DNA of 64,000 nt from Notamacropus eugenii (lineage: Eukaryota; Chordata; Mammalia; Diprotodontia; Macropodidae), in NCBI RefSeq assembly GCF_028372415.1, contig NC_092877.1, positions 250,805,510 to 250,869,509 of the forward strand. The letters run 5' to 3'. Position 1 is the stretch's first letter, and every line of letters starts with the position of its first letter. The translations under genes were made by a program, and so were the position numbers. Shown one piece after another: positions 1 through 64,000 of this stretch. The notes under the pieces were generated by a model, which did no database searches, was not told the origin of the DNA, and worked only from the letters and a program-made list of their open reading frames with translations.

Positions 1-46
1 AACAATGTGGAGATATGGAAAGAGCTTTCCAATTTTCCACATTGTT
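1..46. other. Imperfect hairpin at window edge
   Basis: Positions 1-11 (AACAATGTGGA) are the exact reverse complement of 36-46. An inner stem pairs 17-22 (GGAAAG) with 25-30 (CTTTCC) around a 2-nt loop, and the two stems are separated by a 5x5 internal loop. The arm starts at base 1, so it may continue outside the window. It could be a transposon end, a small hairpin RNA or chance; no function is assigned. Confidence 0.5.
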
Positions 47-148
47 AATTTGTGTCTATACACATTCCCTATGGGACAAGATCATCTGTAGGCATTTTTT
101 GCTTATGAGAATGCAGGTAAGTAAATGGTTAAAAAAATATAACCACTA

Positions 149-182
<34 letters not shown>

Positions 183-1070
183 CGTGGATACTATTCCCCT
201 CCGTGGTCTTGGAGCCCATAAATGGGACAATTGTTCCCGAATTTTAGCATGGTCTTCTTTAATTATTTAACTCTCAGTTTATCTTTACTCATGAACTTTC
301 CTGTTTTCTTTCTGCAGCTATCTAACAGCAATAAGATATATTTTAATTAATTGAGCCATGGCTCCCATTTTAAATCATTTCATTCAGATAAATAATAATA
401 TTTTCAAGGGATGGAAGTAGTTATGGTGCAGGGAGATACATTGATCAATTAATTGAAGCAGATTCCACTTACTATGCTCTAAATGGACAGAAAATCTCAT
501 TGTACTGTGACAGTGACAAAACTTCTACCGTACAATCAAAACGAAACCCAGGAGGTAACCAAAGTCAATGAAGCACAAGTAATTGCAAAAGAAGCCTGTT
601 CAATCCTCTAAGTCCATGCAGCCTCTTTTCTCTCTGTGATGTCTGCCTTCACTGAAATGAGAGTGAATTGACTTAGCATGCCCTCTTTGAGGCTGGTTAG
701 CTCTCTTTGAAACTATTGACTGTAATTTAAATGGCTTTTCTTCTTTACTCTTTTTTTAATGGAGCTTGGACCAAGCAGTAAAGTTTCTTCAGGCATGGTT
801 AGTTGAGTCACATAAATAAAAGCACATGCATTATTTTAATTATATAAGAAAGGGAAAAAAAGAGAAGCGAAACAACAGAAACAAAAGAAGGAGAGAGTCA
901 AGTAGGAGAAAAAAGAAGGAAGGAAGCAATCAAGGCAGTCAGGCAGGCTTATTTTTTTTTTTTTTTTTTTTTTTTTGGTCTTTGGTTACTCATGTAATCA
1001 AAAACCTGAAATTTTAAATAAAATGTGTATTTTCAAACTGTGGTATCATTTGAAAAATGAAAAAAAAAAG
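47..1070. other. No gene seen; simple repeats only
   Basis: AT-rich sequence with an (AT)n run at about 149-178 and a T-run at 951-976. The 63-residue open frame at 826-1017 is Lys/Arg- and Phe-rich because it reads through purine-rich and poly-T DNA, so it is not a gene. Confidence 0.6.
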
Positions 1071-1071
1071 T

Positions 1072-2160
1072 AGATTCTGAGAAGATGGTGGAGTAGGTCA
1101 GAAAAGTTTTGGCTCTCCAAATTTCCTCCTGAAAAAAAGAACATAATATCAGAGGGAATGTAGAACACCAGAAATAAATAAAATTCAGGGTTAAGCAGGT
1201 GTTATTCTCAGACAGCTTGAGAAGCTTCCAGGAAAGATGAGATCACCAACTGCTGAGTGAAGTGCAAACATCTCCAGGCCTACTCTGCTGAATCAACAAA
1301 CAACAAACCCTGGGGACATCTGAGGTTGAGTCAGCTTCAGCCTTAGAAATTTTCATCTTCCAGACAGTGTGTGGTCAGATGACTGAGCAGAAGACACAAG
1401 GGCCTTCCATTTTTGAGAGATGCCAAGCATAGCTGTCCTGACCAGAAGAGTCCAGGCTGGGCTGCCACCGCCAGGGAGAAAGAGCTAGCATATACCTGGT
1501 TAGTGCAGTAGTAGAAGTGTGGGGAAACTGCTGGCTTTGGGCACTTTCAGGAGAGCAAAGTCCCTGGTTTCAATTCTGGGGAAGACAGGACAACACTAAT
1601 TGAACTGAGTGAACACTTTGAGTAAGATCATTTATAGCACAATGTGCCTTGGGGTCTCAGGCATGGCTTAGGAGTAGAAAGTAAAGCTGAAGGTTGACCC
1701 CAGGATAAACCTCAGAAAATGACAGTAAGAAGAACCTGAGGCATGTTGCATCATTCCCCACATCTCAGGATTAGAATATGATTAATAGCTTAAAAAAACT
1801 AGATAAATTAATAAATATGGGTAATCAAAGAAGAAAGAACCCAACCACAGATAACTGTTATGGGAATAGAGAAGATCTGGGTTCACACTCAAACAAAAAA
1901 AAAGCCACTCTTTTTTAAGTGAGAAATATCAAATGGCCCCAAAACAAAAAAAGGAGTTCTTGGAACAACTTAAAAGGGACTTTAAAAATCAAAGAAGAGG
2001 GAAATGGAGTGAAGATCTCAGAGTAAAAGCAGGGACACACCTCAGCTTTCTCCAAAACCCCTCCAAATACTTTACATGATTCTAAACTAATTCTAGAGTG
2101 GCAGAACACACAAAAAGATGGAGTAAAAGAATTTCTAGCTTAAGACAATATTGTGGAAAA
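1072..2160 (+). mobile_element. L1-type LINE, 5' leader and start of ORF1
   Basis: The copy opens with the marsupial L1 leader pattern (GAAGATGGTGGAGTAGGTCA near 1081), followed by about 0.8 kb of leader. Around 1930-2000 it reads as an ORF1-like stretch (ATGGCCCCAAAACAAAAAAA, then Lys/Glu/Phe-rich codons). The 51330-51400 region carries the same leader in reverse complement, so both belong to one older subfamily. ORF1 is not open. No ORF2 follows: L1 3'-type sequence begins within about 200 bp. Confidence 0.6.
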
Positions 2161-2790
2161 TGGATAATTTTCATTACTTTAAATTAAAAATCTTCTTATA
2201 AAAATAAAACCTTTGCAGCCAAGAATAGAAGAGATGAAGAAAATTGGGGGGGAGGGGAGAAAGCTTTCATACAAAATGTCTCAGACAGGATATGATTGGG
2301 TTGGCATATTGCTGTGATGTAGGAAATGATGAGTTGGTTAATTTAGGAGAAAACATGGAAAGACTTGGACTTAAGAAGGAAGATGCCATCCATCTTCAGA
2401 GAAACAGATAACAAGTGAAATAAGCATAGTATGGTCTTAAGTATGTGCATGAATGCATATGTATATGTATACAAGTGCTTATTTACAGGTACCTATGTAT
2501 ATGTGTATATATAATTGTGTTTGATTGCAGCCTTCCTTAGCTTGCGATGGGATAAGGAGGAGAAAAATATTGCAAAAAGTGCACAGCAGAGAACAAAAGA
2601 AAAACTACAAGTAAAGACGATCTGAGCAACTTTGAGAACAATATGTAGTTTTTAATATGAAGGCTTTGTTAAAATGGAAACTTCTTGTTTTTTATTGAAT
2701 CCTCTTATGTACTGCTGTGTATATGGCAATGTGTTACCTTTCTCATGTTTGTATTTAAGTTTAAAATAACTAAAAATTACAAAGAAAATA
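2160..2790 (+). mobile_element. L1-type 3' region
   Basis: The stretch GGAAAGACTTGGACTT near 2356, followed by a run ending in GTGAAATAAGCA, resembles the end of marsupial L1 ORF2. An A-rich tail lies near 2765-2800. It directly follows the 5' part at 1072-2160 in the same orientation, so the two may be one internally deleted or HAL1-like copy. Assignment is by eye only. Confidence 0.4.
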
Positions 2791-3029
2791 AAAATTAAAA
2801 AGTCATATTTTCTTTGTTATACTACAATAGCTTTAGCTTATTTTTTCTCTGTTTTTTAAAGAAATAAACTGGTTGACTGAATTCTATGAATCATACATGG
2901 AATGGAACTAATTTATTTAGCCAAGGCCACTGGTTTTCCTTGATTTAGATTTCATTGAGTTGGATTAAGGTAATTATTTCTTATTTCTTCCTTAGACAAA
3001 GCTCAACCTCTAATCATGTTCAGCCATGA

Positions 3030-3260
3030 CAAAAAAAAAAAAAAAAAAAATCAGTCAATTGATCAACAAACATTTGTAAAGTGCCTTGTTTGTGTCATTC
3101 ACTATGCTAGGTGTTGTGTATTCAATTACAAATAATCAAGCAGATTCTACTCTTAAGGAGCTGGCGTTCTATTGGGGAAGAAAACATACTCGAAGTATGA
3201 ACAATTCTTCTTTACAAAAGTAGAGCTTTTCAAAGACCTCTAAATAAAATGATTGTTGGG
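3030..3260 (-). mobile_element. L2 LINE 3' end (antisense) beside a poly-A run
   Basis: After an A-run (about 3031-3050), the sequence follows the reverse complement of the L2 3' terminus: CAACAAACATTTGTAAAGTG, then CACTATGCTAGGTGTTGTG, then CTCTTAAGGAGCTGGCGTTC. The 3170-3500 open frames on the minus strand are by-products. Confidence 0.6.
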
Positions 3261-3737
3261 AATTTTCCCAAGGACATGGGGAATGAAGGGAGGGAAGTAT
3301 GTAGGGGGTGGCATACCCATGGAGGAAGGAACACATAAGCCCTGGACCAGACACATGAAACCTGTCTGTAAGTGAGAGGAACAAGACATGGTCTGTGAAG
3401 ATACAGAAATGTGAGAGCTGAACAGGGACACAAACAGGGCAAGCACAGACATAGCATCTTCAGGATAGTGGACAGAGTGGAGTAAAGGTCTGAAGCCAAG
3501 CCCAGATCACATGGTGACTATGGCTGTGGTTGTCTCTCTTATGTGTGTTCTTCTGTTTTACTTGGAGGAGTTTTAGGGGTTTTTGTAGGAGTGAAGTTGG
3601 AGGTGGTAGAGTGAAAGCATCAAGTTGGGAGCATAATTCTATACAACAGAGTTAACACAGGTGTGAGGGAAATTACTATTTTCTTATATTAACCAATTTC
3701 AGACGGGGACCCAAAGGTGCTTTTTTTGACTACCAAC

Positions 3738-3882
3738 CAATTATTATTGTTAATTTATTGTTAATTGTTCATTTAATTGTTTATTATTGTTATTATTATT
3801 AACATTTAATAACTAATAATTATTATTAACAATTTAATTGTTAATTATTATTGTTAATTTAATTATTAAGTTAATTATTAGT
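3738..3882. repeat. Nearly C-free AT-rich low-complexity tract
   Basis: About 145 bp built from TTATTATTG, TTAATTG and AATTATTA units with hardly any C, and with several internal inverted repeats. No gene is present. The tract is a low-complexity expansion, possibly a DNA-unwinding or matrix-attachment type sequence; that role is speculative. Confidence 0.6.
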
Positions 3883-4599
3883 AAAGTGTTTTTTTTTTCT
3901 TTTTTTACTTCCATATTCAAAGCTTGTGAATGACAATAAGACTTTCTGATTTTTTCCTCAATCTTAGGCAGGACCCCACTGAGTTGGGAGAGTTTATTTT
4001 TGATTAAAGGTAAAAATCATCTAATTTAGGTGAATTCCAGCCCTTTGTTATGCAATTTAAGTGGTCTGGGTGCAAATAGATTTTTTTGTCTACATAACTG
4101 GAGGGAACTAAACTTCATCTAGTTAAGTCCTAGGCAGAAGGAGTCTAAGACTTTTTGCCTACCTACTCATTAATATTTCCACCTTTCATTAGTTATTAAT
4201 CTATTAGAGTTGATTTTCATCCTTAGGGACACTCCCTTTTCCAAAGGTATTTAAACTTTCAAAAACCTTTGTGCAGGGGCTTTTGGTTACCAAGACAGAC
4301 CAATGACAATGAATTTCTTTATTATAAGCTAACTTAATTAATAAATTGATTATTAATTACCCAGAAACTATCTCATCAATTTTCATTTGTCACAATGTGT
4401 TTTTGAAATGCAGATTTCTTTCAGAATTCTTTACATAAAGTCAAAGTGAAAAATGCAAGTTTACATAAAACAGGAACCATATATGCTAAATAATACAAAA
4501 TAAAACAAGATAGTTGTTGAGAAAAAATTCTTAACCAGTGGGGTGGAAGATTCAGGAACACACTTTGTTGATCTCATCTGTGAGGGAAAAGGAATTTCC

Positions 4600-4990
4600 C
4601 AGTACAAAAGCATGAAGACAGGAGATAGAGAGTGATTTGGCTGGGTCACAGAGTGTAAGACTTGGAATAAAATACAATGATGATAAAAATAAAAACTGGG
4701 ACAAGACTGGAAGGAATTTTAAAAATACAACAGAAGAATTTATTTTTTATCTTAGATGCAACAGTTACTCATTGGAATTTACTGGGAAACTTGCTACCTG
4801 CTCAGATCTATATTTAAGGAGTATGATTTTGGAAACTGTTTAGAATGGATGGAAGGGGTGAGAGCTTTGAGACAAAGAGATACATTAGAAGGCCATTTCA
4901 ATAGTCAGTGTCTGATGTAATAAGAATCTGGTCCTAGGCAGGTGCAAGAAGGACACAGATGCCAGGGATGTTTTAGAGGTACAGAAGGCA
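4600..4990 (-). mobile_element. L2 LINE internal fragment (antisense)
   Basis: The stretch AAGGCCATTTCAATAGTCAG near 4891 and the following CAGGTGCAAGAAGG match, on the reverse strand, the L2 ORF2 segment just before the 3' UTR, seen more clearly at 30756-31440 and 56160-58300. It is heavily diverged. Confidence 0.4.
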
Positions 4991-5144
4991 TGTTCTGGTA
5001 ACTAAATGATTACGGGAGGCATGGAAGGATAATGTATTCAGTTCTGTTCTTCCTAGGACCATGCATCTTTTTCTATAGCCTGGTCATTTTCCTTAGTGTT
5101 GTTGATATGCATTATTTTCCCTCTCTTCTCCTTTCTCTTGCTTG

Positions 5145-5764
5145 GTCGACTGCCAAGCCTAGAGGCCTGTATTGGGCTACCCGAGTCTTTCTTACCTGTC
5201 CAGGTCTTCGGCTGGCCACGCCGGATGCACGTATGAGAGAAAGGATGTTCCAGAGTCAAACAGGGGTTGAGCTTTATTACAGGGTTTCGGTTACAAGTGC
5301 AGGGGGTCTTCTTTCTTAGGACGAAGAGGGGGAGATTTCCTAAGAAGGCTAAGCTTAAGGGAATGGAAGTAGAAGTACAAGCGGGGGAGAGAGGGGGAGG
5401 GGAGAGAGGAAAGAAAAGAAGCGGAGCCCTACTTTTCTCTTTGGCTCCACACGTGCTAAGAGAGCTTTTAGGCTTCCTCAATCCTACTTAATCTTCAGCC
5501 ACACAGTTTGCATCTCAATACCGTGCTGTTAGGTAACTAGGTGTGCTCCAATCCGGGACGACCTCGAGGGCAGGGAGACTCCACCCATCAGGTATCTCCG
5601 GGGGAGAGGCGGAAATACCCGAGCTAGCCGAGCTAGCTCGGTCTGACCTTCTCGAACCCCCGCGGTTCATGGAGGGCCTCGTAAGACTCTAAGATTTAGA
5701 AGTCCCACTTTTACCTGCCCGAGACTGTCCACACGGATTTGAGCTTCCAGTCCCAACAGTCGAC
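5145..5764 (-). mobile_element. Solo LTR 1 (family A), with 6-bp target duplication
   Basis: The LTR occupies 5151-5758 (608 bp). It is bounded by TG and CA and flanked by the perfect duplication GTCGAC at 5145-5150 and 5759-5764. Read on the minus strand it starts TGTTGGGACTGGAAGC and ends AGGCTTGGCA, with a poly(A) signal (AATAAA in GTAATAAAGC, about 5274-5279), which fixes the orientation. It is GC-richer than its surroundings. No internal retroviral sequence remains, so it is a recombined solo LTR. A 6-bp duplication is typical of class II (beta-type) ERVs; that class is inferred from duplication length only. A near-identical copy lies at 12375-12986. Confidence 0.88.
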
Positions 5765-5854
5765 AATATTACCATTGCCTCTGGAAAGGACATATAAATT
5801 AATGACTTTTATTTTTCCACTCACCATTCCCGTGATTTCTAGAGTAAAGCACTC

Positions 5855-5995
5855 TTCCCTGTCACACCCCTCCCCTCCATAAGTTTCCCTTCTCAGCTTA
5901 GAATGCAAGTTACTTGAGCATAGGAACTGTCTTTTTTTGTCTTTATATCACAAGCAGTTAGAAGAAGACAGGCTCAATAAAAATTTTTTTATTAA
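5855..5995 (+). mobile_element. L2 LINE 3' end
   Basis: The run AGAATGCAAGTTACTTGAGC, then GGAACTGTCTTTTTTTGTC, then TCAATAAAAATTTTT follows the sense L2 terminus. It lies just right of solo LTR 1, which probably landed in or next to this older repeat. Confidence 0.55.
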
Positions 5996-7300
5996 TTTAA
6001 GTGAATAGATATGACAACTAAATCCACTGGAAATTATGAAGACACTAAGAAACAGAATTACAGAAACATAAAGGGAAGATGGCCCAGAATGGATACTTAG
6101 GGTCATCCTTGTGTGTGTGTGTGTGTGTGTTTATGGGTAATGTGGCATAAGGGACATGGTAAATGAGTAGAGGTGAATTAACAAAAATGCGTTACCATCC
6201 CAGGAAGAACTACTTAATTAATAGTATATTAATAGTTTAGTTTTAGTGTAGACAATATCATTAGACCATAAAATTTTATTATAAAACTAATAGCCGTCAA
6301 CAAAAATTCAATCAAATAAACATTAAAAGATCATTGGAAAACTTCAACCTAGATTTTAAAAAGGCAGAATCTAATAAATGAAAAATGTTCCTGCAAGTCA
6401 AGGCAATACTTTTGCTTTCTGACCTAAAAGGCCTAAATAAAAGGATTACACCTTTGGTCTGCTCTCACACACTTCCTTTTTCCCTCCTTCTTTCACTTCT
6501 TTTTTTCAAAAATAAAATGCCTGGGCTAAAAAACCAAGAACTTTCTGTGTGATTAGAATGGATGGGTTTCCTCTTGCTTTTTTATTGCTAATTCATTTGA
6601 TTATAAAAGTTAATGTCATTTTTAAAATGTTGCCTCTTATTTTCCTTGTTTATTTGTTCACCAAGATTGTTTGGCAATTTGGAAAAAAAAATACCTGTAA
6701 GGAAACATTTCTAACAATCGTTCCAGTTCTAAATCTGATATGACATTCCAATGATCTTATGAAATTATTACTGATTTTCCTTAACCTTTTAATAGATCAC
6801 AAATCTAAGAGATGATGTGTTAATAGTTTAATACAGTGCTCCCTCAATCATAGTTGTTAAAGAGATTTTTATTTATTCAAAAATTACTTGAGATTATTTT
6901 TTTAAAGTTTACATAGAGGGATGCAATTTAAACAACAGATCACTACAGGGGAATTGTGTTAAGATTTGAGAATTTGGTTCGGATTATAGAAAGTTGCTTA
7001 GGTGATGAAAAGTCTGCCTCTGTCTACGCCATCTGAAATTATGAATTGAATAAGCCAAAGTGAATGAAGCTCACTGAAGTACTTTTAGTCACAGTCACAT
7101 GGACCTAGAGTAATGATAATTTGATACAAAACAAATTATTAATTTAAATTCATATGAGCAATCCTTCCAATAACAGAGGCGAAAGGCATTATAACTTCTT
7201 GCATTATATATAAGGCATTATAACTAGTAATATTCACAAGATGCTGTGGACAAAATTTCATTATTCTGCTCCCAACTTGGAGATGTTTCTTTGTAGTACA
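5996..7300. other. No gene seen
   Basis: AT-rich DNA with a (TG)n run at about 6111-6130 and no recognised repeat family. The 64-codon frame at 6549-6743 is hydrophobic by composition and has no family signature. Confidence 0.5.
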
Positions 7301-8957
7301 GTGTTCATCTTCAGGCAAGAGTTCATCAGTGGGCTCTTAGCGAATAGATTAGCTCCCTGCATTATCATTAGTTTACACAGTATTTTGTTATGCTGAATTT
7401 GTTCAATACCACCTCATATGGCTTTCCATATTTCCTTTTATGCTTTATATTATCCCCTTTGTATAACACCATAATATTTATTTTCCATTACTCTGTCATG
7501 TTTTATTAATAATTCTTCAATTGTTGAACCTAAGGGTTGTTTCAATATAATTTTAGTGACAAGAATTAAAAGTGTAATTTCACAGTTATGGAAAATTTCT
7601 TTTACTATTTGAGTGTAGCATGTTGTCTGTAACTTATATTCTTAGATAACCATCTGGAGGACTGAGTGGTTAATTGATTTGCACAGAGTCACATAGACAA
7701 TATTTATCATAGAGGGCACTTGAGTCCAGGCTTTTGTGGCTTTGCATTCTGGTTTTTATCCTCCATGTCACATTGTATCATCATAAATAAAAGAGATAGA
7801 TAGTTGATAGATATGTATATATGTATATGTATGTGTATATATAAACACACATACACACATGTATATGTGTTTGTGTGTATATATATATGTATATATTTTT
7901 AAATTTGTAGTTGTTTCTTTTGAGTTGCTTTAGGAATTAAATATCTACAATTCAAGTCAAAGCTATTGTCAGTTTTGTGATTTATTAGACAAAATCATAT
8001 TGCTCTCCAAGATGTTTTCAAATGTCTACAGCTTTACCTGCAATGATTTAGATTGCTTTCATTTAAAAAAAGTCATTCTACTGGGTAAAATGTTGTCTTC
8101 AGGCTGCCTTGATTTGTATTTTACTGATATTTAGCAGTATTTCAGGATGTGTTCATATATATATTTAGCACAATAGTTATATTTGTGTGTTTAGCAACAT
8201 TAAAGTTGTTGGTTCATAACCTGTGACCATTTTTTTCCTGGGGAATGTACATTTTTGGTCTTATAAATGTAAAAACTATTTTGTTTATTTTTACATATTC
8301 TGGGAAGGATATAAAGAAATTGTTTTTCTTCCTTTCATAAATTGTTACACAATGATTAGGTGTATAGATCTTTAAGACAGATCATATCATTATCTCTTTT
8401 AGTGCTTCTTGATCTGAATTCAACTTGGTATTGAATCATTCATTAACTCTACTTCCATTTTTTGATTTGCTTTTCTTCCTTATACAGCCCCCACACACAT
8501 ACACACAAACACAGACACCAAACAATAGTTCATCTAGATATGATAAGTTTGGGGCTTCTCTTTGTTAAGGTTCTATGTATTCTTTTGGTTTGCTTATAGA
8601 GGACTAATTTCATAAAATTTAGTTGTTTGCTTTTTATGTCTTTCTGAAACAATATCAAAATTATTTAATTTTCCTAAATTTTTAAGATTGTTGTATTATC
8701 TATGATCCAGGTCTCTCATTTGATTTCAAATATTTTGTAGCCATTAAGAATATCTCAACGATGTTTTGGCACTTCATTTCCAGTTTTTCTGGATTATGTG
8801 TAATTCACTTTTCTTGAATTGCAATTTTGCTTTTTGTCACTGCTAAGGAGTTGTGGTTTTTTTTTTTAAATGGATTATCTGTTGCATTATTTATTATATT
8901 TATTTATATTTGTAACTTTTTTCACTCTTTCATCAAATTCCCTTGTCTCAATTCTCA
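7300..8957 (-). mobile_element. Degenerate L1-like antisense tract with embedded MIR piece
   Basis: Parts of this T-rich region (7430-7560 and 7980-8340) track the reverse complement of the end of marsupial L1 ORF2, seen better at 27750-28360. At 7655-7790 a MIR-type SINE remnant in antisense interrupts it (TTGCACAGAGTCACATAGAC, then GGCACTTGAGTCCAGGC). A TA/TG microsatellite fills 7796-7905. This is the target DNA of the inverted-LTR provirus. Confidence 0.4.
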
Positions 8958-8961
8958 CTTG
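8958..8961. repeat. Left target-site duplication CTTG
   Basis: CTTG immediately outside the left LTR is matched by CTTG at 12149-12152 outside the right LTR. The chance of a random 4-bp match is about 1 in 256. Confidence 0.8.
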
Positions 8962-9402
8962 TGTGTGGGATGGCTCAGGTCCCTACATAAATCAATTACT
9001 CAGAGGCCTCTCAAAGTGATGACAGAAAAGTGATTTATTCGATTCTCGAGAAGCGGGGCTCACCTGTAGGAGTAGGAAAGCTGAAGACAAAGAACAGGAC
9101 AGTGATTTATATAGACCCTAAGGCAAGTCCCTCCTCCCCCCACTGACCATTATCCTCATTAGCTGAGAATATGGTCTTACATTCTAGACACGAAATCTAA
9201 CCAATCCCTTTTGAAATGAAGACATTGAGGAATTATGTAAGTTTTGTCCAATCATTGAGACCCTAATACACTACACAGTTTTATATCCTTATATGGAACT
9301 ATTCTATTCTAAAAATATTGTAACCTTGAGCCTTTAGGCCTTACCTCACCCCAGGGAGAAAAATTACAATCTGAGGAGTCTTCACTAAGTCTGTCCCACT
9401 CA
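8962..9402 (-). mobile_element. Left (3') LTR of the inverted provirus (family B)
   Basis: This 441-bp LTR reads on the minus strand from TGAGTGGGACAGAC (9402) to CCATCCCACACA (8962). A TATA box lies at 9113-9105 and a poly(A) signal AATAAA at 9039-9034. It lies downstream of env in the normal 3' LTR position. It differs from the right LTR at one base only (9059 versus 12051, a transition). Its promoter fires leftward into flanking DNA. Confidence 0.93.
9034..9113 (-). promoter_or_regulatory. LTR TATA box and poly(A) signal
   Basis: On the minus strand, TATATAAAT (9113-9105) is followed about 66 bp later by AATAAA (9039-9034). This is the core promoter and R-region poly(A) signal arrangement of a short gamma-type LTR. 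Mirror copies are at 11997-12005 and 12071-12076. Confidence 0.75.
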
Positions 9403-9420
9403 ATCCCTCCTCTTATTTTA
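9403..9420 (-). promoter_or_regulatory. Polypurine tract before the left LTR
   Basis: On the minus strand, TAAAATAAGAGGAGGGAT runs directly into the LTR start TGAGTGGG. This is the expected plus-strand primer site between env and the 3' LTR. The last five bases, GGGAT, are also present next to the right LTR (11703-11707), although the rest of the tract is not. Confidence 0.75.
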
Positions 9421-9447
9421 TCAGCCTGAAGACTTCTCACGCATGTT

Positions 9448-11272
9448 TCAACCAAAGTTCTGTAACATGATCTCACACTGTCTATTAATCTCCTCATCCC
9501 AATCAGGATCATTCCTGTCTCTTGTCTCCACAGGTACCCAACCTTCCTTCTTTAATATCATCAATCGAATGGCTCCTTCAGTCCTTTCTTCTACTCTAGC
9601 AAGTTTTAATAAAGAATTTCTAACTATTTTAGTAATTAGTGAAATCAAACAAGGTAAACAAATAGGAAGTAATACAATGCCACTAATTGCTATAAGGCGA
9701 AACCACAGTAACCTCTTCCACCAGCTCCCCTCAAACCAGGACCACCAGGATGTATTGAAAGGGGAGCCCCAAGTTTGTATGGGAACATGAGCAACTTTCC
9801 TGATATTCTTGGTGATCTCTTTCACTATCCTTCCATTATCATCAATTTTTAAGCAACATGTAGATAAATTGAGTTTTCCACAGACTCCTCCTTCTTCTGC
9901 AAGTAAATAATCTAAGATTAATCTATGTTGCAGTACTGCTTCCCTAGTTTGTGTGGCTTGATCTGCCAAGAAGTCCAAAGCCTTTGCTGTTTGATTGGTT
10001 ATAATTTCAACTACTGCTTGGAGTCTGATTAGTCTGTTTAATAGATATATAGGGGTTCTATAACCCCAGCTCCCATCTTGAGCCCAAGTTGCAGGCCCAT
10101 ACTCTCTGATTATCCTCTCAGGAGGCCAAGTATCGCCCCACCCATTTGCATTTCCAGTCTGAGTGAGGGAGGTGTTGATGTTCCTCTTTCTTTTGCTAGA
10201 TCATCATATAGAGGGACCCCTGGATGCTGTTTCCCTGATTCAGGCAAGAAAAAGAATTTAGGTCTCACCAATCCAATGTAACAAACACCTCTCCAGTTTA
10301 GCGGAAGGTGAGTATAGGCTGTCTGTCCACATATCCAATAATGTCCTCTCAAAGCAAGGATTTTCCTCTAGAAACAGTCTTACTCTCTAATTCACAGCCG
10401 GAAAGTACTTCACATCATCCGGGCCTAATGGTCCCCCTTTCATGATCTCTGACTTACCCTTCCATAGTTGTTGTTTCCTCTTCCATATACAATGTTGATA
10501 ATTCTCCCCAGTTCTATTGATTACACTCCAGAAAGTATCAAACATCATCCTATGTGTTCCATTCTCCCACTTCCATACCCATTCTTTATATTCTGTGTTA
10601 TTCTTAATACTGTTCATATATATACAACTCCACAAATAGTCATGGTCATGACCCCTTTCACATGGTTCTCTGGGATCAGAGGGGTTGTAAAACTTATACC
10701 CACAACTTTCATGATATTCTCCTTTTGTTCTCTCTTCACATGAAGAGGGTGGGAAAAATGAATGGGTACAGGGAATCACCCTACCATCTGAACAGGTAAT
10801 ACCGTTCTGATCCCATCTGTTTGCATACTGGGCACAATCAATATGAGCCAGGGTTTCTGGCCTTTGTGTGAATGTCCATTTATAATTACTTTCTCCCAGC
10901 CATGTCTCCTGCAATTTAGGTCCTGTTTGGTTTAAACAATGTTCACCTGGAACTGATTCGGACAAAGACCATTGGTGTATCTCCTGGCTTGTCCAGAATC
11001 TTGTTCCATCATGTACTACAGATTTATTACTTAAGATCCAGACTGGACTCAGTGGTACTGCTACCCATGGCCATTGGCTTAACCGCTGAGGTCCCCCCAC
11101 AAATCCAACAGTCAGATACCTCAAAGGTGTCCACAATGGTCTGAATTAGGGCCAGGAAACTATTTTCAAGAGGGGGATTGATAACTGGGGCCTGGTGTCC
11201 CAGCAGTGGGAACAGGATCATGCCTAGAAGGGACATTCCCAGGGTATTACATTTTGGTTGCATTGTTCCCAC
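9448..11272 (-). pseudogene. env: Retroviral envelope (env) pseudogene, class I ERV
   Basis: Env is the surface/transmembrane glycoprotein for receptor binding and membrane fusion. The likely start is the ATG at 11272, whose frame begins with a hydrophobic leader. The surface part has a CWICGG motif (near 11110), many N-glycosylation sites and a WICGQTAY / NWRGVCYIGL block (10340-10260). The transmembrane part (frame open from about 10127 to the stop at 9448) shows [15 protein letters not shown], a C-x7-CC motif ([10 protein letters not shown], about 9882-9853), a membrane anchor (about 9708-9630) and a charged tail. The overall pattern resembles the ERV3/HERV-R type. Breaks: a 1-nt frameshift in the G-run at about 11091-11098, an in-frame TAG at 10389-10387, a second frameshift near 10350, and a third in the GGGG run near 10127. 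No LTR promoter points toward it. Identification as env is firm; the subfamily is from memory. Confidence 0.9.
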
Positions 11273-11707
11273 GGTTTGTCAAGTCCACCCAGTCTTAATA
11301 GAAGAGTCCTGTTTAGATATCGTGGTAGTTGCCTCAGGACAATTGCTGAACAGAGAATCCTGTTAACAACAAACAATAGTAATCCTAGTATAGTTCCCCA
11401 AATAACAAAGCTTATAATGAATTTATACAGAGGCCTCATTGGCTATCCCTTTCCAAATTCTGTGTGTTCTCACACACGCTTCAAACGGAGCTTTTAAATA
11501 CTGACAAAGTGTGTCTCCAAGCATGAAGCTTGAGAGTTTAATAACTAATAGCAATAATTATAAATGAAAGTAAACAACTTTAAAATTTTTAAATGCAATA
11601 ACCTTCCATAACTTTGTCTACTGGCTTTCCAATCATGCTAAACATTTTCCGAATTGGGATGGGGGAATAGATAGTTCAAGGTTCAACTTACCCTTATTCC
11701 TCGGGAT
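11273..11707 (-). other. Env-upstream segment with splice-like signals and a 33-codon ORF
   Basis: These 435 bp between the env start and the inner edge of the right LTR hold no gag or pol that I recognise. On the minus strand there is a donor-like AGG|GTAAGT at about 11691, 17 bases inside the LTR. A good acceptor (TTTGTTGTTAACAG) ends at 11360, about 90 bp before the env ATG. A 33-codon ORF starts at 11524 (MLGDTLCQYLKAPFEAC at its N-terminus) and a 71-codon frame with a hydrophobic segment covers 11439-11224. The segment could be leader plus pol or gag remnant; undecided. Confidence 0.4.
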
Positions 11708-12148
11708 TGAGTGGGACAGACTTAGTGAAGACTCCTCAGATTGTAATTTTTCTCCCTGGGGTGAGGTAAGGCCTAAAGGCTCAAGGTTACAATATTTTTA
11801 GAATAGAATAGTTCCATATAAGGATATAAAACTGTGTAGTGTATTAGGGTCTCAATGATTGGACAAAACTTACATAATTCCTCAATGTCTTCATTTCAAA
11901 AGGGATTGGTTAGATTTCGTGTCTAGAATGTAAGACCATATTCTCAGCTAATGAGGATAATGGTCAGTGGGGGGAGGAGGGACTTGCCTTAGGGTCTATA
12001 TAAATCACTGTCCTGTTCTTTGTCTTCAGCTTTCCTACTCCTACAGGTGAACCCCGCTTCTCGAGAATCGAATAAATCACTTTTCTGTCATCACTTTGAG
12101 AGGCCTCTGAGTAATTGATTTATGTAGGGACCTGAGCCATCCCACACA
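11708..12148 (+). mobile_element. Right LTR of the inverted provirus (family B), inverted relative to env
   Basis: This is the exact reverse complement of 8962-9402 except at 12051. It reads on the plus strand from TGAGTGGG to CCATCCCACACA, with TATATAAAT at 11997-12005 and AATAAA at 12071-12076. In a normal provirus this position, upstream of env, would hold a minus-strand LTR followed by a primer binding site. Here the U3 edge faces inward and the U5 edge faces the flank. Sequence identity with the left LTR extends five bases inward (GGGAT, 11703-11707), then stops. Confidence 0.93.
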
Positions 12149-12152
12149 CTTG
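12149..12152. repeat. Right target-site duplication CTTG
   Basis: This matches 8958-8961. Removing the insertion joins an uninterrupted T-rich sequence. Confidence 0.8.
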
Positions 12153-12229
12153 TTATTTCCTTTTTTTTTTGTTTAGTCTCTTATTGCCCTTGTTCTTTGG
12201 TTTTCTTAGAATCACAAATTCTTGTGTAT

Positions 12230-13560
12230 TATATTTATTTTTTTTTTTTATTGAATTGAGGATATCTCTCAGAACGTATTATGTTATTTCTTTCTCTATC
12301 TTTCTCTTTCTCTTTCTGTTTTCCTGTAGGGCAAGATAAATTTCTATACCCCATTGTCTGAACGATTTATTTCCTGCCAAGCCTAGAGGCCTGTATTGGG
12401 CTACCCGAGTCTTTCTTACCTCACCTCCCGAGGTCTTCGGCTGGCCACGCCGGATGCACGTATGAGAGAAAGGACGTTCCAGAGTCAAACAGGGGTTGAG
12501 CTTTATTACAGGGTTTCGGTTACAAGTGCAGGGGGTCTTCTTTCTTAGGACGAAGAGGGGGAGATTTCCTAAGGAGGCTAAGCTTAAGGGATTGGAAGTA
12601 GAAGTACAAGCGGGGAGAGAGGGGGAGGGGAGAGAGAAAAGAAAAGAAGCGGAGCCCTACTTTTCTCTTTGGCTCCACACGTGCTAAGAGAGCTTTTAGG
12701 CTTCCTCAATCCTACTTAATCTTCAGCCACACAGTTTGCATCTCAATACCGTGCTGTTAGGTAACTAGGTGTGCTCCAATCCGGGACGACCTCGAGGGCA
12801 GGGAGACTCCACCCATCAGGTATCTCCGGGGGAGAGGCGGAAATACCCGAGCTAGCCGAGCTAGCTCGGTCTGACCTTCTCGAACCCCCGCTGTTCATGG
12901 AGGGCCTCGTAAGACTCTAAGATTTAGAAGTCCCACTTTTACCTGCCCGAGACTGTCCACACGGAATTGAGCTTCCAGTCCCAACAATTTCCCAGTTGCA
13001 TGCAAAAACAATTTTTAATATTCATTTTTAAATCTTTGAGTTCCACATTCTTTTCCTTCCTCCTTCCCCAGGCACCCTTATTGAGAAAGCAAGTGTATAG
13101 GTTATACTTCCATAACAGTCATATTGTGAAAGACTAACCACATTTCCCTCTCTCCTGCCCTGCTCTCCATTTATTCTATTATTTCCCTTGACCTGCCCCA
13201 CCATAATACTTTTTGCTTCTGATTACTCCTTCTCTCAATCTGCCATCCATTCTATTATAGTTCCTCTCCTATCCCGTTCCTTCCAGTCTTCCCATAGAGT
13301 AAAATAGATTTCTATACCAAGTTGAATGTGTCTTATTCCTTCCTTAAGCCAAATTCAAAGAGAGTACGGCTCACTTCTTACCCTCTCACCTCCCATCTCT
13401 TCCCCTCAATTATAAAAGCTCTTTCTTGACTCTTTTATGGGAGAAGCTTTACTGCATTGTAACTCTTCGTTTCTCTTTCTCCCATTACACTCCCTTCAAC
13501 ACTTAATTTCATTTTTTAAGCATTTCCAAATCATATTCAGCTTGCCCTGTGCCGTGTGTG
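12230..13560 (-). mobile_element. L1/HAL1-type 3' region (antisense), split by solo LTR 2
   Basis: Landmarks recur in the same order as in the copy at 13824-14740. They are GTAGGGCAAGATAAATTTCT (12327), then CCCAGTTGCATGCAAAAAC (12991), TTTGAGTTCCACATTC, CATAACAGTCATATTGTG, TAGATTTCTATACCAA and CTTTTATGGGAG. The unit stops at the TG/TA repeat at 13555. Solo LTR 2 interrupts it at 12375-12986. Confidence 0.6.
12369..12992 (-). mobile_element. Solo LTR 2 (family A), with 6-bp target duplication
   Basis: The LTR occupies 12375-12986 (612 bp) and is flanked by the perfect duplication ATTTCC (12369-12374 and 12987-12992). It is on the minus strand. Compared with solo LTR 1 it shows about seven base changes, a 1-bp indel and one short replaced segment near 12418-12434. 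The different duplications prove two separate insertions of one family. It interrupts an L1-type 3' region. Confidence 0.88.
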
Positions 13561-13625
13561 TGTGTGTGTGTGTATGTATATATCTACATATACACCCACA
13601 TAAATATAGACACACATATATACAT
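13555..13625. repeat. (TG)n/(TA)n microsatellite
   Basis: GTGTGTGTG runs followed by TATATAC-type units. This coincides with the 5' limit of the preceding L1-type fragment, in which a similar microsatellite also sits in the neighbouring copy (14680-14748). Confidence 0.75.
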
Positions 13626-13629
13626 CTCA

Positions 13630-13811
13630 AAGTTGTCAATTTGGGTAACTGGCAAGATGATAGTGCTCTTTAAAGAAATAGGCAAGTTGGGAAAGGTTAA
13701 GAGTTTGGAGGAGGGTATATAATGAGCTCTATTTTGGATATACTGAGTTTGAAACACATATGGAACATCAATTTGGATGATGTTAGCTTAAGAGGAAGAT
13801 AAGGATGCGTC
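13630..13811 (-). mobile_element. L2 LINE internal fragment (antisense)
   Basis: The runs GTAACTGGCAAGATGATAGT, then TTTTGGATATACTGAGTTTG, then CATATGGAACATCAATTTGG follow the reverse strand of the L2 reverse-transcriptase region (compare 25350-25510). It is the left flank of the HAL1-like insertion. Confidence 0.55.
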
Positions 13812-13823
13812 AAGCTATTTTTT

Positions 13824-14696
13824 TTCTTTTTAAATTTGTTTATTTATTTTTAATTTTCAACATTCACTTGCACAAGATTTTGAGTTCCAAATTTTCTCCC
13901 CATCTGTCCCCTCTGCCAACCCCAAAATCCCGTATATTCTGGTTACCCCTTCCTCCAATCTGCCCTCTCTTCAATCACACCCTTCCCTTCCCTTATCCCC
14001 ATCTTCTCTCTTTTCTTGTAGGGCAATATAGATTTCTATATCCTACTGCCTGTATTTCTTATTTTCCAGTTGCATCTAAAAACAATTCTCAGCATTTGTT
14101 CCTAAAACTTTGAATTCCAACTTCTCTCCCTTCCTTCTCTCCCCACCCAACCACTGAGAAGGCAAGCAAATAAATGTAGGCTATATATGTGTAGTTTTGC
14201 AAACAATTTTCATAATAGTCATGTTGGGAAAGACTAACTATATTTCCCTCCAACCTTTACTGCACCCACTTATTCTATTCTCTTTTGTTCTTGTCCCTCT
14301 GCAAAAGTGTTTACTTCTAATTACTCCCTCCTCCCATTTGCCCTCCCTTCTGTCATCCTTCCCCCACCCCACTTATCCCCTTCTCCCCTTTCCTCTAGTG
14401 TAAGACAGATTTTAATACCAAATTGAGTGTGCATGTTGTTCTCTCCTTAAGCCAAATGTGATGGATAAGCTTCACTTTTTGCTTCTCGCCTCCCACCTTT
14501 TCCCCTCCATTGAAAAAGCTTTTTCTTGCCTCTTTTATGAAAGACACTTTGCCCCATTCCATTTCTCCCTTTCTCCTCCCAATTTATCCCTCTCCCACAT
14601 CTTAATTTTATTTTTTAGGTATCATCCCTTCCTATTCAACTCACCCTGTGACCTCTGTCTATACATACATGCATACATATATACATATATATTTGA

Positions 14697-14751
<55 letters not shown>

Positions 14752-16473
14752 CCCTCCAACTACTCAAATACTGAGAAAAGTTTCAAGAGTTACAAATATT
14801 ATCTTTCCATGTAGGAATGCAAACAGTTCAAATTTAGTAAGTCCCTTGTGATTTCTCTTTCCTATTTATCTTTTCATGTTGCCCTTGATTCTTGTGTTTG
14901 AAAGTCAAATTTTTTATTCAGCTCTGGTCTTTCATCAATTATGCTTGAAAATCCTCTATTTCATTGAGTTAGAGTTTTTTTTTTTTTTCCCTTGAAGTGT
15001 TATACTCAGTTTTGCTAGGTGGGTGATTCTTGGTTTTAATCTTAGTTCCTTTGACTTCTGTAATATCATATTCTAAGCCCTTCAATCCCTTAACAGAGAA
15101 GCAGCAAAATCTTGTGTTATTCTGATTGCATTTTCACAATACTCATTTTTTTTTTCTGGCAACTTGTAGTATTTTCTCCTTGATCTGGGAACTCTGGAAT
15201 TTGACTACATTATACCTATGAGTTTTTCTTTTCAGATCTCTTTCAGAAGGTGATCAGTGGATTGATTCAATATTTATTTTGCCCTCTGATTTTAGAATAT
15301 GAGGGCAGTTTACCTTGATAATTTCATGGAAGATGATGTTTAGGCTCTTTTTTTGATCATGGCTAATTTTTAAAGAGTTATTGTCTTCAGTGAACTTTCG
15401 AACCTCCTTTTCCATTTGACTAATTCTGCTTTTTCAAACATTTTTCTCCTCATTGGCTTTTTGGACCTCTTTTGCCATTTGAGTTAGTCTATTTTTAAAG
15501 GTGTTATTTTCTTTAGCATTTTTTGGGTCTCCTTTAGCAAGCTGTTTTTCTTGCATCTCTCTCATTTCTCTTCCCAGTTTATCCTCCACCTCTCTAACTT
15601 GATTTTCAAAATCCTTTTTGAGCTCTTCCGTGGCCTGAGCCCATGGAATATTTATTCTGGATGTTTGGGATACAGAAGCCTTGACTTCTGTGTCTTTCCC
15701 TGATGGTAAGTATTGTTCTTCCTCATCAGAAAGGAAGGAAGGAAATACCTGTTTATCAAGAAAGTAACCTTCTATGGTCTTATTTTTTTTTTCCCTTTTC
15801 TGGGCATTTTCTTAGCAAGTGACTTGACTCCTGAGTGTTCTCTCCACCCCCACCTGGCCCCCAGATTCTCCCAGCCAGTGCTTGGGGTCTGAGATTCAAA
15901 TGCTGCTTTCCAGCCTCAGGGCTTTGGGCAGGGGCGGGGATGCTATTCAGTGTGAGATTAAGTTCAGATGCTCAGGTGGGAGCAGGTCCTCCACATGGGG
16001 CTCATTTCCCTCAGGGGGTTTATGTGGAGATCTTCAACAATGGATCCAAGCTCCTCCCTGCTTTGGGAGCCCCTGTCCTCCACTGCCCCCCCCTGCTGCC
16101 TCCCTAGGGGGCCTCAGTTATGGGGACACCCCACTCCCCTCTCGACCAGCCAGAGAGACACTCTCACCAACCTTTGGCACCTGTGGGTGAAGTGACCTGC
16201 GTGGCTGCTGGAGATTCCATCCCTGAAGCATCTCCTCTTGGCACTGGGCGGCCAGGGCAGGGCTGGGCTCTGCTCTGGGTCTGGGGTGCGACAGACGTTT
16301 TGCGTCAGGTTTTCATGTCTCTCTGGAACAGAAATCTCCTCCACTCTGTTGTTCTGTGGCTTCTGCTGCTCCCAAATTTGTTGGGAGTTCTTCTTTACAG
16401 GTAATTTATGGGTTGTGGGTTTCGAGCTAGCATGTGTGTGTCTTTCTACTCTGCCCTCTTGGCTCCTCCTCCT
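13824..16473 (-). mobile_element. HAL1-like unit, near full length (leader, ORF1, 3' region)
   Basis: The 5' leader runs from about 16473 (marsupial L1 start, GAGCCAAGAGGGCAGAGTAG on the minus strand) to 15808 and is GC-rich. ORF1 starts at the ATG at 15807-15805 (MPRKGK) but an A-run shifts the frame after eight codons. The coiled-coil and nucleic-acid-binding region continues to about 14960 with an internal deletion near 15360. The 3' region contains a (TG)n array (14708-14748) and pyrimidine-rich blocks, and ends in an A-rich tail at 13824. ORF1 of L1 is an RNA-binding chaperone; here it is dead. Confidence 0.65.
14680..14748. repeat. (TG)n microsatellite inside HAL1-like 3' region
   Basis: TATATATA followed by about 20 TG units. 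The open frames over it are repeat artefacts. Confidence 0.9.
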
Positions 16474-17468
16474 TTAGCAAGCTGTTGGCACACTTTTCAT
16501 GATTTTCTTGCATCACCCTCCTTTCTCTTCCCAACGTTTCCTTCACCTGTCTTATTTGGTTTTAAAAATCCTTTTTGAGCTCTTCCATGGCCTGAAAACA
16601 TTGCATATTTATTTTGGATGTATTGGATGCATAAGCCTTAATTTTAGCTCATCCTCTGATGATATGCTTTCATCTGAAAGGATGGAAGAAAATACCTGTT
16701 CACTAAGACATTAACCTTTTATATCCTTTGTTTTTTTCCCCCTTATAGTGGCATTTTTCCCAGGTGACTATTTGACTTCTGAATTCTTTGTCAAGAGGAT
16801 GATATGTTCTAGGGACCTGTAAGTTCTCAGTTCCTCCAAAATGACACAGTCAAGGATTGCTCTTTTCTGGGAGTAACCACAAGCTTTTCTGCCCAGGATC
16901 TGTGAGTAGAATTCCCTCTCCAGAACCTTCACCATCTCTACTACACCAGGGCTCTTCCTCCCTCCAAAGCTGCCACTCAGGGCTTAGATTCAGAGCAGGC
17001 ATTCAATTCCCCCAGGGTCTTTGGGAAGAAGGCTCCAAAAATCAACTCTGCCAATGCCTGGGGTCAGCTGAGGCCAGGGCAAGAGGAGAACCTTGCTCCC
17101 TTCTCACTCAGGTGAAAGATCTTTCTCATTGACTGTTGTCACTGTCTTTGGCATTTTGTGGCTGAGGAATCTGGGAACCATAGCTACTGCCTGTGATTCC
17201 ACACCCTGAAGGCTGCTCTGGACCTGTCTATGCCTCTCTATGACACTAAGGTTAGGCTGACCTCCACTCTGAGCCTAATGTGATAGACCTTTCCTATCAG
17301 CTTTCCAAGCTGTCTTGGGGTGGAAATATCTTTCACTCCATTGTTTTGTGGCTTTTGCTGCTCTAGAATCTGTTTAGAATCATTTTTACAAGTATTTTAT
17401 GAACTGTGGGGGGAGAACTTCTACAGGTCCATCCTTCTACTCAGCCATCTTGACTCTGCCCCCAAGGT
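16474..17468 (-). mobile_element. 5' part of a second HAL1/L1-like unit
   Basis: The L1 start signature (GTCAAGATGGCTGAGTAGAA on the minus strand, about 17453-17434) is followed by about 0.7 kb of leader and an ORF1 start at 16754-16752, where the fourth codon is a stop. The unit ends inside ORF1 at about 16474, where it abuts the 5' end of the neighbouring unit. The short overlap CTCC at the junction is a possible microhomology. Confidence 0.65.
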
Positions 17469-17480
17469 AAGCTATTTTTT

Positions 17481-18210
17481 CTCTAAGAATGAAGAAGACA
17501 GGTATATATGCAGATTTCAGGGAACTAGTCAGTAAATAAGGAGGAATTAATGAAAGTTTATGGATGAAGGAGTAATTTTCTAGAACAGATGGAAAGGGAT
17601 ATGATCAAGGGAAAAAATAGAAGTTCTGGTCTTGAAAACAAGAATAATCTCTCCCATAGACACTAGCAGATGGAAGATGATATAAAGAAATTTTGAAATG
17701 TAATTGGGGACAATAGATAGCTTGTCGAAGATCTCTACTTTTTTTCTTGGACTTGTGCATATATTTAATAATGAAACAATTCAATAGCAAAATGATAATA
17801 ATAAAAAAGAAAGTAAATGAAATAAAATCCATGAGTCACAAATGTGGAAAAGAGTGAGAGTGACCTAACCAGAATGATACAGGGGCTGCATTGTGAAGAT
17901 ATATGATGAGGAATGGGAGTAGAGCAAATTTTTATTTGAAGATTGCATCATATACTTTTAAATTATAGGAATGACGAGCAAAGTGTATACTTATTTGCTT
18001 GCCAAGCAGGAGCCAATTTTCCTACACAGGTCTGCATGGAATGAAAGTAAAGATACTGGAAATGGTGGAGGGAAGACAAATGAATATGGATCCTAAGAAG
18101 TGAAAAAGTGGAAATATGGAGCCCAGGATTAGCCATGGAAAAAGATCAGAATATAGTTCTTAAAAGTACTTCCACAGCCTTGGGGAAAGATATACAATAA
18201 GGCTGTTCTA
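17481..18210. other. No gene seen
   Basis: AT-rich, no recognised family. The 75-codon frame at 17605-17832 (minus) is Lys/Ile/Phe-rich by composition. Confidence 0.5.
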
Positions 18211-18216
18211 TGTATT

Positions 18217-18470
18217 TTAAGTCAATCAGATTTATAGAGTACCTATTATGTGCAACACTAAGCACTGTAAGGGAATTAGAAAGAAAGGAGAAGCACAAAA
18301 GCAAGAGAAGACATGGCCCTTGCTCTCAAGGACACTCTATGTTGGGAAGATAGGTACCCCATTTAAATAACTGATGATATAGTTAGAAAGAAACAAAAAA
18401 TGCAAAGTAATATAATACAGAGTTTATGAAGGCTGACAAAACACTGAGTAGTAGACATTAGAATTTGGTG
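18217..18470 (-). mobile_element. L2 LINE 3' end (antisense)
   Basis: The run GAGTACCTATTATGTGCAAC, then CACTAAGCACTG, then TTGCTCTCAAGGACACTCTA is the reverse complement of the L2 terminus. The 3' UTR side fades by about 18470. Confidence 0.7.
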
Positions 18471-18474
18471 GGAT

Positions 18475-19240
18475 TGACTTTGGGACACATGCTAGAAGTT
18501 ATTGTTAAACATAATAATTTGAAGAGCATGGATTAACATGTAAAAAGGCAAGGAGGTAGGAGCAAAACAAGCTGAGGGGAGCAAGGAGATTTGTTTGATT
18601 AAATGATTTATAGTGAAATGAGATTGGTCAGATAGTAAAGATTTGGTTGATTTAGGTTCTTGATTAGATATGGTCTCTAAAAGAACAAGAATGAAGATTA
18701 CTTTCTTTAGGTCATACAAACAGGAGGCCATTGATCTTGAACTGTTAAGAAGTTCATTTACTTCTCTAAAATTAGAACACAAGACATTAAAAATTAGCAA
18801 TGGAAAGGAGTTGCTTACAGAGAGAGAAAATTTTCCATTATCTCTAAATGCTCTAGCAGAAGGAACTATGTGTTCCCTACAATGTTTCTGAAAAAGTAGC
18901 AATTGAAGCGTCAAAGGGAAGGAAAGGAAATGCTGTTGAAATTCCCAAATTGGCAAATCTATTCCCACATGGTATACCAGATCCTTACTCTTTGACATGC
19001 TCACTCAGAAGATCTCTGACACCTGTTAACATTTCATGATGGACAGCAAGGTTGTGCTAAAACAAATCATTGTTTTCTTATCTTTGAACTCTAGTGAGTC
19101 TCAATCTTGCCCCAACAATTTAGAAATAAAAATATGAGTATGGGAGTTAGGAGGGGAGTAGGAAGAGAGAGAAGTCTTAATCTATAGGCAATGATCACTT
19201 CCCTAAAGAGGAACTAGTCAATTAAGGGCACAATTTATCT
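18475..19240. other. Unassigned sequence with a 170-codon open frame
   Basis: The minus-strand frame 19004-18492 is the longest open frame in the window outside env (170 codons). Its product begins MSMSKSKDLVYHVGIDLPIW and is rich in Leu, Ser and Phe. I see no domain, signal peptide or repeat family. There is no matching upstream promoter, and base composition is like the surroundings. Most likely it is a chance frame or an undescribed old repeat. Confidence 0.3.
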
Positions 19241-19249
19241 TCTATTTGG

Positions 19250-20560
<1,311 letters not shown>

Positions 20561-20879
20561 CCAACTTCTCTGGCTACCCAACTGCTCTCTCTTTCTCTAA
20601 TTTTTAAAGTAAAATAAGAAGTAAGGTGGTTGGGCTGAGAGGATAAGAGAAAGGATGGTAGGCAAATCTTCAGAGAAGAGGTTTAGAAAAGTGGCTGTGC
20701 ATGAATGGGGAAGTCCCATCAGTAATCAATTAGAAAAACACTAAAGTATTGTTTGGTGGTGAGATTAGACAGCCTAAATTTGTAGTGGACTTAGTCTAGC
20801 ACAGTTGTTTGACTTCTTTCAGCACTATATAGAAGCATCAAAGTAGCAGAAAAGGCAACATGTTAGTGGATTCACTTGT

Positions 20880-20955
20880 TTTATGGTTGCTGCTTTGTTA
20901 GTGTGTGTGTATGTGTTTGTGTATGCATGTGCACGTGGACGTGTGTGTGTTTATA
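20880..20955. repeat. Interrupted (TG)n repeat
   Basis: GTGTGTGTATGTGTTTGTG-type units. No gene. Confidence 0.7.
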
Positions 20956-21039
20956 TGGTGTTTTTAACACATTTTAGTATTTCTGGTTTTTTTTTTCAGT
21001 GTGTTGTATGAAGAACATAGCATCATAAGTTTACAATCC

Positions 21040-21130
21040 TAAGGGTCCTTTACAGAGGAGCAAAATAAGACTAAGAGAAGGTCAAGAGACTTACTCAAGT
21101 TCATCTAGGTTGCAGGGGTATAATGGGAGT
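21040..21130 (-). mobile_element. MIR-type SINE fragment (antisense)
   Basis: The run TTTACAGAGGAGCAAAATAA, then TCAAGAGACTTACTCAAGTT follows the reverse strand of the MIR core. Confidence 0.5.
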
Positions 21131-21139
21131 TAAAAATCT

Positions 21140-21640
21140 TCCCTGCTGATTGATAGACCTTAGATGGGGCTTTTGAGGGAGGCTTGTTTCCTATGAAGGC
21201 CCACAGCTTTTGTTGATTGCTAATGAGGAGCTGGGTCACCAGTGGTTGTGCCCTCTGACTTTGAAAGGAGTATATATACTCTGAGGGGAGATTTTGTTTG
21301 GGGCTTAGTTTTGAAAGAAGGTTTCTGTGCCAAATGAGACTCTGGGAAGCCATTAAACATCACCCCCAGCTTTGAAAACCCAGATGTTGGTGCTTCCCTC
21401 TCTGGTAATTTGCATGTGCATATGTAATAGTCAGACAGTTGAAAGCCTGTCAGTTGTTTGCTTCTCTGCTTTTATTTTCCCTGTATGCTGAATATAAGTA
21501 AAGTGATTGTTGCCCCCTCAAAAGTTGCCTTTTCTTTTATAAATGCAGATCTAAGAACCTGTGATAGGCCCTCCTGTGTAGGCCAGAGAGCGTACTGATA
21601 CAATGTACTAAGCTGAAATTAAAAACAATGTTCTCTGTTT
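21140..21640 (+). mobile_element. Possible solo LTR (plus strand)
   Basis: A TATA-like GAGTATATATACTC lies at about 21268-21281. About 220 bp later a degenerate poly(A)-signal region (AATATAAGTAAAGTGATTG, about 21491) is followed by a GC-richer, U5-like stretch to about 21600. Order and spacing fit an LTR. I could not fix ends or find a target duplication, so this stays tentative. Confidence 0.35.
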
Positions 21641-22520
21641 ACCATACCAGCAAGCAAAACACTGCTTTCAAGTTGTGGGTCACGTTTTTTTTGTTTGTTT
21701 TTTGCTACATAATCTTGGATAAGTCTTTATCTGAAACAAATTTAATAATGACTGGTTGATGTACTTGTATTGGATTTCAGGAAGCTGTTTTTATGTTATG
21801 GACAAAAGAAGACCAATAAAATAAAAACATGAGGTAGAAATTGATCAACAATTATGGTTTACTTAATAAGACATATTCAGATAGTTAAAGAAGTGTAGCA
21901 TTGGGATGCATTTTTGTGGACTGCTTTTTTTACTCTTCATGAGATACAATTTAGTTTGAGATAATGAGGTTCTAGAAATTCAGCTCCTTACCTCCAGAAA
22001 AAATACAGATCTACCTTTGCACTGCTGGACAACTTAAAGTTTTCCTTATTAGAGAAGATGAGACTCTATCTCTCTCTTGATCTATCTACCTATCATCTAT
22101 ATCACTATATATATGCATGTTTGTATATTACACACATATACATACACTATAGTGCTGGTCATTTCTCATTAATATTTCCTAAGTATGCTTATGTTGAACT
22201 GTCAGTCTTATTTTCCTCATCTGTTAAATGGGAATAGTAACATTTACTTTACAACTTACTTCTGAGAAACAAATGAAGTAACATATAAAACGTGTTTTTC
22301 AAACGTTAAACATTTAAATATTTTTCCTATTATTATTAGTTAGCCATCTGAGGAGATATGTACTTATAAAATAACAATATTATCATTATTAGATTATGAT
22401 TATTAGGAAACTAGGTTCTTAATATTATGAGGAAATTAGATTATGATTATAAGGAAACAGTGTCTTAGGCAAAAGATTCAAGCTTCCTTTGACTAGGTAT
22501 ACTCTGAACAAAAATACATT
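21641..22520. other. No gene seen
   Basis: AT-rich sequence with short simple repeats at about 22070-22150. Part of 22190-22320 (TCCTCATCTGTTAAATGGGA) resembles a MIR core fragment on the plus strand. Confidence 0.45.
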
Positions 22521-22524
22521 TGCA

Positions 22525-22542
22525 TTTCTATCGATCTGTCTG

Positions 22543-22575
<33 letters not shown>

Positions 22576-22640
22576 GGTGTATGTGTGTAGATAGATAGAT
22601 CAACAGATAGATAAATGTATGCATGTATGTATGTATGATT
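22525..22640. repeat. (TCTA)n / (GATA)n / (TGTA)n microsatellite
   Basis: About ten CTAT units (22530-22576), then GATA and GTAT tetranucleotide runs. The equal spacing is that of a tetranucleotide array, not of CRISPR. Confidence 0.9.
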
Positions 22641-23645
22641 TTAACATGTATATTATATTGAGACTATAAACTATACCCTCCAAGGTGATAAAAGTCAAAA
22701 ATTTCTGTCACAATCCTAAAGGGAATTTTGCTTCCTTGAAACCATAAGTCTCATACTGCCAAGGAAGCGTTTTGGCTCCTCTACCAGAACTGCTATGAAA
22801 TGCAGAGTAGGAAAAGTTTCCAAAACAGTATTTTTTTGGGCAAATGGACATAGAAAGCTGTTTCTTTCTCATCCAAACATGAAGAATTCACAATGTCTTT
22901 GTATTCTTCTATTGTATGGCAACATTCATCCCAGTGGTATCTAATTTGAGAGTTACTAAAACGAAATACAAGTCTTTTTCTGTCAGTGGATGTGGAGACT
23001 CACAAAAAGTAATGGGAATCAAATGGCCTGCTTCTGCAAATCTGATCCTGTTTCAGGGGAGATAACAAGGAGAATACTGACATCTGTGATGAAAGTCTAG
23101 TGAACAAAGAAACTCACAAGTGTGATTTATGGTAGCTGAGACTGTTATGGTTCCTGTCCTCATTCAGTCACACAACTGAGATTGGAAAGCTGTACTCTTC
23201 TTTTTAAAGTTTCCAGAGACAGAAATAAACAATGTAATTGTATAAAAAAGTAAAAGCAAAATAAAATCATATGGTAGGCATTTTTATTTGAGAGGTGAAA
23301 TAAGAAATCATTCATAAAAATCTCAAAAATGATCAAGAATAGCCAAAATACATAAACACAAAAAGAAGATATGCTGGGATGCCATCATTCTTATTCTTTG
23401 TACATTTAATTCACTGAAATAGGTCACAGACCACTAGAACTGGGGATGAAAATAATCAATTCACTTTTTAAACTTTCAGATAAATTAGATAAAACACTAA
23501 ATTATTGTTTCTCTCTCAAGATTAGTATGGAATCTGAGAAGATAAGCTTGGAGTTGACTGCCTAAAACATAAACTATAATAATTAAAAAAATATTTGACA
23601 TGAAATTGAGAGATTTAAGAGGAAAAAAAATGGACATTTGAAGGA
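22641..23645. other. No gene seen
   Basis: Unique-looking sequence. 22700-23130 is slightly GC-richer than the surroundings but has no coding frame or repeat match that I recognise. Confidence 0.5.
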
Positions 23646-23649
23646 GAAA

Positions 23650-23780
23650 AGTACAATTCATTCAATGAGAATTTGTTGAGTGCCTACTATTTGAAGGCCA
23701 CTTAATATGTGCTAAGGATACAAAGACAGAAATAAAGCAATCTCTGCACTCAAGAATCTTTATGGTCACTTAAACTATTT
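23650..23780 (-). mobile_element. L2 LINE 3' end (antisense)
   Basis: The run TCATTCAATGAGAATTTGTT, then GAGTGCCTACTATTTGAAGG, then GCTAAGGATACAAAGACAGA is the reverse complement of the L2 terminus. Confidence 0.75.
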
Positions 23781-24870
23781 TATTTATGACTGCTAAGTGG
23801 GTACATAGACAAAAAAGAGAAAAATAGTATGAGATCACACTCATTTATGAGTTCTGTTAGTATATAGCAGTCATCAACAATTATGAAAAATGAAATGTCT
23901 TTCATAAGAAAATAAGATGAGGAGGAACTTTATTGTTATCTGCATTTGTAAGATTTATATTCATGGATTAAGTATGGGGAATGATTATATTTTTGACACC
24001 TATGGACTAGGACATAGGCACTAATTAGAATTAAAAATAAAACACCCAATTCCAGGGAAGAATGTACAATGTCTAACATGCATTCCTTCTTTCTCTTGAT
24101 GAGTGAGAAAGACAAAGGAGAAAAACATATAACTTCCATATGGGTTTCAAGCCATAAAAAACAAGGGAAATTTCCAAGAATGAGCAGGGACAATATGAGT
24201 CTTTATTGTTGGTGTCAAAACAAAATAAGGAGATAACTTAGTTCTAAAACAACTGGAAAATGGTGACTGAATAGCAGTACATGCATTGGTCATAAGTATG
24301 ACTGGGAAGTAGGTTGTCAGCTAATCACATACTTTATTCTGCATTTAAGTAAAGCCAAATTAGTACCTATTCAACAATCTAATCATGCTGTTGACATTTT
24401 GCATCCATTCTAAACCACCTGTCTTAGAGAATTATTTTCCAAAGTGCTTAAGAAAGAAAAGAGGAAGAAATTTTTACACATTAATGAATGTGCACTGTTA
24501 TTGCTTTCCTATCTTTCTAGTTCCAATTAATTTATTTAATACTATTCTTTGCCTAGAGTCATTAGAATGATGGGAAATGAAACACCTACACTTGAAATAA
24601 CCTTTAAAAATTTCCAGATTCAAACTGAGTGCAAAAAGAGCAACTTAAGATTCATTATATTAACAGATAAGCAACACTTGACCTCAAGGCCTCAAATATC
24701 CAGAATAAGTAGGATCTGTGAGAAAATCAATTATTTAAGAAAATAATGAATTTGAGGGCAGAAATTTATTAACGTTGCATCATTTGTTGAACACTGATTA
24801 TGAAAAAAGTTACCTGGAAAGAAAAATTGTTCAAATTAAAACATCTCTATCTTCAACTCCATAATTCTTT
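23781..24870. other. No gene seen
   Basis: AT-rich. The short open frames at 23936-24193 (minus) and 24385-24746 (plus) have no family signature. Confidence 0.5.
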
Positions 24871-24875
24871 CATTA

Positions 24876-25680
24876 TATTCAGTCAGTCAACTAGTATTTA
24901 TTAAGCAACTACCATGTGCCAAGTTCTCCCATACCATGTACTGGAGATATAAAGAAAGGGAAAATATCCTAGTTCTCAGGGATCCCAAATCCTAATGGGA
25001 AAGAAAAAGATCCAAACATTTATGGACAGAAAAAACATATATAAGGCAAATTATGATGGGAGGTAGTTTCACGGTTATGACAGTAAGATTAAGGAAGCCT
25101 GGGAAAAGCTCTTTGCAGAAATGGGATTCTATCTGAGACGTGAAGGAAGGTAGGGAAGTCAGGAGATAAAAAAGGAAAGAGTTAAAAGAATGAGGTAATG
25201 AAGACTTGTGTCATTATTGTGCCAGTATTAGAAGAAAGGAGAAGGTACAATAAGGATATATTACAAAAGTAAAAATTATAGAACTTAATAAAATACTAAA
25301 TGGGAGGGGTGAGAAAAGAGTTGAGGATGAGGCCTAGGTTAAGAGCCTGGGAAACTGAGAGGATGGAGGTACCCTCTTCAATAACAGAGAAGTTTAGAAG
25401 AGGGAAGACTGAAGAAAAATAATTGTCTCCAGTGAACACGTATATCTACAGTATATCTAGTGCCTACAGTATATCTAGTTCACAAAGTCCAATAGGCAAT
25501 TGGAGATGATGTAATGGTGATTAGGAAAGGGGTTAGGGCTGGATAAACACATCATTTGCATAGAGATGATAATTAAATGTGTGGTGGTTGCTGAGATCAC
25601 TAAGTTAAATAGTATATAAGGAAAAGAAAGAGGATTCAGAACAGAGCCTTAGTGTCCACTTGGTATCTAGAATAATGTTC
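24876..25680 (-). mobile_element. L2 LINE, 3' end plus part of ORF2 (antisense)
   Basis: It starts with the L2 terminus (CAGTCAACTAGTATTTATTA, 24886) and continues through the 3' UTR into the reverse-transcriptase region. Landmarks are GAGGATGGAGGTACCCTCTT (25359), CCAATAGGCAATTGGAGATG (25489) and CATAGAGATGATAATTAAAT (25558). On the minus strand the last blocks are the part of ORF2 around and after the YADD-type catalytic motif. It is degraded, with internal gaps. Confidence 0.75.
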
Positions 25681-25689
25681 TTTGCAAAA

Positions 25690-26290
25690 GCTATTTTGTC
25701 TCATACAACACAAATGACACAACATTTTGGAAAAAATGAATTTAAATTAAGTGTTATATATTTACAATGAAATATTAGTGTCATTAAAAATAAAATACAA
25801 GTTACACTAACAGTCAGCTAAGTTATGTAACTTCACTTCCTTTAAGTTCCTGAATACCTTTTAATTTAATACCCAAGGTTATTATTTTATATTTAGTTTT
25901 CACATGGCTCTTAATGGGTCACTGAGAAGATAACTTAGGCCCCAGTGTAATAAAGTTACATAAGTGGCAGCAGGGGAGAATGGTAAGTTTTGTTTGGGAT
26001 TATAAATCTGAATAAAGTCATATTCCTTTTTATTTTTCCTTCTTATAAATAATTAGACAGGGGTGAAGTTTTTCCTTTCTATATTCTTTGCATCTATATA
26101 ATAGAAAATCATTTATTATTTTGAAAAGCTATAAAAATTGTTGTTATAATATTTTCTAATTTTTCTTTGCCACACCTTTCTTCCACATTTCTTGAAAATC
26201 CTTGGCCTGTAAGGAATTCAGAAAACAGGGCATTATTCTTACTTGAGTACCGTGGAAAGAACAAATCTGTCAGTTATTACATAATGTATG
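25690..26290. other. No gene seen
   Basis: AT-rich, no recognised family. Confidence 0.5.
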
Positions 26291-26299
26291 TTTTAACCA

Positions 26300-26830
26300 A
26301 ACTCTTTGGAGTAGGATTAAGCAATACTAAAGAATTGGAAAGAAAAGGTATGGGGATAAATTACAGAAAGAATGAGAAAATTATTGTATATTAAAGCAAT
26401 GGAATATTGTTTCGCAATAAAGAATAGCTGAGAGAATTGTTACAGTGACACTTATATGAACTGATTAAGAGTGAAATAAAAAAAGGACTAAAAAATATTC
26501 ATATAACAATATTGTATACATAAACAACTTTCAAACTTTTAACAACTGCAATCAATGTAATAACCAACTCTGAACTCCAGAGTACTTATATTGAAGTATG
26601 CTAGTCTTTCCTGACAGAAAAGTGATGATAAACTAAAGTTACAAAATGAGACATAAATTTCTGGTGTGAACAATGAGAGAATTTGTTTTCTTTCATTAAA
26701 TTAATTTGTTTCAAAGGTCAGTTTTAATTTTCTTTTTTTCTTACCATTTGGAAAGCGAATGAATAAAAAATTCTTAATTGAAAATTATTTTTAAAAGATA
26801 AAATTAAATGAAAAAATATTTAATATTAAA
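26300..26830 (+). mobile_element. L1 LINE, end of ORF2 and 3' region
   Basis: The run AAGCAATGGAATATTGTTTC (26394), then ATGAACTGATTAAGAGTGAA, then a 3' UTR-like stretch follows the sense strand of the marsupial L1 3' end. It is the opposite orientation to 27310-30500. Confidence 0.5.
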
Positions 26831-27124
26831 GCTATTTTGCAATGGCTCATCATTTTAATTGAATATTATTTAGTATCATAGTTTTTTGTTTTAATTAGAG
26901 ACAAGTGTTTCCAAATTCTCATTCATTACTTAATAAACTTAAAATCTTAATCAATCAAGTTATATTGGACTACATCCAAAATTAATGAATCCTCAAATGT
27001 ATTGAATAATGCTTTTGTAAGTTCTCGAATTGAGAAAAGCACTCTCAAATGGTGGGTATATTATTTATCTGTTTTGAGAACCTTAGAAATATTTCATGCA
27101 TATTGTATCCCCAAACTAGGAAGA

Positions 27125-27195
27125 GAAAAGTCAACAACCATTTATTGATTACCTATTATATATTCCAGACACTCTGCTAATTCTTTATTTGGTAA
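27125..27195 (-). mobile_element. L2 LINE terminal fragment (antisense)
   Basis: The run CAACAACCATTTATTGATTA, then CCTATTATATATTCCAGAC matches the L2 terminus, about 70 bp long. Confidence 0.55.
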
Positions 27196-27309
27196 ATAGA
27201 ATATATTTTCAAAACGAAGTAGTCACTATAATGCTTCCTAAGTATTTTCTTAGCATCACATAATTAGATCCAGAAGTGATATAAGAAGCAATTGACTTTT
27301 AGAGACATT

Positions 27310-30300
27310 TACTTTCTTTTTAAAATATTTTAATTTATTTTGTTGAATATTTCTCAATTGCATATAAAAAATTTAAATTCATTTTTTAGATGTGTGATCC
27401 AAATTCTCTCTTTCCTCTTTTCAACCCACCCCTTTCTTTGAGAATATAAGAAATTTGATATCATTTATACATACCAAGTAATGCAAATTATATTTCTTTA
27501 TTAGCCATGGTAAAGTAGACAAACCTCATAATAAGGGAGAAAAAAATTAAAGAAGTAATAAACAGCATTTTTGCATCAATCTTCATTCTTAATTCAGTTC
27601 TCTCTGTAGAGGTGGATAACATTTTTCCTCATGGATTTTTTGGAATTGTCTTGGATTATTGTCTTACTCAGAGTGACTAAGTCTTTCACAGTTGATTATT
27701 CTCTCAAGATTCCTGTTAGTATGTGTATTGTTGCCACTTTGTATGAAATAATTTAAGTCTTGACAGGTTTTTCTGAAACTATTCTGCTCATTCTTTCTTA
27801 AAGTGTAATAGTATTCCACCACAATCATATGCTACAACTTGTTCATCCATTCCATAATTGATGGACATCCCCACAATTTTTAATTCTTTGTCACAACAAA
27901 AACAGCTGCTAAAATATTTTTGTACAAATAGATCCTTTTTTCCTTTTTTTAATCTCTTTTGGATATAGATACAGTAGTGGTATTGTTGGGTCAAAAAGCA
28001 TTTTATAACCCTTTGGGCATGGTTCCAAACTCTTCTCTGGAATGGTGGGACTACTTCACAACTTTACCAATATTTCATTAGTGTACAAATTTTTCACATC
28101 TCTTCCAAAATATGTCATTTTCTTTTTTGTCAATCAATCTGATGGTTATGAGTTAGTATCTCAGAGTTGTTTTAGTTTACAATTCCTAATAAGCAATTTA
28201 GATTATTTTTTCATGTGGCAATTAATAGCTTTGATATACTGGAGAGTACCTCTTAGTATTATAACTTTGTCTCAGTTCCCTTTATATTTGAGAAACGAGA
28301 CCTTTATCAGAGAAACTGAATATAAACATTTCTCCAGTTTCCAGTCATTCTTATAATTTTGACTGCATATTTTTCGTACATAATTGTTTTAATTCCATAT
28401 ACACGAAAGCATCCATTTTACTGGTTGTGATGATATTTATCTCTTTTTGCTCATAAATTTTCCCCTTATTTTTAGATCTGACATACATTTTCTCGTGCTT
28501 GCTAAATATGCTTATGATATCACACTTTGTGTCTAAATATTTTATCCATTTTGATATAATTCTCCCCTTTATTCCTCTCCCTTCCCCTTTCTTGCAGGGC
28601 ATCCTTTTCTCCTGTTCATTTTTTTACATTATTCAAATATAATTAACTCATTCCACACATCCTCTTTTCATGTAGATTCCTTCTAACTATCCTAATAATA
28701 ATAATAAAGTTCTTAGGAATTATAGATTTCATCTTACCATACATGAATGCAAACTGTTTAACTTTATTGAGTCCTTAATTATTTCTCTTCATGTTTACCT
28801 TTTTATGATTCTCTTGAGTCTTGCATTTGAACATGAACTTTTCTATTTTTTTAAGGAATGATTAAAGGTCCTCTATTTCTTTTTTTTTTTTTCTTTTGAA
28901 GGATTATATTCAGTTTTGCTGTGTAGGTTATTCCTGGTTGTAATAGCAGCTCTTTTGTCTTATGAAATATTTTAAGCCAGGGTCTCCATTCCTTTAATGT
29001 CGTAGCTGTTAACCCTTCTGTGAAATTGTCTCCACAGTATTTGAAGGCTTTTTTTTTTTCAGCCTGAAGTATTTTCATTTTTCCTCAGAGCTCTGGGATT
29101 TGACTCTAATATTCCTGAGAATTTTCATTTTGGGATCTCTTTCAGGTGGGGATTGGTGAATTCTTTCAATATTGACATAGTTTTCCTTGATTATTATTAT
29201 TATTATGTCTGTTTTTTCTTTGATCTTATCTTTCAGATATTTTAGTAATTCCTGATTTATCTCTCCTTAATCTATTTTAGGTCAGTTTTTTTTTTTCCAA
29301 TTAGACATTTCACTTTTTTTCTTCTTTTGACTTTATTTTTTCTTGATTCGTCATGTAATCATTAGCTTCCAGTTACCTGATTCTAGTTTATAAAGTATTA
29401 TTTACTTCAGCGAGCTTTTGTGCCTTTTGCTTACTCATTTGCCTAATTCTGTTTTAAAGGTGTTATTTTTTCAGTACTGTGCCTCTTTTACCAAGCTGTT
29501 GTCTTTTCATAATTTTGTGGCATCACTCTTGTGTCTTTTTCTAATTTTTCTTCTTCCTCTTTCATTTGATTTTGAAAATTATTTCAGCTCTTCTAGGAAT
29601 TCTCATTGAACTTGTGTCCAATTCACATTTTTGAGATACTGTTTGTATCTGTTTTGAGTGTATTGTCTTCTAAATGTGTATCTTGATCTTCCCTTGTCAC
29701 TAGAGTGACTTTTTATGGTCAGGTTCTTTTCTTGCTGTTTGCTCTTTTCCCCACACAATTTCACAATTTTAAACTTTATGTCAAAGTTGGATTCTGCTGT
29801 CAGTGTGGTGGGGATGGAGTTTTGAGGGTCACTATCTCAAGCTTCTGTCTTTTTTACATGGAAGTTTTCGAACTATTTCCATGAGATTGAACGTTTTTGA
29901 TACTTCAAAGATACTGTGATCTTGGGAGGCATGTGTTCACTGCTCTCTTGGTCTGTACTCCAGTCCTTACTCAGAAAGGGAATCTGTTCCACTGGGATTA
30001 TAATTGAAGTAGTTTTTCAGAGTCCCTGAAGTGAAACTGTTTCTCAGGGTCATTGATCCCTTGTGACCTTGTGACCCAAAAGTACTGCTCTTCAGGGATT
30101 CTATTTCCTCTTAACTGAAAGTGCTTTTCTCTGGCCTTGAATTATGACTCAGAAGTGGTTATAAGCAATCAGTTTGCAAGTCAGCATCAGATTCTGTGTC
30201 CAGTGCTGGCACAGAAGTCCCTTATAATCTCTGAGCAATTGCTATAACCTCTGGCTTGAAAGCTCCAGAAGGTATTGTTGCTTCTGTTATTACCACCTTG

Positions 30301-30500
30301 TCCCAATCCTTATGTTTCACATGGACTCTAGCTAGACCAGCCTCCACTCTCATGTCACAGATTTCTCTTTCTGACCTTCCACGTTGTCTTTGACTGGAAA
30401 AACATCTCACTCTGATCTTTTCTTCATTCTGTCACGACGGAATTCAATTTGAGACATTATCTTAATGTTGTTTGGAGGGGGATGTTAGGAGGTTTCACCT
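27310..30500 (-). mobile_element. L1 LINE with most of ORF2 deleted (antisense)
   Basis: Read on the minus strand: 5' leader (30500-29640), ORF1 remnant (about 29640-28850), a short linker, then only the C-terminal part of ORF2 (28590-27740) and the 3' UTR (27740-27310). The ORF2 end is recognised from TATGCTACAACTTGTTCATC (27828) and TTTGTACAAATAGATCC (27918), which recur at 52280-52380. The endonuclease and reverse-transcriptase domains are missing. Many stops are present. Confidence 0.65.
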
Positions 30501-30754
30501 GATTGCTTTTTCTATTCTTCCAGTTTAATTTCCAAATATAAGTCTTCACATAACTCCACTGTGTTAATTTTCAGAAATACAAAGAAAGGTCAACCTCTTC
30601 CCTCAGAAACAATAAAAGAACTGTATTTCAATGAGCTCAGAGAATAATTAGAGATACAACTTCATACAATTATGTAGAACATAGACTGGAGATAATAGTA
30701 TAGTCACTACCATTAAGCTGAATTACAAAAAGTTTCTTTTAAAAGGTTGCATAT

Positions 30755-31440
30755 TAGATGGGACTGGATAGAAACCAGGGAAGCTGTGAAAATTAGGAGA
30801 CAGATGAGAAGAGAAAGAATTCCAGTGATGGAGTGGAGAACTAGTGCAAAATTCATGGAATAGACATGTAAAGTGCTATGAAAGAAACAGTAAGAAGGCT
30901 GGTTTCACTAGATCAAAGCATATGGTTAGAGGGCAGGGAATGTTGGAAGGGTCAGAGTAAAGTGTAAGAAGAATGGAAAATTTAAAAAGAGAATAGTTAT
31001 GAAGGGCTTTAAATGACAAGCTGAGGATTTTATATTTAATTCCAGAGATAATAGGTTGCTATTACAATTTATTGAATAGTTGGATGACAGAGTCAGAATT
31101 GTGGTTTAGGAAAGTGACAGATGAGTGAAAGACTGACTATAGAGGGGAGAGGGAAGCTTGAGAAAAGTAAAACAACCAGCAGATTATTGCATAGTTAAGA
31201 TACAAAGTGATGGGGACCAACATCATTGTAATAGCAGTACGAAAAGAGAAAAGGAGGCCTATAATAAAGATGTTACAAAGATATAATTTCAATAGATTGG
31301 ATGTGGGAAATAAGAGTGAGGCATTCAAGATAAGACTTAGGTTATGAAACTGGAAGATTGGGAAGATTATAGTTCCTTTGACAGTAATGAAGAATTTAGG
31401 AATAGGAGATTTTTGAGTTTAAAATATCTAAGGGAACCAT
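30755..31440 (-). mobile_element. L2 LINE, ORF2 C-terminal part (antisense)
   Basis: Landmarks are TATGAAGGGCTTTAAATGAC (30998), GATTTTATATTTAATTCCAG (31026), AGATTGGATGTGGGAAATAA (31292) and AGTTTAAAATATCTAAGGGA (31416). Together they follow the L2 ORF2/3' UTR on the reverse strand without the terminal part. Confidence 0.75.
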
Positions 31441-32895
31441 CTTGAAATAGAATGTAAAAGGTGAAGGAAAAACAGCGTTCTACTCTTGTCAATCATTATC
31501 TAGTTATTACACGGTATTATATCACATTTGTTTACAAAATTTCTGTTCTATAATCCTACAATTCCTATAATTTACTTGATGATGTAGCTTTACCAAGTCC
31601 TGCTTCATAAATTCCCTCAAAGTTACCACTCAGCTGTTTGGACTGGTGTTTATCCTTCAGTAGAAAAGCAAAAAACAAACAAGCAAAAAACTTTGAAATT
31701 CTGACATGATCTGATACTAATTCCTTTTTCGGGGAAATTATCCTCAAACAATTGGGTAGTGACTTTTGAGGAATATTTAATGCATAATTAAATTTTCCCC
31801 TTGTTAAGTAATCAAAAGTAAATCATGATTTCACTTTTAAGTTACAGGATTATATAGATATATATGTGTGTTTGTGTTTGTGTTTTAGTGTGTTTGTGTA
31901 TATATATATATTATATATATGTGTGTGTGTGTGTTCACTGACACACAGACGTATATACATTATCTATCTTCAAAATTCTGTTCAGATTTAAAATTTTGTG
32001 ATTTGATATTAAGATTTAATTAACTTGATTCTTTAGTTTCTAAAACTTCTAAATTCACTTCTCTTGATACCGTATTCAACAAACTTTGGAGGATTCAGAG
32101 AGGCAAGGAGAAGGCTAAGTTTCCTGATATCTAGATCTAGATCTAGATTTTCCTGAGTCTAGATGATCTACAATAAATATACTGTCAGAATAAGAGAGAA
32201 AATTTTATTTGTAATTAGAATCATCAAAATATATAAGGTATAGAGAAACAGGAAGAAAAGTGAGATCAAATAAAATTGCTTTCAATTATCACACTCATGT
32301 CTCTATTTTCCCCCTATGGTGTCCCCAATTCCTGATAATAGCAGCCTGTGGGAGATAAGAAGTTTTCCAGGTAATATGAGCCATGACTCCAACTCACCTC
32401 TCTCTCCATTCTATTGCTTTATTTCCCATAGTAGATACTTCAGTCCAAGATTTTATTTAGAAATTTGAGAAACAGGTTCATATGACTTGGGTCTGCATGC
32501 CTTTTGACTTTCTTCCGTCTATATGTTACAAATTGTTTTTTTTTTTTAATTGATTTTCCCCAACTTCAACTCTGCTTTCTTACTCTCATCTACTTAGTAT
32601 TTTTCTATATCCACCCTTTTAGTGAAAGTCCTCATTCCAATTCTAGGCACAACACTCAGTGAGAATTGCAACAAAGCCTGGTTAAGTTTGATGATACATT
32701 TTCTTCAGGACAAGGTAGGGAATTTTGAAATCAAGTCAGGGAAGTAGAAAAAGGTCATAAAATACAATTGAAAAAATAAAATATAAATGTATTGCCTTAA
32801 TCCTCCAGAGAACTATCACTAGGTTACAGAGATTATATCCACTTATGCTAATAAAGGGAAATTTATATTAAATGATTTTTCACACTTCTTTCTAG
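31441..32895. other. No gene seen; microsatellites
   Basis: TG/TA repeats at about 31855-31945 and a short TCTAGA array at 32128-32150. The remainder is AT-rich with no recognised family. Confidence 0.5.
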
Positions 32896-32899
32896 AATA

Positions 32900-33395
32900 T
32901 TAGTCAGTCAGCAATTAAACATTTATTAAGCTTCTACTAAGAGCTATTAACTTTGTTCTAATTTCTTGTGATACAAAAAATTTCAGCAGAGGATTACCTT
33001 CATCTAATGAAGGAGATAACATGAAAATAATTATGTATGAACAAGCTATGTAGAAGACAAATGGGAAATAATGAAGAGAGGTAAGGTACTAGAATTCAGA
33101 GCAATTGATGGGGTAAGTAGGTGGTGTAGTGGATAGAGCGTTAGCTCTGGAACTGAGAATACCTGGGTTCAAATCTGCTCTCAGACATTTACTAGCTAAA
33201 CATAACCCTGGCAAATCAATCCCAATTGCCTTTGTGGGGGAAAGAAGGACTGGAAATGCATTTCTGTAGAAAGGATTTTTAACTGAGAAATGAAAGAAAT
33301 GAGGGAAACCATGAGGTGGAAATAAGGAAGAAACATGTTCCATTCATGAAGAAAAGTTAAGAAAAACCTTGGAAAGATGTGCACAAAGATATGGG
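32900..33395 (-). mobile_element. L2 LINE 3' part (antisense), split by a SINE
   Basis: The L2 terminus starts at CAGTCAGCAATTAAACATTT (32905). The 3' UTR continues to about 33102, is interrupted by the SINE at 33103-33240, and resumes with GCATTTCTGTAGAAAGGATT (33258) and GAAACCATGAGGTGGAAATA (33304). The L2 is therefore older than the SINE. Confidence 0.65.
33103..33240 (+). mobile_element. tRNA-headed SINE
   Basis: A box A-like TGGATAGAGCGTTAGCTC (33130) and box B-like GGGTTCAAATC (33166-33176) give an internal Pol III promoter. These are followed by the usual CAGACATTTACTAGCT segment and a short G-rich end near 33236. It is not a functional tRNA gene, since there is no acceptor stem or anticodon arm. 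It sits inside an L2. Confidence 0.75.
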
Positions 33396-33620
33396 TATGG
33401 ATAAATACGTTATTACTGATTAATATTATCAAATGGAATATAATTGTACTAAAAAAAGACAAATATGGAAAACTTTTTTAAAAAGTTACAAGACTTGTAT
33501 GAGATAATGTATAAAGAAAAAATGCACCAAAAGAACAATATTCAAGGTAAGTATAATAATATAAATGAATGCAACACTAAAAGATAAGATGATTAATATT
33601 AAAAGTGATGACCAATTTGG
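33396..33620 (+). mobile_element. L1 LINE 3' end fragment
   Basis: The run GGAATATAATTGTACTAAAA (33435), then ACAAGACTTGTATGAGATAA (33488) follows the end of marsupial L1 ORF2 on the plus strand. It is distinct from the adjacent ORF2 fragment because the order is reversed. Confidence 0.5.
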
Positions 33621-33639
33621 TTCGATAACATTTTAAACT

Positions 33640-34190
33640 TATTTTTGCTACCTCTTAAGAAATGGGAGATAAGATAATAAAACTAACACATTTTGCAGAT
33701 GATATAATGACTTACTTGGAAACTCCCAAAGATTTAACTAAAAAGTATTTGAAGCAATTAATAATTTTAGCAAAGCAGAAAGATATAAAGTAAATCCATA
33801 TAAATCACCAACATTTCTATGGATCACCAACAAAACCCTGCAAGAAGGAATAATAAGATATACCCCATTTAAAATAATTTTATACAGTATAACATGTCTG
33901 GAATTATATCTGTTAAAACAAACTCAAGAACTGAATGAACAAAATTACATATTAAAACACTCTATATGGAAATAAAATCAGACTTAAGTAATTAGAGAAA
34001 TGTTCAGTGTCCATGGTTAATTGGGTACGGTCAAAATAATGAAAATGACAATTTTGCCTGAACGAATTTATATATTCAACGCCATCCCAATTAAATACAG
34101 GAAAAATGTTACTGATCTAGAAAAAAATAACAAAATTCATTTGGAAGGAACAAAATGTCAATATTTATGTATACTTGTATACATAGATCA
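33640..34190 (+). mobile_element. L1 LINE ORF2 reverse-transcriptase fragment
   Basis: The frame reads FADDIMTYLETPKDL at about 33693-33737, the L1-type catalytic FADD box of reverse transcriptase. It is followed by IRYTPFKI-type and EQNYILKHSIWK-type segments typical of the thumb region, and by KMTILPERIYIFNAIPIKY at 34040-34096. Truncated at both ends, with stops. It abuts the RTE element. Confidence 0.75.
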
Positions 34191-34194
34191 AAAG

Positions 34195-36700
34195 CCATTA
34201 CTCTTGCCATCCTGTGGTGACAGGAAAGTGTATAGGGTCATCTTCTCACTAAAAGAAGAATTAGGATTTGGCAGTCCTCTGAAAGTATGAGCAGCCTTTT
34301 AAGGACTGCACAGCCCACCTCTTGATATGAAGAAGGGGTGAGAAAAGATGCCCTAAAAATTGTCTGCTTACCCAATCCTGGACTGTTTATAGTGGCAGGT
34401 GGGGATCCCACAATGCAGTTGAAACATGCACACACACATGTACACACATACACACAAAAGCAACATGTACAAAACCTCCTGCAAAGATGATTCCACTCAT
34501 CATTGGTACATGAAATGTTTGCACACTTACAGATAACAGAAAATTCAGTAGACTTGAAAGACAAACAGTTCTTGTGAGATAACTCAGCAGGTATCACATC
34601 CAAGTAGCAGCCCTAAGTGAAACAAAACTGGCAAATGAAGGGCAGTTTAGCAGATACACATTTTTTCCTGGAGTATTTCCCTGAAGCTGGCATAGGTTTG
34701 CAATAACATTTAATCTAGTTAATAAGTTTGTATGCCTACCAAAAAAGATTAAATGATGGTCTCATGATAATGTGATTGCCACTAGGAAAATGCCATGCCA
34801 CCATTATCAATGTCTATGTTACTGCCATGATGTACCTTGATAAAGTCAAAGAAAACAATTATGAAGACTTGGAGACTTTCATCATCAATGTGCCAAAAAA
34901 AAGATACTCTATATAATTCTGGGTAACTTTAGTGCTAGAGCAGGCACAGACTACCAGACATGTCAAGAGGTCCTTTGGAGGAATGGAGTGGGAAACAGCA
35001 ACAGCAGTTGTCACTTTGTACTGAAGACTTGTGTGTCACAAAAAAAAAAAACATGTATGCACCCTCATAGCCAATATTGGCATTTAACAGACCATGTCAT
35101 TTTAAGAATTTGAAACTGAAGAAAATACATTCTACAGAGTGCTGAAATAATCATAGATTTATCCTCTCCAAGCTAAAGATTCATATTCATAAAAAGCAGC
35201 AGCTCCAAGGCAAGATGACCAACAGAAGACTTAATGTCAACAGATTACAGCACTTCTCTGAGTGGGAACAGTTCCTTGCTCACTTGAAGGGAAAATTGAG
35301 CCAACACATGTTTGGCAACAGTGGAGCAGAAAAGGAGTAGACAGCTTTCAAAGACTTAGTGTACAGCACTGCATTTACCCATCTGGATAAGAATACTCAG
35401 AAACATCAAGACCAATTCGACAAAAGTAATGGGGAAATTCAGAAGCTGCTAAGTGAAAAATGGGAACTTCACAGGGCTTACCACCAGGACAATTCATGTC
35501 TCTCTAAGAAGGTGGCATTTAACTCTATCACAAGTAAAGCACTAGAAAAACTTAAAGACTTATAGGATTTGGGGTTCAGTAAGAATGTAGATGAAATTCA
35601 ATTTTATGCTGACAGTAATATTCTGAAGCACTTTCATGATACCCTGAAGGCTCTTTATGGGCTAAAGCCATGTATCTATATGCCTATATCTATATATATA
35701 TGTATATATGTATACATACATACAAACATATGTACATATGTAAATGTGTATTATGTGTGTATATGTGTGTATATGTGTCCGTGAATACGCATATGTATCT
35801 ATGTGTGTATGTATCTATATGTATATATACATATAAACATGTATATATTTATGTACATGTGTGTGTGTGTGTGTGTATTCATTCATCTCCTTAGTGCTGA
35901 TGAGGTCATATTGATTAGTGATAAAGACATGATTCTAGAGAGGTAGACTGAACACTTCTATAGTGTTCTTAACAGATCATCATTTACCACAACTGAAGTA
36001 ACTGATTATTTACCTCAGGCTGAAGTTAATCCCTCTCTAGACAAATTTCCAACAGAAGAACAGATTTTAAATGCCATTAGATTCCTCTGCTGTGGCAAAG
36101 CACCTGGTACTGATTTTATTCCAGCTGAGATTTACAGTATGAGGGATCTATTGCTTATACAAAAAGCTGACTGAAGATTTCCAGATTATACAAGAAGAAA
36201 TTACATGTCCCCAGGAGAAATAAAGTTAAAGAAAATAGATTGGTCACAATCACAGGGGTGTCTGTCTCTTAGTTATCATTGCCAAGATTCTTTTCAGAGG
36301 CCTCTTTAATAGACTGATCCTTCACCTGGAAGATGGTCCTCTACCTGAGAATCAGTGTGGTTTCAGAAAGAACTGAGGAGCAGTCGCTGTAGTGTTTGCT
36401 GCCTGAAAATTCCAGGAGAAATTCCACGAACAGAACAGAGGTCTGTACACAATAATCACCATTCTGACTAAGGCCTTTGATAATGTGGCCTTATAGAAAA
36501 TTATGTCAAAATTTTGTTGCCTGAAGAAGTCCATTAGTATTTTATGTCAATTTCATGGTAACATACTTGCCTGGGTTCTGGATAATGGATGATGCTCTAG
36601 CGCTTTCCCAGCCACCAGTAGAGTGAAATAAATCTCTGTTCTTCCTCCCATGAATTTTGGCATGATGTTCTCAGCAATGTTATCAAATGCCTTCAATGAA
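34195..36700 (+). mobile_element. RTE (BovB-clade) LINE, endonuclease and reverse-transcriptase remnant
   Basis: On the plus strand an APE-type endonuclease is readable: MIPLIIGT-like start, NVCTLTDNRKFSRLER (34510-34560), VAALSETKLA (34600) and ILGNFSARAGTDYQ (34916-34958). After the linker comes AIRFLCCGKAPGTDFIPAEI (36074-36133), then ENQCGFRKN (36349-36375) and LYTIITILTKAFDNV of the reverse transcriptase near 36445-36490. It ends near FGMMFSAMLSNAF (36653-36691). A microsatellite sits inside the ORF and many stops and frameshifts are present. Confidence 0.82.
35683..35880. repeat. (TATG)n/(TG)n microsatellite inside the RTE ORF
   Basis: About 200 bp of TATATG, GTATAC and TGTG units between the RTE segments ADSNILKHFHDTLKALYG and LLSADEVILISDKD. 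The Tyr/Ile/Cys-rich open frames here are repeat artefacts. Confidence 0.9.
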
Positions 36701-37165
36701 GAAAAAAAAAGTCTTATTTTTTCCCTTTTTTGGGCATTTTCCCAGACTATAGAAGGTTACTTTCTTGGTGAAAAGGTATTTTCCTCCATCCATTCTGAGG
36801 AGGAAGAACAAAGCATACCATTAGAGGGAGACATCAAAGTCAAAGTTTCTTGATCCAAAACCTCCAAAATAAATTTGCAATGATCTCAGCCCATGGAACA
36901 CCTCAAAAGAGATTTTTAAAATCAAGTAAGAGAGGTGGAGGAAAAATTGGGAAGAGAAATAAGAGCAATGCAAGAAAATCATGAAAAGCAAGTCAGCAGT
37001 TTGTTAAAGGAGACTCAAAAAAATGCTGAAGAAAATAACACTTTTAAAAACAGACTAACCCAAATGCTAAAGAAGTCCAAAAAGTCAACGAGGAGAAAAA
37101 TGCTTTAAAAGGCAGAATTATCAAAAGGCTCACTGAAGAAAATAGTTCTTTAAAAGAACTTTGGA
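36701..37165 (+). mobile_element. L1/HAL1 ORF1 fragment with a 5' micro-inversion, inside the RTE
   Basis: From about 36745 the plus strand reads L1 ORF1: TIEGYFLGEKVFSS, then REVEEKLGREIRAMQE, then ENNTFKNRLTQM, parallel to the minus-strand copy at 15807-15440. The first 34 bp (36711-36744) are the reverse complement of the ORF1 start region, including the initiation codon. RTE sequence flanks the fragment on both sides. No poly(A) tail follows. Confidence 0.7.
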
Positions 37166-37450
37166 ATTGATTACATGACATGGGAGACACTGGGACAGGA
37201 CTACCCATTATGGCATACTCTCATCAAAGATGGCCCTGTGTTCTATGAGCAAAGCAGAACTAAAGCAGCTCAAAAGACACGTGAGATGCATAAATTTAGA
37301 ACATCCACCTCAAATGTTCACATGGACTATTTGTGCCCGAGCTGTGGTAGAGAATTCTGAACTCATATGAGTCTGATCAGCTTCAGTCAGACACACTATA
37401 ATTTACCTTCAATATGATGGTGTCATTTTGGTCCTCTTGGTGAATTAAGA
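37166..37450 (+). mobile_element. RTE LINE 3' end
   Basis: An open frame (37175-37360) carries the RTE C-terminal region, with a TLIKDG stretch and a Cys-x2-Cys zinc-knuckle-like LCPSCGREF at its end. A stop replaces the continuation at 37358-37360, and the reading resumes with SLISFSQTH. About 1 kb of the ORF between 36690 and here is lost. Confidence 0.75.
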
Positions 37451-37589
37451 CTTGAAAAACCACAATTTTCTTCTTTATGAGATATGGGACTGTGGGGGAT
37501 AAAAAGAGAATATGCTGTAGTAGCAGTAGCAGTAGGAATTATAGGAAATGATCGTTGCTTCCAAAGTGCACTAAAAAGACATTTGGAAG

Positions 37590-37725
37590 ATATATTATGT
37601 GTGTATATATATATGTATATATATATATACATATATATATATGCATGTATGTCTCTGTGTATGTCTGTGTATGTATATATACATACATATGTGTATGTGT
37701 ATATATGTGTATACATTTTAAAAGA
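37590..37725. repeat. (TATG)n/(TA)n microsatellite
   Basis: Long TATATATG/GTATATAC tract; the four overlapping open frames on both strands are its by-products. Confidence 0.9.
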
Positions 37726-37734
37726 TACGTAAGT

Positions 37735-37985
37735 GACATATCGGATAGTATCCTAAATTGAGAGTCAAGAACACCTGAATTCATATTTGGGGTCAGACAC
37801 ATACTAGCTCTGTGGCCAGGTGCAAGTTATCGAACCTCAATTTTCTTCACTTTCATCATGTATGAATGAGGGATAATAATAGCTACATTCTAGCATCATT
37901 CTGAGGCTTAAATGAGCTAGGGTGTGCTAAATACTTTTAAAACTTAAAGTTCTATACATTTTTGCTATTATTATTAAATCAAATT
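37735..37985 (+). mobile_element. MIR-type SINE
   Basis: Degenerate tRNA-like head (GAATTCATATTTGGGGTCAG) followed by the core CACATACTAGCTCTGTGGCC, then GGCTTAAATGAGCTAGGGTG and CTATTATTATTA at the 3' end. Near full length. Confidence 0.75.
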
Positions 37986-38084
37986 TTACATTTTAGGTAA
38001 ATTAGAAAAGTACTGTTAGCATGTAAAAATTATTTTTGTCCACTCACGTTAGACTGATGATTGTGCTTTGCAAAGAAGCAAACA

Positions 38085-38410
38085 CTGAGCTTGGGGGTAC
38101 GAATCTGGGTTTGAGTCATGGCTGACACAGTGTGTAACTTGTAACAAAACCATTAAACTGTCTGAGACTCAGTTTAAACAGAAAAAAGATAACATGATCA
38201 TAGTACTTGATGATGAGTGCATTTTTATTGATCACCTAATCCTCCCAGTCCTTTCATTTTAAAGACAAGGACTTGAGACAAGAAGGTAAATGAGTTATCT
38301 AAACACTTATACCTTGATAACTCATACATTGAATAGGTAGGGTTGGGACCCAAATTTTCCAGTTCCAAATCCAATTCTCTTTCTGTTACACTATACTGTA
38401 TTACGATACT
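38085..38410. mobile_element. Two MIR-type SINE fragments, opposite orientations
   Basis: 38085-38215 follows a MIR head and core on the plus strand (GGTACGAATCTGGGTTTGAG, then ACTGTCTGAGACTCAG). 38225-38410 follows the reverse strand (CTTGAGACAAGAAGGTAAAT, then TAGGGTTGGGACCCAAATTT). The 133-codon minus-strand frame across this is not a gene. Confidence 0.6.
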
Positions 38411-38639
38411 TTTCCTTGGTGACCTCATATGATTGTTTTTAGGAAAATATTTTGTAAAGTATAAAATCACAGAAATTTGAAAAATTCCACTTTTGGTTTG
38501 GAGATACTTCACTATTAGCTGTGATGATTTCTTCCCATTCTTCATTTTCTGCTCATACATTTTTCTGAAGTTATTTCCCTTATGATATGAATGTGATGTG
38601 ATATGAATATGCATTTGGGAATTCATTTTCCAAGACTAT

Positions 38640-39730
38640 ATATGTATATAGTTTCTGATCATATAAAAAAATAGTCAGCCTCTATCAAAGAGGCCTCATC
38701 AATCAGTGGCCTCAAGTCAATTTGCAGCTATATGCAAAAATCTCACAAGATGCAATTTACTTGGCATGTGTCATATTAAATGTACAGTTCATAAACAAAC
38801 CCCTTTAAAATGTTCATGAAACCTCACCCAATATTTAGAGTCAGAAACCAGGCTGTAGGATGATATGCAAAACATAATAGATTGAAAATATATAGTACAG
38901 TTGCTGTTCTCAGATATTTCCAAGTCTCTCCCTGGATTTTATGGAAATAGTGCTGGCCCATTTAAGAACTGTTTGGGTTCTAAGAGGAAAGCAATATTAA
39001 AATCAATGTGGCATTTTACTGAGACACATGTAAGCCAACTCTGTCAAACAGGCAAAATAAGCTTTTGTTATCTTCTCATAGAGTTCTGGCCGACAGATAT
39101 TATGCCAATTGGAATTTATGCAGAATCATTACAGGCAAATCAGCCGAATTGAAGTTGCAGTGGAGATAACCATTTCAAATTTCCTCTGAGGCTCTAAAAG
39201 AGTTAAGTGAACAATACCTCATAAAAGGCTAGCTTCATTTTTAGAAGAATTTTAAATATGCAATTATGCTTTTTTGGTTTTATTTTCACTTAGAAATGCT
39301 CTTTCAGTTTCTTATTTCAATTTTCTTACTCACCAGTGCATGTGTTAAGAGGCTGTACCTTGGTCACTGCAGCAAATCTGGTAATTTATTAATTATACAC
39401 ATGTATTTATCTTTATAGAGGAAAGCAAATAAGTTTTTTAGCATTAAAATTACATTGACCACACTTCATATGGCTTCTTGTAATATCTACAAAATGTTTT
39501 ACTATTTTTCTCAAATTTTCAGCCAATGAAAACACATATTATACTTTGTATGTGACTATGTGAGCAAATTTATTAATCTTGTTGATATATCTATTGTCAA
39601 TGAAATCATTTGTTTCCATTAAGTTTTAGAATACATGTTTAGACCTATATTGACCGTAGCTAAATAATACTGTAATTATATTTCACAAACATATGGAGTT
39701 TTACATGAATTACTTAATCCATAGATTATT
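38640..39730. other. No gene or repeat recognised; unique-looking sequence
   Basis: About 1.1 kb with mixed composition, no simple repeats and no family signature. The 83-codon frame at 38901-39152 (plus) has no domain. It is a candidate for conserved non-coding sequence only because it is repeat-free in a repeat-dense window. Confidence 0.4.
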
Positions 39731-39734
39731 TTTA

Positions 39735-39850
39735 AAAAGCTCTTATTAAGCATTTACTATATATCAAGCACTTAGGACACAAAACACAAAATTAAAGACC
39801 ACCCTCACTCTTAAGGAGCTTAAATTCTAATAGCAGGGCACAAAAGTTCT
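39735..39850 (-). mobile_element. L2 LINE 3' end (antisense)
   Basis: The run AGCTCTTATTAAGCATTTAC, then CACTCTTAAGGAGCTTAAAT matches the L2 terminus. Confidence 0.65.
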
Positions 39851-40114
39851 AGGACATTGATGGCCTGGTGTCATATTTTGAATCATAATATTACAGGGAT
39901 TGTGATTAAAAGCACAGTGAAGTAGGCTCACATTCCTTTTGAAATATAAAGACAGTATCGATTTGATTATGACTTCAGACACAGAAAAATGGAAGAGAAG
40001 GTGGAGCATAGATACTAGTAATAAAGTGGCTAGAGATGATGATTAGTAAATAAATGAAGTGGACATGGAGCCAACTTAGATATAGTGGACTACTTAATTG
40101 ATAACTTGATTGAA

Positions 40115-40405
40115 CTCTCACTGAAAGGGAGATCCAGTGGTGCTAGTGACTTTCTCAAGGACACACAGGATGGAAAACCAGGGTTTGAATTCTCATCCAG
40201 GGCTTCTTCACCAGTCTTATATTGACTTCCACAGTGCTTCATGCACAATATATCTCATTTGATATTTACAACAGTCCTTCAAGGCAAATAAGTATTATAG
40301 TTCTCATTTTATAGATAAAGAAACTGAGGTTTAGTGAGGCCAAATCATTCATCCATAGTCAAACAGCTAATACAGATTACTACTCATACCTCTCTCTACC
40401 TCATA
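40115..40405 (-). mobile_element. MIR-type SINE (antisense)
   Basis: 40270-40390 carries TTATAGATAAAGAAACTGAG and TTTAGTGAGGCCAAATCATT, the reverse strand of the MIR core. 40140-40200 (CTCAAGGACACACAGGATGG, then GGGTTTGAATTCTCATCCAG) is a second, overlapping antisense fragment. Confidence 0.65.
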
Positions 40406-40427
40406 TCTACTCTAATACTTTCAACTT

Positions 40428-40625
40428 GTTGTGTTTGTCTTTCATTCTCAAAGAGAACCATTACATCAGGAAAATGATGACATGACTTACAGTTGACTTT
40501 GATTTCAGTGAGGGAGAGCTTTGCAAGGTCACCAGCCTCACTTTCTCCTCCAGTCATCTGGGTCCAGTAGCCAGATATTCATTAGTATGACTAGAGATAG
40601 TTCTCTTTGAAAACAAAGGACTAAA
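40428..40625 (+). mobile_element. RTE-tail SINE-like repeat, copy 1
   Basis: TCTTTCATTCTCAAAGAGAA, then GATGACATGACTTACAGTTG, then GGTCACCAGCCTCACTTTCT, then CCAGATATTCATTAGTATGA. The same blocks appear in reverse complement at 41235-41445 and, diverged, at 41755-42185. Known marsupial RTE-derived SINEs have this 3' sequence; the family name (MAR4-like) is from memory. Confidence 0.65.
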
Positions 40626-40685
40626 ACAACCTTTGAGTATACCGAGCTGCCTGAATAGGGGCCCAGCAAATTGGGTAACTCAACT

Positions 40686-40689
<4 letters not shown>

Positions 40690-40747
<58 letters not shown>
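40690..40747. repeat. (CT)n microsatellite
   Basis: About 29 uninterrupted TC units. Confidence 0.95.
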
Positions 40748-40749
<2 letters not shown>

Positions 40750-40853
40750 ATCTGTATCTCCTTCTCCTCCCCAAAGGAAGGTAAATTTTGATGGTCACAA
40801 GCTGCCCAGTTAACTTGGGGTTTACTGACTGATTTATTTTTTTTCCTTCTCTC

Positions 40854-40936
40854 TCCTTCCTTCCTTCCTTCCTTCCTTCCTTCCTTCCTTCCTTCCTTCC
40901 TTCCTTCCTTCCTTCCTTCCTTCCTTCCTTCTTTCC
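40854..40936. repeat. (TTCC)n microsatellite
   Basis: About 20 TTCC units. The Lys/Glu/Arg/Gly repeat frame at 40834-41142 (minus) reads through it and is not a gene. Confidence 0.95.
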
Positions 40937-41234
40937 TTCTTCCTTTTACAAAACCTTAAATCCAGGTCTTTCTGAAGCTCATAGATTGGACCACAATAGA
41001 TCCCTGCCCAAGCTCCACTTAATGGCTGCATTTTAGGCTTTCCTGCCATAGAGTGAATATCAATGGTAATTGTTTCTCTTTGGAACACAAATCCTGAGAG
41101 TCTTCCTCTCTCAGCTTGATTTTCTTTTCTTTTTCTTTGCATTTAAAGGGGCCATCCCTTGACTCGTTTCTTCAAGAGGCCTATTTACTGAATTGTTGTT
41201 ACTTTACTAAAAGTGAGAACCTGAAAAGGCCTTA

Positions 41235-41445
41235 ACCTAAAATGGCCAGGGTGTCTCATTGCATCCTGGGCCATCTCCAATCATCCTGTTGAATATCTGG
41301 CCACTGAACCCAGATGACTCTGGAGGAGAAAGTGAGGCTGATGACCTTGAACAGCCTTCCTTCACTCTAATCAAAGTCAATTGCAAGTAATGTCATCATT
41401 TCCATGATGCCTCTTTGAAAACAACAGACAAACAGAACAACAGCA
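41235..41445 (-). mobile_element. RTE-tail SINE-like repeat, copy 2 (inverted)
   Basis: Reverse complement of copy 1 blocks: CCAGATGACTCTGGAGGAGA, then GTGAGGCTGATGACCTTGAA, then CTAATCAAAGTCAATTGCAA. The 610 bp between the copies hold two microsatellites and an unassigned stretch. Confidence 0.65.
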
Positions 41446-41554
41446 CTTCCTACTACTCACTATATCACTTTTTCTCTCAAAGTTAACTAGAGCACTCTTT
41501 TATCTTGACATCTATAAAGTAGCACCTTTAATAACAGAAGTATAATCCACATCC

Positions 41555-43110
41555 TGAATTCATTCTTTCAGCAAACATTAACTGAGTGTTAATTAGTTTT
41601 GCAAGCCTTTAGGGATGCAAAGACAAAAAAATCATCCTTGCCTTCAAGAAGTTTACAATTTCTAAAGGAGAGTGGGTGAGATTGGAAAACAATATGTACA
41701 AAGAGAGACCAACATCAAATATAGACCAAAAGAATATGAAGTAAAAATTTTTTGGGGGGTGTTGCTTTTGTTCATCCTTTATTTTCAAAGAGGACCAATG
41801 ATACCACAGGAAATATCTTGACTTGAATTGTGAATTGGATTTAAGTGAAGCAGAATTCTATAAAAATTTTAGCCTCACTCTGTCTTCTGGAGTCATCAAA
41901 GTTCAGGGACAGGACAAAAATTAAGAGAACTGGCAATGGCATAAGATGCAGTCAATGATCTTTGAGTCTTTGATATCTGACAAAGCTCTAAGCTCCCCAT
42001 CATACCTCCTTCAGTTGCTTTCATGGCCACTAAATCAAATTATTCTCAAATCCTTCTATCCTACTGGGTTAAGTCAATATGCTTGGGATAGACATCCCCT
42101 TAAGTCACTGACTGTTCTGAGACTTTTAGGCTACTCTTAACCTGGCTTAACCTTTCTGCTGAGACTGTTTTACTTGGGTGTGGCCACTACACATGCTACA
42201 ACTTCTATTGGGAAGAGGGTTTTAAAAGCAAAAGGGATTAGAAAAAGTCTAATTGTGAGGTGGCACTTGGATTGTGTGTTGGAGGGAGATAGAAAAAAGA
42301 GTTGAGAGCATTTCCTAGAGAAGGGGCACAGACTGTGCTAGATAATGAAGGCAGGGAATGGAACATTGTGTGTGGTCAAAAACATATAGGCTCATTTACT
42401 TGGTACATAGAATGTGGGAGTTTTAGAAATGTAAAAGCAACCTGGAAAGATAGGTTAGAGGTATGATAAGAAACACTTTAAAAATGTTATATAGATGAGC
42501 AAGTTGAGAAAGAAGTAGTTAATTTAATGAACAAGGGAGCAAGTGTATATCTGCACCTTATAAATGTTGAATTGGTAAATCTATGGAACAGCAATTGGAG
42601 AGGAGCATAACTGAAAACACAGAGAACAATTTGGAGTATATAACAATATTTCCTGTCCCAAAATAGATGGTAGTTGATTTAGTGGAAAGAAGGGACAGAA
42701 ATTCTACATCTTTCGGGGGTAAAATTTTTAAGATTTGGCAAATGAATATATTGAAGGGATAAGAAAGAATGAAGAGTATAGGTCATGAACGTGGGTGACC
42801 TTGGAGAGTGATAATGGTCTTGATAGACACAGCAAAGGCAAGAGAAAAGATAGATTTGGAAAAGGAGATGACTGGTTCTGTTTTGGACATTTGGAGTTTG
42901 TGGTGACTACAAGATCACTTGAAGATGTTTCATAGGCAGTAGAGGATGGAATAGGGACTGAAACTTGGTAGAAAAATTTGAGTTTGACATGTAGATCAGG
43001 GAGTCATCTGTATAGAGATGATAATTAAACCAGTGGGGACTGAGATCACAGAACACTATTCAGATTAATAGAAGAACAGAGCATAAAAGAAAACAGAACA
43101 TCCATAAATA
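41555..43110 (-). mobile_element. L2 LINE (antisense), split by an RTE-tail repeat
   Basis: The L2 terminus is at 41555-41740 (TTTCAGCAAACATTAACTGA, then CCTTCAAGAAGTTTACAATT). The remainder runs from about 42190 to 43110, with TGGACATTTGGAGTTTG (42883), then TCATCTGTATAGAGATGATA (43003), then GAACAGAGCATAAAAGAAAA. The RTE-tail repeat at 41755-42185 lies between. Confidence 0.65.
41755..42185 (+). mobile_element. RTE-tail repeat, longer subtype
   Basis: TTTATTTTCAAAGAGGACCA (41779), then TTGGATTTAAGTGAAGCAGA, then AGCCTCACTCTGTCTTCTGG, then CTTGGGATAGACATCCCCTT (42082). It shares the 5' blocks with 40428-40625 but has a different, longer 3' half. It is inserted in an L2. Confidence 0.65.
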
Positions 43111-44295
43111 ATATTTCATCTTTATTATAGAGTCTCAATATACCATTGTACCATGTATTGATATTTTTTTCATTGAAAGTGAGGATTATTTGAACCTTTT
43201 GATCCAGCTACTCTCAAATTTATGAATTGTGTGTTAAAAGTCATTTTGTATGTAGATAGAAAATATATTTCAATATGATTACTTTCATTTTTAATCTATA
43301 TATTTTATTTTGTGTATTTAAAAACACTATTTTGAAAAGATTTTCATAAATTTTGACAGACTGTATAAAGGATCTCTGATATACAAAATTATTAAGAAGA
43401 TCTGCTATACATGGTGATTGAGTTTACATGCCACGCAAATACCTATTTAACAAAAGATGAATTTAGGTCCAATATTAATTATTCCATCTCAAATACTTAA
43501 CTCAAGTACTTAAGCATCATCAAACTCTATGAGTTATTGTATTACACTTCTCATAATGTTAGGAAAATATCCACTTGATGCAAGTCCATAGATTCATTGG
43601 AGGGGCAAGAATAAAATGATAAAAATAAATACTCCTGCATAGGAAAGAAGGTAATATTTGTGTACCTGCAAAAACTCTAATAAATGTCCTCATCTACATA
43701 TTTATTTCTATATAAAATAAAAAGAGGGTGGTAGTGGTAGAGAGTCTCTAAAATAGAATACCCTTCTGCCTGTTGAAAGATACATGCCAATTTTAATATT
43801 TGTTTTTAGAACAGATAGACTGTTGGGGTTTTCATTAGCGTGTCACAAAATATTTTAATATATCTCATTTTTACATAGCTATAAAAGTGAAATAATTTTA
43901 TCCTAAGGACAGCAGATATTCTCTAATACTCCTAATGGAATGGTGGACACAGTGACAATGATACCACCTCTAGTCACGTACATCACAATCTATCTTTGTC
44001 AATCTTTTGTTTCTTGTTAGTAGCCTCGTAAATTGGCCAGAGGGAATCTGCTGTATGTTCTAGGGCTCTTCCTCAAGTTCTCTGAAAAAGTTAGTGTCTA
44101 TCAGTTATTGTTTATGATCATTCCATGACCAATCCACACTGTTTTTAGTTGTCAATTCCTTTAGAACAATATTTCTTATAATTCTTAATACTTCCCATTA
44201 TTTTTGGTGGGGGAGAAGTTTGTATATACCCTTTTGCTATTTCTGTTTTATGAAATAGTCCTTGACATTATACATTTGCAATTAGTTTCCAAAAT
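43111..44295. other. No gene seen
   Basis: AT-rich, no recognised family. Confidence 0.5.
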
Positions 44296-44299
44296 ATCT

Positions 44300-44720
44300 C
44301 AGATATCAATTGTTAATAGAGATATTTAATATAAATAGGTTTTTTTGCCCATAATTGAATCCTTCTCATTCTAGCAGTGCCAATTGCATTTGTGTCAAAG
44401 CTTTTTAGTTTTAAGTTGTCAAAATAATCTATTTTGGATTGTATGACTTCACTTATTCTATGTGTGATTAAGAATTTTTCCTGTCTATAGTTATGTGAGG
44501 TACTGCTTTCCATTTTTTTTAAATTTTGCTTTTAATGATATGACTTTATATTTAGATTAAATTTCCTTTGAGAATTTACTGTAGGTAATGTCAAATATTG
44601 ACCTAAACCTATTTCCTGCCAAACTCTCATGTCTACTTTTTAAATTTTTAATTAATTGCTGTGCTCTTGATCAAAGCATAATGATTGTTGGATCACTCTG
44701 TTTCAATACGTTCATTTTAA
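44300..44720 (-). mobile_element. L1 LINE ORF2 fragment (antisense)
   Basis: The run AGCAGTGCCAATTGCATTTG (44373), then GTTGTCAAAATAATCTATTT, then CCTATTTCCTGCCAAACTCT (44607) follows marsupial L1 ORF2 in antisense. Heavily diverged. Confidence 0.45.
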
Positions 44721-47700
44721 TAGAACTACATTCCAAAGGAAACTCTGGAAAAGGAATACTTTTATGAACTGATTTTTCATTTTTTCCATTATAATATAAA
44801 TAGAACCTAAGTTGTCAGTATTTGGATTGGTTTTGCTCTTGAGTTTAAATATAACAGTTAAAATGTCAAAGAAGGGAACGTTACTAACTCTTAGCTCTAC
44901 CTCAGTTTCTTAAGTTCAGCATACCTCAATTGTGCTGTCTAAACTGCTTTAGAATAATTCAGATTTCACTATTAAACCAAAGATTAGGTCCACAAGGTGT
45001 CACATAATACTATGTGGCTTTAAAACACATAAGGAACTGGATTAGGATATTTTAGAATTTCACTGAATTTGGCTCATGTATATGATTTGCAAAAGAGCAA
45101 AAATACACAGTAGTACTTTTCTTGTTTATAGCTGTGAACTTCTCTTTCCATTTTTATTCTTTCAGAGCAAAGCTTTTTAAATGCACATTTCAGCATTTAG
45201 TGTGAAGTATGGTGGGACATGGAGCTTTGTTTACAAGTTCAGCACAAATTAACCTTTATTTTTAGTTTGGCCCAGAATAGTTGACTGAGTCCAAGAAGCT
45301 GTGCAGAAAAACAAAGGAAAGCTGACTGATTGCTGGCTGATTAAAAGCTTTTCTCTTCTCAACACACCATGTGTGAGCCTGTCATTCCTGGGAGATGGCC
45401 AGTACTGAAACATTTTTAGGACTGGGCTATATGACAAGATGGTATTTAATAGAACCTGTGTGATAAACCGAGTTCAGCTAAGAATAACCCTTAATATAGC
45501 ATCATCATTATCTCTTAATATACCTTTGCTAAAAATTTGTTGGAAAACAGGTAAAGAAAGCATATTTATTATTCTTGTTCTTATAAAGCCATTTAGCCAG
45601 AATTTATATTATAAAAAGTATAGCTGATTCTATTTGTTCAAAGAACCAAACCCTAGGGGATATGCAGACAAGAGCAGAAGTACCTACTAAACAAGAACTT
45701 TAGAAAATTACTGATCTCTCAGGTCTCATCAGGCTCTAAATCCCATGAGCCTATGACCTGTTTTAAAATTCTTCATTGTATTTCTCAGCTCCCTTTGCTC
45801 ATTTCAGCAAGGATGCATTCCCATATGTAGTGTAAAGCTAAGGCCACTACAGACAATGATTCTGAGTTTTTCTCCAAGGTTTTGTGCTGGGGTCATGATT
45901 TTTCTATTCATCTTTAATTCATTTACATCTATCTGCCAGCTACTGACACAGTACCCATCTTTCATCAGGCTACAAGAATTCACTAACCAAGTAGAGGGAT
46001 TGGGAGTGAAGATGAAGAAACAAAAATTCTTTTTCTCCATGTACAACCATAGCACTAAATCACAACTGAATTCTCTGATTGTTTAGGTTTGTGGGGCTTC
46101 TGTTAAGTGAAAAGTTTAATTTCGCATACCTTATACATTCCCATTCTTCTTGGATCAGTATCCTTTTAAAATATTTTCAAGTATATAATTTTAAAAGGAC
46201 CAGAGACTTCAGATATAAATGTCTAATCTTAACTACATATGTATTTTCTACAGCAGGGAAAATATTAGCTCTTGAATACATAAGTAATATATTATTAAGC
46301 CATAATATGAAAACTAGTCCTGTGAAAACTAATGTTAGTTCTCTCTGTTAAGTCTCTGCCCCAGTGTAGGAATGGAATAGCCTACTTACTAACAAGAGTA
46401 ACGCATGCAGTGTTTTAATGTTATGTCTAGGACCGGAACTCCTGTAGGCATAGATAGCCTCTCAGTACCTTGGTTGAGCTATCCCAGGGGATACTTTTTT
46501 TTTTTTTTTTTGGCAACCTTTGTGGAATGAGTGGAAAGAGGAGACTAAGGAAATGCATACTTTTATCTACTGTTGCCACTCACTTAAAAGATGGTTCTTT
46601 AATGATTATCGCCAGCTAAACACACAGGAAAGAATATGTTAATTTGTATCTTGTGTGATTTTTGTCTGGTAATATAAATCAAGTACAAATTCCTCTACCC
46701 TCACATTGCATTAGAGTTACTTACATCAACCGGTCCATTTGTAATTCCCAGTGTTCTCCAGTTTTGGTATAGATTTTATCTGGGTAAACAATTAATTTTG
46801 TCTGGAGTAGTAGTAATTTTATCTTTCATTAGGCTATAGAGGTAAGGAACACATGGGTCTTGAAAGGAATCCAAGCATGAAATAGATATATTCATCATAT
46901 TAACACATAAAGACAGAAACATAGTGACAGCTTAGAATATCTCCCCCTGTTTCTGAAACACCAGGCTAGGCAGCCTTCTATTCTACTAACTAGGTGTAGA
47001 CACAAACTGCAGCTGGATGGTGATATGTAATCTGAGGCCAGAAACCAAAACATAAAGTGATCTAGAGGTATAGTCAGGTGAAGAAGTAAGAGGATAGTGG
47101 TAGCGACTCATAACCCGCCATTGGGAGAGGAACAATAGAATTTGCACATGCAGCACTTGTTTGAGAGTTATGTGATATTAATGATTGACTGTTGCAAAAT
47201 TTAGTGCCCATTAAGTGGAGAGATTGGAGATTTTTATTCATAAAAGGATCATACAATTATAGAGGAGAAGAATATGGAAATACTTTTCATTCCAAGTTAA
47301 TGGCAGTCCTGAAGGCAAACACAAAAGCAAGATACTTAGGGGATTTTGTTTGCTTATTTGTTTGTTTTGTTGCTAAGGGTTGGAGACAGGAAACATTTGA
47401 AAACTTACGTGTTATATGCTTTGACCTCGTGTTTTATATAACTTTGACCTTGAGGTTTAAACAATGTACACAAACTGAGTAGGAATGACCCTGAGGTGGG
47501 CAGGCTGAACAAATGAGTGACATCTCTTAATTGATAGATCTGATCTTCTAAACAAAAAGCATAGGATGTTAATCTTAGGCATGCAGGACTAGGTGATATA
47601 AGCACTTGTCCAAAGTGTAATGTAGTCAGAGAAAATCAGGTCCCTAGAAAACCTTTTGAAAAAGGCTGCAAATTCACAAACTCCATCTCAGTAATAAAGT

Positions 47701-47880
47701 TTTGTAACACTGCAAAAAGCTAAACATGTGATACTGTTTTCCCTTTAAAACTAGGTGAACTTTACTAGTCTACCTGTGTACTGACATCTTTCTTAGGTCA
47801 TTTAACATAGAGTATAAAACAAAGTGTATTTAGGAGATACATGAAAATTTTACTCAATATTTGATCAATTTAGGCTTGTG
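44721..47880. other. No gene or clear repeat in 3.2 kb
   Basis: This is the longest stretch with almost no recognised repeat. It has a T-run at 46494-46511. Short open frames (45249-45437, 45804-46055, 46079-46351, 47192-47482) have no shared frame, splice context or domain. 45240-45440 is a little GC-richer. Confidence 0.45.
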
Positions 47881-47884
47881 TCAG

Positions 47885-48095
47885 GTGATAATTGTAGAGT
47901 GGAAAGAGCACTGACTTTGGGATCAATAAAGTTGGACTCAAATACTTCCTCTGTCTCTTCCATATTGTGTGACTTTGGGTAATGTATTTATTCTCTCTGA
48001 ACCTTAATCTCTTCCTCTAAAATGAGGACTTGAAACTAGAGAAACTCAAAGGTCTCTACCTTTCATCTCTACCTTGATAATCCTATGACCCAAAA
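47885..48095 (+). mobile_element. MIR-type SINE
   Basis: The run GTAGAGTGGAAAGAGCACTG, then TGTGACTTTGGGTAATGTAT, then AAAATGAGGACTTGAAACTA, and a CTATGACC end. Confidence 0.7.
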
Positions 48096-48189
48096 AGAGC
48101 TAAACGGAGAAAGAAATAAGCAGCAAAGAAATTAAAATAATATCACTTCTCATGTTTATTTTAATGCTAACAATTTTGAGTAGGTAATA

Positions 48190-48496
48190 ATTTCCAGTGG
48201 CCACTATGCAGACCTACTCTCCTGTCTTGTTTTAGGTGCTTTCTTCTCCCCCTATGCTATTTCCCTGGTGATCTCAACAAATCCTACGCTTTCAATTATT
48301 ACCTGTGTATTGGTAATTCTAAGATATACTTACCTGGTGCTAAACTCTAGTCTAAATTCCATATTCCCATCTCTAACTGCCCCATAGGCATCTTAAACTC
48401 AACATATCCAAAAGTGAACATCTGTTACTGCCAGTACTTTCCCCACCCTATTCCCAGTCACTCAGGCTCACAACCTAGATGTTTTCTCGATTCCTC

Positions 48497-48580
<84 letters not shown>

Positions 48581-48975
48581 CCAATCAGTTTCCAAGTCTT
48601 ATTGATTTTATATTTATAGCATTCCTTGTATATGTCTCCTTCTGTCTTCTGACACTGCCACTATCCTGGTTCAAGACCGCTTCATCTCATGCTTGAATTA
48701 TTGCGATAGCCTTCTTATTGGTCTCCTTACTCAAGTCTCAACTCAATCTTACCATTTGCCATTCAGCTATAAAATAAATCTTCCTGAAGTACAGATTTCA
48801 TTATGTCATTCTTCCCTTACCTCATTAAATAAATTCCAGTAGTTCCCTATCACCTCCAGGATCAATTAAACATTGTTTTCTTGTCATTTAAAGCCTTTTC
48901 TTCTCTTCCCTTCCTAGTCTTCTTACAGGTTACTCCTCCTGATGTACTCTAGGATGCAGTGATATTGGCTAAGAA
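48190..48975 (+). mobile_element. L2 LINE, ORF2 C-terminal region, with embedded (CT)n
   Basis: Sense order: GGTGATCTCAACAAATCCTA (48269), then CCATAGGCATCTTAAACTCA (48383), then the (CT)n array at 48504-48576, then TCCAATCAGTTTCCAAGTCT, then TGCTTGAATTATTGCGATAG (48690) and CACCTCCAGGATCAATTAAA (48852). The microsatellite replaced or expanded a CT-rich part of the ORF. The terminal part is missing here and may be the piece at 52840-53160. Confidence 0.75.
48504..48576. repeat. (CT)n microsatellite inside L2
   Basis: About 36 CT units. The Ser/Leu repeat frame over it is an artefact. Confidence 0.95.
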
Positions 48976-48989
48976 AAAAGGATACTATT

Positions 48990-51400
48990 TGCATAGCAGA
49001 ACATAAGAGAGGATTCAAAATATGCAACAATAAATTTTCATTTCAAGAAAGCCTGTATAATAAAAAATGTACATTGTGTTGAGAATGTCCATTTTTTCTT
49101 TGCTTCCTTGTGAAGCATGCCATGCACTTTTTTTTACTTTGTTCTCCCCCTCCCAGAAGGCTCCAATAAAGTTTAGATATGTTTCTTTATAGCTACAGAT
49201 ATATACATACATATATATACATATATGTATAGACATATACTTTCCTAAACATATTCTACTCCTGATCTTTATTTTTATGTTTTTGCATATCTCTTGTTTC
49301 CTATGCTCCTGCCTCCTCTACTTTAGTTCTACCCACTATCTTGCCCTCCTATTATTTGCCTACCCCCTTCCAAGGATCCCTCCTCTATCCTCCCATATCA
49401 TAAATCTAAATACTCTTCCATACTCCCCTTTTACCTATTCCCTAATTCTCCCCCCTAAAGATGCCTCCCTCCCCCACCCTATGCCCTTACCATTTTGTTT
49501 CTTCTGAATTTAGATGACTTTTATACTCTTCTAAATATATATTGATTGTTCTCTCTTGAACCCATTCCCAAAGAAAGTAGGTTACCAGAACTACCAGTCC
49601 TCCTCCCCCGTCTAATTCCTTTGAATAGATTTTTCCTATTGAAACTCATTTGTATAAAATAATTATTCTTTTTAGCTGTCCTTAAATGGTTTTATTTTTT
49701 AAATTCCCATCATACTCAGGTTTACCTCAATGTTTTTATGAGCTGCCCAGTTATTAATAGGAATCTTAGACATACATTTTACGTATGTAAAAAGTAAGCA
49801 GTCCGTCCATAAGAATCTCTTAGAAGTCAGTCTTTGGTATGTACCTTAGGATTATCTTAGTTCTTGAATGTTGAATCTTCTATTAAGTTCAGGAATTTTT
49901 TAAACAAAATCTTGAAAATCTGAGACATTAGCAAATATCCATTTTTTTTTCTTTCAGGATAATACTTAACTTTCCAGGGTATGAAATTTTTGGCTGGAGC
50001 CTCAGTTCTTTTGCTCTTAGATATATTGTGTTCCAAGACCTGTGATCGTTTAATGTCTCTGCTATAGGTCTTGTATAGTTCTAATTGTGGCACCATCATA
50101 TTTAAATTGTTTTAATCTTGATGCTTTTAATATTTTATCTTTGAGCTGGGGGTTTTGGAATTTTACTATGATATTCCTACACGTTTTCCTAACAGAATTT
50201 CCTTTTAGTGATGATCAATGGATTTTTTTTTCTATTTTTACTTTCCCCTTCTTTTTCTAATGCTTTGAAACAATTTTCTTTAATTATTTCTTGTATTATT
50301 GTATCAATATTCTTCCTGTGATCATGAATTTCAGTTAGCCTGATTATTTTTATATTTTCTCTTCTTGATCTGTTTTCCGCATTTGTTATTTTTTCTTATA
50401 AAATGTTTCACTTTCTTTTCATTTTTTTCATTTTTCATATTTTGATTAATTATTTCTTAATCTCTTATAGTTTCACTGGCTTCACTTTGCCCAATTCTAA
50501 TTTTCACGGTGTCATTTTCTTCTTTAAGCTTCTGGATCTCCTTTTGACTTTCATTTCATAACCTTCTTGCTTTTCTTGGGTTATTGTTCTATTTTTCGGT
50601 TTTTCCTCCATCTCTATCATTTGGTTTTTACTCTTTTTAAAGATTTTCTATGAATTCTTTTGGGGTAGGTGACCATTTGACTTTTCTCTTTGGGGGTTTC
50701 TTTACTTCAATATCTTCCTCTACAGATGAACACCTATCATTTCTATTCCCATAATAGCTTTCTTTACTTCGATTCTTTCTCCTTTACTTGTGCATTTTTT
50801 GTAGCAATAGCTTAATTTTTGTATTTTGTATGGAAGTATGGGAAATTGTGCCCAAGATCTTCAGTTCTCACCTCTAGCCTGGAACCAAAGCCAAAACTCC
50901 AACCTCCTATAAGTGCCCGAAGTTAGGGGCTTTCTGCCCCACTGCTTTTGTACTCACCTGGCATGTTTTGGTTCCTTCTTATCCCCTCTGCTCTTTGCAG
51001 CAAGGCTGGGTCTGGCATTCCTTATTAGCAGAGGTTCCCTCAATCTTCCCATGCTCAAAAGCCTAACTCTCCTCACTATTTGGAGGTAAAAGTTCCTGTA
51101 GGTGGTTATGAAACCTCTCATACCAACTAACCCCAGTACTTGCCTCTTGTGGTTTAAGCAGCTTGCCTCTTGTTGTTAAAATGGAACCTTGCCTGGAGGT
51201 GTTTACTCTTCACAGGTCCTGGGATTTTTCTTAAGATTTTCTCAAAATGTCCCAGGAAGATTTCAGTTGTGCCCCGATTCTTCTATCTTCACCCACACTT
51301 GATTCTCCCTAAGTGCTATTTTAAATTTTTTTGGGGGGAGGGGAGGGATCTTGAGAGTTTGGAATTTTCTGACCTACTCCACTATATTCTCACAATCTTC
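48990..51400 (-). mobile_element. Older L1 copy: leader, ORF1 and 3' region (antisense)
   Basis: The 5' end is at about 51400 (GTGGAGTAGGTCAGAAAATT on the minus strand, same leader as at 1081). The leader runs to about 50820, the ORF1 remnant from about 50810 to 49850, and pyrimidine-rich 3' sequence to about 48990. No ORF2 is seen between ORF1 and the 3' region, so this may also be a HAL1-like copy. ORF1 is full of stops. Confidence 0.55.
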
Positions 51401-51990
51401 TCTGACAAATATTCAATTTTTGACCAACATTTAATTATCTGGCCTCAAACACAATCTAATATTATTCTTACATTTTAAACAAAACCTTGTTGCTTCATTT
51501 AAATGATATGCCTTCAGTGAACATTATGGGTACTACCAAGAATAAGTATTTTCTTCACTTCAAATGCTAACTAGATGTCAGATACTAAATTTCTTCATCA
51601 ATTATTCCATACATGTAAGGCTTTTTATATGAAATTACAAAATTCTTAAAGATATGTATCATATTATACTATGTTTACGTACATGTCTAGCTCATAATAA
51701 AGGGTTGACACTCATATGTATACATTTTAATTACAGAACATTTGAACATTTACTAAGTACTTTATTCAATAATAATTCTGTGAGTGACATTGTCATCTCA
51801 TCACTCACACAGCTAGTATCAGACAAGGAAAAGGCTGAAGTTCAGTGCACCAAATCCATTCATCTTTCCGTTGTCATACTACTTTTTTGGTTACATATGT
51901 ACAATTTTATTAAATATATTTCCACATTGTTCCTGTTGTGAAAGAATAATCAGAGTAAAAGGGAAAAAACCATGAGAAAGAAAAAAAAAT
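51401..51990. other. No gene seen
   Basis: AT-rich; 51740-51870 weakly resembles an antisense MIR core (CATCACTCACACAGCTAGTA). Confidence 0.4.
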
Positions 51991-51994
51991 ATGA

Positions 51995-52740
51995 AAATAG
52001 TATGCTTTGATCTGCATTTAGACCCCACAGTTCTTTCTCTGGATGTGGATAGTATTTTTCATCTTGAGTTTCTGGAATTGTCTTGAATTATTTCATTGAT
52101 GAGAGGAGCCAAATTTATAATGGTTGATCATTGCACAGTATTTCTTTCACTGTGTACAATGTTCTGCTGGTTCTGCTCACTTCACTCAGCATCTATTCAT
52201 GTAAGAATTTCCAGGTTTTTCTGAAATCCCCCTGCACATCATTTCTTACAACACAGTAGTGTTCCATTATATTCATATGCAACAACTTGTTGAGCCATTC
52301 CTCAAATGATGGACATCTCAATTTCCAATTCTTGGCCACCACAAAAATAGCTGCTATAAATATTTTTGTACATGTGGATCCTTTTCCCTTTTTTATGATC
52401 TCTTTGGGATACAGATATAGTAGTGGTATTTCTGGATCCCAGCTTTATAATCCTTTGGGTATAGTTTCAAATTACTCTTCAGAATGGTTGGATCAATTCA
52501 CAACTCTACCAATTCCATCAGTGTTCCAATTTTCTCAACCTTTCTCTAACATTTATCATTTTCATTGTTTATCATATTAGCCAATCTGATAGATCTGAGG
52601 TGTACCTCAGAGTTGTTTTAATTTGTATTTCTCTAATCAATAGTTATCTAGAGAAGTTTTTCACATGACTGTAGATTGCTTCAATATCTTCCTCTTAAAA
52701 CTTCCTGTACATGTCATTTAACCATTTATCAATTGTAGAA
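51995..52740 (-). mobile_element. L1 LINE, ORF2 C-terminus and 3' UTR start (antisense)
   Basis: TTCATATGCAACAACTTGTT (52272), then AATTTCCAATTCTTGGCCAC (52319), then GTACATGTGGATCCTTTTCC (52368), then CAGAGTTGTTTTAATTTGTA (52609) match the reverse strand of the marsupial L1 ORF2 end. It parallels 27750-28360 but is less diverged. Confidence 0.7.
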
Positions 52741-52839
52741 TTTCATACTACTTCTTGTTACATACCCTCCTCCATGCACATAATTATACAGCACAATTGG
52801 CCAGCTTACAGTTGCTGCAACCAGATACATCAACTCTAA

Positions 52840-53160
52840 ACTCTTGTTTTTCACTACCATTCCACCATATGTGGAATGATTTGTCCATCAAATGCACCTC
52901 TTGACTTTTCTATCTTCTTTCATGAGTGTTCCTTTTCCTTCCAAAGACTTTTCTTCAGAAACATTAGCTTCTAGTTCCTTCTTACAAATAATCTTCTATT
53001 TACTCTTTCTCTCTCATTGATACAGTTATTTGCTTATGGTAAACCCCATTAGAATGTACACTCCTTGAGAGCAGTGACCTTTTTTCTTCTCTTTATGTCT
53101 TCAGAATTTAGCAAGATTGCTTGCATTTATTAAGTATAAAAGAAATTCTTATTGACTCAC
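52840..53160 (+). mobile_element. L2 LINE 3' end
   Basis: Sense order: CCATATGTGGAATGATTTGT, then TTTCATGAGTGTTCCTTTTC, then GTACACTCCTTGAGAGCAGT (53056), then CATTTATTAAGTATAAAAGA and the L2 terminus near 53155. Confidence 0.7.
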
Positions 53161-54325
53161 TGACAGAGTTGAAATTCAATAGAAAGTTAGACAATTAAAA
53201 TTTTAATTTAATGGGAAGAGAAGAAATATCCTATTCTTTTAAAAATATTCCAACTTTCAACGCTAGTGTTAGTATTAAAATTTCACAGTATTTTAAAATG
53301 TCCAACTGAATCCTCTACCTTGGAAGACCAGGTTGGCTCTCTAGTAGCTTTCATCAGGCATCCTTTCCTCAGATCAGCAGCTGGTCCCTTTCTCCATTTG
53401 TGAATTAACGAGACTGGGAAAAGCTCTTCTGAGCCTACTGCTTCTACTGAGTATTCATCAAAGCATATTCTATGGTGTTTTACAGCCAATACAAGGTATA
53501 GTGCCAGCTGAGTCTCAACCATTGAACTAACCAGCTGTGATGGGACAAAACTGAGAAGGATAAATGAGAAGGTACTAAGGGTAGCTTTATATATCTGTTC
53601 TAAATTCAGCTGAAAAAAATGGAGGTTAAATGGTTGATTCAGTAAAAATGGTTGGTGTTTCTTTTTATGATGCCAAATAACTGTTTTGACTTGTTCTTTT
53701 AGAATTAATGAGCATTCAAGTCAGTAAAATTGCTTAAAATTAATTTTATTTAAATACAGAGCCCAATTTTTATACTTTGCTTCCTTCTCCCATCTTTGTA
53801 TAATTTCATTATCTGAGTTATTTGCCAGTTCATTGTTTTGCCTTGTCATTTCCTTGTCACTTAATAAGAGACTATAAAACTTGGAACAGGTATAATGAAA
53901 ATTTGACAGAAAAAAGAGAATTTCAGTATCAAGGGAGTAGAAAAGGAGTTCTTAACTATTTGTATGTGTGTGTGTGTGACATGCACCCCTTTCATACTAA
54001 ATATGGCAAAGGCTATGGATCCCTTCTTAGTATTAATATTTTCAAAAAACTTAAATACATACAATTATAGAGAAAATCAATATTGAAATATATTTATTAA
54101 AATATTCCTGAGTTTCAAGTTGATAATTTCTGTACAAGAGGAATCTTCTAAGTTGATGAAGTAATATATAAAATTAAAGAGGAAGAAAGTCAAATGAAGG
54201 AATGTTGCATTGCACCCCCCTACCCAACTCCAAGTTAGACAGAAACATGTGACAGAAAAATTGTGAATAAATGAAGATAAACAGGGGGCTAAGTGTACTA
54301 TGAAAGGAAATGTGTTGTCCAAAAA
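53161..54325. other. No recognised feature; 79-codon frame noted
   Basis: The minus-strand frame 53522-53283 begins MVETQLALYLVLAVKHHRIC and lies in a GC-richer patch (53300-53540). No domain, paralogue or splice signal is evident. It may be a fragment of a processed pseudogene or chance. Confidence 0.3.
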
Positions 54326-54329
54326 AGTA

Positions 54330-54660
54330 TCAAATCTGGCACTAGAAGACCTGAATTTGAGACTTGAATCCACTCCTACCTTGTGTAGTGCCACAGATAA
54401 AACCACTGATGACATTGAACCTCCATTTTCTTTTTTTTGTAAAATGATGGTAACACCTGTACCATCAGTCTCATAAGACTGGTATGACAACAGGTTTATT
54501 CTAAACCTTAGAGTAATATATAAATACATATGTATGTGTGTGAGTGTGTGTGTGTATCTGTGTGTGATGTGTAGGCATGTATGTGCATGTATATGTATAG
54601 ATATGTATATATATATTGTACATATGTGTGTATGTGTATATATATATTTGTGCTAGTTGA
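54330..54660 (+). mobile_element. MIR-type SINE followed by TG/TA microsatellite
   Basis: 54335-54510 follows the MIR head and core (GAAGACCTGAATTTGAGACT, then TTGTAAAATGATGGTAACAC). 54525-54660 is a (TG)n/(TATG)n tract. Confidence 0.65.
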
Positions 54661-55880
54661 CACTAGTTCACTTGTCTGATTATTAATTTCCTGATTTTTA
54701 AAATTGGGATGATGGTGTTTAAACTACATACTTTACAATATTTCTGTAAGGCAAATACTATCAATTGCAAAGTGAGTAAAAGAAATGTGATTTTTCCCCA
54801 AACTGTTACTCAACTTATTGATTCATTCAGGTTAAGATTGCTAAATTTCTGAACCATTAATTCAGCATTTTCTTCTAATCAGCCCCACCAAATATTATAA
54901 TTATAATATAGGTTAAACAAAGCCTGGTGTTTACTTTCAGGACATAAAAGGTAGAAGTTATGAAACTCCCAGGAAAGTGACAAAGATGTTTAAAAATCAC
55001 TGGTTACATTTACCAATTCTCAACTTGGGAAATTAAAAATACATTAATTATAAAGATCTCACAATCTTGCCACTGGGGTTTAGAGGAAATAAATAGTACA
55101 AACATATATAACCTGAGGAACCTTTATTGAGCAAAATAGAATCTGATGTGAAGTAGTCATATGGTAACTGAATTAAATAGCGCTAAATGGTCATTGAGTA
55201 GAGTGAAAGAAGTGTTAGAATTATGATGTAAATGTTAGCAAGTTTCTGGGCAGTGTCAGTGCTTGAAATTCTGGGGTGAGGAGAAAAGCAACAAAGGATA
55301 GTAGTTATATGACTGCAGTTCTGACCTACAAGGACAGTTGTACTGAATATGTGTGAAATCTTCAGAGATGGTGTTATTTGGTGTGATACTCTTAACTCTG
55401 CCTGTCAGCTCAAGCTGTTATTTATTCCCCCTCACTGGTCAGTGCTGCAGAGGAAGTAAGTACAAAGAAACATCAATATGCTTGAACTCAATTGGAAGAA
55501 AAGAAGGAGTTAACTAAGGGATTTAAACAGGGGTTAATTGGGAGGGATAGTGCAATGAGTAAGAAAGATATTTTTTTTTCCTGTCATCACTTTAAATGAA
55601 GTAAAAAGGACATACAGAAGAAAAGAGCTGCACTAATCAAGATGAGATATGACCAAGCACAGAATAGCCTTAGCTGTGGGGATAATAAAAGAATGACAAA
55701 TTGCAAAGTGGTGGAGATTCTGGTGTGTAGAGTCTCAGAGGAAGAAAGCAAAAACATTACATTTGACTTCTTTAGTTACTGTGTGAATTGGGATGGCCAG
55801 GAACATTTTTTTTCTTTAAAATAATGTTTTAAATTATTTTCCTCCATTTCATTGAATTTGATCTTGTTGTTCTTGTTTTA
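54661..55880. other. No gene seen
   Basis: Mixed AT-rich DNA, no recognised family. Confidence 0.5.
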
Positions 55881-55884
55881 AATT

Positions 55885-56110
55885 ATACTTCTGTTATTTG
55901 CTTGGTCTGGAGTCAGAAAGATCTGAATTTAAATCTCACCTCAGAGAGTTACTAGCTATGTACCCTAAGCTAGGCTGATAACCTAGATTTGCATCAGTTT
56001 CCTTATCTGTAAAATGGATGAGGTCACATGGTATAATTATCATAAAATTCTCAGTACAATGCCTGGCATATTATAAGAACTATGTAAATGTTTGCTGTTA
56101 TTAATTTTAA
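55885..56110 (+). mobile_element. MIR-type SINE
   Basis: CTGGAGTCAGAAAGATCTGA, then GTTACTAGCTATGTACCCTA, then GTTTCCTTATCTGTAAAATG, then ACAATGCCTGGCATATTATA; nearly full length. Confidence 0.8.
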
Positions 56111-56159
56111 TATTGCTTGAACTAACTAATTTGTTAGCATAGGGACATAAAATCTATAC

Positions 56160-58300
56160 ATTCCTGTAAACAATCCATCAAGAAGTTTTTATTAAATATT
56201 TACTTTGGTCCAGACACTGTGTTAAGCTGTGAAGATGCAAAAAAAGAGTCCTACTTTTCAGAAGCTCATATTCCGATAAGTAACTCACCACAGTAATACA
56301 CTGGAAAAAAGGAAAGTAATTTCTGTAGCGGTTAGTAGTGGTAGTGGGGGATGAGGAAGAAAATAAAGAGTTTTGAAAAAAGTGGCATTTGATCTGACTC
56401 TTGATGGGATCCAAGGGAATCAAGAGACAAAAGTAAGGAGGGAAAACATTCCAGTCAAGTGGGACTGCCAGTAAAAAAGTACTGAGTCTAGAAATGGAGT
56501 GTGTTGTGTAAAGTGGAATAAAAAGGGCAGTGTTGTTAGATCATAGCATGCATAACAGTGAGAAGAGTGTATGAAACTGAACAGGTAGGAAGACACCAGT
56601 TTATGAAATTTTAAATACCAAAAGATATTTTTTTCTGTGTTTGACACTGAAGGTAATAGTAAGTCACTCAAGTTTATTGGGTGGGGAAGAGTGACATTGT
56701 CAAACTTGAACTCTGGCAAACCACTTTGTTGCTGAGCATAGTGCAGAGCAAAATGAGGCAGGGAGATGAACTATGAGTGTATTGTCACAATTCAGCTATG
56801 AAGGTAATAGTTGTGTGAGTGAACAGAAGTATCATTTCTGATGGATGTGAAAGGAGAAATTGTAAGATCTGACAACTAACTGGCTATAGAGAATTAGTGG
56901 TAGAGAGGGGTTAAGGATAATGGTTAGTTTACAATCATAGATAAACGAGAAGATGGAGATACAGTTGACAGTGACAGGGAATTCAGGGAGAGTGGAGGAT
57001 TTCAGAGAAAATATTAGCTGTGGTTTGGACATGTTTAGTTTGAAATGCCTATGATCCTTCCAATTCTGGATACCCTAAGGGTAACTCATGATGAGAGACT
57101 TGAGCTCACTCAAGAAATACATTGGGTCTAGGTATATAGAGCTATTAATTATCCTGATAGGGATGATAATTAAACTTATAGAGACTGATAAGACAACCAA
57201 ATAAAATAGTTGGTAGAAGAGAAGAGGACTCAGGACAGAAACACTGGATGTACTAAAATTAGAGGATATGACCTAGACAGATGAAGATCTAGGAGAGGAG
57301 ACTGAGAAGGAGCTGTCAGACAAGTAGGAGGACAAGAGGAAAACTGAGTCACAAAAATATATAGAAGGGACTATATCTAGGTGAAGAAAGTGATTAATTG
57401 TGTTAACGGTTAAGTTGTCAAACAAGAATAATGATTGAGAAAAGGCCTTTAGATTTGACATTTAAGTGATCCTTGGTGGCTTCAAAGAGTTTCAGTTGAA
57501 TGGGATTCAAAGCAAGATTGCTTTGTATTTAGAAGAGTGAGAAGAGTGTTAATGGAAATAAGAAATGAAGATGCTTTCTCAAGCAGTTTAGTTGACAAGG
57601 GAAAGAGATACTTGATAAAAGTAAGTAAGGATGGCAGGATTAGGTGAGAGACTTAACTGTTTTGATTTATTTTTTCAGTTGGAATAGAAAAGAGTGTGTT
57701 TTTAGACATGTAGGCAGAGCAGGGAAGGAACAAATATATGGAGAGAAATTGAAGATTAGTAACTGAGGATGATGGTCAAGTGGAGAAGGTGAGATGCAAT
57801 TGATTTGAGAATATATGGAGAATATATGGAATATATATCCCTTAGCAAGGGTAAAGGTCACTTCTTTGAAACAGAAGTGAAAATTGATGTATTAAGGGAA
57901 GATGTCTGAGATGTCTGGTAAGTAGCATAGTGGAAAACAGCTTCAGTCTTTTCAGAAATATGTGAGATGATTTCCTCAGTTGATTACGTAAGTACTCATT
58001 GTACTCATGTCTTTAGATGGTGAGATACAAGTAGAAATTAGTTTTTGAATATGGGAGGATGACAATGGAGTGGAATTGTCATTGCAGAAGGCAGAAAAAC
58101 TTCTAGTTTTGCCAAGTAAAGGGACAGTTTATCTCCTAGAGAATCTAAAAAGGGACATCCCATTTGTGTTTCAGGGAACAGTAACCCTAGAAAAAGAAAG
58201 AATGATTCAACCCTAGAAGTATTGACTCAGAATGACTTACCTTGGCAGTCTAATGGAGAAATACAGTCAAGCAGTAAGCTATTATGGACAGAGTGCCCCC
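56160..58300 (-). mobile_element. Long L2 LINE copy (antisense), about 2.1 kb
   Basis: It runs from the L2 terminus (TTTTTATTAAATATTTACTT, 56185) back through the 3' UTR and most of the reverse-transcriptase domain. Landmarks are TGGACATGTTTAGTTTGAAA (57027), GGGATGATAATTAAACTTAT (57160), GAGACTGAGAAGGAGCTGTC (57298), and TTGTGTTAACGGTTAAGTTG (57397), antisense to the conserved AFDTVDH-type stretch. It is degraded by stops and indels. It is the most complete L2 in the window. Confidence 0.75.
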
Positions 58301-58304
58301 TTCC

Positions 58305-58535
58305 CCCAGAGGTAGCTAGGTAGGTAATATAGTGTAAAGAGTGCTAGGTGTTGGGTCTGGGAGACCTTAATTCAAATCTGATCTCAGACATGTTATTGGT
58401 GTTGCCTCCAACCGTTCTTTCTTTCTTTCCTTCCTTCCTTTCTTCCTTTCTTCCTTCCTTCCTTCCTTCCTTCCTTCCTTCCTTCCTTCCTTCCTTCCTT
58501 CCTTCCTTCCTGTCTTCCTTCCTTCCTTCTCTTCT
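58305..58535 (+). mobile_element. 5' part of a tRNA-headed SINE joined to a (TTCC)n array
   Basis: GGTAGCTAGGTAGGTAATAT, then AGTGCTAGGTGTTGGGTCTG, then AATTCAAATCTGATCTCAGA follow the same SINE as at 33103. After about 90 bp it passes into (TTCC)n (58415-58535), which may have grown from the SINE's tail. Confidence 0.7.
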
Positions 58536-58579
58536 GCTTTACTTTCTCCATTTCTCTTTTCCTCTATATTAACATCTAC

Positions 58580-58865
58580 CTTTTAAAATCCCTAGCTCCT
58601 TTCAAAATTCAGCTTCAGTGCCACATCCTACATGAACCCATTTGTGATCCCAAGAAAGTCCTTTTCTTTTCTTTCCCAACATAGTTTACATTTACTTTGT
58701 ATATATTTGTGTATTTACATATTGCTCCCTAACGGGAGGAGAATATAATATCATAGAGGCCAACTATTTTGTTTTTGTATTCCATCTCCCCAACACCAAG
58801 AACAGTGCCTGCCACAAAGTAGACCCTTGATAAATGCTTATTGAATTGAATTATTGAATTGATAT
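58580..58865 (+). mobile_element. L2 LINE 3' end
   Basis: CAAAATTCAGCTTCAGTGCC, then CACATCCTACATGAACCCAT, then GAACAGTGCCTGCCACAAAG, then GATAAATGCTTATTGAATTG: the sense L2 terminus, relatively well preserved. Confidence 0.8.
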
Positions 58866-60750
58866 ATCTTAGAGTACATGGAAATTCCTCTGTTCCCTGT
58901 TCAGATATCATCTGAACTAACACATCATTCATTGATTTCTCAGCATTAACATATTGATTGCTTTGAATAACTTGAAATGATTGATGTATGGGTTTGCTTT
59001 CATGACATTAAAAAAAAAAAAAAAAACCTCCACAGTGCAAGAGATTTCTACTTACATGGCTTGATTTAAATTCAACTCAAGGCCCACTTATTTGACCTTG
59101 CTCAGTTTTAAACTAAAAAGATAAGAAATATATAAACTTTTTTCTGAAAAGTGCTCTGAGACAGATATTGAGAAATGATAGAATCCATACAGCTTTCCAA
59201 TTTATCACTAAAGAAATCCAAGATACTTAGAGAAGTATTTTTTCTTGAATTTGGAAAATTCACAAAGTATTTGAAGTCTGTTTTTTTTCCTTCCTCTCAG
59301 AAATCACATGAACATTCAAATTGCTCTCATTCAACAGAGAATTTTTTGCTCTAACTAAAATATCTGACTGAAATATTTTACACAAATAGCATTATGCTTT
59401 CTTATTGACTAATGGGCTATTAAAAGAAAAGGTTAGTTTGATTCGTTTTCCAGGAGAAAAGATCAAAATTCATTACATTATTTTAATGAGTAATGCCCTA
59501 TCCTAACGTTACAGAAGTACAGGTGCAGAATAAATAATTTGTTTGACATCATGCCTGTAGGTACTCTTTTAAAGGCTGCAGAAAAGCAATGTTTCCAGAT
59601 TGATAGAAAGAACACACAGCATGACTCACATGCCTGTGTCAATGGATTTTTATCCCTTTCTCAAAAACACTTTAAGGAACAACACAAAAGCAGGTGCTGA
59701 GACTTTTCCTGAAGAATGACCTCATGCATTAATCGTTTTATGAGTTTTTATTGAAAGGGAAGCTAGGAATAGGGAAGTAGGGGATATTAGCATTGCAGAT
59801 ATTGTTCAACAATCAATGGGTGTTAGCAACTTTTGATTGAAAATATGAAACAGGAGGTCAAGTGGCCCAAATGTAATACAGCAAAGAAGAGATTACCGCA
59901 TCTTCTGAATGTGCCAACTGCTTTGGTGTTTTATACAGGATTTGCATTTTTATTATCACAGAGTGCGCCAAATTGCACAATGAGGTTGGCAAATATACTG
60001 ACTTTTGATAGATGGCCAATTATTCAGAGGAATAGAAGACACCTGCTCTAATACTAGTTCTTTGATTTTTAAATATTGATTTGCATTTCTGATCAAATTG
60101 TTTCCTTTCAAATGTTTCCTAATTCTTAATATGAAGGTGTACAGAAGCAAAGTCAAACCTCATCCACCATTCCACAATCTAAAATCTGTTCTATGTGATT
60201 TCGTGGTGCAAACATATATCAAGAATATTAAGATAAGATATCATCTCTGACCTCAAAAACTTTCAGTCTAAGATACTGGGTTAGGTTTTGACACAGAATG
60301 TAGTAGGTTTCAACACATACTCTGATAATTACAAACTGACATGCAAAAGAGTGAATGAAAACTCCCTTACAAAAGTGCCAACTAAATGATATGTGACAGC
60401 CCAAAAAGTTGTGACTTATTAGGGAAGGAGAAAGGATAGAACGGTAATGGGCAAATGGCAGAGTTGGCATTGGAACATAGGGTCAGTAACTCTCTAGAGT
60501 TAGTGCTCTAACTCTACACCATCTTGACTTCTTATAATACCTCCTGTTCATCATTCCTTCTTGTGATCCATTTTACTATACTATGTGGAATCTCTTAAAA
60601 TAAGGATGTATGATAGAAGTGAAATCTGATTTCCCTAAATATGTTTATTAATACCATCAAAAACTATTCCCACTGAAAGAGATTCAGTGAAAACTGATTC
60701 TAGAGATTACTTGGTTAATACAAGTGATGTGGTATTGCTTCATAGTTTGG
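58866..60750. other. No gene or repeat recognised
   Basis: About 1.9 kb with an A-run at 59009-59027. 59380-59760 is unique-looking and free of simple repeats. The 72-codon frame at 59833-60051 (plus) has no domain. Confidence 0.45.
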
Positions 60751-60754
60751 GACT

Positions 60755-60990
60755 TGGGCCTCTAGGAGGATAGAGTGGAAGGTCTGGAGTCAGGAAAGCC
60801 TGGAGTCAGAAAGACTTGAATTCAAAGCTGAGTGCAGGCACATATTAGCTGCGTAACACTGGGCAAGTCATTTAACGTCTGCCTTCCTCAGTTTCCTTAT
60901 CTGTAAATTGAGAATAATAATAGCAGCTACCTCAAAAAGTTGTTGGCTCATAGGGAGCACTATCTAAAACATAGCTATTACCCTGACTGG
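60755..60990 (+). mobile_element. MIR-type SINE
   Basis: GTCTGGAGTCAGGAAAGCCT, then GGGCAAGTCATTTAACGTCT, then AGTTTCCTTATCTGTAAATT, then ATAATAATAGCAGCTACCTC. The GGAGTCAGGAAAGCCT/GGAGTCAGAAAGACTT motif is duplicated within the head. Confidence 0.8.
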
Positions 60991-62000
60991 AGGGTCTTCA
61001 TCCATCATTCTTAATTTATTCTTCATTACCATTATGAATGAATATGTCAATAAGGATATAATTACTGCCTATACTGAATATGCCAAATGCTTTAATGTTT
61101 TGTATGTTTCAAGAATTCTATGTGCTATTCCTCTGACTCATCACAGGATTGAATATAGAAGCTTCTTTGTCAAATATTATACATTGGTCAGAAGATTCAG
61201 AGAGTATTAAGTGCCGTAATGTGATACTTCTATTTTAAAAGCAGCTTCCACTATATTTGCTTCTAAATAATGTGTTTTCCAGAACCATAATTATTACCAA
61301 TCAATCGATCAGCAGATCTTTATAGATCAACATATATAGACAAACCATTGTCATAATTTTTAGATATAATGGACTCCAAAGGCAAACGAAATAGGTGTGT
61401 GTCTAAGGTTGGAGGGGAAACATGCTTTTCAACTACTCTCTGACTCAATTTAAGACAAACAGAAATCACTTCCAAGACTGTTACTTGTTGTATTACAATT
61501 TCAAAGCTACCTAGTCATGATGAAGTGTGAAGTACTTAGTGACTTCTGAGGTTGACTATGGAAAAGGAATTAATCATTTCAGAGTTAGAGGATTTGGAAA
61601 ATAGCATGCAGAAAAGAAAAAAAAAATGAGATAAGTTCTGGACAATTTCTGAACTGCCTGTCCCTATTTGTCTAGGTTTTATTTCCATCTTCATAACCTA
61701 TTCCATGTAGCATATATCAACATGTTAAACAATTGAGAATAACTTTTAAGTAGAATTTGACTCTTTTATACATGAATCATGTTGTCTGAGACCTTCCATT
61801 TTTCTTAGCAAGATATTCCCCACCACAGCGAGCAGAAAAACAACTGTGGGAACATGGCATTTGTAAATAGAATCATAAAAAAAAAAACAAAAAAACCCCC
61901 ACTAATTCTAAGCAAGACAAGACAAAAAAAAATTAAATGGCTATACAAGAAATAAAATAAAACAATACATGGCAATAATAAAAGCACATGTTCAAAGCAG
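60991..62000. other. No gene seen
   Basis: AT-rich with an A-rich run at 61879-61902. No recognised family. Confidence 0.5.
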
Positions 62001-62004
62001 AGAG

Positions 62005-62165
62005 AAAATAAAAGGTATTTGGAATCAGAACACCTGGGTTAACATTGAAGCTCTGTTATTCTCCAGATATTCAACCTCAGCAAAGACATTCCTTTGTTTT
62101 AGGTTTCTCTCACTTCTCCATCTGCACAATGAAGAGCTTATAATAGATGATTTCTAAAAAATATT
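62005..62165 (+). mobile_element. MIR-type SINE, diverged
   Basis: TTGGAATCAGAACACCTGGG, then a degraded core, then TCCATCTGCACAATGAAGAG and TAATAGATGATTTCTAAAAA at the 3' end. Confidence 0.55.
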
Positions 62166-62329
62166 TCCGATTCAAAAAGCAATGATATGGTTGCAAGTAA
62201 ATGGCATAGTCAGTAAATTATATCAACGCAAAAGAGGGAGAGATCATTAGTAAACTGAAATGATCTTAGAAACATGGATAATTAAATGTGATGTGAAAAC
62301 TGTAAAATTTTCATAAATGGGGAAGAGAC

Positions 62330-62720
62330 ACAAAGACACTCTAGTTAGATGGAGAAATGAGCAAAGGTAAGAATATTTTTATAAGAAGTTCAGCTTCTGT
62401 ACAAAGTAAGAAAAGTAGGTTAGATGGAGTAGAGGGTCTCTGGAAAAGAGTAGCAAGATGTAAGGCTATTAAAATAAGTCGGAGTTACACTGTGAATGAC
62501 CTTGAATGTCTTAATACTTCAAGATTTAGTAGTCTGTGCATTAGTCATACAAACTTTATAACATTGGGAGCAATAGAAGACTTTTGAGCACAGCACAGAG
62601 TTATGAAAATGGTGTTTTAGGAAGATTAAGGAATATTAGCACATGAACTAGAAAAGGTAGACACTGGGGGGAAGTCAGGTCAGATAGACGTTAGAGTAGA
62701 TGAGACTGCACATGAAATTA
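62330..62720 (-). mobile_element. L2 LINE internal fragment (antisense)
   Basis: GTGAATGACCTTGAATGTCT, then GGGAGCAATAGAAGACTTTT, then TGTTTTAGGAAGATTAAGGA follow the L2 ORF2/3' UTR boundary on the reverse strand (compare 30990-31130). Confidence 0.5.
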
Positions 62721-63019
62721 TTTAAACTATGGTGAAACATTGGAAATCTAAAATAAATAATAGACAGGAGAGGAAATATGAAAATAAATTAGTGATAGTT
62801 CAAATTGATTTAATCAAAATATATTGATACAAAGTTTTTTTTTCTTTATCTCCATACTTCTACTTTCACCTCCTTTACTTTGTTATTGATCATACTTTAT
62901 TTATTCTACCTACCTCGCTTTTTTCTTTGAAACTCCTTTCTTCCCACTCCTACATTACTGTATAATATTCTCTCCACCCCTCCCACTATTTCTTTATATA
63001 GACAATAAAGACAAAGATA

Positions 63020-63270
63020 ATATCAAGTGGGCAACTAAATGATGAGTGGATAGAATGTCATCCCTAGAGTAAGGAGAATCTGACTTCAAATCCACCTTCA
63101 GATAAACTAGATGTGTTACCCTGAGCAAGATATTTAACTCCATTTGTCTCAGTTCCTTATCTGTAAAATGAACTAGAGAAGGAAATGAAAAACCAGTCTA
63201 GCATCATTGTCAAAGAAAACATGGTGACAGAGTCAGACACTTTTGAAATGACTCAACCACAATATTGTTT
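63020..63270 (+). mobile_element. tRNA-headed SINE with RTE-type tail, near full length
   Basis: Head: GGGCAACTAAATGATGAGTG, then a box B-like ACTTCAAATCC. Core: GTCTCAGTTCCTTATCTGTA. Tail: GAGAAGGAAATGAAAAACCA, then GACAGAGTCAGACACTTTTG, which resembles the 3' terminus shared with RTE/BovB LINEs and explains mobilisation by RTE machinery (known for such SINEs). Confidence 0.75.
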
Positions 63271-64000
63271 TTTCATTTTATGTCCCTTGCATTATAAGTC
63301 CGTGCTCATTTCCTTCTACAACAAATCTGAGTAATTCCATGGATATAATATGAATGAATTTTAGCCAGATATTTGGAAAAGTTTTTATAATATTCTTATT
63401 AGCAAGATGAAGAAATGTCCCTTGGTTGATACTACATTTAAATGTTCATGTAAATAGTTGAATGCTTGGTACCAAAGATGGTTTCTAGCAATCAGGTTCT
63501 GCTGAAAACTTCTATAAAGGCATAGATGGCTTGTTACTCAAATTTTAAGATGATAGAAAATCTACCATGTCTCTCTTTTGAAGATATATCAGAAAATATC
63601 TGTGTCATATTTTTTGGTTTTCTTTTTTCTCTAGAAGACTTTGTTTCATCCCCAAGTTTAACCAGTATTTAGATATTCTTTTTGAAATGTTTTCATTCCC
63701 TGCCACCCAGAAAATATATAATTTTTTTAATTTTCCTAAAGTTTAATGTTTTTAATTAAATAAACTTATTAAAATTTATGGTTGAATTCTCATGGTTTAT
63801 TTTAATTTTAGCATTTTATTTTATATCACGTTTGTCATTTTTGTGTTAGAATACTGTTATCTTTTGCAAAGACTATTTATATGGATAATACCTGCCACTT
63901 CTGATTAAGTCTTTGTTTCTGATTAAAGAATAACTAAATTATATTAAATAATTAAATAATAATTTGTTCCTGAAGAAACTGAGTATCTATTATCATTTCT
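63271..64000. other. No gene seen
   Basis: AT-rich sequence to the window end; no recognised family. Confidence 0.5.

Follow-up and report, generated by a model that had tools for sequence, protein, structure and literature searches.

In linear retroviral DNA, the terminal U5 is contributed by the 3' LTR only. Viral sequences in opposite orientation are known from retroviral autointegration, which yields inverted circles that are unintegrated and in which the trimmed ends are joined to internal sites. Inverted terminal repeats are characteristic also of foldback DNA transposons and of DIRS-like retroelements. In lentiviruses, a second polypurine tract (PPT) inside the genome, the central PPT, starts plus-strand DNA, as is described in the available part of PMC3227589. 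HIV-1 proviruses can show inversions, asymmetric LTRs or aberrant integrations, and the available parts of two further reports (PMC9278108, PMC5041404) describe genome inversions, LTR deletions and one-end host rearrangements. An inverted structure with two U5 ends is not described in the available part of PMC12789967, and a literature search, which covered few subscription journals, revealed neither a description of a two-U5 provirus nor a precedent for it.

The window, i.e., the whole stretch of 64,000 nt that was analysed (contig C23:250805510-250869509), contains an insert of 3187 bp at positions 8962-12148 with a 441-bp LTR at either end, the two LTRs being inverted relative to each other. 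The insert consists of that portion of a normal provirus which begins with the base directly after an internal PPT and ends with U5; at this first base a second LTR is attached in the opposite orientation. The features are listed in Table 1.

Table 1. Features of the insert and its borders (positions in the window)
Feature	Position	Strand	Basis
Left target-site duplication CTTG	8958..8961		exact 4-bp repeats in 10/12 normal relatives
3' LTR, placed relative to env as in normal proviruses, U5 outward	8962..9402	-	comparison with relatives
AT (9403-9404) and 3' PPT AATAAGAGGAGGG (9405-9417)	9403..9417	-	tract precedes LTR in relatives
env remnant, ERV3-like, with frame changes and stops	9448..11442	-	Pfam, protein matches
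Pre-env region without long open frame	11443..11702	-	base 11702 corresponds to the one that follows the internal PPT of relatives
Inner junction, head to head, between internal-PPT edge and 3'-PPT end	11702..11703		alignment of relatives
GGG (end of a 3' PPT, 3 nt) and AT (untrimmed U3 end)	11703..11707	+	PPT/LTR border in relatives
Inverted extra LTR, U5 end outermost	11708..12148	+	LTR comparison, normal proviruses
Right target-site duplication CTTG	12149..12152		matches left CTTG

No Rfam family and no tRNA was found when the window was scanned for them. Another LTR-like repeat is present in the window at positions 5150-5758 and 12374-12986, and its two copies are 97.7% identical over 614 aligned bases. 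Both copies start with TG, end with CA and have their own 6-bp flanking repeats (GTCGAC and ATTTCC, respectively); they resemble solo LTRs of another family that inserted independently. In addition, several repeats of about 265-387 bp, which are 74-79% alike, are found at 15412-16782 and 36744-37128.

The two LTRs of the insert have TG...CA termini and differ at one of 441 sites, LTR position 344. The left arm has a G at this position, as do 37 of 38 other copies, and the rarer base is that of the right arm. The inverted repeat extends 5 nt inward beyond the LTRs (ATCCC/GGGAT). On both sides of the insert the U5 end (CACA) is outermost and abuts the CTTG flank. The same LTR end precedes the primer binding site at the 5' LTR in all 12 normal proviruses that were read at both ends, and, thus, both outer ends of the insert are U5. 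In these 12 proviruses the 5' LTR is followed by a tRNA-Pro-like primer binding site. The insert has no primer binding site inside a 5' LTR, as each U5 end abuts the target repeat, and it lacks the direct LTRs, with U3 outermost on one side and U5 on the other, that characterize a normal provirus. The initial annotation of the locus had described two inverted 441-bp LTRs with one mismatch, an enclosed minus-strand env, CTTG as the boundary of the whole, and U5 at both outer termini, and this description was confirmed.

The env remnant was analysed in pieces. One of the five pieces scanned, the TM piece, had a Pfam match, to TLV_coat. At the protein level it matched an ERV3-like env of the tammar wallaby (90% over 88% of the piece) and one of the wombat (74%), which are its closest proteins, and among solved structures syncytin-2 was the top match, followed by other retroviral and filoviral fusion subunits. 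The SU piece had four protein matches, including the tammar wallaby ERV3-like env; no Pfam relative and nothing convincing among solved structures was found for it. The family LTR with TG...CA, the 4-bp target repeat and the gamma-type env with the TLV_coat match place the insert with the ERV1 / gammaretrovirus-like elements. Alignment with 21 relatives revealed 14 gaps in the insert, of which 13 recur in 8 to 20 relatives and one is private, as well as one small private insertion. As 13 of the 14 gaps are common to relatives, most length differences of the insert seem to predate its insertion.

The genome (3.45 Gb) was searched for relatives with a 25-nt U3 probe, and 550 places with at most two mismatches were found, the two LTRs of the insert included. 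Among 100 of the 550 places that were listed, there are 16 close pairs of neighbours, with spacings of 6.2-7.9 kb, and all of them are direct; these are the normally organised relatives that the initial annotation had proposed to look for. Thirty-eight relatives were fetched, namely the other LTR places among the at least 40 matches listed. Their LTRs are 93.6-98.6% identical to that of the insert (38 copies), and the internal parts 95.0-97.4% (21 aligned copies). In 37 of the 38 the env-side sequence passes via the 3' PPT directly into the LTR. One copy (L046, the same as L007) has no internal match and GGAT on both flanks, and, thus, it looks like a solo LTR. The LTR subtype of the insert occurs at 28 exact places in the genome, and a scan of viral contigs with an LTR 22-mer revealed no match.

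Twelve normal proviruses were read with both LTRs, and eight of them are among the 38 fetched relatives. The target repeats are exact 4-bp repeats in ten cases, a 5-bp repeat in one case, and CTTC/CTTG in one case. The numbers of substitutions between the two LTRs are 2, 3, 5, 15, 10, 0, 4, 2, 9, 6, 5 and 10. With one difference, compared to 0-15 in the normal pairs, the inverted pair is on the young side of the range.

Some members of the family have peculiarities of their own. Two normal relatives, L012 (3747-3801) and L033 (3743-3967), carry an inverted piece of the same LTR that is 82-85% alike beside the end of the 3' LTR; in both cases the provirus seems to have landed in, or next to, an older LTR of a related kind. 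Internal breakpoints are shared by L028 and L043 (internal match from 1045) and by L030 and L034 (from 258), which suggests deletion subfamilies that spread. On contig C25, direct LTR pairs in the same orientation are found at 72928160-72935590 and 73119628-73127058, each with a spacing of 7430 bp and 191 kb apart from one another; perhaps a segment with one provirus was duplicated.

The relatives were also used to define the inner junction. A second copy of the PPT is present in the pre-env region of 31 of the 38 fetched relatives, and in 27 of these 31 it is exact over 13 nt. It was not seen in the other seven because their match to the interior stops short of that place. When the internal part of one relative was dinucleotide-shuffled 300 times, none of the shuffles reached 13/13 and three reached 12. 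In 27 relatives the match to the insert interior sets in at the sixth base, and in one (L022) at the seventh. Immediately upstream of this border the relatives have the internal PPT (AATAAGAGGAGGG followed by GAGGAATATGGG), which is exact in 24 of the 28 aligned relatives and has one change in four. The border of the 3' PPT in the relatives is AATAAGAGGAGGG followed by AT-TGAG, and the cut that defines U3, GAGGAGGG^AT-TG, has the same position relative to the tract as the start of the insert interior, indicating that the interior begins at the exact base where plus-strand DNA from the internal PPT would begin.

Thus one side of the junction lies exactly at the downstream edge of the internal PPT, and the other side lies 3 nt inside the 3' PPT. 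Directly before GAGGAATA, 28 of 28 aligned relatives have a G, and the insert has a C. As this base is never a C in the relatives, GGGAT derives from the PPT/U3 side alone, and the alignment of the 28 relatives revealed no bases shared between the joined sides. Microhomology or a template switch via GGGAT was considered and rejected on the same grounds. The LTR-side end retains three PPT bases (GGG) and, thus, differs from a normal plus-strand start, which weighs against the origin favoured here; the kept GGG is possibly a leftover of the RNA primer or the result of an alternative cut. Read from this one junction, the arrangement suggests that the internal PPT can act as a plus-strand start in a gammaretrovirus-like ERV.

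The insert is probably an aberrant provirus, which would have arisen when two PPT-ended reverse transcripts were joined head to head and then integrated via two U5 ends. Two terminal U5 ends require either a pair of reverse transcripts or one that was copied back. The parts, borders and target repeat are observed; we infer that the internal PPT primed, that ends were joined, and that two molecules took part. The two reverse transcripts would stem from two co-packaged RNAs or from two particles, and minus-strand synthesis on the two templates would leave a free flush end at a PPT in each case. The PPT ends would then be joined without homology, either by host end joining or by a polymerase jump between template ends, and the resulting linear DNA would carry a tRNA-primed U5 at both ends. 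Integrase would trim both U5 ends and insert them in one concerted step. The tips of the LTR are similar (U3 TGAGTGGGACAG, U5 reversed TGTGTGGGATGG), which makes two U5 ends a plausible integrase substrate, and the matching 4-bp CTTG repeats, which have the usual size of the family, support insertion by integrase.

An origin in the chromosome would require that two separate proviruses of the family had inserted head to head and that a later deletion fused the interior of the first with the PPT of the second, possibly guided by a hairpin between the inverted PPT copies. The 550 LTR places make close insertions possible, and breaks would be more likely at or close to the edges of inverted PPT copies. 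However, CTTG would have to match by chance, and two 4-mers agree by chance in about 0.35-0.55% of cases at the given base composition. In addition, the deletion must end at or near both PPT edges, and both LTRs would have to belong to the 28-place exact subtype and differ at only one of 441 sites. Furthermore, no neighbouring inverted pair less than 40 kb apart was found among 100 of the 550 LTR places listed, the one found being 44.9 kb apart. A deletion between two proviruses is, thus, unlikely.

We give the same low weight to a single minus strand that folds back, with its 3' end looping to its own 5' part and copying the LTR. Such a fold-back would yield the same order of parts, but there is no complementarity at the junction that could prime the loop. 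Moreover, the hairpin would have one double-stranded U5 end, whereas the CTTG pair implies a two-ended insertion. The initial annotation had proposed a linear DNA with inverted LTRs that was made during reverse transcription and inserted by integrase. The origin before integration and the use of integrase via two U5 ends are retained in the reading favoured here. Fold-back self-priming has no support, as the joined sides share no bases.

The structure was read in one assembly and from assembled sequence, and an assembly artefact could therefore be suspected. This is very unlikely, as the junction lies on a biologically special base, which an error would hardly choose, there is one difference between the arms, and the CTTG repeats match. 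Also, the flanks differ from each other and match this locus alone; the joined flanks likewise match no other locus, and the assembly thus yielded no paralogous empty site.

Autointegration, in which integrase attacks the virus's own DNA, is even less probable. It was reportedly found by Shoemaker in 1980 to yield inverted viral segments, and it is a known source of them. Integrase joins the trimmed TG end, and in the insert GGGAT is retained before TG, i.e., the U3 end is untrimmed, which contradicts joining of a trimmed end. Furthermore, autointegration should not leave two free U5 ends.

The last question was whether the structure recurs. The 29-nt junction, with up to three mismatches, was found at one place in the genome, which is this locus, and also the half-junction searches, in which each half was combined with a wrong neighbour, revealed no second case in the genome. 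The half-junction H-GARGAATAWGGGTAAG was found at 13 places, compared to 16 for the reversed-pattern control, and three of them are in the LTR family, namely this locus, L050 and L053, of which the latter two carry a point change in the internal tract; the remaining places are unrelated. The other half-junction, B-GGGATTGAG..., was found at two places, compared to none for the control, and these are this locus and L062, an ordinary 5' LTR. An LTR-LTR head-to-head pattern with a gap of at most 30 nt was found at three palindromic places (control: four per strand), none of which had a significant LTR match. Among the 28 exact same-subtype LTRs, the insert is the sole close inverted pair; the two direct pairs on C25 are in the same list. 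Both LTR promoters of the insert face outward, and, thus, it should not make genomic RNA of itself and would be a dead end. A reproducing foldback-type retroelement family with the same structure, which the initial annotation had envisaged as an undescribed element in case the inner junction recurred at other loci, has nothing in its favour besides the single copy and is extremely improbable in view of the unique junction, the sole close inverted pair among the 28 same-subtype LTRs and the outward promoters. Inverted pairs with other inner junctions may occur among LTR places beyond the 100 that were listed. The insert is probably a single dead-end accident.

If the proposed origin by joining of two reverse transcripts is true, one germ-line locus records a plus-strand start site, the joining of PPT ends, and the sufficiency of two U5 ends for a clean insertion. 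Such steps have been studied mostly in cell culture or in vitro. It is fairly likely that the locus is a fossil of an internal plus-strand start before env, of head-to-head joining of PPT ends, and of germ-line integration via two U5 ends. A search rule follows from the structure: genomes can be scanned for inverted LTRs that occur in pairs, point outward with U5 and have target repeats that match, and the inner junctions would map the ends of reverse transcription.

The insert shares the LTR, the 3' PPT, the internal part and the usual 4-bp target repeats with the normal proviruses of the same LTR family. In contrast to the insert, these have LTRs in direct orientation with a spacing of 6.2-7.9 kb, end in U3 on one side and in U5 on the other, and carry a 5' primer binding site. 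Inverted terminal repeats are common to the insert, the foldback DNA transposons and the DIRS-like retroelements, but the termini of the insert are retroviral LTR ends. The LTRs are opposite also in autointegration circles; in the insert, however, U3 is untrimmed and the outer ends are integrated. Like the insert, the aberrant HIV-1 proviruses are defective or rearranged, but a precise two-U5 insertion is not described in the available parts of the respective reports (PMC9278108, PMC5041404). The lentiviral central PPT differs in that the element analysed here is gamma-like, its tract lies just upstream of env, and use of the tract as a start is deduced from one junction; the likeness is that an internal copy of the 3' PPT is present, in this family in 31 of the 38 fetched relatives.
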